Assembly (NCBI GenBank): GCA_903839845.1
Contig: CAIMEA010000210.1
Coordinates: 1 to 48,272, forward strand
Length of the DNA: 48,272 bases
Direction: 5' to 3'
Source: an uncultured Hyphomicrobiales bacterium
GTDB taxonomy: Bacteria > Pseudomonadota > Alphaproteobacteria > Rhizobiales > Xanthobacteraceae
Positions 1 through 48,272 of this stretch are shown one piece after another (positions within the stretch are counted from its first letter, which is position 1; every line of letters starts with the position of its first letter). Below the pieces are notes generated by a model. It was given only the letters and a program-made list of their open reading frames with translations. It was not told the origin of the DNA and ran no database searches. The translations under genes and the position numbers were made by a program.

Positions 1-627
<627 letters not shown>

Positions 628-854
628 GGATGAGAAATTTAAAACCTGACTGGTCTTTTCGCTTGCGCAAAATTTCACGTTTTGACGAGGTCCACATCAC
701 CGATCACTCGTGAGAATGACCGGCAGTGTACCTTTGTAAAAACGTAGACCGTCAGAAGTCTCTTCCGACCGCGTGCACCGTGATGAATTGCTTCGTCACG
801 TTACCGCGGTCCGCAAGGACCCCGCCGTCCACGTTTCTCTTTCTTCCGATTTAC

Positions 855-868
855 TTGTCAAACAGCCC
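855..868 (-). promoter_or_regulatory. boxA-like antitermination site in the rrn leader
   Basis: On the minus strand the leader between the promoter and 16S contains GGGCTGTTTGACAA, resembling the boxA element bound by NusB/S10 in rRNA leaders. It is followed by a purine-rich stretch (GAAGAAAGAGAAACG) as in other alphaproteobacterial leaders. The leader from about 1021 to 628 holds no gene. Confidence 0.5.
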
Positions 869-1027
869 GGGGTCCGAAAACCCCACTTGCCAACCGGCAA
901 GGCATCTAAAAGCGTCGTCGAAACTCATGCTTCCGAATACAATCGGAGGCATTTTCACTGAACCAGTGAGGAGTTTCAGAGGCGCGCCATCGAGCTGTAA
1001 CTTGCGGAACAGCGCGCCGATGGGTCG

Positions 1028-1057
1028 TATATAGGCTTCGGCTCTCAGGATTGTCAA
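1028..1057 (-). promoter_or_regulatory. Ribosomal RNA operon promoter
   Basis: On the minus strand there is a consensus -35 TTGACA (1052-1057) and a -10 read as TATATA or CTATAT (1028-1034) with 17-18 bp between them. Transcription would start near 1021 and give a leader of about 390 nt before mature 16S. This is the only strong sigma-70-like promoter in the upstream region, so it is taken as the rrn promoter. Confidence 0.75.
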
Positions 1058-1090
1058 CCGAGAAAAGCAACAGGCCTGTGACAAGCTTTT

Positions 1091-1114
1091 AAGCCCGAAT
1101 TGACGGGCCTTTTT
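1091..1114 (+). terminator. Hairpin plus T-run between rrn promoter and the M23 gene
   Basis: GCCCG (1093-1097) pairs with CGGGC (1104-1108) and is followed by CTTTTT. No plus-strand gene lies upstream in the window, so it may block stray transcription around the rrn promoter. The rest of 1060-1611 is GC-rich and shows no convincing gene. Confidence 0.4.
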
Positions 1115-1611
1115 GTCATTTTTCGCGGCCCGAATCGCGTGGCCGGGCAAAACTATTTTGAAAAAAACTTGAAAAACTTTGGCCCTGGCATCCGGCAGCG
1201 CTGACCCGGCCTTTGGCCGGCGGATTGGTCCCGGGTGCGGCCGGTTCCGGGGGCCCGGTTGCTGGCGGCCGGCCAGGCTGGCAACGTGCCCGGCCCGGCT
1301 AAGCCTTTCCTCGGCATTGCGGCCGGGCCATCGAATCCGGGGCCCAGGTGCCGCACTCAAGCCATATTCGTAGGACGTCCTTGGCGCCTCGGTTGAAGGA
1401 TGGAATCGCGATTTTGGAGGCTCGGCACCGTCGATCTGGCTATTAACGAGACCCAAGACCCGCGATTGACGGGCCGGGGGCTAACCGGCATCGTGCCGGC
1501 GCCGATTCAAAGGGCAAGTTAATCCGCCTGTTCAACGATTTGCCGGCGATACCGGGGCTCACGGTCGCAGCAATCCATCGTCGATCGAAGACGCTTGAGG
1601 GGACGGTCAGC

Positions 1612-3597
1612 TTGGACCACGCACGATCGCGCGGCGCGCATCGATTGAAAAATGCCGAGACAATCGAGCTCGGCAACGAAGCGCCGCTGTCGGTCGACGG
1701 CGGCACCTCCGCGTTCGTCGATCGCCGCCGCGTTTCAGTCCAGTGGTTTGCCGGCACGATTTTGACCGCTCTGTGCGGCGCTGCCTTGATGGGCGGCGCC
1801 GTTTTCACGTCGCTCGACGGCGAAACCAATTTCGCGTCGTTGCCGGAACGGGTTGAAGTGGCGCTGCGCGGCGCACTGACCGCCGGCGCCGAGCGGCTCG
1901 GCGCGCGCAAGAGCGACCGCCTGCAGACCGCGGACGAACCCTCCTTCGCCAAACAACTCATCCGCGTTTCCACCACCACGCGCGTCGGCAACCACGAAGT
2001 CGTGCGCGTGCGCCCCTTCGTGCGCATCGCCGGCAACCTGTCGCTGACCGTGTCCGATCTTTCCGCGTCCATCCCGGCGTTCAACCCGCAAACGCTGCTG
2101 GCGGAAAACGCGCCCGGCGGCACAGCGACGCCGGACGACGCGCCGGCCGCCGAACCGGACGCCGAGGTCGCCTTCGTCATGCGCGATCTCGTGCCGATGA
2201 TGCCGCGCCTGAAGATCGCGCTGCTCACGCCCAACGAAGAGGTGATGGCGCGCGTCAAGGAAGCCGCCGAATGGAGCGAGAAGGCCGGCAACCAGATCCA
2301 GGTCGGCGCCAACAACGTCACCGGCATCAAGCTGGCTTATGCCGGCACCGTTGCGACCGACCCTTATGCCGGCTTCGAGGCGCGCGTCGTGCCCGAGAAC
2401 ATTACGCTGATGCCAAAGACCGCCAACCAGACCACCGGCGGCAACAATTTCAACGAAAAAGTTGTCATCGCCAAAAAGGGCGAAGGCGTGACCTCGATCC
2501 TGCGCGATCTTGGCGCTGCGCCGGACGACATTGCCCAGGTTGTCGCCATCCTCGGCGCGCGCGGGCGCGACGGCGGCATCAAGGAAGGCCAGAAGCTGCG
2601 CGTGCTGATGGCGCCAACCGCCGGTTCGCCGCGGCCGCAGCCGATCCGCGTGATTGTCGCCGGCGACAGCGTGATCGAAGCGGTGGTGGCCTTGGCCGAC
2701 ACCGGCAAATATGTTTCGGTCGACGTGAAGAGCATCGACACCGAAATCGCCGACAATTCCGTGCAGACCGACGACGAGAACGACACATCGGGCGTGCGGC
2801 TTTATCAAAGCGTTTACGAAACCGCGCTGCGCAACCAGATCCCGCGCCCGATCATCGACGAATTGATCCGCATCTACTCCTACGACGTCGATTTCCAGCG
2901 CAAGGTGCAGCCAGGCGACTCGTTCGAGGTGCTGTACGCCGGCGAAGAAGAAACGCCGGGCGCCGACAGCCGCAACGACGTGCTGTTCGCCGCGCTGACC
3001 GTCGGCGGCGAAGCCAAGAAGTTCTATCGCTTTCAGTCGCCGGACGACGGTTTGGTCGATTACTATGACGAGGCCGGCAAGAGCGCGAAGAAATTTCTCG
3101 TGCGCAAGCCGGTGGTCGCCGGCATCATGCGCTCCGGCTTCGGCCTGCGCCGCCACCCGATCCTCGGCTACAGCAAGATGCACACCGGCGTCGACTGGGC
3201 GGCGCCGACCGGCACGCCCATCTATGCCGCCGGCAATGGCGTCGTCGAAAAGGCCGGATGGGAATCCGGCTATGGCAAATTCATCATGGTGCGCCACAAC
3301 AACGGCTACGAAACGGCTTATGGCCATATGAGCGCCTATGCGCGCGGCGTCGACGAAGGTAAGCGCGTGCGCCAGGGCCAGGTGATCGGCTTCGTCGGTT
3401 CGACCGGCCTGTCGACCGGCTCGCACGTCCATTATGAAATTCGCGTCAACGGTCGCTTCGTCGATCCGATGCGCATCAAGCTGCCGCGCGGCCGCGAACT
3501 CGCCGGTTCGATGATGTCGAGTTTCGAGATCGAGCGTGAACGGCTCGATGGCATCATGGCCCGCAAACCGGCGCGCGTCGCCTCGAGCGCCCGTTAA
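1612..3597 (+). CDS. M23 family metallopeptidase (membrane-anchored murein endopeptidase)
   Basis: Predicted cell-envelope peptidase that cuts peptidoglycan cross-links in the periplasm. The protein (661 aa from the chosen start) has one membrane segment at about residues 41-65, a LysM/OapA-like segment in the middle (around GEGVTSILRDLG) and a C-terminal LytM domain. The zinc ligands look intact: HTGVDW near residue 524 and HVHYE near 605, so it should be catalytically active rather than an EnvC-type activator. The start is taken as TTG at 1612, with GAGGGG a few bases upstream. The frame is open to another TTG at 1540, but that segment has no ribosome binding site and looks non-coding. It is monocistronic. 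Family call is firm, exact substrate is not. Confidence 0.9.
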   Translation: MDHARSRGAHRLKNAETIELGNEAPLSVDGGTSAFVDRRRVSVQWFAGTILTALCGAALMGGAVFTSLDGETNFASLPERVEVALRGALTAGAERLGARKSDRLQTADEPSFAKQLIRVSTTTRVGNHEVVRVRPFVRIAGNLSLTVSDLSASIPAFNPQTLLAENAPGGTATPDDAPAAEPDAEVAFVMRDLVPMMPRLKIALLTPNEEVMARVKEAAEWSEKAGNQIQVGANNVTGIKLAYAGTVATDPYAGFEARVVPENITLMPKTANQTTGGNNFNEKVVIAKKGEGVTSILRDLGAAPDDIAQVVAILGARGRDGGIKEGQKLRVLMAPTAGSPRPQPIRVIVAGDSVIEAVVALADTGKYVSVDVKSIDTEIADNSVQTDDENDTSGVRLYQSVYETALRNQIPRPIIDELIRIYSYDVDFQRKVQPGDSFEVLYAGEEETPGADSRNDVLFAALTVGGEAKKFYRFQSPDDGLVDYYDEAGKSAKKFLVRKPVVAGIMRSGFGLRRHPILGYSKMHTGVDWAAPTGTPIYAAGNGVVEKAGWESGYGKFIMVRHNNGYETAYGHMSAYARGVDEGKRVRQGQVIGFVGSTGLSTGSHVHYEIRVNGRFVDPMRIKLPRGRELAGSMMSSFEIERERLDGIMARKPARVASSAR

Positions 3598-3642
3598 CCC
3601 TTTAGAACATGACGAATCACCTTGTTCATGCTTTGTACAAGC

Positions 3643-5739
3643 ATGAATTATTCCGCGCCTTTGGCAGCGAACACTGCCTATCTCGGCAAGCTGAACGCTG
3701 AACAACGCCGCGCCGTCGAACATGGTGTGGCCTTTGGCGACGAAGCGTCCAACGAAGCAGCGCCGCTGCTGATCATTGCGGGCGCCGGCTCCGGCAAGAC
3801 CAACACCCTGGCGCACCGTGTCGCGCATCTCATCGTCGGCGGCGTCGATCCGCGCCGCATTCTGCTGCTGACTTTTTCGCGGCGCGCGGCGGCAGAGATG
3901 CAGCGGCGCGTCGAGCGCATCACCGCGCAGGTGTTCGGCGCGCAAACCGGCGCCGCCAACGGCAATCTCGCCTGGTCCGGCACCTTTCACGCCATCGGCG
4001 CGCGGCTGTTGCGCGAATACGCCCGTGACATCGGCCTCGATCAGGCCTTCACCATCCACGACCGCGAAGATTCCGCCGACCTGATGAATCTGGCGCGGCA
4101 CGAACTCGGCTTCTCGAAAACGCGCAAACGCTTCCCGATGAAAGGTACGTGCCTCTCGATCTATTCACGCGCGGTCAATGCCGAGACGCCGCTGCTGGAA
4201 GTGCTGGAAAATTTCTTTCCGTGGTGCGTGGAATGGGAAAGCGAACTGCGCGTGCTGTTTTCGGCCTATGTCGAAGCCAAGCAAAAGCAGAGCGTGCTCG
4301 ATTACGACGACCTGCTGCTCTATTGGGCGCAGATGATGAGCGAGGGCGCGATCGCGCAGGAGATCGCCGCGCGCTTCGATCATGTCATGGTCGATGAGTA
4401 TCAGGACACCAACAAATTACAGGCGTCGATCCTGCTCGGCTTGAAGCCGAATGGCCGCGGCCTCACCGTTGTCGGCGACGACGCGCAGTCGATCTATTCG
4501 TTTCGCGCAGCGACCGTGCGCAACATTCTCGACTTTCCCGGCCACTTCACGCCGCGCGCCCAGGTCATCACGCTGGAACGAAATTATCGCTCGACGCAAC
4601 CGATCCTCGCCGCCGCCAATGCGGTCATTGATCTCGCCAGCGAACGCTTCACCAAGAATTTGTGGTCGGACCGGCCATCGGCGGATCGTCCGCGCATCGT
4701 CAACGTCGCCGACGATGTCGGCCAGGCGCAATACATCGTCGAGAAGATTCTGGAGAATCGCGAAGCCGGCATCGTGCTGAAAAGCCAGGCCGTGCTGTTC
4801 CGCACATCGAGCCACAGCGCCGGGCTGGAAATCGAACTGACGCGGCGGAACATTCCCTTCGTCAAATTCGGCGGCCTGAAGTTTCTCGAGGCCGCGCACA
4901 TCAAGGACGTGCTGAGCGTGCTGCGCTGGGTGCACAATATGCGCGACCGCGTCTCGGGTTTTCGCGTCGCGCAGATGTTGCCCGGCATCGGTCCAAGCGC
5001 CGCCGGCCGGCTGCTCGATCGCATCTCGGAGAGCGGCGATGCCGCTGGCGCGCTGGCCGCGTTCAAGCCGCCGGCCGCGGCGCTCGAACATTGGCCGGAC
5101 TTCGAGGAAACCATCGGGCTTTTGCGCCGCAACGCGGCCGGCTGGCCGGGCGAAATCGACGCCGTCTGCCGCTGGTACGCGCCGCATCTCGATCGCATGC
5201 ACGAGGACGCCGCCACGCGGCAGGGCGATCTGGCGCAACTGGCGCAGATCGCCGCGACCTATCCAAGCCGCGAGCGCTTCCTTACCGAACTGACGCTCGA
5301 TCCGCCGAGCGCGACCAGCGACCAGTCCGGGCCGCCGCTGCTCGACGAGGATTATCTCATCCTGTCGACGATCCATTCCGCCAAGGGTCAGGAGTGGACG
5401 TCCGTTTATGTGCTCAACACGGTCGATGGCTGCCTGCCGTCCGACCTCTCGACTGGATCGACGCCGGAGATCGAGGAAGAACGACGCCTGCTCTACGTGG
5501 CGATGACGCGGGCCAAGGATCAGTTGCATGTGATGGTGCCGCAGCGCTTCTTCACGCACGGCCAACGCGGCAATGGCGACCGCCACGTCTATGCGCAGCG
5601 CACGCGCTTCATCCCGAATTCATTGCTGACGCATTTCGACCATCGCTCCTGGCCGCCGCCGCGCGCCGCACAAGCAGGCGCAAGCCCGGTGCGCACGCCG
5701 GTCGATGTCGGCGCGAGAATGCGCGGGATGTGGAAGTAG
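3643..5739 (+). CDS. UvrD/Rep-family ATP-dependent DNA helicase
   Basis: Superfamily 1A helicase that moves 3'-5' on single-stranded DNA using ATP, probably in repair or replication restart. All core motifs are present in order: Walker A AGAGSGKT, motif Ia GTFHAIG, Walker B VDEYQDT, motif III GDDAQSIYSFR, motif IV ERNYRST, motif V STIHSAKGQEW and motif VI YVAMTRAKDQL. Its length (698 aa) fits Rep/UvrD-type proteins; there is no AddA-type nuclease domain, and no AddB gene is adjacent. The ATG at 3643 is preferred because the protein is conserved in style from just after it; an ATG at 3628 and a TTG at 3622 are in frame. A composite palindromic repeat follows directly. Confidence 0.92.
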   Translation: MNYSAPLAANTAYLGKLNAEQRRAVEHGVAFGDEASNEAAPLLIIAGAGSGKTNTLAHRVAHLIVGGVDPRRILLLTFSRRAAAEMQRRVERITAQVFGAQTGAANGNLAWSGTFHAIGARLLREYARDIGLDQAFTIHDREDSADLMNLARHELGFSKTRKRFPMKGTCLSIYSRAVNAETPLLEVLENFFPWCVEWESELRVLFSAYVEAKQKQSVLDYDDLLLYWAQMMSEGAIAQEIAARFDHVMVDEYQDTNKLQASILLGLKPNGRGLTVVGDDAQSIYSFRAATVRNILDFPGHFTPRAQVITLERNYRSTQPILAAANAVIDLASERFTKNLWSDRPSADRPRIVNVADDVGQAQYIVEKILENREAGIVLKSQAVLFRTSSHSAGLEIELTRRNIPFVKFGGLKFLEAAHIKDVLSVLRWVHNMRDRVSGFRVAQMLPGIGPSAAGRLLDRISESGDAAGALAAFKPPAAALEHWPDFEETIGLLRRNAAGWPGEIDAVCRWYAPHLDRMHEDAATRQGDLAQLAQIAATYPSRERFLTELTLDPPSATSDQSGPPLLDEDYLILSTIHSAKGQEWTSVYVLNTVDGCLPSDLSTGSTPEIEEERRLLYVAMTRAKDQLHVMVPQRFFTHGQRGNGDRHVYAQRTRFIPNSLLTHFDHRSWPPPRAAQAGASPVRTPVDVGARMRGMWK

Positions 5740-5747
5740 CTTTCTTT

Positions 5748-5880
5748 CCCCTCTCCCCGCTTGCGGGGAGAGGGTGGCATTTGAGCGAAGCGAAAATGTC
5801 GGGTGAGGGGCCAATCACCAATACGGAGTTCGCAGCTTGCCCCTCACCCCGACCCTCTCCCCGTAAGAACGGGGAGAGGG
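5748..5880. repeat. Composite intergenic palindromic repeat (two hairpins around an inverted pair)
   Basis: Two strong hairpins (5749-5774 and 5853-5880, both built on CCCTCTCCCC/GGGGAGAGGG) flank an inner inverted pair GGGTGAGGGGC (5801-5811) and its complement (5839-5849). It lies between convergent helicase and clpB genes, where it could stop transcription from both sides. A shorter relative is at 13381-13402 and one of the same layout at 24237-24378. Confidence 0.8.
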
Positions 5881-5890
5881 AGAAGCGACG

Positions 5891-8485
<2,595 letters not shown>

Positions 8486-8554
8486 ATCTCAACTCCCTTC
8501 GGCCCTTAGTGGCGCCGGATGAACGCAGGTCCCGAGCTTGGCAACCTGCGGAAC

Positions 8555-8584
8555 TTATGTAGGAGAGATATTGCCAGTTTGAAG
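8555..8584 (-). promoter_or_regulatory. Candidate RpoH (sigma-32) promoter for clpB
   Basis: Read on the minus strand: CTTCAAA (8578-8584), 14 bp, then CCTACATAA (8555-8563). This is close to the sigma-32 pattern CTTGAAA-N14-CCCCATATA, with one mismatch in the -35 part and a few in the -10 part. It sits 70 bp before the clpB start codon, where a heat-shock promoter would be expected. Confidence 0.5.
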
Positions 8585-8646
8585 GGGCGGCCGGCTTGAT
8601 ATAGGTCACCGTTAACGCCGGACCGCCAACCGAAAGCTCCTCCGCC

Positions 8647-9429
8647 ATGACCAGCCCCCCGGCCCGGATCGAGGCCATTTACCGCTACCCGGTCAAAGGC
8701 CTGTCGCCGCAACCCCTGCCGCGAACCACGCTGTCCCCGGGGCTGACCATCGCCGCCGACCGCCTTTACGCCATCGAGAACGGGCCGGCCGGCTTCGATC
8801 CGGCCGCGCCGTCGTATTTTCCGAAAATCCGCTTCCTGATGCTGATGCGCAATGAGCGGCTGGCGGCGCTGCGCACCGATTACCATGAGGCCAGTCACAC
8901 CCTGAGCATCGTTTCGGAGGGGCGCGAAGCCGCGCGCGGCGATCTGCGCACCAAGGAAGGCCGGCTGGCGATCGAAGCCTTTTTCCGCCGCTATATGCCG
9001 GACGAATTGAAAGGACCGCCGAAGGTCCTGTCCGGCGAAGCGCCGTCCGGCGTGCCGCACAGCTTTTCCGACGTCGCCAAAAAGGTCGTCTCCATCATCA
9101 ATCTCGCCTCGGTCGCCGCGGTCGAGGCCGCCGCCGGCCAGCCGATCGATCCGTTGCGGTTTCGCGGCAATATCCATGTCAGCGGCTGGCCGGCCTGGCA
9201 TGAATTCGACCTGCTCGGCAGCAAGCTTTCGATCGGACCGGCGCGGCTCAAGGTGGTCAAGCGCATCGTGCGCTGCGCCGCCACCGATGTGGATCCCGCA
9301 ACCGGCCGGCGCGACCTGACGATCCCGACGACTTTGCAGCAGAGCTTCGGCCATGCCGATTGCGGCATCTATGCCGAGGTGGTGAGCGGCGGCGACATCG
9401 CCGTCGGCGACCCGGTCGGAAGCGAATGA
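8647..9429 (+). CDS. MOSC domain-containing protein
   Basis: 260-aa protein with an N-terminal MOSC beta-barrel domain (starting IYRYPVKGL near residue 11) and a C-terminal MOSC domain. Relatives are molybdenum-cofactor sulfurase C-terminal proteins such as YcbX and mARC, which handle pterin-bound molybdenum and N-hydroxylated compounds. The Cys in VRCAATDVD near residue 216 is at the place of the proposed Mo-ligand cysteine. A second Cys follows in HADCGIYAEV. The ATG at 8647 is the first in frame after the divergent clpB promoter region. The gene ends at a strong terminator shared with the convergent gene at 9494. The substrate is unknown. Confidence 0.85.
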   Translation: MTSPPARIEAIYRYPVKGLSPQPLPRTTLSPGLTIAADRLYAIENGPAGFDPAAPSYFPKIRFLMLMRNERLAALRTDYHEASHTLSIVSEGREAARGDLRTKEGRLAIEAFFRRYMPDELKGPPKVLSGEAPSGVPHSFSDVAKKVVSIINLASVAAVEAAAGQPIDPLRFRGNIHVSGWPAWHEFDLLGSKLSIGPARLKVVKRIVRCAATDVDPATGRRDLTIPTTLQQSFGHADCGIYAEVVSGGDIAVGDPVGSE

Positions 9430-9442
9430 CGGCGCATAAAAA

Positions 9443-9474
9443 ACGCCGCGCCTCATAAAGGCGCGGCGTGTTTT
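9443..9474. terminator. Bidirectional intrinsic terminator
   Basis: Perfect 10-bp stem ACGCCGCGCC (9443-9452) / GGCGCGGCGT (9460-9469) with a 7-nt loop, flanked by A6 on the left and T5 on the right. It serves the MOSC gene and the convergent hydrolase gene. Confidence 0.9.
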
Positions 9475-9493
9475 TGACGGCCGTGTGAAGCGA

Positions 9494-10099
9494 TCAACTG
9501 CCCGGCAAGACGTAGGCGAAGATACGGCCGCGCGGATAGACCGCCTCGGCGGTCGTGTGGTTGTGGTTGCCGGAGATGATGATCGGATTGCCGTTCGGAT
9601 CGATGCCCGAAACGACGCCGACATGACCGCCACCGCGGCGGCCCATCACGGCGATGGCGCCGACTTGCGGGCCGGAGACGCGAGGGCCGTAGCTGGCATA
9701 GGCCCTGGCCAGGTTTCCGCCGCCGGTATGGCCGGTACGCTTGAGCACCATGTCCATGAAAGCGCCGCACCAGAGGCTGCCCCGGCCGGTCGGATTGGTG
9801 CCGATATATTTCCGCGCCTCGGACACAAGGGAGTTCGAGGTGTAGCCGCCAAAGGCGTCGCCCGTATGCGTGACGGCGATCCGCCGATCCCGGCCGCGGG
9901 TTATTTCGAGCCTGCCGCTCGACGCCTGGCCGGCCACGAATGGATATGGCTGACCGTCCGCCGTACGGGAATCTCCCTGCTGCTGGGTCGCGGCTTGCAA
10001 GCGCACGTTTTTATGAGGTCTTGCCATGGCCGAACCAGCAAAGCTTGCTGCCGTCACCGCGCACAACAAGAGCGTCGCCTGCTTTCTTAGTCGCTTCAT
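9494..10099 (-). CDS. Secreted CHAP/NlpC-P60-like cysteine hydrolase (TIGR02594-type)
   Basis: 201-aa exported protein. Residues 1-26 form a typical Sec signal peptide ending AMA. The C-terminal ~110 residues look like the TIGR02594/CHAP-type cysteine peptidase fold: nucleophile Cys in LWCGAFM near residue 133, His in GGHVGVVSG near 159-160 and Asn in ISGNHNH near 177. Such enzymes hydrolyse peptide or amide bonds in peptidoglycan. The region between residues 27 and 90 is low in recognisable motifs. The start ATG at 10099 has AGGAC about 8 bases upstream. The long AT-rich upstream region suggests regulated transcription. The family call is good; the substrate is inferred. Confidence 0.8.
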   Translation of the reverse strand: MKRLRKQATLLLCAVTAASFAGSAMARPHKNVRLQAATQQQGDSRTADGQPYPFVAGQASSGRLEITRGRDRRIAVTHTGDAFGGYTSNSLVSEARKYIGTNPTGRGSLWCGAFMDMVLKRTGHTGGGNLARAYASYGPRVSGPQVGAIAVMGRRGGGHVGVVSGIDPNGNPIIISGNHNHTTAEAVYPRGRIFAYVLPGS

Positions 10100-10205
10100 A
10101 ATGTTTAGTCCTCTCGCTACCTAAGCAATGCATTGGGCATGGATCGAAAATCCCTCGGCAATGCACTGTCTAGACGCCGAGAAAACATAGCGACTTCATG
10201 TTCCA

Positions 10206-10256
10206 GGTAAGGTCATTTTGGAATCTGGCGATAGTTATGTTCGGCATTACCTTACC
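10206..10256. promoter_or_regulatory. AT-rich upstream region with an 8-bp inverted repeat
   Basis: The 307-bp stretch 10100-10406 has no gene. GGTAAGGT (10206-10213) is repeated in inverted form as ACCTTACC (10249-10256). Right of it, 10260-10340 is strongly AT-rich compared with the rest of the window. It lies upstream of the hydrolase gene at 9494-10099 and downstream of metW. A regulator-binding or silencer-bound region is plausible, but no named site was recognised. Confidence 0.35.
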
Positions 10257-10406
10257 GCTATGACTATTTTCGATAATTGTATCATTTGAATGCTAATATA
10301 TAAGAACAATTACTGTATTATCGATTTCTAATACTTCGTCATCAAGTTGTCGCCCTCCGCGACCCAAGTTAACGGTGCAGTGCAGCAAAGATGTCGGCGT
10401 CCGCGG

Positions 10407-11078
10407 TCAATCGGCGGGACGGCTGGCCTTGCGGCTGAGCAGAAACACGCCCTGCTCGCCGAACAGGTTCCAGAACCACCAGGGCGCATTGAGCCGCAGC
10501 GGCGAGCCCCAGGCGTTGAGTGCCACGGCCTTCTCGATCTTCACGCCGATCTGGTTACAGAGCTGGACGAAGTCCTTGATCGTGCAGTGGTGGATATTGG
10601 GCGTGTCGTACCAGCTATAGGGCAGGATATCGGTCTGCGGCATGTGGCCGGCGAACAGCAATTGCAGCCGCACGGTCCAGTGGCCGAAATTCGGGAACGA
10701 GACGACGGCATGACGGCCGATGCGCAGCATATGCTCCAGCACGACGCGCGGCTGGCGGGTCGCCTGCAACGTCTGCGACAGGATGACGTAGTCGAAGGCG
10801 TCGTCCGGATAGTCGCCGAGATCGGTGTCGGCGTCGCCTTGGATCACGGCGAGGCCCTTGGCGACGCATTCATTGACGCCGGCGCGCGACAGTTCGATGC
10901 CGCGGCCGTCGACGTCCCGGCTTTCGCCGAGCAGATGCAGCAATTCGCCATCGCCGCAGCCGACGTCGAGCACCTTGGCGCCGCGCGCCACCATTTGCGA
11001 CACCAGGACCAGATCGACGCGGGTGCCGCCGGCGGTGCGCGCTATCTTCGCAGCGTTAAAGTCGGTCATGCTTGCCAT
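10407..11078 (-). CDS. metW: Methionine biosynthesis protein MetW
   Basis: Class I SAM-dependent methyltransferase-like protein of 223 aa. In many proteobacteria MetW forms a complex with MetX and is needed for homoserine acylation. The Rossmann-type motif VLDVGCGDGELLHLL starts near residue 36, and the acidic motif GDADTDL follows near 81. The C-terminal part has the SWYDTPNIHH segment typical of MetW. The ATG at 11076-11078 overlaps the metX stop codon by one base (TGATG), which points to translational coupling; an ATG eight bases further in is possible. The gene is in one operon with metX and under the same SAM-II riboswitch. Confidence 0.95.
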   Translation of the reverse strand: MASMTDFNAAKIARTAGGTRVDLVLVSQMVARGAKVLDVGCGDGELLHLLGESRDVDGRGIELSRAGVNECVAKGLAVIQGDADTDLGDYPDDAFDYVILSQTLQATRQPRVVLEHMLRIGRHAVVSFPNFGHWTVRLQLLFAGHMPQTDILPYSWYDTPNIHHCTIKDFVQLCNQIGVKIEKAVALNAWGSPLRLNAPWWFWNLFGEQGVFLLSRKASRPAD

Positions 11079-12277
11079 CACTTTTTGGCCGTCAGGCCGC
11101 GCGCCCGGCTGGCGCCCTCGAGAAAGCCGCGCACAATGCCGAACATTTCCGGCTCGTCGAGCAGGAAGGCGTCGTGGCCCTTGTCGGTGACGATTTCGGC
11201 GAACGAAACACGCGCGCTGGCGGCGTTGAGCGCGTGCACGGTGGCGCGCGATTCCGAGGTCGGAAACAGCCAGTCGCTGGTGAACGAGATGACGCAGAAG
11301 CGCGTCGGCGTTCCCTTGAAGGCATTGGCCAAGGTACCGCCGGCGTCCGCCGCGAGATCGAAATAATCCATCGCGCGCGTCAGATAGAGATAGGAATTGG
11401 CGTCGAAGCGTTCGACGAATGTAATGCCCTGGTGGCGCAGATAGGATTCCACCTCGAAATCGGCGTCGAAGGAAAACGTCGGATTCTCGCGGTCCTGGAA
11501 CTTGCGGCCGAATTTCCGGTGCAGCGCGGCGTCCGACAAATAGGTGATATGCGCGCCCATGCGCGCGACCGCGAGACCGCGGCGCGGATTGGTGCCTTCG
11601 AGATTGTAACGGCCGCCGCGCCATTCCGGATCGGCCATGATCGCCTGACGGCCGACCTCGTGAAACGCGATATTCTGCGCCGAGTGGCGCGTCGCGCAGG
11701 CGATCGGCACCGCGGCGAAGACGCGTTCCGGATAACTCGCCGCCCATTGCAGCACCTGCATGCCGCCCATCGAACCGCCGACCACGGCAAACAACGTATC
11801 GATGCCGAGCTGATCGAGCAGCATGGCCTGAGCACGCACCATGTCGCGGATGGTGACGACCGGGAATTCAAGGCCCCACGGCTTGCCGGTTTTCGGATTG
11901 GTCGAGGCCGGGCCCGACGAGCCCATGCATCCACCAATGACATTCGGACAGATGACGAAATAACGCGCCGGGTCGATCGGCTTGCCGGGACCGATCAAGG
12001 TCTCCCACCAGCCATTCTTGCGTGTGACCGGATGCACCTGCGCCACATATTGGTCGCCGGTCAGCGCGTGGCAGACCATGATGGCATTGGACTTGTCGGC
12101 GTTGAGCGTGCCGTAGGTCGTATAGGCGATCTGGAATGGCGACAGCGACACGCCGGCGTCGAGCTTCAATGGCTTGTCGGCGCCAAAGGTGGCGATCTGG
12201 GAATCGCGCGGGTTGTCCGCGTCGCGCGCGCCTTGATCGGGCGCTGCGTCGCCCCGCGGTGATTGTTCGGTCGCCAT
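11078..12277 (-). CDS. metX: Homoserine O-acetyltransferase MetX
   Basis: Transfers an acetyl (or possibly succinyl) group to L-homoserine, the first committed step of methionine synthesis. 399 aa of alpha/beta-hydrolase fold. The nucleophile Ser is in GGSMGGMQ, the catalytic Asp in SDWLFP and the His in KGHDAFL; the substrate-site motif GGCMGSSGP is also present. The ATG at 12275-12277 gives a normal N-terminus (MATEQS). The frame continues upstream to 12370, but that would run through the terminator hairpin of the riboswitch and is rejected. Transcription is probably controlled by SAM through the upstream SAM-II element and terminator. It is translationally coupled to metW. Confidence 0.97.
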
Positions 12278-12330
12278 CCTGAAACGGGCCTCCCGGACGA
12301 GGTCTCCCCGACCGCTCGACAACAGGCCAT

Positions 12331-12364
12331 AAAAAAACCCGGCCTGAACAAAGGTTCGGCCGGG
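12331..12364 (-). terminator. Attenuator terminator of the SAM-II riboswitch
   Basis: On the minus strand CCCGGCCGAAC pairs with GTTCAGGCCGGG across a short loop (12338-12364) and is followed at once by seven T residues (12331-12337). It lies between the riboswitch and the metX start, so transcription can be stopped before the coding region. Confidence 0.85.
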
Positions 12365-12381
12365 ACACATGTTCCCCGGCC

Positions 12382-12436
12382 TGTTTAGCGAGTTGTTTAA
12401 CGTGGCTGCAAGCCGGCCGGCTCAAATGACCACGGA
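12382..12436 (-). promoter_or_regulatory. SAM-II riboswitch
   Basis: Minus-strand RNA with the SAM-II core: P1 strand CGTGG, the T/A-rich loop TCATTTGAG, the variable helix CCGGCCGG, CTTGCAG, the closing P1 strand CCACG, then TTAAAC and the pseudoknot tail CGCTAAA. SAM-II (metA motif) is known in Alphaproteobacteria upstream of metX, metA and metC. It binds S-adenosylmethionine and represses methionine genes. The match to the core pattern and the location in front of metX make this call strong. Confidence 0.93.
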
Positions 12437-12442
12437 ATGAAG

Positions 12443-12470
12443 ACTTAAGCCCGGGCTCACGGTCCGTCAA
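12443..12470 (-). promoter_or_regulatory. Promoter of the metX-metW operon
   Basis: -35 TTGACG (12465-12470), 16-bp spacer, -10 TTAAGT (12443-12448) on the minus strand. The predicted transcription start falls at the first bases of the SAM-II element. Confidence 0.65.
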
Positions 12471-12533
12471 GACGACCCTGAAAGGCGCGGTCTAAGGTTT
12501 GATTTCAACCCCGGTCCCACCTATCAATGCGCC

Positions 12534-13373
12534 ATGCCGACGCCACCTCCCCCGACCTCAGCCCCCGACCTGACCGAACTCCGCAAGGAGATCGACCGGA
12601 TCGACGAGTCGATGCACCGCCTGCTGATGGAGCGCGGCGACATCATCGACCGGCTGATCGCGGTCAAGAAGAGCCAGGATACCGGCTCGGCCTTCCGTCC
12701 CGCGCGCGAAGCCGAGATGATGCGCCGGCTGGTCAAGCGGCATAAAGGCATCCTGCCGCTCGACACCGTCGAGAGCATCTGGCGGGTCATCATCGCCACA
12801 TTCACTTACGTCCAGGCGCCCTTCTCCGCCCACGCCGATTTTTCCGCCGGCGACGCCTCGATGCGGGATTCTGCCCGCTTTCATTTCGGTTTTACCGTGC
12901 CGCTGGTGCCACATATGGGCGCCGCCGCTGTGGTCGCCGCCGTCTCCTCCTCGAAGGGCGATCTCGGCCTGGTGCCGGCGATCGCCAGCGCCGGCGCCTG
13001 GTGGACGGCGCTCGAATTCGACGCCGCGCCGAAGATCATCGCCCGCCTGCCCTTCGTCGAGCGCGCCGACCATCCGGCCGCGCTGCCGGTGTTCGTCATC
13101 TCGCGCGCCGCCGCCGACGCCATGGCGACGGAAGCCGGTGTCTGGAGCATCCGCGTCTCCGGCTGGACCGCGCAGACGGCGCAGACTTTGGCGACCATGG
13201 CCGATTTTCTCGCCGTCCCCGACCGCGCTTTCGACGGCGCGGCGTTACTGGTGACGCTGCCGCAGGACCTGAGCATCGAGACGGTCACCGCGACCCTGGT
13301 TAAGGCTGGGGCCACTGTCCGCTCGACGGCCCTCGTCGGCAGCCACGCCACCCGCTATACGGTGGCCGCTTAA
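12534..13373 (+). CDS. Chorismate mutase (AroQ type) with an extra C-terminal domain
   Basis: Converts chorismate to prephenate, the branch point to phenylalanine and tyrosine. Residues ~10-95 form an AroQ helical domain: LRKEIDRIDESMHRLL with the conserved Arg, then the RPAREAEMMRRL helix. The other ~180 residues are not a classical prephenate dehydratase; the segment GDLGLVPA recalls the regulatory or catalytic fold of that enzyme, but the catalytic TRF motif is not seen. Full length is 279 aa, far longer than free-standing AroQ. The first ATG of the frame is at 12534. It heads an operon with hisC and tyrC, and is divergent from metX. The role of the C-terminal domain is unknown. Confidence 0.85.
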   Translation: MPTPPPPTSAPDLTELRKEIDRIDESMHRLLMERGDIIDRLIAVKKSQDTGSAFRPAREAEMMRRLVKRHKGILPLDTVESIWRVIIATFTYVQAPFSAHADFSAGDASMRDSARFHFGFTVPLVPHMGAAAVVAAVSSSKGDLGLVPAIASAGAWWTALEFDAAPKIIARLPFVERADHPAALPVFVISRAAADAMATEAGVWSIRVSGWTAQTAQTLATMADFLAVPDRAFDGAALLVTLPQDLSIETVTATLVKAGATVRSTALVGSHATRYTVAA

Positions 13374-13380
13374 TTTCTTG

Positions 13381-13402
13381 CCTTCCCCGCAAGCGGGGAA
13401 GG
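13381..13402. repeat. Short palindromic repeat unit
   Basis: Perfect inverted repeat CCTTCCCCGC (13381-13390) / GCGGGGAAGG (13393-13402) in the gap between the chorismate mutase and hisC genes. It resembles a single hairpin of the composite repeat at 5748-5880 and could form an mRNA stem-loop inside the operon. Confidence 0.7.
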
Positions 13403-13439
13403 GAGAAGGGAGCGACCTGCCTGCTTTGGAGTTGCCTGT

Positions 13440-14543
13440 ATGACTGCCAACCGCCCGACCCCGCGCCCCGGCGTGCTCGACATCGCCCCTTACGTTCCGG
13501 GCAAAAGCAGCGCACCCGGCGTCGATAAAGTCATCAAGCTTTCGTCGAACGAAAGCCCGCTCGGCCCCAGCCCAAAGGCGATTGACGCCTATCGGGCCGG
13601 CGTGCCGCACCTCGAGGACTATCCGGATGGCTCGGTGAGCGAATTACGTACGGCCATCGGCCGCGCATTCGGCCTCGATCCGGCGCGTCTTGTCTGCGGC
13701 GCCGGCTCCGACGATCTCCTGAATCTCCTGGCGCACGCCTATCTGCGCGACGGCGACGAGGTGATCTACAGCGAGCACGGCTTCCTGATGTATCCGATCT
13801 ACGCGCTCGGGCACGGCGGCAAGCCGGTCAAGGTGCCGGAAAAAAATTACACCGCCGACATCGACGCGATGATCGCGGCGGTGACAGAGCGCACGCGGCT
13901 GGTGTTCATCGCCAATCCGAACAACCCGACCGGCACCTATGTGCCCTTCGACGAGATCAAGCGCCTGCATCAGGCGCTGCCGCCGCATGTCATTCTCGTC
14001 TTGGACGCGGCTTACGCCGAATACGTCCAGCGCAACGATTACGAAGCCGGCATCGAACTGGTCGCCACGTCCGAAAACGTCGTGATGTGCCGCACCTTCT
14101 CGAAGATCCATGGCCTCGCCGCGGTGCGCCTCGGCTGGCTCTACGGACCGGCGCACATCGTCGATGCCTTAAATCGCGTGCGCAATCCGTTCAACGTCAA
14201 TACGCCGGCGATGAAGGCCGGCATTGCCGCGATCGAAGACGCCGCGCATGTCGAAGCATCCGTCGCGCACAACAACAAATGGCTCGGCTGGGTCACGCAG
14301 GAAATCGAAAAGCTCGGCTTCAAGGTGACGCCGAGCGTGGCGAATTTCGTGCTGATCCATTTCCCGCAAGCCCAAGGCAAGACCGCCGCCGACGCCGATG
14401 AATTCCTGACGAGACGCGGCATTATTTTGCGCCGCGTCGCCGGCTATGGCTTGCCCAATGCCTTGCGCATGACCATCGGCAGCGAGGAAGCCAATCGGCT
14501 GGTCGTCGCCGGGCTGAAGGATTTTCTGGAGCGCAAGGCGTGA
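13440..14543 (+). CDS. hisC: Histidinol-phosphate / aromatic aminotransferase
   Basis: Fold type I PLP aminotransferase of 367 aa. The PLP lysine is in [14 protein letters not shown] near residue 225; the NPNNPTG motif and the DAAYAEY motif with the PLP-binding Asp and Tyr are present. HisC enzymes act on histidinol phosphate, and in Alphaproteobacteria copies next to tyrC often also serve tyrosine and phenylalanine synthesis. Here it sits between chorismate mutase and a prephenate dehydrogenase with a 4-nt overlap to the latter, so an aromatic role is likely. No histidine genes are nearby. The ATG at 13440 follows a palindromic spacer. Confidence 0.93.
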
Positions 14544-15511
14544 GCAAACCGGCGCCGCTCTATAACCGGCTCGCGCTCATCGGCGTCGGCCTGATTGGCT
14601 CGTCGATCGCGCGCGCGGCCCGCGCGCAAGGCGCGGTTGGCTCGATCGTCGCCACCGCGCGCTCCGAAGCGACGCGCAAGCGCGTCGCCGAACTGGGCCT
14701 GGCCGATCAGGTGGTCGAGACGGCCGCGGCCGCCGTTGAAGGCGCCGACCTCGTCATCGTCTGCATTCCGGTCGGCGCCTGCGGCCCGGTCGCCGAGGCG
14801 ATCGGCCCGCATCTGATGGCGGGCGCGACCGTGTCCGATGTCGGCTCGGTCAAGGGCTCGGTGGTGCGCGATATGGCGCCGCATCTGCCGGGGAACGTGC
14901 ATTTCGTGCCGGCGCATCCGGTCGCCGGCACCGAATATTCCGGACCCGACGCCGGCTTCGCCGAGTTGTTCGTCAATCGCTGGTGCATTCTGACGCCGCC
15001 GGAAGGGCAGGACCCGGCCGCGGTCGAAAAGCTAGCGGCGTTCTGGCGGTTGATCGGCGCGAATGTCGAAACGATGGCGCCGGATCACCACGATCTGGTG
15101 CTGGCTGTCACCAGCCATCTGCCGCATCTGATCGCCTACACCATCGTCGGCACCGCCGACGAACTGGAAACGGTCACGCGCTCGGAAGTGCTGAAGTTCT
15201 CCGCCGGCGGCTTCCGCGATTTCACCCGCATCGCCGCTTCCGATCCGACCATGTGGCGCGACGTCTTCCTTGCCAATAAGGACGCCGTGCTGGAAATGCT
15301 CGGCCGCTTCAATGAAGATATTTCGCTGCTGACCAAGGCGATCCGCAAGGACGACGGCGACGCCTTGTTTGAGCATTTCACCCGCACGCGCGCCATTCGC
15401 AAGGGCATCGTGCAGATCGGCCAGGATTCACCGGCGCCCGATTTCGGCCGCCCGCATCCCGACCTGCCGCACGAGCCGCTGCCGAAGCCTTACGCCTCTG
15501 ACGAGGCGTAA
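14540..15511 (+). CDS. tyrC: Prephenate/arogenate dehydrogenase
   Basis: NAD(P)-dependent oxidative decarboxylation of prephenate or arogenate in tyrosine synthesis. 323 aa. The N-terminal nucleotide-binding motif is [14 protein letters not shown] at residues 12-25. The catalytic segments VGSVKGSVV and [11 protein letters not shown] (His near residue 134) are present, followed by an all-helical dimerisation domain. The gene starts with GTG that overlaps the hisC stop codon (GTGA), so translation is coupled. Its own stop codon lies inside the terminator hairpin. No ACT or chorismate mutase domain is attached; the mutase is encoded two genes upstream. Confidence 0.93.
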
Positions 15512-15519
15512 GTTTTTTT
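15490..15519 (+). terminator. Intrinsic terminator overlapping the end of tyrC
   Basis: TTACGCCTC (15490-15498) pairs perfectly with GAGGCGTAA (15503-15511) over a TGAC loop, followed by GTTTTTTT. The last codons and the TAA stop of tyrC form the stem, so the operon ends directly at the gene. Confidence 0.9.
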
Positions 15520-15522
15520 CTT

Positions 15523-15571
15523 GCGCATGATCTTATCCGAAAACCGGTTCCCACTTTTCGGGATCATGCGC
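15523..15571. repeat. 49-bp dispersed palindrome, copy 1
   Basis: Imperfect palindrome with ends GCGCATGATC / GATCATGCGC and a core AACCGGTTCCCA. Copy 2 is at 21120-21168 and differs at only a few positions. Elements with this core are common between genes in Hyphomicrobiales. It lies between the convergent tyrC and dioxygenase genes. Confidence 0.9.
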
Positions 15572-16383
15572 TACGCCACCTTCGCTTGCGCCAACTCGCT
15601 CTTCGGCTGGAACGCATAGACGTCCATGCGCAGCACGCTGTAGGTCGAACTGGCGTGCAGCCGTGTCGCCGCCGCTGTCGCGCCGCCGGCGCCGAGCGCG
15701 GCGTAAAGCGGCAGCAGGTGCTCTTCGGTCGGATGGTTCTTGGTCGCGTACGGAGCGATCCGCCGATAATCCACGAGCGCCGGCATATCGCCCTTCGAAA
15801 GCGCTGCGTCGAACCAGTCGGCAAAACCGTTGACCCAGGCGGGCGCGGCGTCATTGGCCTCGTGACCGCGGAATTCCGACAGGTCATGCGTGAAGCTGCC
15901 GCTGCCGATAATCAGCACGCCCTCCTGCCGCAACGAGGCCAGAGCGCGGCCGATGCGAAGATGATGCTCCGGCCCGAGATGGGTTTGCACCGAAAGCTGC
16001 AGCACCGGTATGTCGGCTTGCGGATACATCAGCAGCAGCGGCACCCAGGCGCCGTGATCCAGCCCGCGCTTGCGATCGATGTTGCAGGCAAAACCGGACG
16101 CCTGAAGTTGCTCGGCAATGCGTGCGGCAAGCTGCGGCGAACCGGGCGCCGGATAGCGCAGATCGTAGAGCGCGCGCGGGAAGCCGCGAAAATCGTGAAT
16201 GGTCTCGTTGCGCTCGACCGCGTTGACGGTCGGCACCTCGGTTTCCCAATGCGCCGAGATCACCAGAATAGCTTTCGGACGTTCGAGCGTCGCGCCCACA
16301 TTTTGCAGGAAGGTGCGCGCCGGCGTATCGGTCAGCGGCAAGGTCGGCGCGCCGTGCGACAGGAATAGGCTGGGAAGCGTCAT
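15571..16383 (-). CDS. DODA-type extradiol aromatic ring-opening dioxygenase
   Basis: 270-aa member of the LigB/DODA superfamily (YgiD-like), which uses one metal ion to open catechol-type rings. Metal ligands are in the expected places: His in LSHGAPT near residue 10, His in SAHWE near 46, and His in HPTEEHLLPL near 220. The motif DHGAWVPL in the middle is diagnostic. The start ATG at 16383 gives a standard N-terminus (MTLPSLFLSHG). It follows the doxX gene on the same strand, 50 bp apart, and both face a LysR regulator, so an inducible two-gene unit is likely. Its physiological substrate is unknown. The TAG stop uses the last base of the 49-bp palindrome. Confidence 0.92.
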   Translation of the reverse strand: MTLPSLFLSHGAPTLPLTDTPARTFLQNVGATLERPKAILVISAHWETEVPTVNAVERNETIHDFRGFPRALYDLRYPAPGSPQLAARIAEQLQASGFACNIDRKRGLDHGAWVPLLLMYPQADIPVLQLSVQTHLGPEHHLRIGRALASLRQEGVLIIGSGSFTHDLSEFRGHEANDAAPAWVNGFADWFDAALSKGDMPALVDYRRIAPYATKNHPTEEHLLPLYAALGAGGATAAATRLHASSTYSVLRMDVYAFQPKSELAQAKVA

Positions 16384-16433
16384 GATAGTTCTCCGTGCGT
16401 GCGAGGCCGGCTGAGCCGGCCCCGCATCGACGA

Positions 16434-16874
16434 TTAACGGGAAAAATTGCCGGCGAGAGCGCCGACAGAACGATCGTTGCGCGCGGCGGTGAGCGCGAAA
16501 GCGCCGTCGCCGAGCAGCGCCTGGGTCAGCAAAGCGACGATCCAGAAGGCCGGGTACTCCCAGCCGCCATTGGCGTTGTCGAAGAAGAAGCCGGCCGAGC
16601 CGTGCACCGTATAGATGGCGCCGAGCAGGACCGGGATCAACAAGACAGCGGCGAGCCGGGTCCACAGGCCAAGAATGAGTGCGACGCCACCGGCGACTTC
16701 AGCGGCGATCGTAACGTAGGCGAGAGCCGGCGGCAGGCCGACTTTGCCGAAAAAGGCCGCTGTTCCGGCCGGCGTGAAAACAAAGAATTTGAGGGCGGCG
16801 TGGCTGAGAAAGAGCCCGCCGAGGGAAACACGCAAAAGCAGTGCGGCGTAGGGGGCGGTCCGGGTGTCGATCAT
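16434..16874 (-). CDS. DoxX family membrane protein
   Basis: 146-aa membrane protein with four predicted helices. The DoxX family signature runs from LLLRVSLGGLFLSHAALK near the N-terminus through GGVALILGLWTRLAA to the WIVALLTQALLGDG helix. Some DoxX proteins are quinol oxidase subunits, but most soil-bacterial members have no known function and often accompany oxidoreductases. The start at 16874 (MIDTRT) is chosen because AGGAGA lies 6-7 bases upstream; the frame opens 12 codons earlier without a ribosome site. Probably the first gene of the doxX-dioxygenase unit, controlled by the divergent LysR gene. Confidence 0.88.
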   Translation of the reverse strand: MIDTRTAPYAALLLRVSLGGLFLSHAALKFFVFTPAGTAAFFGKVGLPPALAYVTIAAEVAGGVALILGLWTRLAAVLLIPVLLGAIYTVHGSAGFFFDNANGGWEYPAFWIVALLTQALLGDGAFALTAARNDRSVGALAGNFSR

Positions 16875-16935
16875 GGGAATCTCCTGTTTGATGACCCATA
16901 TATCGCTCATTCCCCTTAGTGTTATAATATGGTCT

Positions 16936-16960
16936 TATTGGATTACACTTCATACCAATA
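16936..16960. promoter_or_regulatory. Candidate LysR operator
   Basis: Inverted repeat TATTGG (16936-16941), 13 bp, CCAATA (16955-16960), in the AT-rich 102-bp gap between the divergent doxX and LysR genes. It starts 16 bp before the LysR ATG. The symmetry and location fit a LysR-type recognition site that acts on both promoters. Confidence 0.55.
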
Positions 16961-16976
16961 GAGTGAAATAGGGCCG

Positions 16977-17897
16977 ATGCTCGACCGCCTGACCGGAATG
17001 GAGGTTTTCGCCAAAGTGGCCGCCGCCGGCAGCTTTTCTGCCGCCGGACGCTCAGTGGGCCTGTCGCAGACGATGGTGACCAAACACATCGCGGCGCTGG
17101 AGGCCCGGCTCGGCGTCAAACTGTTTCACCGCACCACCAGGCGACTGTCGTTGACTGAGGCCGGGCAGCTCTATCTTGATTCGGCCGAACGTATCCTCGC
17201 CGACGTCGAGGCCGCCGACGGCGCGGTGGCCGCCGACCGGTTCGAGCCGCGCGGCCAGCTGCGGCTCAACGCGCCGGTCTCGTTCGGCAGCCGGCAGATC
17301 GCTCCCATGCTCTCGGCGTTCACGCGGCAGCATCCGCAAGTGACGATCGACCTTGGCCTGATCGACCGTTACGTCAATCTGGCGGAAGAAGGCTGGGACC
17401 TGGCCATCCGCATCGGCAGCCTGAGCGATTCAAGCCTGGTCGCCCGCCGTATCGCGCCCTGCCGCACTGTCGTCTGCGCGTCGCCGTCCTATCTGGCGAC
17501 GCACGGCACGCCGCGCGCAGCGGCGGAGCTAAGCCATCACAATTGCCTCGGTTACACTTTATCCCAGCGCAGCAATGCCGGCCGCTGGATGTTCGGCGCA
17601 AAGGCCGAGATCGCCTTGCCGGTCGCGGGAAACCTGCGCGCCAACAATGGCGATGCGCTGCGCGCCGCGGCGATCGCCGGCCAGGGCGTCATCTACCAGC
17701 CGACCTTTATCGTGGCAGACGACCTGCGCGCCGGTACGCTCGTCAAGCTGACGCTGGATCAGCCGACCGAAGAACTCGGCGGTATCTATGCGGTTTATCT
17801 GCCGGACCGGAATCCGGCCGCCAAAGTGCGCGCCTTCATCGATTTTGTCGTCGACCACTTCGCGCCCGAACCGCCGTGGGATCGCGATCTCAACTGA
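16977..17897 (+). CDS. LysR family transcriptional regulator
   Basis: 306-aa regulator. The N-terminal winged helix-turn-helix spans residues ~1-60 (MEVFAKVAAAGSFSAAGR ... SQTMVTKHIAALEARLG ... LFHRTTRRLSLTEAG), and the rest is the periplasmic-binding-protein-like effector domain of the CrgA/YhjC-like group. It is divergently transcribed from doxX and the DODA dioxygenase, with an inverted repeat in the shared promoter region. It therefore probably controls these two genes and itself in response to an aromatic or electrophilic compound; that is an inference from position. The ATG at 16977 is well placed. Confidence 0.95.
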   Translation: MLDRLTGMEVFAKVAAAGSFSAAGRSVGLSQTMVTKHIAALEARLGVKLFHRTTRRLSLTEAGQLYLDSAERILADVEAADGAVAADRFEPRGQLRLNAPVSFGSRQIAPMLSAFTRQHPQVTIDLGLIDRYVNLAEEGWDLAIRIGSLSDSSLVARRIAPCRTVVCASPSYLATHGTPRAAAELSHHNCLGYTLSQRSNAGRWMFGAKAEIALPVAGNLRANNGDALRAAAIAGQGVIYQPTFIVADDLRAGTLVKLTLDQPTEELGGIYAVYLPDRNPAAKVRAFIDFVVDHFAPEPPWDRDLN

Positions 17898-17899
17898 CC

Positions 17900-19024
17900 C
17901 TAGAACAGCGCCGGCGCGTCGCCGAGCGGGATCGGGCCGAGGAACATCCGGCCGTCCTCGAACTTTAGCGGCAACGTCACCGCGCGCTGGCCTTCCAGCG
18001 TGGTCTGCTCGCCGATCATATTGATGCCGGCCGATAAATTCGCGCCGACCTGCTGGCGCGCGACATTGCCGAGGCCGGGCGACAGCCGGTCGAGCACGCC
18101 GGCCAGCTTGTCGACTTGCGGCGAAGCCTGCACGATTTGCTGCGCGCCGATCAATTTGAGAAACGACTCGAGGCCGGCAATGGTCACGCGCAGCTGGCCC
18201 TGCGGCCGGCCATTTGGATTGATCGAGACACTGCCGCTGCCGACCGCGATGATGTCGCCTTGCTGCACGCGCGCCTGCGTCACATCGATGCGCCCGCCAG
18301 CCGCCTGGATCTGGCGAAAGCGCTCCGACCACGGCTTTGACGAAAAATCGTTCAGCCCGCGCAGCACCGTGTCGATCATCGCATCGACCGGCTGTGCCAA
18401 CGCCGGATGCACATCCGGCGCCACCGCGCCATCGAGGCGCAGCGCCACGTCGATCACCGGCTGGCTCAGCACCGAGCCCTCGGCGAGGCGGCCATGTATT
18501 TCGATGTGATTGGCGCGCAGCAATGTGCGCGCAGTGCCGGTGCTCATGCTGTCGACGACCGGCTTGTCGAGGACCAGCGACACGCGCTCCGGCGCCGCCG
18601 GCGTACCGCGCACGCTCGACTGGAAAAGCTTCCAGTTGACGACGAGGGCCGGCGCCTGGCCCGGCGCGGCGACGGTGAGCGGCCCGTGGAATTCGCTGAG
18701 CAGCAAAGTCGGTTGATAGATCTGCGCGGCAACAAGGATGTTGCGGACCTTAAGCTCCACCGGCGGCTGGTTGCTCTGGAAGAGAGCCGACGCTGCGTCG
18801 CAAGTCATCTCGAAACGGAACGGATAGCCGCCGAAACTTTCCGAGCCGCAGGCATAGATCCGGCCGGCCTTGGCTTCGCGCGCGCGCCAGCCCTCGACGG
18901 TCGCCTGCGCCTTGCCGGTGGCGGCGACCCAGAACCAGCTCCAGCCGCCGAACAGGGCAGCGGCTAGAAGGAGGAGCGAGATGTAACGCCAGGCCGTGCG
19001 GCGCGCGGGATAGACTGTCGTCAT
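17900..19024 (-). CDS. DUF2125 domain-containing protein
   Basis: 374-aa envelope protein with one N-terminal membrane segment at about residues 14-33 and a long periplasmic part. The segment KAGRIYACGSESFGGYPFRFEMTC is the start of the DUF2125 domain, a family found almost only in Alphaproteobacteria. The two Cys residues in this stretch are conserved in style. The function of the family is unknown. It converges with the LysR gene (2 bp apart) and is divergent from the ChaC-like gene. The ATG at 19024 is a clear start for an export anchor. Confidence 0.85.
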   Translation of the reverse strand: MTTVYPARRTAWRYISLLLLAAALFGGWSWFWVAATGKAQATVEGWRAREAKAGRIYACGSESFGGYPFRFEMTCDAASALFQSNQPPVELKVRNILVAAQIYQPTLLLSEFHGPLTVAAPGQAPALVVNWKLFQSSVRGTPAAPERVSLVLDKPVVDSMSTGTARTLLRANHIEIHGRLAEGSVLSQPVIDVALRLDGAVAPDVHPALAQPVDAMIDTVLRGLNDFSSKPWSERFRQIQAAGGRIDVTQARVQQGDIIAVGSGSVSINPNGRPQGQLRVTIAGLESFLKLIGAQQIVQASPQVDKLAGVLDRLSPGLGNVARQQVGANLSAGINMIGEQTTLEGQRAVTLPLKFEDGRMFLGPIPLGDAPALF

Positions 19025-19166
19025 GGACCTGTGAGAACCTGCGGAATAAGGCGTTTATACGCCATTTGTTTATAATCTCTTCTCTGCGCAAGATCGGGAC
19101 CGAACGCAAGCGACGCAATGCCGCCGGGTTGCACCGGAACATTCAGGCTGGTAGGCGACACCGGCC

Positions 19167-19745
19167 ATGAGCACCGATAGTCGTCAAAGCACCGGCGAAT
19201 TCTGGGTCTTCGCCTACGGCTCGCTGATGTGGCGGCCGGGGTTCGACGCGCTCGAGCGGCGCAAGGCGCGCCTGGTCGGCGCCCATCGCGCGCTCTGCGT
19301 CTATTCATTCGTGCATCGCGGCACGCCGGAAAAGCCCGGCCTTGTGCTCGGTCTCGATCGCGGCGGCAATTGCCGCGGCATCGCCTACCGGGTCGCCGCC
19401 GACAAGCGCACCGAGGTCATCGACTATCTGCGCGCCCGCGAGCAGGTGACCATGGTCTATGTCGAGGCCTGGCGCCGGGTCTGGCTCGACGACGATCCGC
19501 AGCGCAACGTCCAGGCGCTTTGCTATGTGGTGGATCGCGGCCATCAGCAATATGCCGGTCGCCTTAGCCTCGCCGAACAACTGCATTATTGCCGGCAGGG
19601 CCATGGCCGCTCCGGCGCGTGCCGCGATTACGTTCTGGCCGCGGTGCAGGAGCTGGAAACGCTCGGCGTCCGCGACGCCGGGCTGCATCAACTCGCCGCG
19701 CAGCTTAAGGGCACGCACCAAGCGGGTGCGCACGAAAGCCGCTAG
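19167..19745 (+). CDS. Gamma-glutamylcyclotransferase (ChaC family)
   Basis: 192-aa protein with the ChaC motif FAYGSLMWRPGF near residue 13. ChaC enzymes release 5-oxoproline from glutathione, producing Cys-Gly. The substrate loop HRGTPEKPGLVLGL and the segment REQVTMVYVE are as in bacterial ChaC; a Glu of the latter region is a candidate catalytic acid. The C-terminus contains GRSGACRDYV, also family-typical. The gene is alone on its strand and overlaps the end of the plsC gene by 4 bp on the other strand. ChaC is a better fit than YtfP/BtrG-type cyclotransferases because of the MWRPGF extension. Confidence 0.9.
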   Translation: MSTDSRQSTGEFWVFAYGSLMWRPGFDALERRKARLVGAHRALCVYSFVHRGTPEKPGLVLGLDRGGNCRGIAYRVAADKRTEVIDYLRAREQVTMVYVEAWRRVWLDDDPQRNVQALCYVVDRGHQQYAGRLSLAEQLHYCRQGHGRSGACRDYVLAAVQELETLGVRDAGLHQLAAQLKGTHQAGAHESR

Positions 19746-20479
19746 GACGACGCGGCGATCTCGGCGCGGCCTTTGTCGATCAGCCGCACCGTCGCGGTCT
19801 CGATATCGCTTTGCAAACGCTTGTAAAAAACATCTTTTGCCAGGCCGGGCGGGATCGGATCGAGAATTTCGATGACCACCGTTCCCGGTATCCGGCGGAT
19901 TGAGCGGCGCGGCCAGAAAAGCCCGGAATTCAGCGCGATCGGAACGCAAGGAACGCCTTCGGCGGCATACAGTTGCGCGACGCCGAACTTGTAGCGCGGC
20001 TCGGCGCCGGCCGCCCGGCGCGTCCCTTCCGGGAAGATGATGAGCTGACGGTTATCGGCGAGTTCGATGCGCGCGCGTTCGGTCATCTCGGCCAGTGCTT
20101 GCGATCCGGCGCTGCGGTCGACCGGCACCATGCGGCCCTTGATCATCAGCCAACCGAAGATCGGAATCCATTGCAGCTCGCGCTTGACGATGAAAACCGG
20201 ATTGTCGAACAGCGGCAGCAGCGCGAAGGTTTCCCAGGCCGACTGATGCTTGGCCGCCACCAGAATGGCGCCCCGCGGAATCTTTTCGCGACCGCGCACC
20301 TCGATCTTGATGCCGGCGACGACGCGCAGCAATACAAGGTTGATGCGGCCCCAGGTCTTCGCCACCCAGATGATCGCACGATAAGGCAGAAAAAACGTCG
20401 GCAGCGCCATGATCAACAGGATCAGCGTGTTCAGGTAGAACAGTATATTGAAAACAATCGAGCGCACGAGGATCAGCAC
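19742..20479 (-). CDS. plsC: 1-acyl-sn-glycerol-3-phosphate acyltransferase (PlsC)
   Basis: Adds the second acyl chain in phosphatidic acid synthesis at the inner membrane. 245 aa from a GTG start at 20479. An N-terminal membrane segment (residues ~5-30) is followed by the acyltransferase motifs: HQSAWE (motif 1, H-X4-E rather than H-X4-D, a variant also seen in related bacteria), then GRMVPVDR, FPEGTRR and VPIALNSGL. GTG was chosen because GAAGGA stands 10 bases upstream and homologous proteins start with a similar sequence. It follows the YdcF-like gene by 14 bp and is probably co-transcribed with it. Confidence 0.92.
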   Translation of the reverse strand: MLILVRSIVFNILFYLNTLILLIMALPTFFLPYRAIIWVAKTWGRINLVLLRVVAGIKIEVRGREKIPRGAILVAAKHQSAWETFALLPLFDNPVFIVKRELQWIPIFGWLMIKGRMVPVDRSAGSQALAEMTERARIELADNRQLIIFPEGTRRAAGAEPRYKFGVAQLYAAEGVPCVPIALNSGLFWPRRSIRRIPGTVVIEILDPIPPGLAKDVFYKRLQSDIETATVRLIDKGRAEIAASS

Positions 20480-20493
20480 GGCATTGAAGTCCT

Positions 20494-21105
20494 TCAGAGG
20501 GCGCCATCGGGATCGAGGCGCATGCGCAACAGCGCGAAAAGATATTTCAGGTATTCCGCGACCAGAAAGCGCGCGGTGTCCGGATTCTGCCACCACGGTT
20601 CGGTCTTCACCTTTTCCGATATCACAGGATAGGCGATCAAGGCGACATCCGGAAGCTGGTGGGCGATCTCGGCGATGGCACGCGGCATATGCCAATTCGA
20701 CGTGACAACGATCAGCGAGGTGAAGCCGCGGTCGCGCGTCCAGCGCTTGGTCTCGAGCGCGTTGCCGAGCGTATTGAGCGCCGAACGGTCGAGATCGATG
20801 CAGCAGGTGAAATATTTGGAATAGAGCGGCGTCAGCCGGGCGATTTCGCTGGCGCTGGTGGCGCGATGCACGCCGGTAATCAGCAGCCTTTTGCCGCGCT
20901 CGGCGGCCAGCAGTTCGATGGCGTCGGGAATGCGCGAGGCGGCGCCGGTCAGCGCCACAATGCCGTCGGCCTTGCGGTCGAGGATGACCTCCTCGCCGGA
21001 AATCTGCATGGCGAACCAGAAAAAGCCGCCGGTCAATAAAAGGCCGCCGGCGAGTGTCACCGTCATCGTCAGAAAACCGATCCAGCGGGCGAAACCTGCG
21101 AACAT
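20494..21105 (-). CDS. YdcF family protein (DUF218)
   Basis: 203-aa membrane-anchored protein with one N-terminal hydrophobic segment (~residues 10-35) and a DUF218 domain. Typical parts are ADGIVALTGAASRIPDAIELL, GKRLLITGVH and the LVVTSNWHMPRA-type motif (here IVVTSNWHMPRA). E. coli members of this family include YdcF, SanA and ElyC, which affect the cell envelope; the biochemical activity is poorly known. It lies between ftsX and plsC on the same strand and is likely part of an envelope gene group. The ATG at 21105 is the first good start. Confidence 0.88.
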   Translation of the reverse strand: MFAGFARWIGFLTMTVTLAGGLLLTGGFFWFAMQISGEEVILDRKADGIVALTGAASRIPDAIELLAAERGKRLLITGVHRATSASEIARLTPLYSKYFTCCIDLDRSALNTLGNALETKRWTRDRGFTSLIVVTSNWHMPRAIAEIAHQLPDVALIAYPVISEKVKTEPWWQNPDTARFLVAEYLKYLFALLRMRLDPDGAL

Positions 21106-21119
21106 TAAATCTTTCCTTG

Positions 21120-21168
21120 GCGCATGATCTTATCGGAAAACCGGTTCCCACTTTTCCGGGTCATGCGC
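21120..21168. repeat. 49-bp dispersed palindrome, copy 2
   Basis: Same element as at 15523-15571, with GCGCATGATC at the left and GTCATGCGC at the right, and the same CCGGTTCCCA core. It lies between the ydcF-like gene and ftsX and touches the ftsX stop codon. Confidence 0.9.
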
Positions 21169-22127
21169 TAGTCGATGGATTCCAAAGTACGGTTGACCGT
21201 ATGCCGCGACGTCAGTGCCGTCACCACCGCGGTGAGCGCGACCTGACATAGCACACCGACATAGCCGGCCAATCCGATCGAGAATGTGCCGAACATGGCC
21301 GAGGTCTGATCGCCGCCGGCCGTGCCGGAAAACCAGCCACTCATCATCGACGCCAGCGCGAATAGCAAAATCGCGCCGCCGCCGCCAATGGCGCCGCCTT
21401 GCAGGCCGAGCAGTAGAAAGTGGCGCTGGAAATTGCCGGCGATGAATCGGTTCTTGGCGCCGACGAAATGCAACACCTCGATCACCGTCTTGTTGGTCGC
21501 CATCGCGCCGCGCGTGGCGAAGGTCACCGACAAAATGGTCGCGGCGAACATCAGCAGCAATACGCCGACACCGACGGCGACCGCCGTGCCGGCCATGGCG
21601 CGCATCCGGTCGACCCAACCGCGGTGATCGTCAAGCATCGCGCCCGGCACCTGCTCGGCCAGCATGCGGCGCAGTTGCGGCAAATCCGGTGTTGCGCCCG
21701 ACGCTATCTTGACCACGATGAGGCGCGGCACCGGCAGATCGGCGAGCGACAGACCCGTGCCGAGCCACGGCTCCAAAAGCTTCGCCGATTCTTCCTTGCT
21801 GTAGACGCGCACGTCGTCGATGCCGTTAAAGGCGCGGGCGACCGCCGCGGCGCGTTCGACCGTGGCGTCAACATCGCGATTGGGCGCCGGTAGAACCTGG
21901 ATGGTGACCTCGCGGGCAACGTCCGATTCCCATTCGCTGGCGGCCTGGTTCACCAGCATCACAGCGCCGGTCGTCAGCGATGCCAGGAACGTCATGATGG
22001 CGACGACCGCGATCAGCGCGCTGCCGGAAATGGAATTGCGCGGCACCAGAGGCGTTTCAAAACGCGGCTTGCCGCCGCCCGGCAAACGCGCCGGCGCCGT
22101 CAATTCCTGTTGCGTTTCGTCGGTCAT
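21168..22127 (-). CDS. ftsX: Cell division protein FtsX
   Basis: Membrane subunit of the FtsEX complex, an ABC-like system that activates periplasmic amidases during septation. 319 aa. A cytoplasmic tail of ~38 residues precedes the first membrane helix (ISGSALIAVVAIMTFLASL), then a periplasmic loop, and three further helices in the C-terminal half (VAVGVGVLLLMFAATILSV and two later). FtsX is preceded on the same strand by ftsE with an 18-bp gap. Its TAG stop uses the last base of the 49-bp palindrome. The ATG at 22127 is preferred as the first in frame. Confidence 0.95.
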   Translation of the reverse strand: MTDETQQELTAPARLPGGGKPRFETPLVPRNSISGSALIAVVAIMTFLASLTTGAVMLVNQAASEWESDVAREVTIQVLPAPNRDVDATVERAAAVARAFNGIDDVRVYSKEESAKLLEPWLGTGLSLADLPVPRLIVVKIASGATPDLPQLRRMLAEQVPGAMLDDHRGWVDRMRAMAGTAVAVGVGVLLLMFAATILSVTFATRGAMATNKTVIEVLHFVGAKNRFIAGNFQRHFLLLGLQGGAIGGGGAILLFALASMMSGWFSGTAGGDQTSAMFGTFSIGLAGYVGVLCQVALTAVVTALTSRHTVNRTLESID

Positions 22128-22145
22128 CTGAATTCCCGCACGCCT

Positions 22146-22805
22146 TCAATCGTAAATATGCAGCCGGCCGTCATGCAGCACCAGACGGCGGGCATTGTAT
22201 TGGTCCATCAAGGCGATGTCGTGGGTGGCGATGACCACCGAGGTTCCCGACTTATTGAGCTCGACGAACAGCCGCAACAGCCGCTGCGCCAGAGGCGGAT
22301 CGACATTGCCGGTCGGCTCGTCGGCGAGCAGCAATTGCGGCCGCGCGATCACCGCGCGCGCGATCGCGGCGCGCTGCTTCTCGCCGCCCGACAGCACCGG
22401 CGGCAAGGCCCACATCCGCTCGCCGAGATCGACCCAGCGCAACAGCTCGATGACCTCGTCGCGATAACTGTCCTCGTGCCGGCCCATCACCCGCAGCGGC
22501 AACGCGACGTTCTCGTAGGTCGTCATGTGGTCGAGCAGGCGGAAATCCTGGAACACGATGCCGATGCGCCGGCGCAAGGTCGCCACCGCGTCCTTCGACA
22601 AGGTCGCCACATCGTGGCCGAATTGCGTGATCAGCCCGCGCGTCGGCTTGAGCGACAAAAACAACAGCTTCAGCAGCGAGGTCTTGCCGGCGCCGGACGG
22701 GCCGGTGAGAAACTGGAAGGAATGCGGCTCGATACGGAATGTGAGGTCGCGCAGCACCTCCGGGCCGAGACCATACCGAAGACCCACGTTTTCGAATCGG
22801 ACCAC
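22146..22805 (-). CDS. ftsE: Cell division ATP-binding protein FtsE
   Basis: ATPase subunit of FtsEX, 219 aa, the usual length. Walker A is GPSGAGKTSLL near residue 38, the Q-loop follows (VFQDFRLL), the signature is LSGGEKQRAAIARA, Walker B is LLLADEPTGNVD and the switch His is in VIATHD. It starts with GTG at 22803-22805 (VRFENVGLRYG). The divergent zinc-ribbon protein gene begins 291 bp to the right; the interval 22806-23095 shows no gene or clear site and is the likely promoter region for both. Confidence 0.96.
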   Translation of the reverse strand: MVRFENVGLRYGLGPEVLRDLTFRIEPHSFQFLTGPSGAGKTSLLKLLFLSLKPTRGLITQFGHDVATLSKDAVATLRRRIGIVFQDFRLLDHMTTYENVALPLRVMGRHEDSYRDEVIELLRWVDLGERMWALPPVLSGGEKQRAAIARAVIARPQLLLADEPTGNVDPPLAQRLLRLFVELNKSGTSVVIATHDIALMDQYNARRLVLHDGRLHIYD

Positions 22806-23095
22806 GCCCGTCTCCGACCAATTGTCTTCCTGACCCCGAGATGATCCCCGACGCCGCCCGCGCTTTTTGCCCCGAAACCTCCGTTACCCGCCGGAAACGG
22901 CCGGGAAACGCCTGGAGCCCACAGATTGCGCCTGAGATTCCTGCTTTTACAGGAATATCACACCGCCGCCATCGGGACAGGGCCGGGAATTGGGCCTTTC
23001 CAAGCTATCGCCGTGCCCGGCCATGGTTTCCAGTCCATTAACGCTCGGCTGCTAGGTTCGGGGCGACACTCGAAGTCAGGTTGCCGTCAATATCC

Positions 23096-24190
23096 ATGTT
23101 GATTGTCTGCCCCAACTGCGCGACGTCCTACATGATTGACCCGACCTCGGTCGGGCCGAACGGGCGCGCCGTGCGTTGCGCGCGCTGCAAGACGACCTGG
23201 TTTGCCGGCACCGCCAAGCCCGGCTCCGGCGTCACGGCTTTCGTGGATGGCGTCATCGCCGAAGCGGAGGCCGAATCGGGCGAGCCCTACGCCGAACAAT
23301 CGCCGCCGCCGAACGCCAACCCGCCGCCGGATATGAATGCCACGGCCGAGAGCGACCGTCCGGACGAGCCGCCGGCCGACGGCTTTCCGCCGGCCTATGA
23401 TTCGGAGACCGCGCCGGCGCCGTTCGACGATGCGCCGCATAACAGCGATCTCGCACCCCGCCCCGACAGCGTCCAGGAAGACTTCGACGGTCGAAACGAT
23501 CAGGACGCCGGCAATGACGTCGCCCAAGACGGCAGCCAAGCAAGCAGCCATGACCTCGCCGTCACCGACGGTCCGTCGCTGGTGCCGCCGATCGAGCACG
23601 ACCCGCATGCCGAATCGCTGCATAGCGACGGCGCCTACACCGAGTCGCTGCGCGGCGGCGCTTTGCGCGGTGAGATCGATAGCGACGAAGCTGACAGCTA
23701 TATCGCCCGCCGCGAACGCCTGAAGGCGCGCCGCCAGCAATCCAAGCGCATGTCGCGCTGGACCGCGGTGGTCCTCGTGCTGTTTGCCTTCAACGTCGCG
23801 CTGATCGGCGCGCGCAGCGAAGTGGTGCGCTATCTGCCGCAGACCGCCTCGCTGTTCGCCGCGGTCGGCCTGCCGGTCAATCTGCGCAATCTGAAATTCG
23901 ACAAGGTCAAGATCACCAAGGAAGCGCAGGACGGCGTCAATATCCTGATCATCGAAGGCAACATCGTGAACACCGCGAGCAAGCCGACCGAAGTGCCGCG
24001 GTTGCGCTTCGCCGCGCGCAACGCCACCGGGCAGGATGTTTATACCTGGACCGCGCTGCCACGCCGCACCCTCCTCGGCCCCGGCGAACGGCTGGAATTC
24101 CAGAGCCGGCTGGCCGCGCCGCCGGCCGACGCCACCGATTTGATGGTGCGCTTCTTCACCGCGCAGGACGCGGCGAGCGGCGCGAAGTAG
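23096..24190 (+). CDS. MJ0042-type zinc-ribbon, membrane protein with DUF3426-like C-terminus
   Basis: 364-aa protein. Residues 1-38 are an MJ0042 zinc ribbon (CPNC near residue 5 and CARC near residue 27), then a long Pro/Asp-rich, low-complexity linker, a membrane helix at about 216-240 (WTAVVLVLFAFNVALIG) and a C-terminal beta-domain (RNATGQDVYTW ... RLEFQSRL) like DUF3426. Related proteins sit next to ftsE in Hyphomicrobiales. The function is unknown; a role in envelope or division regulation is suggested only by position. The ATG at 23096 starts directly at the zinc ribbon; a TTG at 23081 is in frame but less likely. Confidence 0.85.
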   Translation: MLIVCPNCATSYMIDPTSVGPNGRAVRCARCKTTWFAGTAKPGSGVTAFVDGVIAEAEAESGEPYAEQSPPPNANPPPDMNATAESDRPDEPPADGFPPAYDSETAPAPFDDAPHNSDLAPRPDSVQEDFDGRNDQDAGNDVAQDGSQASSHDLAVTDGPSLVPPIEHDPHAESLHSDGAYTESLRGGALRGEIDSDEADSYIARRERLKARRQQSKRMSRWTAVVLVLFAFNVALIGARSEVVRYLPQTASLFAAVGLPVNLRNLKFDKVKITKEAQDGVNILIIEGNIVNTASKPTEVPRLRFAARNATGQDVYTWTALPRRTLLGPGERLEFQSRLAAPPADATDLMVRFFTAQDAASGAK

Positions 24191-24236
24191 GCGGCGCGCT
24201 GCCACCGATTTTATTTTCAAACAGCGGGTGTCTTTC

Positions 24237-24378
24237 TTCACCCTCCCCTGGAGGGGAAGGGTCGACTGCTTGAGCGGAAGCGAGAGCAGTCGGGGTGGGG
24301 TGACTTCCTTGCGCGTGGGTTTCACCCCACCCCGCTCGCTATCGCTCGCGACCGTCCCCCTCCAGGGGAGGGTAAAGA
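24237..24378. repeat. Composite intergenic palindromic repeat, second large copy
   Basis: The same layout as at 5748-5880: outer hairpins built on CCCTCCCCTGGAGGGG and CCCCTCCAGGGGAGGG, and an inner inverted pair around GGGGTGAC / TCACCCC near the centre. It begins about 45 bp after the zinc-ribbon protein gene and could end its transcript. Confidence 0.75.
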
Positions 24379-24471
24379 GACGCAGACATGCGTCATCGCC
24401 CGTATTCTTTGCGGCCCCGGGCAGGCCGTCGCTTGAAAGTGCCTTCCGTCTTGCTCCCTCATGAAACGAGG

Positions 24472-24579
24472 GCGCGCGGAACGCCGGAGCCACGACGGCT
24501 CCGCAGCCCTGCGTAAGTTGCTAAGTAAGTACGCAGGTTAGTCACCACGAAACTGCCGGATCCCCGGCGTCCCGCGCGC
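24472..24579. repeat. Long palindromic repeat with 16-bp arms
   Basis: The arms 24472-24487 and 24564-24579 pair over 16 bp with one G-U mismatch. Inside are two more stems: GGAGCC/GGCTCC (24486-24502) and CCTGCGTA/TACGCAGG (24508-24537). The layout looks like a dispersed repeat of Bradyrhizobium-type genomes, but the family name was not identified. It may end or process the RNA made from the promoter at 24940-24968. Confidence 0.7.
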
Positions 24580-24589
24580 GATGTTTATA

Positions 24590-24933
24590 GGTTTGCTCCG
24601 CTGGGCCCCCGGTGGACTGACCTTTTCAGTCTTCCTCTTTCTTTAGGAAATGCCTATCCACCGCTGCGGGGTTTCAAAACGCGTAGTGAGGTTGCTACCT
24701 CGCCTTTGGTGCCGGTCGGCCCTGGTATCGAGCTTTCCGACGGCCGAAGGCTTCTGCCCCTTTGGCCACGCGCCAATCCGCCCCAGTGATGCGCGGCTGG
24801 CGCATCGGGACCAAGCGGCTTGGACCGCCGGCCGGGTGTTTGCGTCGCATCTCCAACGCCCCGACCAGCCACCGCTCCCCGCCCCAGCATCTGACGACGC
24901 TGATCAAACGCCCCTCGTAGATGGGACGGGATA
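24590..24933 (-). ncRNA. Candidate structured non-coding RNA (family not recognised)
   Basis: A near-consensus promoter starts transcription near 24933 on the minus strand. The transcript is GC-rich, rich in potential stems, and has no convincing open reading frame: small frames of 70-78 codons overlap each other in two phases. Near the left end a three-way junction can be drawn: outer stem GGTGGA/TCCACC, with hairpins TTCCT-N8-AGGAA and GACTGA-N5-TCAGTC. I looked for tmRNA (tag starting Ala-Asn-Asp-Asn), RNase P (GAGGAAAGTCC) and SRP RNA signatures and found none. A 6S-type or unknown RNA remains possible. The 3' end is uncertain and set at the long palindrome. Confidence 0.45.
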
Positions 24934-24939
24934 GCCGCG

Positions 24940-24968
24940 TATATAGTCCTAGGGATTTATGCAGTCAA
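24940..24968 (-). promoter_or_regulatory. Strong sigma-70-type promoter for the candidate RNA
   Basis: -35 TTGACT (24963-24968), exactly 17 bp, -10 TATATA (24940-24945) on the minus strand. It is one of the two best promoters in the window, with the rrn promoter. It lies 31 bp after the stop codon of the ribbon-helix-helix gene. Confidence 0.75.
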
Positions 24969-24999
24969 GGGGGAAGTCAACTTGGCGCGGTTCGCCGCA

Positions 25000-25197
25000 T
25001 TAGGCATCTGCTCGATTACGAGTTCGGCGGGCTGTCACCAGAGTTTGTCCGTTCACCAATTGCTCAAGGCGGCCAAGAATGAGGGAACGAGACACCTCGG
25101 CCCGATTGGCGCCGTACAAGCCGGTCTCAATCAAATCCTCAATCATTTCAATTGCTTGATTAGGAAGTGTGATTGAAAATTGTGTATTCTCTGCCAT
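25000..25197 (-). CDS. Ribbon-helix-helix protein (solitary CopG/antitoxin-like regulator)
   Basis: 65-aa protein from the ATG at 25197. The N-terminal beta-strand QFSITLP and two helices (NQAIEMIEDLIETG, NRAEVSRSLILGRLEQL) form a ribbon-helix-helix DNA-binding fold. The start is chosen because AGAGGG stands 7-8 bases upstream; an upstream in-frame ATG lies inside the operator region. Many such proteins are antitoxins, but no toxin gene is adjacent on either side. The promoter region carries four copies of a 6-bp half-site, which suggests autoregulation. Lower GC than the neighbours suggests acquired DNA. Fold call good, function open. Confidence 0.8.
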   Translation of the reverse strand: MAENTQFSITLPNQAIEMIEDLIETGLYGANRAEVSRSLILGRLEQLVNGQTLVTARRTRNRADA

Positions 25198-25214
25198 GGT
25201 GTCGCCCTCTACAC

Positions 25215-25253
25215 ACATTGCGTTCACAATGTATTGGCAATGTCAGGACATTG
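25215..25253. promoter_or_regulatory. Operator with four ACATTG half-sites
   Basis: Half-sites are ACATTG (25215-25220), CAATGT (25227-25232), CAATGT (25238-25243) and ACATTG (25248-25253). They form two inverted pairs, ACATTG-N6-CAATGT and CAATGTC-N2-GACATTG, spaced by 10-12 bp, about one helical turn. The site ends 18 bp before the RHH start codon. It fits tandem binding of an RHH dimer. Confidence 0.6.
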
Positions 25254-25304
25254 TCGTACACCTATAAACGAAAAGCGAATCGACTCATACGGGGTTTGTT
25301 CGCT

Positions 25305-25337
25305 AAAGAAAAAGGGCCCCCTCTTACGAGGGAGCCC
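25305..25337 (-). terminator. Intrinsic terminator of the tRNA-Thr gene
   Basis: On the minus strand GGGCTCCCTC pairs with GAGGGGGCCC over a GTAA loop (25314-25337) and is followed by TTTTTCTTT. It lies 7 bases after the tRNA CCA end. Confidence 0.9.
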
Positions 25338-25344
25338 ATAAAGT

Positions 25345-25437
25345 TGGCGAACCGGGTTGGACTCGAACCAACATTCTCCCGATTACAAATCGGGTGCTGT
25401 GCGATCAGGGGTGATCTTCCAGTTCAGCTACCGGTCC
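25345..25437 (-). tRNA. tRNA-Thr(UGU) with a 17-nt hairpin insertion in the D-loop
   Basis: 93-nt cloverleaf including an encoded CCA. Acceptor GGACCGG/CCGGUUC, D-stem GCUG/CAGC, anticodon stem CCCGA/UCGGG with loop UUUGUAA (anticodon UGU, 25385-25387), T-arm GUUGG-UUCGAGU-CCAAC. U8, A14, A15-U48, G18G19 and the T-loop residues are all conserved. The D-loop begins normally (AACUGGAA) but is then extended by 17 nt (25400-25416) holding a perfect GAUCA-CCCC-UGAUC hairpin. The discriminator base is G73. All stems are intact and a terminator follows, so it is probably expressed. It may be a functional but divergent tRNA, or a tRNA-like RNA with another role. No clear promoter was found upstream. 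Confidence 0.85.
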
Positions 25438-25470
25438 ACCGAATCCTTGATAAATTACTCGCTATCAAAG

Positions 25471-25504
25471 ACGCCTCGCCCTCACGGACGAGGCGTTTTT
25501 CTTA
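25471..25504 (+). terminator. Intrinsic terminator to the right of the tRNA gene
   Basis: Perfect stem ACGCCTCG (25471-25478) / CGAGGCGT (25489-25496) followed by TTTTTCTT. It points in the plus direction although the neighbouring tRNA is on the minus strand, so it may protect that region from readthrough. Bases 25447-25468 also contain TTGATA-N10-TATCAA. Confidence 0.7.
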
Positions 25505-25748
25505 TGCCCAGTTCCTTTGGATAAATCAACGCGACGAGACACAAAATCTTGACAACTGATGGCCCATTTAAACGGCCTGACACAACATATAGACGTTCGG
25601 TCTAGACCCGCTTTCCAAATTAGCCACTATATCTAGCGTGTTGATAAAGCTGTTAGTTTTTTGATTTTCGCCAGGTTACGTGGATTTGCACTGACCGCTT
25701 TCGATCGCCCGACGAATCGGCGGCGGGTTTAGGGGCATGGCGCAATCG

Positions 25749-26045
25749 TTTGTCGTCCCCGCGCAGGCGGGGACCTATAATCCCGGGGTTCAAATTTAAA
25801 GCGAAGCAGGCAAGGCAACGCCGGCTTCGTAGGGTGGCGCTGAGCGAAGCGAAGCCCACCGCTAACGTTTGCAAATGCAAGAGGTGGGCTCGGCGCGTTC
25901 CGCGCCTAAGCCCACCCTACAGGCCGTCATGCCCGCGAAGGCGGGCATCCAGCTCTTTCTTGATTAGCTGCGATTAAGGGCTGGGTCCCCGGCATAGGCA
26001 GCGCGAAGCGACGCCGTCCTTCGGACGGCTATGGCGGGGACGACG
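25749..26045. repeat. Mosaic of short intergenic palindromic repeats
   Basis: Several repeat units are joined: GTCGTCCCCGC...GCGGGGAC (from 25753), GTAGGGTGG (25829-25837) with its complement CCACCCTAC (25912-25920), CATGCCCGC...GCGGGCAT (around 25928-25950) and GTCCTTCGGACGGC...GGCGGGGACGAC at the end. Similar text occurs at 37729-37847. The stretch 25505-25748 to the left is AT-richer and shows no gene. Confidence 0.75.
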
Positions 26046-26052
26046 ATGTCGC

Positions 26053-28728
26053 CTAAAAATCCTTGAGCAGCCGCTCGATGTAATCGAGCTCCAACTGCGG
26101 GCGCATGGATTCGCCGAAGCGCTTGCGCAATTCCTCGAGAATGCGGCGCGCGCGTTGCGCGTCGATCTCGCCCGGCACTTTCACCGTGGTGTCGTCGCCA
26201 TATTCGCGGCCGCGCATCGGCCGGCCGAGCGGATCGGTGCCTTGTTCGGCGCGCTGGCGTCCGTTGCGGCCGGGCTGACCCGGCCCCGGGCCCATGCCCT
26301 GACCCTGGCCCTGACCTTGCTGCATCTGCTGCGCCAGACCTTGCGCGCCCTTGCGCATCGCCTCGAGCGCGCGGCCCTGCCCGTCGACCGCGCCATCGGC
26401 ATCGCCTTCGCCGAGCGCGCCTTCGGCCTCGCCCATGGCCTCGCCGGCGCCGCCGAGTTCGCCCATCTCGTCGCCCTGCTCGCCCTGACCCTGGCCCTTC
26501 TCGCCTTTTTCGCCTTGACCCTTCTGGCCCATGCCGCGCTGCTTCAACTGCTCAAGCAATTTGTTGAGCCGATCCTTCAGCGCCTGCTGATCCTGCTTCA
26601 ACTCGCCCATCTGCTGGTTCGGGCCGCGCTGACCGCGCTGCCGATCGCGCCTTTGATCCTGACCTTCCTTGAAGGTCTTGTCGCGCAACTGCTGCTGCTT
26701 GCGGATCATGTCGCCGAGTTCGTCGAGCGCCGAATTCATGTCGTCGTCGCCGTCCTCGCCCTGCGCGCCGGGCCGCGCCGTCTGCAGGTTTTCCATCATC
26801 GACTGCAACTGATCGAGCAACTGCTTGGCGGCGTCGCGGTTGCCCGAGCGCGCCATCTGCTCGAGCCGGTCCATCATGCTCTTGAGGTCCTGCTGGCTGA
26901 GCACGCGGGTATTCTTGTCGAGCGGGCGCGACAGCGCCTGCGGGTTTTTGCGCGCCTCCTCGGCCAGCGCCTGCATGAACTTGTCCATGGCGGCGCGCAG
27001 ATTATCCATCAGCTTTTTGAGTTCTTCGTCGCTGGCGCCGCGCTCGAGCGCCTGACGCAGCGCATCCTGCGCCTGGCGCAGCGCCTGTTCGGCCTGCGAG
27101 ACATTGCCGTCCTCGATCTGCAAGGCCATCGCCCACATGCGGGCGACGACGTCGCGCAGCGCGTCGTCGCTTCTGGCGTTGCGCAGATCGTAGAACAGCG
27201 AGCGCAGGCCGAGATAGAGACCGAGTTCGGGCGTGAAGCGTTCCGGCGCGATGGTCAGCGCGTCGAGCGCGGTCAGCACCAGCGGCTTGTCATTGGCGTC
27301 GAGCGCCAGAATGCGGCGCTGCTCGATCAGCGCGCGCGCCACCGGCTTGACGAAAATGCGCTGCGGCAGAAGCACTTCGGTCGCTTCGCTGCGCCCTTCA
27401 TTGCCGGCCTCGTCGCGCGCGATCAAGGTCAGCATGACCTCGGCGCCGGCCAGAGGATGCTCAGTCAGGTCCTGCGTGGTCTGCGCGATGCCGGCGCGGG
27501 CGCGCGCCTGCGGCAGGGTCAGCGGAAAATCCGGCGACGTATAAAGCGGGCGGCGCTCTTTAACGCTTCCTTGGCCACCGGCAGGCGGCTCCTTGAGCGC
27601 GAAGGTCGCCTTGGCTTCGACGACGCCGTAATCGTCGTCCATGCGATAGTCGAGCCGCAGCGCGCCGCGCGCCTGCCGCTCCGGCTCCTTGATCAGCGAA
27701 ATGTTCGGCGCGCGGTCGGGTATAGCGCTGAAGGTCCAGACCGGATTGGTGCGGCCGACGCCGCGCAAGGTCGCCGAGCCGTCGCCCTTGATGACGAAGC
27801 GGCGCTCCTCGGTGCCGGCCGGCAGCGACGCCTTGTTATCGGACGGTTTGGCATCGGGCGGCGCTTCTTCGACGCCGCCGGCGCGGACGATGTCGAAACT
27901 GACTTTGCCGGTGGCGCGGATCACCAACTGACTGCCGGCCGGCACCGCGACCGGCTCGGCGGCGTTCTGCGCGGTGTCGCCGGGACGCAGGCCCGGCAGC
28001 ATCACCGGCGGACGGCCGGTGTAGAGCGGCGGCGTCACCCAGGCATCGACGCGGAAATTCGCCGGCGACACCACGCCCTGCCAGTCGAAGGCGGCGGCGA
28101 TGCGCTTGACCCGTTCGTCGCCGGCGGCAACGAAGGTGGCGACGACCAGAATGAACGTCAGCGCGCGCAGCGCCATCGGATCGCGCAACGACAAACGCGG
28201 CCGCGGCCAGCCGGCCTTGAGTTTGCGCGCCGAGACCAGCGCGCGTTCGATATGCGCGCGCCACAAAGCCTGCGCGACCGGATCGTTTTGGTTGGCGGCG
28301 ATGTCGTCGGCGAGCGCGGTGGCCGGGCGATGCTTCTGGCCGCTGCCGCGATCGAGCCGGCTGAGCGCGTCATGCTCGCTCGGCCAGCGCAGGCGCAACA
28401 GCGGGATCGCCGAGGCGGCGATAACAGTCAGCACAAGGACGAGAACGATGGCGCGCGGCCAGGGCGGCAGCGCGAGCCACAGGCCGGCCCAGGACAGCGC
28501 CAGGAAAAATCCGATGGCGACCGACAGCGAGGCCAGCGCCGGCCACAGCCGTTCCCAGAACAGGCTGCCACGGGCGCGCTTGATCGCGCGCCCCAGCATA
28601 AGCCGGGGCGAAGGCGGCCGCGCCTGATCCTGATCGTTCAATTCGTCCAAAAGCCGCTCCGTGCCGGACTCGAGGAGAATCTCGCCTAGCCCGACGCTAA
28701 CATGCAGGCAATTCTCAAGCCACGTCAC
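26053..28728 (-). CDS. TIGR02302 family membrane protein
   Basis: Large protein (891 aa in the full frame) with membrane helices near residues 60-80, 90-112 and 188-205, a long soluble region, and a Gln/Gly/Lys-rich C-terminal third (about 640-840) with many GQGQ-type tracts and coiled-coil-like stretches. This layout fits TIGR02302, an alphaproteobacterial family of unknown function often found next to lysA. The N-terminus is uncertain: ATG 28728 is in frame, but TTG at 28650 has GGAG just upstream and gives an N-terminus more like related proteins. The gene follows lysA closely on the same strand. Confidence 0.8.
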   Translation of the reverse strand: MTWLENCLHVSVGLGEILLESGTERLLDELNDQDQARPPSPRLMLGRAIKRARGSLFWERLWPALASLSVAIGFFLALSWAGLWLALPPWPRAIVLVLVLTVIAASAIPLLRLRWPSEHDALSRLDRGSGQKHRPATALADDIAANQNDPVAQALWRAHIERALVSARKLKAGWPRPRLSLRDPMALRALTFILVVATFVAAGDERVKRIAAAFDWQGVVSPANFRVDAWVTPPLYTGRPPVMLPGLRPGDTAQNAAEPVAVPAGSQLVIRATGKVSFDIVRAGGVEEAPPDAKPSDNKASLPAGTEERRFVIKGDGSATLRGVGRTNPVWTFSAIPDRAPNISLIKEPERQARGALRLDYRMDDDYGVVEAKATFALKEPPAGGQGSVKERRPLYTSPDFPLTLPQARARAGIAQTTQDLTEHPLAGAEVMLTLIARDEAGNEGRSEATEVLLPQRIFVKPVARALIEQRRILALDANDKPLVLTALDALTIAPERFTPELGLYLGLRSLFYDLRNARSDDALRDVVARMWAMALQIEDGNVSQAEQALRQAQDALRQALERGASDEELKKLMDNLRAAMDKFMQALAEEARKNPQALSRPLDKNTRVLSQQDLKSMMDRLEQMARSGNRDAAKQLLDQLQSMMENLQTARPGAQGEDGDDDMNSALDELGDMIRKQQQLRDKTFKEGQDQRRDRQRGQRGPNQQMGELKQDQQALKDRLNKLLEQLKQRGMGQKGQGEKGEKGQGQGEQGDEMGELGGAGEAMGEAEGALGEGDADGAVDGQGRALEAMRKGAQGLAQQMQQGQGQGQGMGPGPGQPGRNGRQRAEQGTDPLGRPMRGREYGDDTTVKVPGEIDAQRARRILEELRKRFGESMRPQLELDYIERLLKDF

Positions 28729-28755
28729 ATCCGCGGCATTGGGCCAACTTTGCGC

Positions 28756-30021
28756 CTAAAGCCAGCCGGGCAGCCTATCGAGCGCAATCAATTGGTCGAC
28801 TTCAAGGCGAGGCCGCACAACGGCCCATTGCGCGCCGTTGACCAGCACTTCCGGCACCAGAGCGCGGGTATTGTAGGTTCCGGCCTGCACCGCGCCATAG
28901 GCGCCGGCCGTCATCACCGCCAACAAAGCGCCATCGGCCGGTTCCGCCAGATCGCGGTCCCTGGCGAGGAAATCGCCGCTTTCGCAGACCGGGCCGACGA
29001 CATCGGCCTTGATGCGGCGCGATGACGCGGCCGGCTCATTGACCGGCCAGATCTCGTGATGCGCATCGTAAAGTGTCGGGCGAATGAGGTCGTTCATCGC
29101 CGCGTCGACGACGACGAAGTTCTTCGCCTCGCCGTGCTTCACGAACAAGACCCGCGTCACCAGAATACCGGCATTGCCGACGATCAACCGGCCCGGCTCG
29201 AAGATGAGACGGCAACCGAGATCGCGCGTCGCCTGCTTGACCACCGCGGCATAGGCGTCCGGCAGCGGCGGCGGCTCGTTGTCGTCGCGATACGGAATGC
29301 CCAAGCCCCCGCCGAGATCGACGTGCGAAATCGTGTGGCCGTCGGCGCGCAATTCGCGCACGAAATCGGCGAGCAGCGCGAAGGCATTGCCGAATGGGTC
29401 CAGATCAGTGATCTGGCTGCCGATATGCATGTCGACGCCGGCGACCTTGACGCCCGGCAGCGTCGCCGCGTGCGCATAGACCTCGCGCGCCCGGCTGATC
29501 GGAATGCCGAACTTGTTCTCGGCCTTGCCGGTGGCGATCTTGTGATGCGTCTTGGCGTCGACGTCCGGATTGACGCGCACCGAGATGTGCGCCGTGCGGC
29601 CTTTCGAAGCGGCGATCTGCGACAGCAGCGCGAGTTCCGGCTCGGACTCGACATTGATGCAGAGAATGTTCTCGTCGATCGCCAGCTCAAGTTCGCGCGC
29701 GGTCTTGCCCAACCCCGAGAACATGATCTTGTCGGCCGGAATGCCGGCTGCGCGCGCACGCTTCAACTCGCCTTCGGAAACGACGTCGGCGCCGGCGCCG
29801 AGCTTCGCGAGCGTCTTGATGACGGCCTGGTTGGAATTCGCCTTCATGGCGTAGCAGACCAGAGCATCGACATCGGCGAAGGCGGAAGCGAACACCTTGT
29901 AGTGGCGCTCGAGCGTGGCGGTCGAATAGCAGTAGAACGGCGTGCCGACCGTGTCCGCGAGGTCGTTGAGGTTCACCGCTTCGGCATGCAGGACGCCGCC
30001 GCGATAATCGAAGTAATGCAT
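28756..30021 (-). CDS. lysA: Diaminopimelate decarboxylase
   Basis: PLP enzyme that makes L-lysine from meso-diaminopimelate, the last step of the pathway. 421 aa, fold type III (alanine racemase-like). The PLP lysine is in CYAMKANSN near residue 60; the HIGSQ motif, the glycine-rich GGGLGIPY phosphate site, EPGR and the C-terminal CESGDFLARD and GAYG motifs are all present. The ATG at 30021 is preferred over a GTG three bases earlier. It is downstream of lptM on the same strand, in the alphaproteobacterial order argH-lptM-lysA-TIGR02302, here with three extra genes between argH and lptM. Confidence 0.97.
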   Translation of the reverse strand: MHYFDYRGGVLHAEAVNLNDLADTVGTPFYCYSTATLERHYKVFASAFADVDALVCYAMKANSNQAVIKTLAKLGAGADVVSEGELKRARAAGIPADKIMFSGLGKTARELELAIDENILCINVESEPELALLSQIAASKGRTAHISVRVNPDVDAKTHHKIATGKAENKFGIPISRAREVYAHAATLPGVKVAGVDMHIGSQITDLDPFGNAFALLADFVRELRADGHTISHVDLGGGLGIPYRDDNEPPPLPDAYAAVVKQATRDLGCRLIFEPGRLIVGNAGILVTRVLFVKHGEAKNFVVVDAAMNDLIRPTLYDAHHEIWPVNEPAASSRRIKADVVGPVCESGDFLARDRDLAEPADGALLAVMTAGAYGAVQAGTYNTRALVPEVLVNGAQWAVVRPRLEVDQLIALDRLPGWL

Positions 30022-30060
30022 CACACCAACATTCTAAATCTTGGGAAGCGACCAGCGCGC

Positions 30061-30378
30061 TCAGTTGAGCAGGACGTCGAGCGGGATGCGTTTCTGCGGG
30101 CCTTTCGGCGCCACCGGCTGACCATCCGGACCGACGCCGGTATAGCCGTCGACGGTCTCGCTACCGATCGGCGCCGTGCGTCCGGTCGAACTCATCATGT
30201 CCGGCATGTTCGGCTGGGCGACGCCGTCGAGCGACGCGCCGGGCGGCGGGTCGAGCGGACCCTTGCGGCCGCACGAGGCAAGGCCAAGTGCGGCGACCAG
30301 CACGCCGATCGCGGCGAGACGCAGAAGCGGGGGAGCGCGGAATGAGGGCAAGCTGTTGATCTCCAGGGCGGCGGTCAT
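30061..30378 (-). CDS. lptM: LptM-like lipoprotein
   Basis: 105-aa lipoprotein. A signal segment (about residues 18-34) ends with the lipobox LASC, and the mature protein starts CGRKGPLDPP, the sequence typical of LptM (YifL), a small lipoprotein that helps the LptD/LptE lipopolysaccharide translocon mature. The rest is Pro/Gly-rich and not conserved in style. In many bacteria this gene is next to lysA or argH, as here. The ATG at 30378 gives a somewhat long N-terminus; a later start is possible. Confidence 0.85.
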   Translation of the reverse strand: MTAALEINSLPSFRAPPLLRLAAIGVLVAALGLASCGRKGPLDPPPGASLDGVAQPNMPDMMSSTGRTAPIGSETVDGYTGVGPDGQPVAPKGPQKRIPLDVLLN

Positions 30379-30411
30379 CTTAGCAAAACAGGGATAAAAG
30401 GCGAAATCGGG

Positions 30412-30687
30412 TCATTCGATCGCGGATTGCCGGCCCGGCATGCGCCGGTCCGGGGCCTCGATGCCGTGCAGGCGCTCGCGCTGGGCTTCCAGCCAGGTCA
30501 GCCGCTTGAAGGCCTGTTTGCGGTCGTTGGAATTGGAGGCGGCGTTAAGCCGCCATTCGGCGCCCTCGACCAGCAATTCCAGCTGCGCCAGCGACAGCTT
30601 CTCGGCCTCGGCCTCGGTATTGGCGCCGCCTTTCAGCCGGCCCATTTTCGGCTCGTCGGACTTCACTTTTCCAAATTGCGCAGCCAT
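30412..30687 (-). CDS. Conserved-looking small protein, function unknown
   Basis: 91-aa charged protein. The middle (EAEKLSLAQLELLVEGAEWR ... DRKQAFKRLTWLEAQRERL) is predicted to be helical and could form a helical hairpin. No family was recognised. It lies between the lptM lipoprotein and the HigA-type antitoxin gene on the same strand, 15 bp after the latter, so it may be part of the toxin-antitoxin operon or simply be read through. Codon use resembles the neighbours. Confidence 0.55.
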   Translation of the reverse strand: MAAQFGKVKSDEPKMGRLKGGANTEAEAEKLSLAQLELLVEGAEWRLNAASNSNDRKQAFKRLTWLEAQRERLHGIEAPDRRMPGRQSAIE

Positions 30688-30702
30688 TTTTTCGCCTACG
30701 CC

Positions 30703-30987
30703 TTACGCCGCAGGCCGAACAACCTCAACCCGAACCGCAAGACCGGCGCGCGTGGCAAGGTTCATCAGCGTGTCGAGACTGAATTTGTCAATACGGCCCC
30801 GCAACAGGTCGTTCATCCTCGGTTGCGTGAGCCCGAGCCGCTTGGCGGCAGCGGTCTGAGTGAGCCCCCACCCCGCCACAGTCTCACGGATTGCAATCAT
30901 CATTTCCGACCTAGCCTTCATATTGACGACCTCGCCTCGCGCCGGCTCGATCGCATCCCATACACTTGCGAAACGCCGCTTCTTCAT
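30703..30987 (-). CDS. HigA-type antitoxin (XRE helix-turn-helix)
   Basis: 94-aa protein. The C-terminal ~65 residues are an XRE-type helix-turn-helix (MIAIRETVAGWGLTQTAAA ... GLTQPRMNDLLRGR ... FSLDTLMNLATRAGL) as in HigA2-like antitoxins. It overlaps the stop codon of the toxin gene by 4 bp (ATGA), in the toxin-first order normal for HigBA. It should neutralise the toxin and repress the operon by binding the palindrome upstream of the toxin gene. Confidence 0.88.
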   Translation of the reverse strand: MKKRRFASVWDAIEPARGEVVNMKARSEMMIAIRETVAGWGLTQTAAAKRLGLTQPRMNDLLRGRIDKFSLDTLMNLATRAGLAVRVEVVRPAA

Positions 30988-31313
30988 CGCGCCTCTCCGT
31001 GCTTCAGTTCCTTAAACCGCGCCTGCGCCAACAAGAGATCGCGGGCTGACGTGCGCTGCGTCTTCTTCTGAAACGCATGCAAGACATAGACGGCATCGGC
31101 CAAGTTAGCGACGAACACGATGCGATAGTCCCCGCTCGTATCCTTCACGCGAATTTCGCGAACGCCATGGCCAATCGTAGCCATCGGCTTCCAATCGTCC
31201 GGATCGAGACCGCGCTGGACCCGATGCAATTGATATCCTGAATTCCGCCTCGCCCGTTCGGGAAAGGTGCGCAACCGATCCAGTGAATCCCCGAGAAAGA
31301 CGACGGGTTTCAT
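30984..31313 (-). CDS. HigB/RelE-type toxin (Gp49 family)
   Basis: 109-aa protein with the RelE/ParE-like fold of the phage-derived Gp49 family. Typical parts: LRTFPERARRNSGYQL, the VREIRVKDTSGDYRIVFVA strand region with basic residues and the LHAFQKKTQRT segment that carries the Lys/Arg residues of the mRNA-cleaving site. Such toxins cut mRNA on the ribosome. The gene begins at an ATG only 8 bp after the -10 box, so its mRNA probably has almost no leader. It was placed between argH and lptM, which usually adjoin. Confidence 0.88.
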   Translation of the reverse strand: MKPVVFLGDSLDRLRTFPERARRNSGYQLHRVQRGLDPDDWKPMATIGHGVREIRVKDTSGDYRIVFVANLADAVYVLHAFQKKTQRTSARDLLLAQARFKELKHGEAR

Positions 31314-31320
31314 ATGGTGA

Positions 31321-31349
31321 TTATATCAGAATTGATATTAAAATCAAAC
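31321..31349 (-). promoter_or_regulatory. Promoter and operator of the toxin-antitoxin operon
   Basis: On the minus strand: -35 TTTGAT (31344-31349), 17 bp, -10 TATAAT (31321-31326). The palindrome ATATCA-GAAT-TGATAT (31324-31339) covers the -10 box and spacer, as expected for autorepression by the antitoxin. The toxin ATG is 8 bases after the -10 box. Confidence 0.75.
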
Positions 31350-31422
31350 GAGCAGATGCAACAATTACCGCACCGCCATGATTGCCCGTGCCGTCACCCC
31401 GATCAGGATGACGGACACATCA

Positions 31423-32814
31423 TTAAGACTTCTCTTTCTCCAGTTTCTTGAGCCACTTCTTGGCCTGCGCCTTGACGTTCTTCGGCGCGGTGCCGCCATA
31501 GCTGACCCGGCTTTTCACCGACTTGTCGACCGACAGCACGTCGAAGACGCCGTCGACAATGCGGGGCTCGATCGCCTGCATCTCGGCGAGCGACACCTTG
31601 TGCAGGGCGACGCCATCGGCCGCCGCCTTGGCGACGATGCGGCCGGTGATGTGGTGCGCGTCGCGGAACGGGATTTTCAAGGTGCGCACCAGCCAGTCGG
31701 CGAGATCGGTGGCGGTGGCATAGCCTTCGCCGGCCGCCTTCTTCATCTTGGCGGCATCGGGCACGAGATCGCCGACCATGCCGGTCATCGCCGCGATCGA
31801 CAGCGACAAAGCGGACAAAGCGTCCATGACGCCTTCCTTGTCCTCCTGCATGTCCTTGGCATAAGCGAGCGGCAATCCCTTCATGACGATGAGAATGCCG
31901 TTGAGCGCGCCGATGATGCGGCCGGTCTTGCCGCGCACCAGTTCGGCCGCGTCCGGGTTGCGCTTCTGCGGCATGATGGAAGAGCCGGTGGTGAACTTGT
32001 CGGACAGCTTGACCAGGCCGACGAGCGGCGAGGTCCACATCACGATTTCCTCGGCAAAGCGCGACAGATGCACCGAGGCAATCGACGCCGCCGCCAAAGT
32101 CTCCATGGCGAAGTCGCGGTCGGAGACGGCGTCGAGCGAATTGGCCGCCGGCCGGTCGAAGCCGAGCGCCTTGGCCGTCATGTCGCGGTCGAGCGGGAAC
32201 GACGTGCCGGCGAGCGCGGCCGAACCGAGCGGCATTTCGTTGAGCCGCTTGCGCGCGTCGGCGAAGCGGCCACGGTCACGCGCGGTCATCTCGACATAAG
32301 CCAAGAGATGATGCCCGAAGGTCACCGGCTGCGCCGTCTGCAAATGGGTGAAGCCCGGCATCACCGTGCCGGCGTGCTCAAGCGCCTTCTCGGCCAGCGC
32401 CAGCTGATAGGCGGCGAGCGCGGCGTCGATGGTGTCGATCGTATCGCGCATCCACAGCCGGAAATCGGTCGCCACCTGGTCGTTGCGCGAGCGCGCGGTG
32501 TGCAGGCGGCCGGCCGACGGGCCGATGAGATCGGTCAGCCGGCTCTCGACGTTCATATGAATGTCTTCGAGCGCGCGCTTGAAGGTGAAAGTGCCGCCCT
32601 CGATCTCTGACAAAATCGTGTCCAGGCCCTTGGCGATGTTTTTCGCATCGTCCGCCGCAATGATGCCTTGCTTGGCCAGCATGTCGGCATGGGCTTTGGA
32701 CGCGGCGATGTCCTGACGGTACAAGTGCCGATCGAAGTCGATGGAGGCGTTGATTTCCTCCATGATGGCGTCGGGGCCGGACGCGAAACGCCCGCCCCAC
32801 ATTTTGTTGCTCAT
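31423..32814 (-). CDS. argH: Argininosuccinate lyase
   Basis: Cleaves argininosuccinate to arginine and fumarate, the last arginine step. 463 aa, typical length. The superfamily signature [12 protein letters not shown] with the catalytic Ser loop is near residue 280; [13 protein letters not shown] near 105 and [10 protein letters not shown] near 155 (catalytic His) are also present. The ATG at 32814 follows directly after the divergent tlpA promoter region. The expected partner order lptM-lysA is kept further downstream, but a toxin-antitoxin pair and a small unknown gene lie between. Confidence 0.97.
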
Positions 32815-32859
32815 CGTCCTGCTCTTATCGCCGATCTTGACCTTAAGGTTTCGCCGCGC

Positions 32860-33543
32860 ATGACCGAACGCCCGTCCAGAAAACCCGCCATCAGGCGGCT
32901 CGTCCTCGTCCTCATCGGTGGACTCGCAGGCGTCGCGGTCGGTCTGGCCGGGGTATACGGGATAGCAGCCCTGACAGGCAATCTGTTCGGCGGGCCGCCC
33001 AAGGACATGGCAAAGGACGTTATTTGCCGGCCGGCGGTCGCCCTGGCGGCGAAAATCGCCCCGCTGGCGACCGGGGAAGTTGCCGCGGTCATTGTCGCCA
33101 AGAGCCCGCTCAAGGTGCCCAACCTCGCTTTCCAGGACGCCGACGGACGACCGCTGGCGCTGGATAACTGGCGCGGCCGCACCGTGCTGCTCAACCTGTG
33201 GGCCACCTGGTGCGTGCCCTGCCGCAAGGAAATGCCGTCGCTCGAAGCGCTGGAAAAGAAGTTCGGCGGGCCTAACTTCGAGGTGGTCACGGTCAATATA
33301 GACACCCGCGACCCGGACAAGCCGAAAGCCTGGCTCAAGGAAGTCGGCATCAGCGGGCTGAAATATTACGCCGATCCGAACGCCAAGACCTTCCAGGATT
33401 TGAAGTCAGCCGGCCGCGCTCTAGGCATGCCGACAACCGTGCTGATCGACCCGCAAGGCTGCGAAATCGGCACCATTGCCGGGCCCGCCGAATGGGCGAG
33501 CGACGACGCGGTCAAGCTGATCGAGGCGGCTTTGAAAGGCTGA
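32860..33543 (+). CDS. tlpA: TlpA family thioredoxin-like disulfide reductase
   Basis: 227-aa membrane-anchored thioredoxin. One membrane helix (residues ~16-37) is followed by a periplasmic thioredoxin domain with the WCVPC active site near residue 118 and the cis-Pro in GMPTTVLID. In rhizobia TlpA reduces periplasmic partners for cytochrome oxidase assembly, including SCO-type proteins; a SCO1 gene is in this window at 41752. The ATG at 32860 fits the membrane anchor. The frame is open upstream but there it overlaps argH on the other strand and is rejected. Confidence 0.92.
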
Positions 33544-33551
33544 AAAGGCCC

Positions 33552-33974
33552 TTAGGCTGTGGTGTCGGTGGTGGTGCCGGTGTCGGCGGTCGTCGTCGAC
33601 GTATCAACCAGGACCACCGGCGGCAGGGTGTAGACGTAATATTTCTGTTTCAGCTTGGCGGCGATGCTGGCCTTATTGACGGACGCCTGCGCGCTGTCGA
33701 TCTGCTTGATAAGCGATTCGCTCTGAGCCTTTTTCTGCGCGTTGATACGGCTCATCGCCGCCTTCACAGCGAGCTTCGCCGCGCTCGAAATATTGCTCAG
33801 TGCGGCGTCCTGGAAAGGTGAGGCCGTGGATGCGCCCGATATCGAGGTCGCCATTAAGGATGAAACTTTCGAACTTGTACTTTGTGACTGCTTAAGGACC
33901 GCAGCGCCGGTCGAACTGACGCCAGTCTGAGACGATGAATATCCGTAGCTGCTGCTGATCATTTCTGGGCCCAA
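33552..33974 (-). CDS. Ser/Thr/Ala-rich protein, function unknown
   Basis: 140 aa (128 from an ATG at 33962). The N-terminal half is rich in Ser, Thr, Ala and Gly, the middle (ISSAAKLAVKAAMSRINAQKKAQSESLIKQIDSAQ) is strongly helical and the C-terminus is Thr/Asp-rich (TTTADTGTTTDTTA). No signal peptide or family was recognised. It converges with tlpA, 8 bp apart. Regular codon use supports a real gene, but the function is open. Confidence 0.55.
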   Translation of the reverse strand: MGPEMISSSYGYSSSQTGVSSTGAAVLKQSQSTSSKVSSLMATSISGASTASPFQDAALSNISSAAKLAVKAAMSRINAQKKAQSESLIKQIDSAQASVNKASIAAKLKQKYYVYTLPPVVLVDTSTTTADTGTTTDTTA

Positions 33975-34032
33975 GTTTGAGATGACGCTAAGCGCGTAAA
34001 GTTAACGGACACTTAGATTGCGCCGCGGCCCC

Positions 34033-34073
34033 TTGACGCGGGCACGGCCCGGCCTATACTTAACCATATGGTT
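34033..34073 (+). promoter_or_regulatory. Promoter and operator of the ArsR-SRPBCC operon, leaderless start
   Basis: -35 TTGACG (34033-34038), 16 bp, -10 TATACT (34055-34060). The expected transcription start falls at or just before the ATG (34068), so the mRNA is probably leaderless. A perfect 12-bp palindrome AACCATATGGTT (34062-34073) covers the start codon and would suit binding by the ArsR-type regulator itself. Confidence 0.7.
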
Positions 34074-34502
34074 TACTATTCACCCGCGAGCCTCGACCGC
34101 ACCTTCGCCGCTTTGGCCGACCCGACACGCCGGGCCCTGCTGGCGCGGATGAGCGAAACCGACGCCATTTCGGTCAGCGAACTGGCCGAACCCTTCGCCA
34201 TGTCCTTGCCGGCGGTGATGAAACATCTCGACGTGCTGGCCGCCGCCGGCCTGGTCGCGCGCGAAAAGAACGGCCGCATCGTCTCCTGCCGGCTGGAGGC
34301 CGGGCCCATGCAGGAAGCGAACGACTGGCTCAACCGCTACCAGCGGTTCTGGAACCAACGTCTCGATCAACTCGCCGCGTTTTTGGAGGAGGAAGAAGCA
34401 TGTCCACAGCCACCGCCGTCAAACCAAGTCTCACCATCAAGCGCCGCTTCAACGCCGGCCCGGCAAAAGTTTTCGCCGCCTGGACCGACCCGGAAAAAAT
34501 GA
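34068..34502 (+). CDS. ArsR family transcriptional regulator
   Basis: 144-aa winged-helix protein. The DNA-binding part is residues ~8-85: FAALADPTRRALLARM ... VSELAEPFAMSLPAVMKHLDVLAAAGLV. No metal-binding Cys motif is visible, so it is probably not a metal sensor; ArsR proteins encoded next to SRPBCC genes form a common pair. The last ~35 codons overlap the SRPBCC gene by 103 bp in another frame and are Pro/Ser-rich, unlike usual ArsR ends. That tail could be real, or a frameshift or early stop could end it. It has a leaderless-type promoter with a palindrome over the start codon. Confidence 0.88.
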   Translation: MVYYSPASLDRTFAALADPTRRALLARMSETDAISVSELAEPFAMSLPAVMKHLDVLAAAGLVAREKNGRIVSCRLEAGPMQEANDWLNRYQRFWNQRLDQLAAFLEEEEACPQPPPSNQVSPSSAASTPARQKFSPPGPTRKK

Positions 34503-34840
34503 TGCGCTGGATGGGACCGCCGTCCATCATCCGCTGTGAGGTTGAGAACGATCTGCGCGTCGGCGGCCGCTATCACATCAAGATGGTGGTGCCCGACGAT
34601 GAGCATAATGTCAGCGGCGTCTATCGCGAGATCGTGCCGAACGAAAAGGTGGTTTTCACCTGGGCGTGGATATCGACGCCGGAACGTGAATCGCTGGTGA
34701 CCGTGACCATCAAACCGGATGGCGACGGCAGCCTGATGACGCTGCAACACGAGCAGTTCTTCGACGAGACCGCGCGCGATAATCACAACAAGGGCTGGAC
34801 CGCGATCATGGATCGGCTCGCAAACTTTGTGGAGGCGTAA
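34400..34840 (+). CDS. SRPBCC (AHSA1-like) domain protein
   Basis: 146-aa START-like lipid/ligand-binding fold protein. Characteristic parts are RRFNAGPAKVFAAWTDPEKMMRWMGP at the N-terminus, VGGRYHIKM, GVYREIVPNEKVVFTW and the C-terminal TLQHEQFFDETARDNHNKGW. Functions of this group are mostly unknown. The ATG at 34400 has GGAGGA about 9 bases upstream and overlaps the ArsR gene by 103 bp. The next gene starts at the first base after its stop codon, so translation is coupled. Confidence 0.92.
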   Translation: MSTATAVKPSLTIKRRFNAGPAKVFAAWTDPEKMMRWMGPPSIIRCEVENDLRVGGRYHIKMVVPDDEHNVSGVYREIVPNEKVVFTWAWISTPERESLVTVTIKPDGDGSLMTLQHEQFFDETARDNHNKGWTAIMDRLANFVEA

Positions 34841-35218
34841 ATGGCACACGGCAATTTTGTCTGGAACGAACTGGTGACGCACGATGTCGCCAAGGCGAAA
34901 AAGTTCTACGCCGAGGTCATGGGCTGGACCTACGACGCCATGCCCGGCGCCGGCGGCGACACTTACTGGATCGTCAAATTGGGCGATGTGCGCATCGGCG
35001 GCATCTTTCCGGCCGAAGGCCCGCAATGGGCCAGTGTGCCGGAAGGCTGGCTGTCCTACATCGCCGTCGACGACGTCGATGCGCGGGTGAAGAAGGCGCT
35101 GGCGCTCGGCGCCAAATTGATGCGGCCGATTTTCGACGTTCCCAATATCGGGCGCATCGCCATTCTCACCGAACCGGGCGGCGCCGGCATCGGCTGGATC
35201 ACGCCTTTGCCGATGTAA
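34841..35218 (+). CDS. VOC family protein (glyoxalase/bleomycin resistance-like)
   Basis: 125-aa vicinal-oxygen-chelate fold protein. It starts FVWNELVTHDVAKAKKFYAEVMGW and has the second half VDDVDARVKKALALGAKLMRP and LTEPGGAGIGW typical of the family. Its possible metal ligands differ from classic glyoxalase I, and the substrate is unknown. ATG follows the SRPBCC stop codon with no gap (TAAATG). It is in the same operon as the ArsR and SRPBCC genes. Confidence 0.9.
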   Translation: MAHGNFVWNELVTHDVAKAKKFYAEVMGWTYDAMPGAGGDTYWIVKLGDVRIGGIFPAEGPQWASVPEGWLSYIAVDDVDARVKKALALGAKLMRPIFDVPNIGRIAILTEPGGAGIGWITPLPM

Positions 35219-35269
35219 GCAGCGACGGCATCGGCTAGACTTGGTGCAATAGACAAGCAGGGGGATGAC

Positions 35270-35656
35270 ATGACGCTCTCGATTACGGCCATCTACGCCG
35301 CCATTCTCGCGCTCATTATTCTGGCGCTCGGCGTCAACGTCACCATGCACCGCGTCAAGCTGCGGATCTCGCTCGGCGACGGCGGCAACCCGCAGATGCT
35401 GCGCATGATCCGCCTGCATGCCAACGCGATCGAATACGTTCCGATCGCGGTGGTGCTGATGGCGATCTACGAAGTCAACGGCGGCTGGCATTGGGCGCTG
35501 CACATCGTCGGCATCGCGCTGGTCGCCGGACGCCTGATTCAAACCGCCGGCATGTGGACGACGGATGTCGCGGGCGCGGGTCGCAAGGTCGGCCAATCGC
35601 TGACGACGCTGTCGATCGCCGCGCTGGCGGTGCTCAATCTGGCGAAGGTGATGTAA
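35270..35656 (+). CDS. MAPEG family membrane protein
   Basis: 128-aa protein with four predicted membrane helices. The family hallmarks are the helix ILALIILALGVNVTMHR, the loop motif RMIRLHANAIEYVPIAVVLMAIYE (His-Asn-Glu) and the third helix ALHIVGIALVAGRLIQTAG. MAPEG proteins include glutathione-dependent membrane enzymes; bacterial ones are mostly uncharacterised. AGGGGG stands 6 bases before the ATG. The gap of 51 bp to the VOC gene suggests the same transcript. A GC-rich repeat follows. Confidence 0.9.
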   Translation: MTLSITAIYAAILALIILALGVNVTMHRVKLRISLGDGGNPQMLRMIRLHANAIEYVPIAVVLMAIYEVNGGWHWALHIVGIALVAGRLIQTAGMWTTDVAGAGRKVGQSLTTLSIAALAVLNLAKVM

Positions 35657-35659
35657 GCC

Positions 35660-35790
35660 CTGTCCCGGGCGCGGCGCAGCGTGAACGCAGTGAACGGTGC
35701 GCCGCAGAACCGGGATCGTTACGGTTTCGGAATATGGAACGGCCCCGGCTCTGCGCGGCGGCATTTCATGCCGCGGCGCGTCCGGGGCAG
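35660..35790. repeat. GC-rich intergenic palindromic repeat
   Basis: TGTCCCGGGCGCGGCGC at the left is matched in inverted form by GCGCGTCCGGGGCA-type text at the right, with CGGCGCAGCGTGAACGCAGTGAACGGTGCGCCG hairpin features between. It lies between the convergent MAPEG and hbd genes. It resembles the other dispersed repeats of the window. Confidence 0.6.
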
Positions 35791-35794
35791 GTCA

Positions 35795-36679
35795 TCACCG
35801 CGTCGGCACCGGCTTTTCGCCGCGATAGTCGTAGAAGCCGCGCTGGGTCTTGCGGCCGAGCCAGCCGGCCTCGACATATTTCACCAGCAGCGGGCACGGC
35901 CGGTATTTTGAATCGGCCAGGCCTTCGTGCAGCACCTGCATCACCGACAGGCAGGTGTCCAAGCCGATGAAGTCGGCGAGTTCGAGCGGCCCCATCGGAT
36001 GATGCGCGCCGAGCCGCATGGCGGTGTCGATCGCCTCGACGTTGCCGACGCCTTCATACAGCGTGTAGATCGCCTCGTTGATCATCGGCAGCAGGATGCG
36101 GTTGACGATGAAGGCCGGGAAATCTTCCGACACAGCGATCTGCTTGCCGAGCTTGCGCACGAAAATCTTGCTCGCCTCGAAGGTCGAGTCGTCGGTGGCG
36201 ATGCCGCGAATGACCTCGACCAGCTCCATCAGCGGCACCGGATTCATGAAATGAATGCCGATGAAGCGTTCCGGACGATCGGTCGATGACGCCAGCCGCG
36301 TGATCGAGATCGACGAGGTGTTGGTGGCGATGATGGCTTCCGGCCTGAGCGAGGCGCACAGCTCGGAGAAGATCTTGCGCTTGGCTTCTTCCTTTTCGAT
36401 CGCGGTCTCAATCACCAGATCGCAGGTCGCCAGATCGTCGTATTTTTCCGCCGCCTTGATGCGCGACAAGGCCGCCTTTCGCTCATCCTCGGTGATCAGC
36501 TTCTTGGCGACCTGCTTGGCCATGTTGCCGTTGATGGTGGCGAGGCTGGCCTTGATGCGGTCGGGCGCGACGTCGTTCAACATCACGTCGAACCCGGCGA
36601 GCGCGCAGACATGGGCGATGCCGTTGCCCATCTGCCCCGCGCCGACCACGCCAATCGTCTGAATATTGACCGCCATCAT
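35795..36679 (-). CDS. hbd: 3-hydroxybutyryl-CoA dehydrogenase
   Basis: NAD(P)-dependent oxidation of 3-hydroxyacyl-CoA to 3-ketoacyl-CoA, in butanoate or fatty-acid metabolism. 294 aa. N-terminal NAD-binding motif [13 protein letters not shown], then [10 protein letters not shown] and the catalytic [17 protein letters not shown] with His near residue 140, and a C-terminal helical domain with [19 protein letters not shown]. Two adjacent ATG codons (36679 and 36676) could start it. It is the last gene of the etfB-etfA-hbd group; together they can pass electrons from acyl-CoA oxidation to the quinone pool. Confidence 0.94.
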
Positions 36680-36757
36680 TTTATCCGATCGATGCGAAAT
36701 TGCTTCGCTCTTTTACGACGAACCGAACTTGCGCGCCACCACGCTGTACGAAAGCAC

Positions 36758-37702
36758 TTAACGTCCGATTTTGCCCAATTCCACGGCCAATTCCGGCAGC
36801 GCCGTATAAAGATCGGCGACCAGGCCGTAATCGGCGACTGCAAAGATTGGCGCTTCCTCGTCCTTGTTGATGGCGACGATGACCTTCGAGTCCTTCATGC
36901 CGGCGAGATGCTGGATGGCGCCGGAAATGCCGACGGCGATGTAGAGATCGGGCGCGACCACCTTGCCGGTCTGGCCGACCTGCCAGTCGTTCGGCGCATA
37001 GCCGGCATCGACCGCGGCGCGCGAGGCGCCCATCGCCGCCCCTAACTTGTCGGCGACCGGCTCGATATAGGTCGTGAAGTTCTCGCGGTTCTGCATGGCG
37101 CGGCCGCCGGAGATGATGATCTTGGCCGAGGTCAGTTCGGGACGATCCGACTTCGACAACTCCTCGCCGACGAAAGACGACAAAGCCGGATCGGCGGCGG
37201 CGGTTGCGTTCTCGACCGGCGCGGAGCCGCCGGCACCCGCCGCGGCGAAGGTCGAGGTGCGCACGGTGATGACTTTCTTGGCGTCGAGCGATTTGACGGT
37301 CTGGATGGCGTTGCCGGCATAGATCGGCCGCTCGAAAGTGTCGGGCGCAATCACCTTGGTGATTTCGGAAATCTGCATGACATCGAGCAGAGCGGCGACG
37401 CGCGGCATGACATTCTTGCCGTTGGTGGTCGCGGCCGAGACGATGGCGTCGTAAGAGCCGGCGAGCGACACGATCAAAGCCGCCAGAGGTTCGGCGAGAT
37501 GATGTTCGTAAGCAGCGGCATCGGCGAGCAGAACCTTGGCAACGCCATCGAGCTTGGCCGCGGCGTCGGCCGCCGCCTTGGCATCCTTGCCGGCGACCAG
37601 AACATGGACGTCGCCGCCCAAAGCCTTGGCGGCGGTGAGCGCCTTGGTGGTGGCATCTTTCAGCGACTTGTTGTCGTGCTCGGCGAGAAGAAGCGTGGCC
37701 AT
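36758..37702 (-). CDS. etfA: Electron transfer flavoprotein alpha subunit
   Basis: 314-aa FAD-binding subunit of the ETF heterodimer, which collects electrons from acyl-CoA dehydrogenases. The C-terminal FAD-binding domain is clear: [49 protein letters not shown] and [10 protein letters not shown]. The N-terminal part has the ETF fold shared with EtfB. The ATG at 37702 is chosen because the open frame upstream runs through a dispersed repeat. A 119-bp palindromic element separates it from etfB. Confidence 0.96.
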
Positions 37703-37728
37703 GATCAGATTACTCCCGCGCACAAACA

Positions 37729-37847
37729 CGTCATGCCCGGCCTTGTGCCGGGCATCCACGTCTTGGCCGCAAAGAAAGTCGTGGATGGCCGGGTCATAGG
37801 CGTCCGAAAGGACGCCGTCCTTTGGACGTCTATGCCCGGCCATGACG
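37729..37847. repeat. Dispersed palindromic repeat inside the etfB-etfA operon
   Basis: Outer ends CGTCATGCCCGG (from 37729) and GCCCGGCCATGACG (to 37847) are inverted copies; inside are GCCCGGC/GCCGGGC stems and GACGCCGTCCTTTGGACGTC-type hairpins, related to repeat units at 25921-26043. It fills most of the 180-bp gap between etfB and etfA. Confidence 0.8.
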
Positions 37848-37882
37848 AAGAAATAAATTCAGCGACAAGAAGCTTCGTCATC

Positions 37883-38632
37883 CTAAATGACTCCCGCTTC
37901 GTCTTTAAGCTTGGCGACAAGTTCGGCGACCGAGCCGACCTTGACGCCGGATTTGCGGCCGGCCGGTTCGCTGGTCTTGATCACTTCAAGGCGCGGCTTG
38001 GTATCGACGCCGTAATCCGCCGCGGTCTTTTCCTCGATCGGCTTTTTCTTCGCCTTCATGATGTTCGGCAGGCTCGCGTAGCGCGGCTCGTTGAGGCGCA
38101 GATCGGTGGTGACGATCACCGGCGCTTTCAACTTGACGGTCTGCAAACCGCCGTCGACTTCGCGCGTCACCGAAACGCTGTCGCCATCGATGGCGATCTT
38201 CGAGGCGAAGGTGCCCTGCGCCCAGCCGAGCAGCGCGGCGAGCATCTGGCCGGTCTGGTTTGAATCGTCGTCGATCGCCTGCTTGCCGAGAATGACGAGG
38301 CCGGGCGTTTCCGCCGCGACAATGCCTTTGAGAATTTTCGCCACCGCCAAAGGCTCGACGATGCCGTCAGCCTTCACCAGGATGCCGCGGTCGGCGCCCA
38401 TGGCGAGCGCGGTACGGATGGTTTCGGAGGCCTGCGCCGGGCCGATCGACACGACAACGATTTCGGTCGCCTTGCCGGCTTCCTTCAGACGGATCGCCTC
38501 TTCGACGGCGATCTCGTCGAACGGGTTCATCGACATCTTGATGTTGGCGAGTTCAACGCCGGAGCCATCCGGCTTGACGCGAATTTTGACGTTGTAATCG
38601 ACGACCCGCTTCACGGGCACCAGAATTTTCAT
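37883..38632 (-). CDS. etfB: Electron transfer flavoprotein beta subunit
   Basis: 249-aa AMP-binding subunit of ETF. Typical parts are [19 protein letters not shown] at the N-terminus, [20 protein letters not shown], the AMP site region around GADRGILV and [18 protein letters not shown], and the long C-terminal arm [25 protein letters not shown] that wraps the alpha subunit. The ATG at 38632 has AGGGA upstream. A promoter lies about 45-75 bp before it. Partner of etfA downstream. Confidence 0.97.
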
Positions 38633-38677
38633 CGTATTGATCCCTGCCGGGTCGTTTTTAAAGGTAGGCGGCCGGTA

Positions 38678-38705
38678 GCTAAAGGCTGCGCCATTGGCCT
38701 GTCAA
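38678..38705 (-). promoter_or_regulatory. Candidate promoter of etfB-etfA-hbd
   Basis: -35 TTGACA (38700-38705), 16 bp, -10 TTTAGC (38678-38683) on the minus strand, 46 bp before the etfB ATG. The -10 box is weak. Confidence 0.5.
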
Positions 38706-38745
38706 CGTTTGTGCTGCGGCGCAGCGGATAGATCGGCCCCAATTG

Positions 38746-39318
38746 TCAGCGATTCTGCCCCGGCATCCACAAAACGTCGGCCATGCCCTTGTCGTTGGCA
38801 TAGCGGCCTGCGACGAACAGGTAGTCGGACAGCCGGTTGACGTATTTCAGCGACGGCGCCGACACCGCCTCGCCGGGCTGGTCCATCAGGGCGACCATGA
38901 TGCGCTCGGCGCGCCGGCAGACCGTGCGCGCCAGGTGCAGATAGGCCGAGGCGGGACTGCCGCCGGGCAGGATAAAGGATTTCAGCGGCGCCAGCTCGGC
39001 ATTGAGCCGGTCGATCTCGGCCTCGAGCCAGGCGACCTGGACATCGGTGACGGTCAACCGGGCGCCGCCGGGGCCTTTTTCCGACAGGCAGAGGTCGGCC
39101 TCGACGTCGAACAGGTCGTTCTGGATGCGGCTCAAGGCTTTATCAAGGGCCGGGTCGCCGGCGGTGTGCAAGCGCACCAGCCCAAGCGTGGCGTTGACCT
39201 CGTCGACGGTGCCGTAGGCCTCGACCCGCAGGTCGTATTTCTTGATGCGCGCCCCCGACCCCAGCGAGGTGGTGCCATCGTCGCCGGTGCGGGTGTAGAT
39301 GCGGTTGAGAACGACCAT
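38746..39318 (-). CDS. pduO: ATP:cob(I)alamin adenosyltransferase, PduO type
   Basis: Makes adenosylcobalamin from cob(I)alamin and ATP, needed by methylmalonyl-CoA mutase and related enzymes. 190 aa. The N-terminal ATP-binding motif is TRTGDDGTTSLGSGARIKK; later segments AYGTVDEVNA, RTVCRRAERIMV and LKYVNRLSDYLFV with the conserved Arg, Asn and Asp match PduO enzymes. The ATG at 39318 starts MVVLNRIYTRTG. It lies between the HIG1-like gene and etfB, an order also known in relatives and compatible with propionyl-CoA or odd-chain fatty acid use. Confidence 0.95.
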   Translation of the reverse strand: MVVLNRIYTRTGDDGTTSLGSGARIKKYDLRVEAYGTVDEVNATLGLVRLHTAGDPALDKALSRIQNDLFDVEADLCLSEKGPGGARLTVTDVQVAWLEAEIDRLNAELAPLKSFILPGGSPASAYLHLARTVCRRAERIMVALMDQPGEAVSAPSLKYVNRLSDYLFVAGRYANDKGMADVLWMPGQNR

Positions 39319-39341
39319 TTTGTCCCCCTGCCCAGATCAGC

Positions 39342-39536
39342 CTAACCCCGGACGATCCAGATCGCCGCCATGATGACGATAATGGCGACGAATTGCAGCA
39401 GGACCCGCAGCCGCATCAGCTTTTGCGACCGGTTGGGCGAGCCGCCGCGCATCATGTTGACGAGGCCGAGCAGCAGGACAATGCCCACTGCCGCGATGGC
39501 GATGGGGACGAGGTAGGTGGTCATGAAATTTGCCAT
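39342..39536 (-). CDS. HIG1-domain twin membrane-helix protein
   Basis: 64-aa protein with two hydrophobic helices (about residues 6-26 and 46-62) separated by a basic loop RGGSPNRSQKLMRLRV, the sequence style of HIG1 domain proteins. Mitochondrial HIG1 proteins act with respiratory complexes; the bacterial ones are of unknown function but often next to the cobalamin adenosyltransferase gene, as here. It is upstream of pduO by 23 bp. ATG at 39536; a later Met five codons in is possible. Confidence 0.85.
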   Translation of the reverse strand: MANFMTTYLVPIAIAAVGIVLLLGLVNMMRGGSPNRSQKLMRLRVLLQFVAIIVIMAAIWIVRG

Positions 39537-39680
39537 GGCCGCCTATTAGCACCGCTCGGCCGGGCGGGCCAACCGGGGACCCTGAGACCCTGCCCGCCGG
39601 CCGCCACATACCTCCGGACTCGCTGTATGGTTGAAACAGGGCTATAATTGGTTGTGTAGAGTTGCGTACGGGTGGGGGTT

Positions 39681-41807
39681 ATGGGGACTGACGTGCGGAC
39701 CGGGGCGGCCGTGGCCCGCCCGGAGGAGCTGTTTGCGCGCGGGGATGCCCAGGAGGCGGGTTCACGGGCCGGCAGCCCGTCCATTGATCCTTCGCTGGCC
39801 GGCGCGGCCGATCTCTGGGCTACCGGCCCGGAAACCGGCGACTGCGGCCAAGGCTTTCCCGAACTCGATTGCCTGCGCCGGCATCTGCCCGCCCGGATTC
39901 TCGCGGCGGCGGAACAGCGCGCCGTGCGGCTGGCGACCGGCGCCGATCGGGTTCTGATCGCCGCCGGGACGCTCGACGAAGAAGCCTATTTGCGAATGCA
40001 AGGCGCGGCGCTTGGCATACCGTTTGAGCCGCTCGACGGCATGCCCCGCGCGCAATGTCCGCTGGACGACGACCGGCTGATCGAGACCGCCTCAACCGGG
40101 CTTCTGCCCTTGACCACCGACGACGGCATCGTGATCGTCGTCGCCCCGCGCGGCGCGGCGGTGCGCAAGATCATCGGCTTGATCGGCGAAACGCCGGGCA
40201 TGGAGAAACGCTTCCGCTTCACCAGTGCCGAACGCTTTACCCGTTTCATCCTGCGCGGCGCCGGCAAACGGATCGCGGCGAACGCCACCGAGACGTTGCG
40301 GCGGGAGCGTCCGATGCTGTCGGCGGCGGCGCGCCTCAACCCCAGCAATCTTGTTTCCTTGACCGTGATCGTGCCGCTGGCAGCCGCCGGTTTTATCTGG
40401 GCGCCGCATATCGCGTCGCACGCTTTTGAAATCGCCCTCGCCGCGGTCTTCGTGGCCTGGCTCGGACTGCGGCTGATCGGCGCCTTTGTGCGCCGGCCAG
40501 CGGCGGCGACGACATCCATCGTCGAAGAAGAGACCCTGCCGGTCTATTCGGTGATTTGCGCCCTGTATCGCGAGGCGGCGTCGGTGAACGGCCTGTTGTC
40601 GGCGATCGAGAAACTCGATTATCCGGTGGAGAAGCTCGACGTCATTCTCGCTGTCGAAGCCGACGACAAAGAGACCCGCGCCGCGATCGCCGCGCGCAAG
40701 ACCCGCCTGCCAATAACCGTGATCGCGGTTCCGGCCTCGGGACCGCGCACCAAACCGAAAGCGCTCAACGTCGCGCTGCCATTCGCGCGCGGCGCCTTCA
40801 CCGTGATCTATGACGCCGAGGACCGGCCGGAGAACGACCAGTTGCTCCATGCCTTGCAGGCGTTCCGCGCCGCCGGCGACGATCTTGCCTGCGTCCAGGC
40901 GCGGCTGTGCATCGACAACACCGCCGACAGTCTGCTGGCGCGCTATTTCACCGCTGAATATGCCGGCCAGTTCGACGTGTTCCTGCCCGGCCTCACCGCG
41001 ATGGGTCTGCCGCTGCCGCTCGGCGGCTCGTCCAATCATTTCCATACCGCCGCCTTGCGCGAGGTCGGCGGCTGGGACCCTTACAACGTCACCGAGGATG
41101 CCGATCTCGGCATGCGGCTTTCGCGATTCGGCTACCGGTCGGAAATGATCGCTTCGACGACGTACGAAGAAGCGCCGGCCTTTATCGGTCCCTGGCTGCG
41201 CCAGCGCACGCGCTGGTTCAAAGGCTGGATGCAGACCTGGCTGGTGCATATGCGCCAGCCGCGCCTTCTGTTGCGCGAACTGGGCCCGGCCGGATTTGTC
41301 GGCTTTCAATTGATGGTCGGCGGCAATGTGCTGGCCGCTTTGGTGCATCCGCTGTTCATGGTGGCGCTGATCGTGGCGATCAAGAACGGCGATTTCATCT
41401 GGCCGGCCGATGACGCGCCGGCCGCCGTGCTCGGCGCGCTGTACGGCACCACTGCGATCATCGGCTATCTCAGTTCGGGCTTTCTCGGCTGGCTCGGATT
41501 GATGCGCCGCGGCCTCGCCTCGGCCGGCTGGGTGCTGCTGCTGACGCCGCTGCACTGGCTGCTGTTGTCGCTGGCCGCCTGGCGCGCGGTCTATCAACTG
41601 ATCGTCGCGCCTTTCGTCTGGGAGAAGACCGCGCACGGTCTGGCGAAAACCTCGCACCGCGCGGCGCGGATGACGCGCGCGCTGCTGGCGCTGGAACGTG
41701 AACTCGACGATCTGGAAAGAAGTGGCAAGCTGCCGGCGATTGACGATACCGCTACAAATACTTCCGCAATTCGGCGGCGGCTTCGGCGGGAGTCCGCTTC
41801 AGGCTGA
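39681..41807 (+). CDS. Family 2 glycosyltransferase with N-terminal MshEN-like domain
   Basis: 708-aa protein. Residues ~60-190 look like a type II secretion GspE N-terminal (MshEN) domain (AYLRMQGAALGIPFEPLDG, LPLTTDDGIVIVVAPRG). Two membrane helices follow (LVSLTVIVPLAAAGFIW and ALAAVFVAWLGLRL), then a GT2 catalytic domain with IYDAEDRPE, the TEDADLG Asp residues and the RQRTRWFKGW motif, and finally four to five membrane helices. This resembles processive cellulose-synthase-like enzymes. The ATG at 39681 is preferred to GTG 39672. The sugar substrate is unknown. Its last 56 bp overlap the SCO1 gene on the other strand. Confidence 0.88.
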   Translation: MGTDVRTGAAVARPEELFARGDAQEAGSRAGSPSIDPSLAGAADLWATGPETGDCGQGFPELDCLRRHLPARILAAAEQRAVRLATGADRVLIAAGTLDEEAYLRMQGAALGIPFEPLDGMPRAQCPLDDDRLIETASTGLLPLTTDDGIVIVVAPRGAAVRKIIGLIGETPGMEKRFRFTSAERFTRFILRGAGKRIAANATETLRRERPMLSAAARLNPSNLVSLTVIVPLAAAGFIWAPHIASHAFEIALAAVFVAWLGLRLIGAFVRRPAAATTSIVEEETLPVYSVICALYREAASVNGLLSAIEKLDYPVEKLDVILAVEADDKETRAAIAARKTRLPITVIAVPASGPRTKPKALNVALPFARGAFTVIYDAEDRPENDQLLHALQAFRAAGDDLACVQARLCIDNTADSLLARYFTAEYAGQFDVFLPGLTAMGLPLPLGGSSNHFHTAALREVGGWDPYNVTEDADLGMRLSRFGYRSEMIASTTYEEAPAFIGPWLRQRTRWFKGWMQTWLVHMRQPRLLLRELGPAGFVGFQLMVGGNVLAALVHPLFMVALIVAIKNGDFIWPADDAPAAVLGALYGTTAIIGYLSSGFLGWLGLMRRGLASAGWVLLLTPLHWLLLSLAAWRAVYQLIVAPFVWEKTAHGLAKTSHRAARMTRALLALERELDDLERSGKLPAIDDTATNTSAIRRRLRRESASG

Positions 41808-42360
41808 ACGGCGCGACGAAGCGGCCCTGCTTGTCCATCAGATAGACCAATGCCGTGTGGTCCATGCTGTAGTCGTCCTTGTCCTTGTCGCTCGGCACCT
41901 TCTTGGCATAGACGCGGTAAGCCCTTTCGGCGGCGTCGATCGCCGCGCGATTTCCCGTGGCGGCGCGCACGCGCGGATCGAAACTCGCCAGATAATCCTT
42001 CAGCGCCGCCGGCGTATCGCGTTCCGGATCGACGGTGACGAAGAGCGCGCCGGCGCGGTCGGCATCCTTGCCGAGCGCGCGCATCAGCTCCGACACTTCG
42101 AACAATGTCGCCGGGCAGACATCGGGGCAATGCGTGTAGCCGAAGAACACCAGGAACGGCCGGCCCTTCAGATCCGCGTCGGTGATCGGTTTGCCGTCCT
42201 GATCGATCAACTGGAACGGTCCGCCGATGGCGGAAGCGCCCGGTGCGCCGCTACCGCCGCCGAGATTGCCGGTGGCGAACAGGAAGACGCCGAGAAAAAT
42301 CACCAGCCCGGTGAGGAAGGCGGCGAGAACGAGGAGGATGTGGGATGCGCGCGTGGTCAT
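41752..42360 (-). CDS. SCO1/SenC family copper chaperone
   Basis: 202-residue frame (about 201 aa) with one membrane helix (HILLVLAAFLTGLVIFLGVF) and a periplasmic thioredoxin-like domain. The copper ligands are present: Cys in HCPDVC near residue 83-87 and His in YSMDHTA near 170. SCO proteins deliver copper to the CuA centre of cytochrome c oxidase. A redox partner, TlpA, is encoded at 32860. The ATG at 42360 starts MTTRAS. It shares a transcript with the 59-aa membrane protein upstream, 16 bp apart. The end overlaps the glycosyltransferase gene tail-to-tail. Confidence 0.94.
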   Translation of the reverse strand: MTTRASHILLVLAAFLTGLVIFLGVFLFATGNLGGGSGAPGASAIGGPFQLIDQDGKPITDADLKGRPFLVFFGYTHCPDVCPATLFEVSELMRALGKDADRAGALFVTVDPERDTPAALKDYLASFDPRVRAATGNRAAIDAAERAYRVYAKKVPSDKDKDDYSMDHTALVYLMDKQGRFVAPFSLKRTPAEAAAELRKYL

Positions 42361-42376
42361 GATCGGCCGCCTGACT

Positions 42377-42556
42377 TTAGAAGCACGCGATCCAGCCGGT
42401 GCGCACCATTTCGAAGAAGACCGTGGAACCGTAATACCCCCACAGTCCGAGCGTGGCGGCCAAAACAAGGCCGCCGATGAGCGCGGCCAGCAGCACAGGC
42501 CAGGTTCCGAAAACGTTGGAAGCAATTGCCAGCATAGCCGCTTTGTCCAATGCCAC
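42377..42556 (-). CDS. Small one-helix membrane protein upstream of SCO1
   Basis: 59-aa protein starting with GTG at 42554-42556 (VALDKAAMLAIAS), with AAGGA about 9 bases upstream. One membrane helix (about residues 20-38, LAALIGGLVLAATLGLWGYY) is followed by a short amphipathic end TVFFEMVRTGWIACF. The sequence style of this C-terminal stretch is common in small proteins of Bradyrhizobium-like bacteria. Because it is co-transcribed with SCO1 it may belong to the oxidase-assembly group, but no function is known. Good reading frame, ribosome site and operon position support it. Confidence 0.7.
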   Translation of the reverse strand: MALDKAAMLAIASNVFGTWPVLLAALIGGLVLAATLGLWGYYGSTVFFEMVRTGWIACF

Positions 42557-42788
42557 GTTGTCCGATCCTTGTCGCAGGGCCTTGATAAAGGTGCCTCGTC
42601 AACCAGATAAGTCCGATCGTACCGTTAGGCAACAAGCGGCGCGGGTAGTTATCCGATACCCGTCACATTAACTATCTTACCATCGATAAGCGCATAAAAA
42701 CCGGGCATTTCCTGACTTTCGTTGACTCAAAAGATTAAAGCCGCAATGAATGAACCTTAGACATTCCGAATTCACGATGGAGCACGTC

Positions 42789-43670
42789 ATGCGAACCGTT
42801 TTGGCCCTGGCCACCGCGATCACACTGTCGGTCGCCGGCTCGGCCGCCTGGGCCCAGAATGCCCCGGCTCCCGCCGCGGCCGCGAAATGCGACAATCCGA
42901 ACGCGCTGGGCGTTGCCCGCGTCGTCGAAATCGACACCACGGGCGGCCCGGGTTTCGGCTTCGAACACTTCAAGGCTTATGACTTCCTGCAGGACAAGGA
43001 AGTCGTGCTGACCTTCGACGACGGTCCGTGGCCGGGCCACACGCCGGCGGTATTGAAGGCGCTGGCCGACCAGTGCACCAAGGCGCTGTTCTTCCCGATC
43101 GGCAAGCATGCCGGCTGGCATCCGGAAATTCTCAAGCGCGTCGTCGCCGCCGGTCATACCGTCGGTTCGCACACCTGGTCGCACAAGGACCTGTCGCGCC
43201 TGACCGCGCAGGAAGCCACCGACGAAATCGAAAAGGGCATCGCCGCGGTGTCGATCGCGCTCGGCGGCAAGCCGATCGCGCCGTTCTTCCGCTTCCCGGC
43301 GCTGCGTCATCCGCCGGAAATGGTGAAGTATCTCGGCGACCGCAATGTCGGCATCTTCTCGACCGATCTCGACTCGTTCGACTTCAAGGTGCGCAAGCCC
43401 GAGCAGGTCATCAAGAACGTGATGAGCAAGCTCGCCAGCAAGGGCAAGGGCATCATCCTGATGCACGACTTCCAACAGACGACCGCGGCGGCCGCGCCTG
43501 AACTGCTCAAGCAGCTCAAGGACGGCGGCTACAAGGTGGTGCAGATCACCGGCCAGACGCCGACCGAGCCGAAGAAGGAATATGTCGACATGGTGCTCAA
43601 GGAAATGGGCGGCGGGCTCGACGAAGCGCGCCCGATGTCGAGCGTGATCAAGACGATCCAGAGCAACTAA
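42789..43670 (+). CDS. Polysaccharide deacetylase family protein (secreted)
   Basis: 293-aa protein from ATG 42789. It has a signal peptide (RTVLALATAITLSVAGSAAWA) and a NodB homology domain: TFDDGPWPGHT with the metal Asp (motif 1), HTVGSHTWSH with two metal His (motif 2) and RFPALRHPPEMV (motif 3). Such enzymes remove acetyl groups from GlcNAc-type polymers or peptidoglycan. The frame is open to 42750; GGAG 8 bases before 42789 favours that start. It is monocistronic and ends at a terminator. Confidence 0.92.
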   Translation: MRTVLALATAITLSVAGSAAWAQNAPAPAAAAKCDNPNALGVARVVEIDTTGGPGFGFEHFKAYDFLQDKEVVLTFDDGPWPGHTPAVLKALADQCTKALFFPIGKHAGWHPEILKRVVAAGHTVGSHTWSHKDLSRLTAQEATDEIEKGIAAVSIALGGKPIAPFFRFPALRHPPEMVKYLGDRNVGIFSTDLDSFDFKVRKPEQVIKNVMSKLASKGKGIILMHDFQQTTAAAAPELLKQLKDGGYKVVQITGQTPTEPKKEYVDMVLKEMGGGLDEARPMSSVIKTIQSN

Positions 43671-43686
43671 TCGCTCGCGTATAAGT

Positions 43687-43723
43687 AAAAGCCGGCTGTG
43701 CGATACCGCGCGGCCGGCTTTTT
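43687..43723 (+). terminator. Intrinsic terminator after the deacetylase gene
   Basis: AAGCCGGC (43689-43696) pairs with GCCGGCTT (43713-43720), followed by TTTG. The stem is preceded by A-rich sequence, so it may work weakly in both directions. Confidence 0.8.
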
Positions 43724-43750
43724 GTTGCCGATTTTTGTCGCGGATTTTAG

Positions 43751-43987
43751 CTACATGCCGGCGGCCTTGCGCAGCGCCTCGTTGATGCGGTCCTTCCAGC
43801 CCGGGCCGTCGTCCTGGAAATGCTCGAGCACATCCTTGTCGATGCGCAGCGACACCATTTCCTTCACGCCCGGCAGCGACGGCGCCGCCTTGGCCGGCGC
43901 TTCCACCGGCTTGGTGGTCACCGCCTTGAACATGGCTTCGGCGTCCTGCCTGCTGTCGCCCATGCGGCGCGGCCGATCGTTTTTCAT
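43751..43987 (-). CDS. BrnA-like (DUF4415) antitoxin homologue without BrnT
   Basis: 78-aa protein. The C-terminal 35 residues (VSLRIDKDVLEHFQDDGPGWKDRINEALRKAAGM) match the BrnA/DUF4415 ribbon-helix-helix domain. The N-terminal half is charged and Pro/Ala-rich. In BrnT-BrnA systems a toxin gene precedes it, but the preceding gene here encodes a 72-aa protein that does not look like BrnT. GGGAG is 9 bases before the ATG and lies in the end of that preceding gene. It may be an orphan DNA-binding regulator. Confidence 0.8.
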   Translation of the reverse strand: MKNDRPRRMGDSRQDAEAMFKAVTTKPVEAPAKAAPSLPGVKEMVSLRIDKDVLEHFQDDGPGWKDRINEALRKAAGM

Positions 43988-43990
43988 GTC

Positions 43991-44209
43991 TTAACTCCCG
44001 TGACGCGGCGGCGGCGTTTCGCGCCAGCCGACGACGGCGGCTTCGATGGCTTGATCGCTCGTACAACTGCGCCACACGGCGTCCTGAAAGCGGCACGCAT
44101 AGGGCAGCAGATAAGTTCCATTGTGGTCTTCGCACAACAACTGCAACGGCAAATCGGGCGGCGGCGGGCCGTCATTGAACTCGCTCAGCCGATGCTGCCG
44201 TGTCGCCAT
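43991..44209 (-). CDS. Small protein of unknown function paired with a BrnA-like protein
   Basis: 72 aa. It contains two Cys (LLCEDHNGTYLLPYACRF and RSCTSD) and ends in WRETPPPRHGS. The segment TYLLPYACRFQDAVWRS looks conserved in style but no family was recognised. It does not show the BrnT motif or the RelE fold. The stop codon lies three bases before the ATG of the BrnA-like gene, so the two are surely one operon. Its role in the pair is unknown. Confidence 0.6.
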   Translation of the reverse strand: MATRQHRLSEFNDGPPPPDLPLQLLCEDHNGTYLLPYACRFQDAVWRSCTSDQAIEAAVVGWRETPPPRHGS

Positions 44210-44332
44210 GTTAACCTGTGCCGGGTTTTGCCGTCTTAACCAGACTATACCAGACGTTCTTGCCTTGTGCCCCCATTTGAGGCCAGAGTTGGCGCCTACC
44301 TCCCAAATCCGAATCAGTCAGGCCCGGGGCAA

Positions 44333-44384
44333 GGCCCCAAGGATTGGCCCAAAGGTTCGGCCCAAAGGTTCAGGCCACAAGTTC
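44333..44384. repeat. Four contiguous 13-bp tandem repeats in a leader
   Basis: Units GGCCCCAAGGATT, GGCCCAAAGGTTC, GGCCCAAAGGTTC and AGGCCACAAGTTC (44333-44384) follow each other without gaps. The two middle units are identical. They lie 38-89 bp before the start codon of the 95-aa protein and after another GC-rich inverted motif GGCCCGGGGCAAGGCC. Confidence 0.8.
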
Positions 44385-44421
44385 GGGCCAGGCACTATCC
44401 AAAAACCACAGGGGCACCTAG

Positions 44422-44709
44422 ATGGATGAAGATGTCCGGAAATCGGTCCGGGCCAATAAGGAATTGGCGCGTATGGCGACGATGAGCATGCCCAAGAAGG
44501 AAGCTGTAGCCGAGCCGGTCACGGCCAAGGCCGGTCAGCACCGCCCGACGCTCGGGCGCTTCCGCCTGCAAGTCGACCGGCAGACCAAAGCGACCTATGC
44601 CTCGATGGATGAAGCCGAGACGGCCGGCAAGGCCATCAAAAAGGCGCATCCGATCGTCCAGGTATCCGTTTATGACGCGGAGCAGAGCGCGCAGACGATG
44701 CTGGACTGA
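44422..44709 (+). CDS. Small conserved-looking protein, function unknown
   Basis: 95-aa charged protein. The C-terminal half (GRFRLQVDRQTKATYASMDEAETAGKAIKKAHPIVQVSVYD) reads as a small alpha/beta fold; the N-terminus is Lys/Arg/Ala-rich. No family was recognised. ATG at 44422; no good ribosome site, but the leader has the 13-bp tandem repeats just upstream, which may take part in control. The fabF gene follows 69 bp later on the same strand. Confidence 0.65.
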   Translation: MDEDVRKSVRANKELARMATMSMPKKEAVAEPVTAKAGQHRPTLGRFRLQVDRQTKATYASMDEAETAGKAIKKAHPIVQVSVYDAEQSAQTMLD

Positions 44710-44778
44710 CACGGTTCGGAGCCGAACGGCATCGCTCCGGGAACTTCGCGACATCGACCGCCGAACCTCAGGAGCAGC

Positions 44779-46044
44779 ATGCGACGCATTGTCGTCACCG
44801 GCTACGGTATCGTATCTCCGCTTGGCTGCGGCGTCGGACTTGTCTGGCAAAGACTGCTCGCCGGCCGCTCCGGCATCAGGCGGTTGTCAGATAACCTCGT
44901 TCCGGACGTGCGCGCCAAGATCGCCGGCATTGTGCCGACAATCGACGAGGACGCCGAAGGCGGTTTCGATCCCGATCGCGCGGTGAGCGCGAAGGATCAG
45001 ATGCGGATGGACCGCTTCATCCAGTTCGCCATGGCCGCCGCCAACGAAGCCATCGCGCAATCAGGCTGGGCGCCTTCGACCGACGCCGAGCGCAACCGCA
45101 CCGCCACCATCATCGCCTCCGGCATTGGCGGCTTCGCCACCATGAAGCAGGCGGTGCACATCATCGACCAGCGCGGCGCGCGCAAGCTGTCGCCGTTCAC
45201 CGTGCCGTCGTTCCTGGTCAATCTCGCAGCCGGGCAAATTTCGATCCATCACGGTTTTCGCGGGCCGATCGGCGCACCGGTCACCGCCTGCGCCGCCAGT
45301 CTGCAGGCGCTCGGCGATGGCGCCCGCCTGATCCGCAGCGGCGAAGCCGATATCGCCGTCTGCGGCGGCTCGGAAAGCTGCATCGAGCGCGTCAGCCTGG
45401 CCAGTTTCGCGGCGGCGCGCGCGCTGTCGACGCATTTCAACGACGAACCGGAGCGCGCCTCGCGGCCGTTCGATACGCAACGCGACGGCTTCGTCATGAG
45501 CGAGGGCTCCGCCGTTCTGGTAATCGAGACGCTGGATCATGCGCTGGCGCGCGGCGCGACGCCGCTCGCCGAAATCGTCGGCTATGGCACCACGTCGGAC
45601 GCCTACAGCATGGCGGCGGCGCCGGCCGATGGCGAAGGCCTGCAACGCTGCATGCGGCTGGCGATCGATGCCGCCGGTATCCAGCCGTCGCAAGTCGGAC
45701 ACATCAATGCCCACGCCACGTCGACGCCGCTCGGCGACGCCGCCGAACTGACCGCGATCCGCGGCGTGTTCAATGGCGCGCGCGTCGCCATCACATCGAC
45801 CAAAGCGGCGACCGGACATTTGCTGGGCGCCGCCGGCGCGGTCGGCGCTATATTCGCGATCAATGCCTTGCGCACCGGGACGCTGCCGCCGACCATCAAT
45901 CTCGAACAGGCCGATGACGTGGCTGCCGATCTCGATCTGGTCGGCCCGCGGGCGCGCACGCAGCCAATCGACTATGCGATGGCCAACGGTTTCGGCTTCG
46001 GCGGCGTCAATGCGTCGCTGTTGCTCAAGCGCTGGACGGCTTAG
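44779..46044 (+). CDS. fabF: Beta-ketoacyl-ACP synthase II (FabF-like)
   Basis: Condenses malonyl-ACP with acyl-ACP in fatty-acid synthesis. 421 aa. The Cys-His-His triad is present: Cys171 in VTACAASLQALGD, His in INAHATSTPLGD and His in TKAATGHLLGAAG with the conserved Lys. The C-terminal GFGFGGVNAS motif is also typical. No acyl carrier protein gene is adjacent, so the enzyme may serve a special lipid; other homologues might be elsewhere in the genome. The ATG at 44779 has AGGAG about 8 bases upstream. Confidence 0.9.
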   Translation: MRRIVVTGYGIVSPLGCGVGLVWQRLLAGRSGIRRLSDNLVPDVRAKIAGIVPTIDEDAEGGFDPDRAVSAKDQMRMDRFIQFAMAAANEAIAQSGWAPSTDAERNRTATIIASGIGGFATMKQAVHIIDQRGARKLSPFTVPSFLVNLAAGQISIHHGFRGPIGAPVTACAASLQALGDGARLIRSGEADIAVCGGSESCIERVSLASFAAARALSTHFNDEPERASRPFDTQRDGFVMSEGSAVLVIETLDHALARGATPLAEIVGYGTTSDAYSMAAAPADGEGLQRCMRLAIDAAGIQPSQVGHINAHATSTPLGDAAELTAIRGVFNGARVAITSTKAATGHLLGAAGAVGAIFAINALRTGTLPPTINLEQADDVAADLDLVGPRARTQPIDYAMANGFGFGGVNASLLLKRWTA

Positions 46045-46114
46045 ACGCCGGCACAAAAGAAAACGGAGCGAACCGCCTGGGTCCACTCCGCCTTGTCGAT
46101 GCGATCGGCCGGAT

Positions 46115-46360
46115 CTAGCGGCGGCAGTGACGATAGCCGTCGCGGCCGGTCCAGCAACGGCGATACGCGCGCCGATTGACGATGTTCGGACCGCCGGTCA
46201 CGGCGCCGACCACGCCACCGACAACCGCGCCGGGAGGTCCAGCGATAACCGCGCCGGCACCCGCGCCAATGGCAACGCCTTCCAGCGTTCCCGCTTGAGC
46301 CGCGATCGGCGCGGCGACCAGAGCCAGCGTCAGAAGTCCCGCCTTGAGAAACGAATTCAT
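46115..46360 (-). CDS. Secreted glycine-zipper small protein
   Basis: 81 aa. A signal peptide (residues 1-23, ending AAQA) is followed by a Gly/Ala/Val-rich glycine-zipper stretch (IGAGAGAVIAGPPGAVVGGVVGAVTGG) and a Cys-containing basic end RRCWTGRDGYRHCRR. Such proteins are usually outer-membrane or periplasmic and of unknown function. The ATG at 46360 follows AAGGAGA about 7 bases upstream. It converges with fabF. Confidence 0.85.
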   Translation of the reverse strand: MNSFLKAGLLTLALVAAPIAAQAGTLEGVAIGAGAGAVIAGPPGAVVGGVVGAVTGGPNIVNRRAYRRCWTGRDGYRHCRR

Positions 46361-46517
46361 AAAATCTCCTTGGTTACCTTATTCGTTATGAGGACAAGTT
46401 CGCCCAGGCCGAATGGTTCCCCTATTGGAACGAGCACAGTCGTCAATGGTTGGAATTAAAGGCATGCTGCGCTTCTAGCGGCGATTCCCTGACTTCAGCA
46501 AAAATGGACATTCGATC

Positions 46518-47471
46518 GTGCCAGACATCGTTACCATCACGATCAATCCCGCGATCGACATCTTCGTCAGCGTCGATCATGTCGAGCCAACCCTGAAGCT
46601 GCGCTGCTCCGCGCCCAAGCGCGATCCCGGCGGCGGCGGCATCAACGTCGCCCGCGTGGCGCATCGGCTCGGCAGCGACGTCGTCGCGATCTATCCGGTC
46701 GGCGGCGCCATCGGTAAATTGTTACAGCGGCTGGTCGAGCGCGAGGGGATCGACAGCATCGTGACACCGTCACATGTCGAGACGCGCGAAAACTTCACCG
46801 TCTTTGAAACGGACAGCGGCAACCAGTTCCGCTTCGTGCTGCCGGGTTCGGCCCTGCACCGCGCCGAATGGGAAGCCTGCCTCGAAAGGCTGGCGCAACT
46901 GCCGTCCGCGCCGCGATTTGTCGTCGCCAGCGGCAGCGTGCCGCCCGGCGTGCCCGACGATTTTTTCGCGCGCGTGGTGCGCGAAGCCAAACGGCACGGC
47001 GCGCGGACCGTGATCGATACCTCCGGGCCGGCACTGGTCGCCGCCCTTGATGAGGGCGTCACCTTGTTCAAGCCGAACCTCGATGAACTCGGCGGACTCG
47101 TTGGCAAAACGCTGGCCGGCGACGCTGCCTGCGTCGCCGCCTGCCGCGATCTGATTGTCGCCGGACGGAGCGAGGCCGTCGCTCTGACGCTCGGCGATAA
47201 AGGCGCGCTGCTGGTCACGGCCAGGCGCGTCTGGAAAGCCAGACCGCTCGACATTGAGGTGCTCAGCACGGTCGGCGCCGGCGACAGTTTTGTCGGCGGC
47301 ATGGTCTCGGCGCTCGCCGCCGGCAAACCGATCGAAGAGGCGTTTCGCACCGGCGTCGCCGCCGGCTCGGCCGCGGTGATGAGCCCCGGCACCGAACTGT
47401 GCAGCGAGGAAGATGTGAAGCGATTGTTGCCAACGGTGGAGATTGAGGAGATCGCGGCCGCGACGGCGTAG
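46518..47471 (+). CDS. pfkB: PfkB-family hexose kinase (1-phosphofructokinase/PfkB-like)
   Basis: ATP-dependent sugar kinase of 317 aa. The PfkB signatures are GGGGINVARVAHRLG near the N-terminus and DTSGPALVAA, KPNLDELGGL and TVGAGDSFVGGMVSAL with the catalytic Asp near residue 256. The sequence fits the 6-phosphofructokinase-2 / 1-phosphofructokinase / tagatose-6-phosphate kinase branch; the substrate cannot be fixed. Starts with GTG at 46518. It ends 4 bp before the convergent BNR gene. Confidence 0.88.
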   Translation: MPDIVTITINPAIDIFVSVDHVEPTLKLRCSAPKRDPGGGGINVARVAHRLGSDVVAIYPVGGAIGKLLQRLVEREGIDSIVTPSHVETRENFTVFETDSGNQFRFVLPGSALHRAEWEACLERLAQLPSAPRFVVASGSVPPGVPDDFFARVVREAKRHGARTVIDTSGPALVAALDEGVTLFKPNLDELGGLVGKTLAGDAACVAACRDLIVAGRSEAVALTLGDKGALLVTARRVWKARPLDIEVLSTVGAGDSFVGGMVSALAAGKPIEEAFRTGVAAGSAAVMSPGTELCSEEDVKRLLPTVEIEEIAAATA

Positions 47472-47475
47472 GCCC

Positions 47476-48272
47476 TCACCCCGGCAGCCACATGACGTGG
47501 CGGATTTCGCCAAGCCGGCGTTTCAATGCGGTCCAGCTCTCGCCGCCGTCGGTACTGCGATAAATTTGTCCGAGCGCGGCGGAAGCAAACATCAGTTTCG
47601 GATCGGTAGGATTGACCGCGATCGACCACATCGAACTATCGACGCTGCCCGGCAGCGCCACCTGCTGCCATTTTCCGCCGAGATCGGCGCTGCGATAAAG
47701 CCGCCCCCACGATCCGGGCGGGCCGTCGCCATTGGTCATGAACAGGACATTATCGCCCCCGGCGCGCGGCACGATGGCGCGCGTATAGGGCGACGGCGAC
47801 TCGAAGGCGCGCGGCTGCCAACTTTGGCCATCATCGACGCTGACATGCACACCGTTATCGGTGGTGGCGAAGACATGGCGCCGGCCGTTGTTGACGACGG
47901 CGAGGCCGTGAATGTCCTCGCTGGTCAGGCCTTGCGTGATGTTGTGCCAGGTGATGGCGCCGTCGGTGGTGCGCCAGATACTGCCAAGTTCGACGCCGGC
48001 CCAGCCGAGCCGCGCATCGACGGGATCGAGCAAAATCTGCGTGAACCGCGACTGCGCCATATTGGCGCAGATCTCCGGCACGGCGACATCGAGCTGCCGC
48101 CAGCCGCGGCCGTGATCGTCGGAACGAAACAAAGCGGCGAACTGAGTGCCGACAATGACGGTGTCGGGATTATGCGGCGAAAAGGCGATCGCGGTGATCT
48201 TGTGACGATCGTCCATCGGCGACGGCACATGCGTTAGTTTCTTCGCACGCCGGTCCAGCCGGAACAGGCCGC
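47476..48272 (-). CDS. BNR/sialidase-like repeat protein, N-terminal part outside the window
   Basis: 265 codons are visible and the frame runs off the window at 48272 without a start. The sequence contains repeated Asp-box-like units (IWRTTDGAITWHN, YRSADLGGKWQQ, YRSTDGGESWTAL) of a beta-propeller such as found in YCF48- and sialidase-type proteins. This fold often binds or stabilises proteins and need not be enzymatic. No catalytic residue can be assigned. The stop is 4 bp from the end of pfkB. Confidence 0.85.
   Translation of the reverse strand, partial: GLFRLDRRAKKLTHVPSPMDDRHKITAIAFSPHNPDTVIVGTQFAALFRSDDHGRGWRQLDVAVPEICANMAQSRFTQILLDPVDARLGWAGVELGSIWRTTDGAITWHNITQGLTSEDIHGLAVVNNGRRHVFATTDNGVHVSVDDGQSWQPRAFESPSPYTRAIVPRAGGDNVLFMTNGDGPPGSWGRLYRSADLGGKWQQVALPGSVDSSMWSIAVNPTDPKLMFASAALGQIYRSTDGGESWTALKRRLGEIRHVMWLPG

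Follow-up and report, generated by a model that had tools for sequence, protein, structure and literature searches.

The question raised by positions 25345 to 25437 of the stretch of DNA analysed here (48,272 nt, referred to below as the window) is what an additional tRNA gene with a hairpin of its own inside the D-loop is doing in the genome of an uncultured Hyphomicrobiales bacterium. The first-pass annotation had left three possibilities for this gene, namely a divergent functional tRNA, a tRNA with a removable insert and a tRNA-like regulator. The first of these proved to be the best supported, in view of compensatory changes in the acceptor stem, T stem and hairpin and of a constant anticodon arm, G73 and CCA. 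The reading preferred here, to which we would give an even chance, is that of an accessory Thr-type (UGU) tRNA with a structured D-loop extension, residing in a horizontally moved cassette that in some cases is cargo of an IS1595-family transposon within the same bacterial order.

The tRNA gene (25345..25437, minus strand) is complete, as had been claimed: it comprises 93 nt including the encoded CCA, and the Rfam family RF00005 matches it from 25437 to 25348 on the minus strand with a score of 57.3 bits (gathering threshold 29). All four arms, whose stems had been described as intact, can be read directly from the sequence and, together with the score above the gathering threshold, place the gene in RF00005. 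The acceptor stem (GGACCGG/CCGGUUC) consists of seven pairs, one of them G2-U71, and is accompanied by the D-stem GCUG/CAGC, the anticodon arm CCCGA-UUUGUAA-UCGGG, the variable loop AGAAU and the T arm GUUGG-UUCGAGU-CCAAC. The anticodon UGU (25385..25387, minus strand), in the 7-nt loop UUUGUAA, is constant in the three complete members of the family described below, and the encoded 3' CCA (25345..25347, minus strand) is retained in all three. The gene is also detected by ARAGORN, albeit as “tRNA-???” with the anticodon unplaced. In agreement with the annotation, the CCA (25347-25345) is accompanied by the tRNA's own intrinsic terminator (25337-25314), which the terminator scan places at 25314..25337 on the minus strand as a 10-pair stem followed by TTTTTCTTTA, and which is nearly identical in the window and in the two related genomes G032 and G312.

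The extra hairpin, GAUCA-CCCC-UGAUC, occupies tRNA positions 22-35 of 93 (25403..25416, minus strand), as indicated by sequence, covariation and folds. A D-loop of 25 nt containing a hairpin of five perfect pairs around a 4-nt loop had been reported and is indeed present in the sequence; the insert length of 17 nt given at the time has to be corrected, since the hairpin measures 14 nt (25403-25416). It lies near the 3' strand of the D-stem, as stated, but not directly against it, because three nucleotides (GCA) intervene. The fold of the whole tRNA has a z of -1.83 and that of the window D-arm a z of -1.85, with 11 of 200 shuffles equally good in either case, and the D-arms of three relatives fold no better than shuffles (z -0.90, -0.20 and +0.99). 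The window hairpin by itself is not extreme against shuffles, and its support is comparative. In the minimum-energy folds of all four D-arm sequences, the CAG stretch pairs with C16-U17-G18 and not within the D-stem. As this stretch is invariant, comparison cannot decide between the D-stem and the alternative pairing, and as the lowest-energy folds skip the D-stem, the canonical D-arm rests on the tertiary contacts.

The annotation had proposed a search for the same insert in relatives, and complete hairpin tRNAs were indeed found in two other genomes. By DNA search, the genus yielded two matching genomes out of 43, one of them that of the window, and the family four out of 391, three of which are true members (G000, G032 and G312); the G312 member belongs to another genus. 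The fourth match, in G273, is a different tRNA (L228:10206-10296) with an enlarged D-loop; judged by eye, its anticodon is GCU and its variable loop short. It adjoins an IS1-type transposase. A covariance search of 397 genomes of the order, which scored at most ten first-look candidates per genome and may thus have missed some, added no further long member among the matches listed. Pattern scanning of the genome collection returned two stretches, the G032 gene and one without a tRNA, and the same pattern returned two in viral contigs, one by chance and the other, in the contig L042, a hairpin-type tRNA of which only the 5' half is present. A broader viral pattern gave at least 120 stretches, none of them tRNA-like by simple T-loop, anticodon-arm and D-arm tests, and the other viral pattern scans contained no member among the matches listed. 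None of 50,697 phage records matched over 80% of the query; nine gave partial matches, three of these beneath annotated tRNA-Lys genes.

In the three complete members the D-stem, anticodon arm, G73 and CCA are invariant, while three acceptor pairs, one T-stem pair and two of the five pairs of the insert hairpin are changed on both sides. With only three sequences aligned, 94.9% of the stem cells are paired, as compared with 19.7-50.0% when the sequences are slid, and the unpaired cells belong to two pairs of the hairpin and one of the acceptor stem; the G312 tRNA has an A-G acceptor mismatch and three hairpin pairs only. Uncompensated stem decay was therefore not found in these three sequences (six pairs changed on both sides), and a simple pseudogene appears unlikely, because the anticodon arm, G73, CCA and terminator have been preserved and the changes in hairpin and acceptor stem are mostly compensated. 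Of the signs of a pseudogene that the annotation had named, a normal tRNA-Thr(UGU) elsewhere in the genome is present, whereas the changes in relatives are not random but mostly compensated.

The idea of a removable insert fared less well, as the relatives found keep the hairpin at one place. An insert excised from the RNA after transcription, in the manner of an intron, has a precedent in archaea, in which tRNA introns can occur in the D-loop; the window tRNA resembles such archaeal tRNAs in having additional sequence at this site. It differs from them in that no bulge-helix-bulge was seen by eye at the insert borders on the folds, and we know of no tRNA-splicing machinery or splicing endonuclease in bacteria that could remove it. 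Moreover, inserts of 14, 12, 12 and 20 nt all stand at the one place and all have at least three pairs. Excision seems hardly credible. D-arms of unusual size are otherwise known from tRNA-Sec and others, and the accessible part of a review of non-canonical tRNAs describes the D-arm of tRNA-Sec as a 6-bp stem closed by a loop of 4 nt (PMC7609411). Unlike tRNA-Sec, the window tRNA has an ordinary D-stem and a separate hairpin within the loop, and the accessible part of that review contains no D-loop hairpin like the one described here (PMC7609411). Neither a transposon-borne tRNA nor a tRNA with a D-loop hairpin was found among titles and the beginnings of abstracts of the top-listed papers in the open literature.

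The genome to which the window belongs (4.04 Mb in 240 contigs, 99.76% complete, 35 tRNA hits) contains an ordinary tRNA-Thr(UGU), the existence of which the annotation had wished to see checked, along with ordinary tRNA-Thr genes for GGU and CGU. Since the UGU anticodon is thus already served, the window tRNA is an extra gene and dispensable. All three ordinary genes have A73 and C2-G71, and in comparison with them the G73 of the window tRNA is unusual, as had been suspected. The window tRNA shares with ordinary bacterial tRNA-Thr(UGU) the cloverleaf, the UGU anticodon, G1-C72, U8, A14, G18-G19, the T-loop UUCGAGU and the encoded CCA; it departs from it in the 14-nt hairpin of the 25-nt D-loop, in G73 instead of A73 and in G2-U71 instead of C2-G71. 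It is an extra and divergent gene, and a duplicate of a host tRNA was rejected as its origin: once the insert is disregarded, the window tRNA comes closest to the host's tRNA-Lys(UUU) at 68.4%, and identity to the host's tRNA-Thr(UGU) is only 63.3%, in a comparison that took in 24 of the 35 tRNAs, Asn and Cys being among those omitted.

Bacterial threonine determinants, as listed in the accessible part of PMC9976931, include G35, U36 and G1-C72, and further C2-G71, G4-C69 and G5-C68, with position 73 as a weak determinant. The window tRNA has the first three of these, while at the further pairs both it and the G032 tRNA have G2-U71, C4-G69 and C5-G68, and the G312 tRNA has G2-C71, G4-C69 and an A5-G68 mismatch. 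Because C2-G71, G4-C69 and G5-C68 are missing, the window tRNA is named Thr-type by its anticodon only, and its acceptance of threonine is putative.

The tRNA is part of a cassette consisting of a leader hairpin, the tRNA, its terminator, a conserved GANTC-containing promoter-like stretch and a gene for a protein resembling ribbon-helix-helix (RHH) regulators. A stretch spanning the upstream region, the tRNA, the terminator and most of the RHH gene (25037..25653, minus strand) is common with the Pseudolabrys MAG G032, with 77% DNA identity over 628 columns. The “solitary regulator” noted beside the tRNA turned out to be this RHH-like (ParD/NikR-like) protein of 65 aa (25000..25197, minus strand), which starts with ATG at 25197 in an ORF opening at GTG 25227 and which recurs next to tRNA genes in other genomes. 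It is so assigned from the sequence pattern and from weak matches to the CdrS and ParD (NCBIfam) and NikR families, all below cut-off; in Pfam none of the six RHH-like proteins reaches a family's cut-off, and the structure prediction is of low confidence (pLDDT 60). Searches with this protein gave hits in 4 of 296 family and 3 of 397 order genomes, the window's own included, in 1 of 123 class genomes, again the window's own, and in 1 of 3 genomes of the family of G425, which is G425 itself; no match was found in plasmids, phages or viral contigs.

The RHH protein was thus located at six loci, in the window, G032, G134, G109, G425 and G544, and in five of the six a tRNA or tRNA-like gene lies directly upstream in the same orientation, the exception being G544, where neither ARAGORN nor the model reveals one. 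From 35 tRNA hits in 4.04 Mb, we estimate the probability of such adjacency by chance at below about 1% per locus. The tRNAs themselves differ in kind. The window and G032 have the hairpin Thr(UGU), and G109 a plain Thr(UGU) with an ordinary D-loop. The G134 tRNA has the anticodon ACU on a poorly paired, mismatched anticodon stem, and its body resembles the host's Arg(ACG), at 72.7%, marginally more than it does Gly(GCC), at 72.0%. The G425 tRNA (L231:9682-9801), which lies inside an IS1595-type element, is a class II, Ser-like tRNA, nearest to the host's Ser(GGA) (82.2%) among six class II tRNAs compared; it has G73, CCA, a very long variable arm with an additional inner hairpin and the anticodon loop CUUUAAA, in which the anticodon UUA would read UAA. 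Both the G032 and the G425 tRNA were missed by ARAGORN and rest on Rfam. The same layout is found in G312, in which the hairpin Thr(UGU) is followed by a different, unrelated small gene for which no family was found in Pfam or NCBIfam. In G109, what looks by eye like a tRNA relic, lacking an anticodon arm, follows the Thr tRNA at L224:1780-1850 and precedes the RHH gene.

In G032, G425 and G544 the RHH gene and an IS1595-type transposase gene (called by Pfam in G032 and by similarity in G425) are arranged tail to tail, and the transposase gene is flanked by one for a DUF6471 protein. The cassette of G032 lies in a complete element of 3,729 bp with perfect inverted repeats of 26 nt, and that of G425 in one of 4,328 bp with perfect inverted repeats of 25 nt; both are surrounded by identical 8-bp target duplications (CGTGCGAG and GATAGTCG, respectively), so that both cassettes are enclosed in IS1595-family elements. 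Each element interrupts a gene for a glycosyltransferase of family 2, both halves of which match in G032 and one in G425, where the other piece is without a Pfam match. In G544 the transposase is present with no matching inverted repeat, and the element can be assigned to the family in part only; near the G134, G109, G312 and G273 copies no IS1595 transposase was found. It is known that passenger genes occur in the IS1595 family. The G032 and G425 elements agree with such transposons in the transposase, the terminal inverted repeats, the 8-bp duplication and the presence of extra genes, and are unlike them in that the cargo includes a tRNA and an RHH-like gene. Additional tRNAs on mobile DNA are likewise familiar from phages, from which the present case differs in that the tRNA/RHH cassette sits in a transposon in two relatives.

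A tight link between tRNA and transposase was considered and rejected. The G032 transposase, searched against 229 genomes of the order, is found at 26 loci in 21 genomes; ARAGORN finds a tRNA in none of the 26, Rfam in one of the 20 loci given (L233, which is that of G425), and the hairpin-tRNA model (R1) matches in L233 and, weakly, twice in L247. As tRNAs are nearly absent from the IS1595 loci, the tRNA goes with the RHH gene and not with the transposase. The two weak matches in L247 (2964-3041 and 2556-2641; 19.6 and 16.4 bits) lie beside an IS1595-type transposase.

Several copies are found at one and the same gene. The tRNAs of G134, G109 and G273 lie upstream of a gene for a Mg-chelatase-type ATPase by Pfam (L225, L226 and L228), which we take to be comM, and the G544 element splits this gene (L232); comM thus recurs as an insertion site of such cassettes and elements. 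Pieces of comM beside a transposase are also seen in L244 and L255.

The window locus itself is of a different kind. The AT-richer pocket described earlier is real, with a GC content of 0.49 compared with 0.64 and 0.67 in the stretches on either side. Even with up to seven mismatches allowed, the window yielded no inverted repeat, and tblastn revealed no IS1595 transposase in the window and none in the genome at E <= 1e-70, so that the locus, unlike known IS1595 transposons with passengers, has neither transposase nor repeats and does not qualify as an element of this family. A 145-aa gene, without a Pfam match, lies ahead of the tRNA in both the G032 and the G425 element; no match to it was found in the window. 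With inverted repeat, transposase and 145-aa gene all missing, the window copy is an orphan cassette. The genes on its two sides adjoin each other in relatives: in G041, the nearest genome by neighbour gene, the flanks are common at 24393-24974 and 25820-25930 with unrelated sequence between them, and in other genomes of the genus, such as G003 and G039, the two genes are 12-19 nt apart.

Such an orphan, in a genome with an ordinary tRNA-Thr(UGU), might also be a decaying or silent tRNA left behind by a mobile element, all the more so as damaged-looking tRNAs occur in the family (the anticodon stem of G134, the relic seen by eye in G109 and the acceptor mismatch of G312). The three hairpin tRNAs, however, are mostly compensated and retain the anticodon arm, CCA, G73 and terminator, and decay is considered improbable. 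Still less probable, and indeed very improbable, is the view that the gene has been retained because phages or other elements integrate there, and not for its function as a tRNA. It derives its appeal from the phage-like contig L042, in which the 5' half only of a hairpin-type tRNA (L042:6707-6753), ending in the anticodon stem, lies close to a phage integrase gene (5041-6126, by Pfam) and could be an attachment site or a relic. L042 is, however, the sole viral contig with such a fragment among the matches listed in the pattern scans, no integrase was recognised by eye among the listed ORFs around the window cassette, and the landing-site view leaves both the link to the RHH gene and the position as transposon cargo unexplained. 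The hairpin of the L042 fragment, GAUCU/AGGUC, encloses 10 nt.

More serious is the third possibility left by the annotation, that of a tRNA-like regulator. It can be developed into a regulatory or effector RNA that by its tRNA shape binds or mis-feeds the translation machinery, with the RHH protein controlling an addiction- or defence-like module in which the RNA would be the active component. RHH folds are common in antitoxins, and the weak NCBIfam matches include ParD. The cassette tRNAs are odd (D-loop hairpin in the window, G032 and G312; UUA and a long variable arm in G425; ACU and a mismatched stem in G134), and several threonine determinants are missing. In addition, PADLOC finds candidate defence genes beside IS1595-type transposases: one of seven proteins (PDC-S42 in G032, L036:11769-12800) and three of ten proteins from nine other transposase loci, two in L235 and one in L256. 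The G109 tRNA, on the other hand, is an ordinary-looking Thr, and a terminator separates the RHH gene from the tRNA. No toxin gene adjoining the RHH gene was recognised among the ORFs read or scanned, so that the pair does not qualify as a type II toxin-antitoxin system. Nor would the UAA-reading tRNA be needed by the recognised long frames of the G425 element, which have TAA only at their ends; recoding of this element is accordingly unsupported for recognised frames of at least 100 codons. On balance, a regulatory RNA seems rather unlikely. The matches in the other transposase loci are to PDC-S13 and a type I specificity model (L235:501-1475 and 2929-3795) and to PDC-M59A (L256:2834-3853); no inverted repeat was found in L256.

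The RHH gene is preceded by a promoter-like stretch (25249..25283, minus strand) of the form TCGATTCGCTT-N-TGTACGACAATG, with a GANTC site and then ACATTG/CAATG repeats. A GANTC-bearing stretch precedes the small gene at the same alignment column in all seven loci, and a stricter promoter-like pattern is found in five of the seven and nowhere else in the loci compared. The sigma-70 scan gave no match for the conserved stretch and no sigma-70-type promoter in the window cassette. The GANTC site may mean that the RHH gene is under the control of CcrM methylation. Two adjacent GANTC sites occur at 25277-25286 of the window, one of them at the conserved position of the promoter-like stretch. At the other end of the cassette, a leader hairpin directly upstream of the tRNA (25467..25500, plus strand) was found by our own loose criteria and is not listed by the standard terminator scan. 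Its T-run is slightly longer in the antisense direction (5 T versus 4 T). Our script finds a hairpin upstream of the tRNA in the window, G032, G134, G109 and G425, and in each of the five the T-run is stronger in antisense (4-6 T versus 1-4, with none in sense in G134); in G312 the script finds none, though a hairpin folds there. The leader hairpin may thus be a terminator for transcription that opposes the tRNA.

If the gene is an accessory Thr-type tRNA, as preferred here, it would be transcribed and ended by its own terminator, and the hairpin, should it stay in the mature RNA, would protrude between G19 and A21, where the tRNA has its outer corner, and would not interfere with the contacts between D-loop and T-loop. 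Threonyl-tRNA synthetase could then charge the tRNA, perhaps weakly, through G35, U36 and G1-C72, and the charged tRNA would read ACA codons, of which the neighbouring core genes make little use. In a tiny sample, ACA makes up 3 of 6 Thr codons in the window RHH gene versus 4 of 107 in five core genes, and the G032 element is slightly enriched in it over its flanks (6 of 51 Thr codons versus 3 of 73). No ACA excess is seen in the G425 element (9 of 39 versus 8 of 32). The RHH protein presumably controls its own gene via the repeats that precede it. The benefit could lie in a larger supply of this tRNA, or in a spare that escapes recognition by tRNA-attacking factors. The missing determinants, the dispensability of the gene, the rarity of members, the minimum-energy folds of the D-arms, the mismatch and reduced hairpin of G312, the want of an ACA excess in G425 and of a sigma-70 promoter, and the failure of ARAGORN to detect the G032 and G425 tRNAs all count against this reading.

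A bolder and rather doubtful generalisation is that IS1595-type transposons of this alphaproteobacterial order, carrying altered tRNAs with a dedicated RHH-like regulator, form a new class of mobile module. The altered tRNA, which across the cassettes shows a D-loop hairpin, an enlarged variable arm or a changed anticodon, including a UAA-reading one, would do the work of the module by altering or shielding translation under phage attack or while the element becomes established, and the RHH switch would be tied to replication by methylation. Since the pairing of tRNA and RHH gene recurs and is located in a transposon in two genomes, a horizontal route for decoding capacity is possible: mobile DNA may spread reshaped tRNAs, and the capacity to decode could move with them. 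Should the mature RNA retain the insert, a bacterial tRNA can bear a free-standing hairpin at its outer corner and would offer a natural test of what the ribosome, synthetase and modifying enzymes tolerate. The UAA-reading Ser-like tRNA of G425 makes an effect of the cargo on translation directly testable.

Apart from the cassette, the window contains a SAM_alpha riboswitch at 12364-12443 (minus strand, 84.7 bits) and, at the contig end, the 5' part of a 16S rRNA gene (1-628, minus strand).
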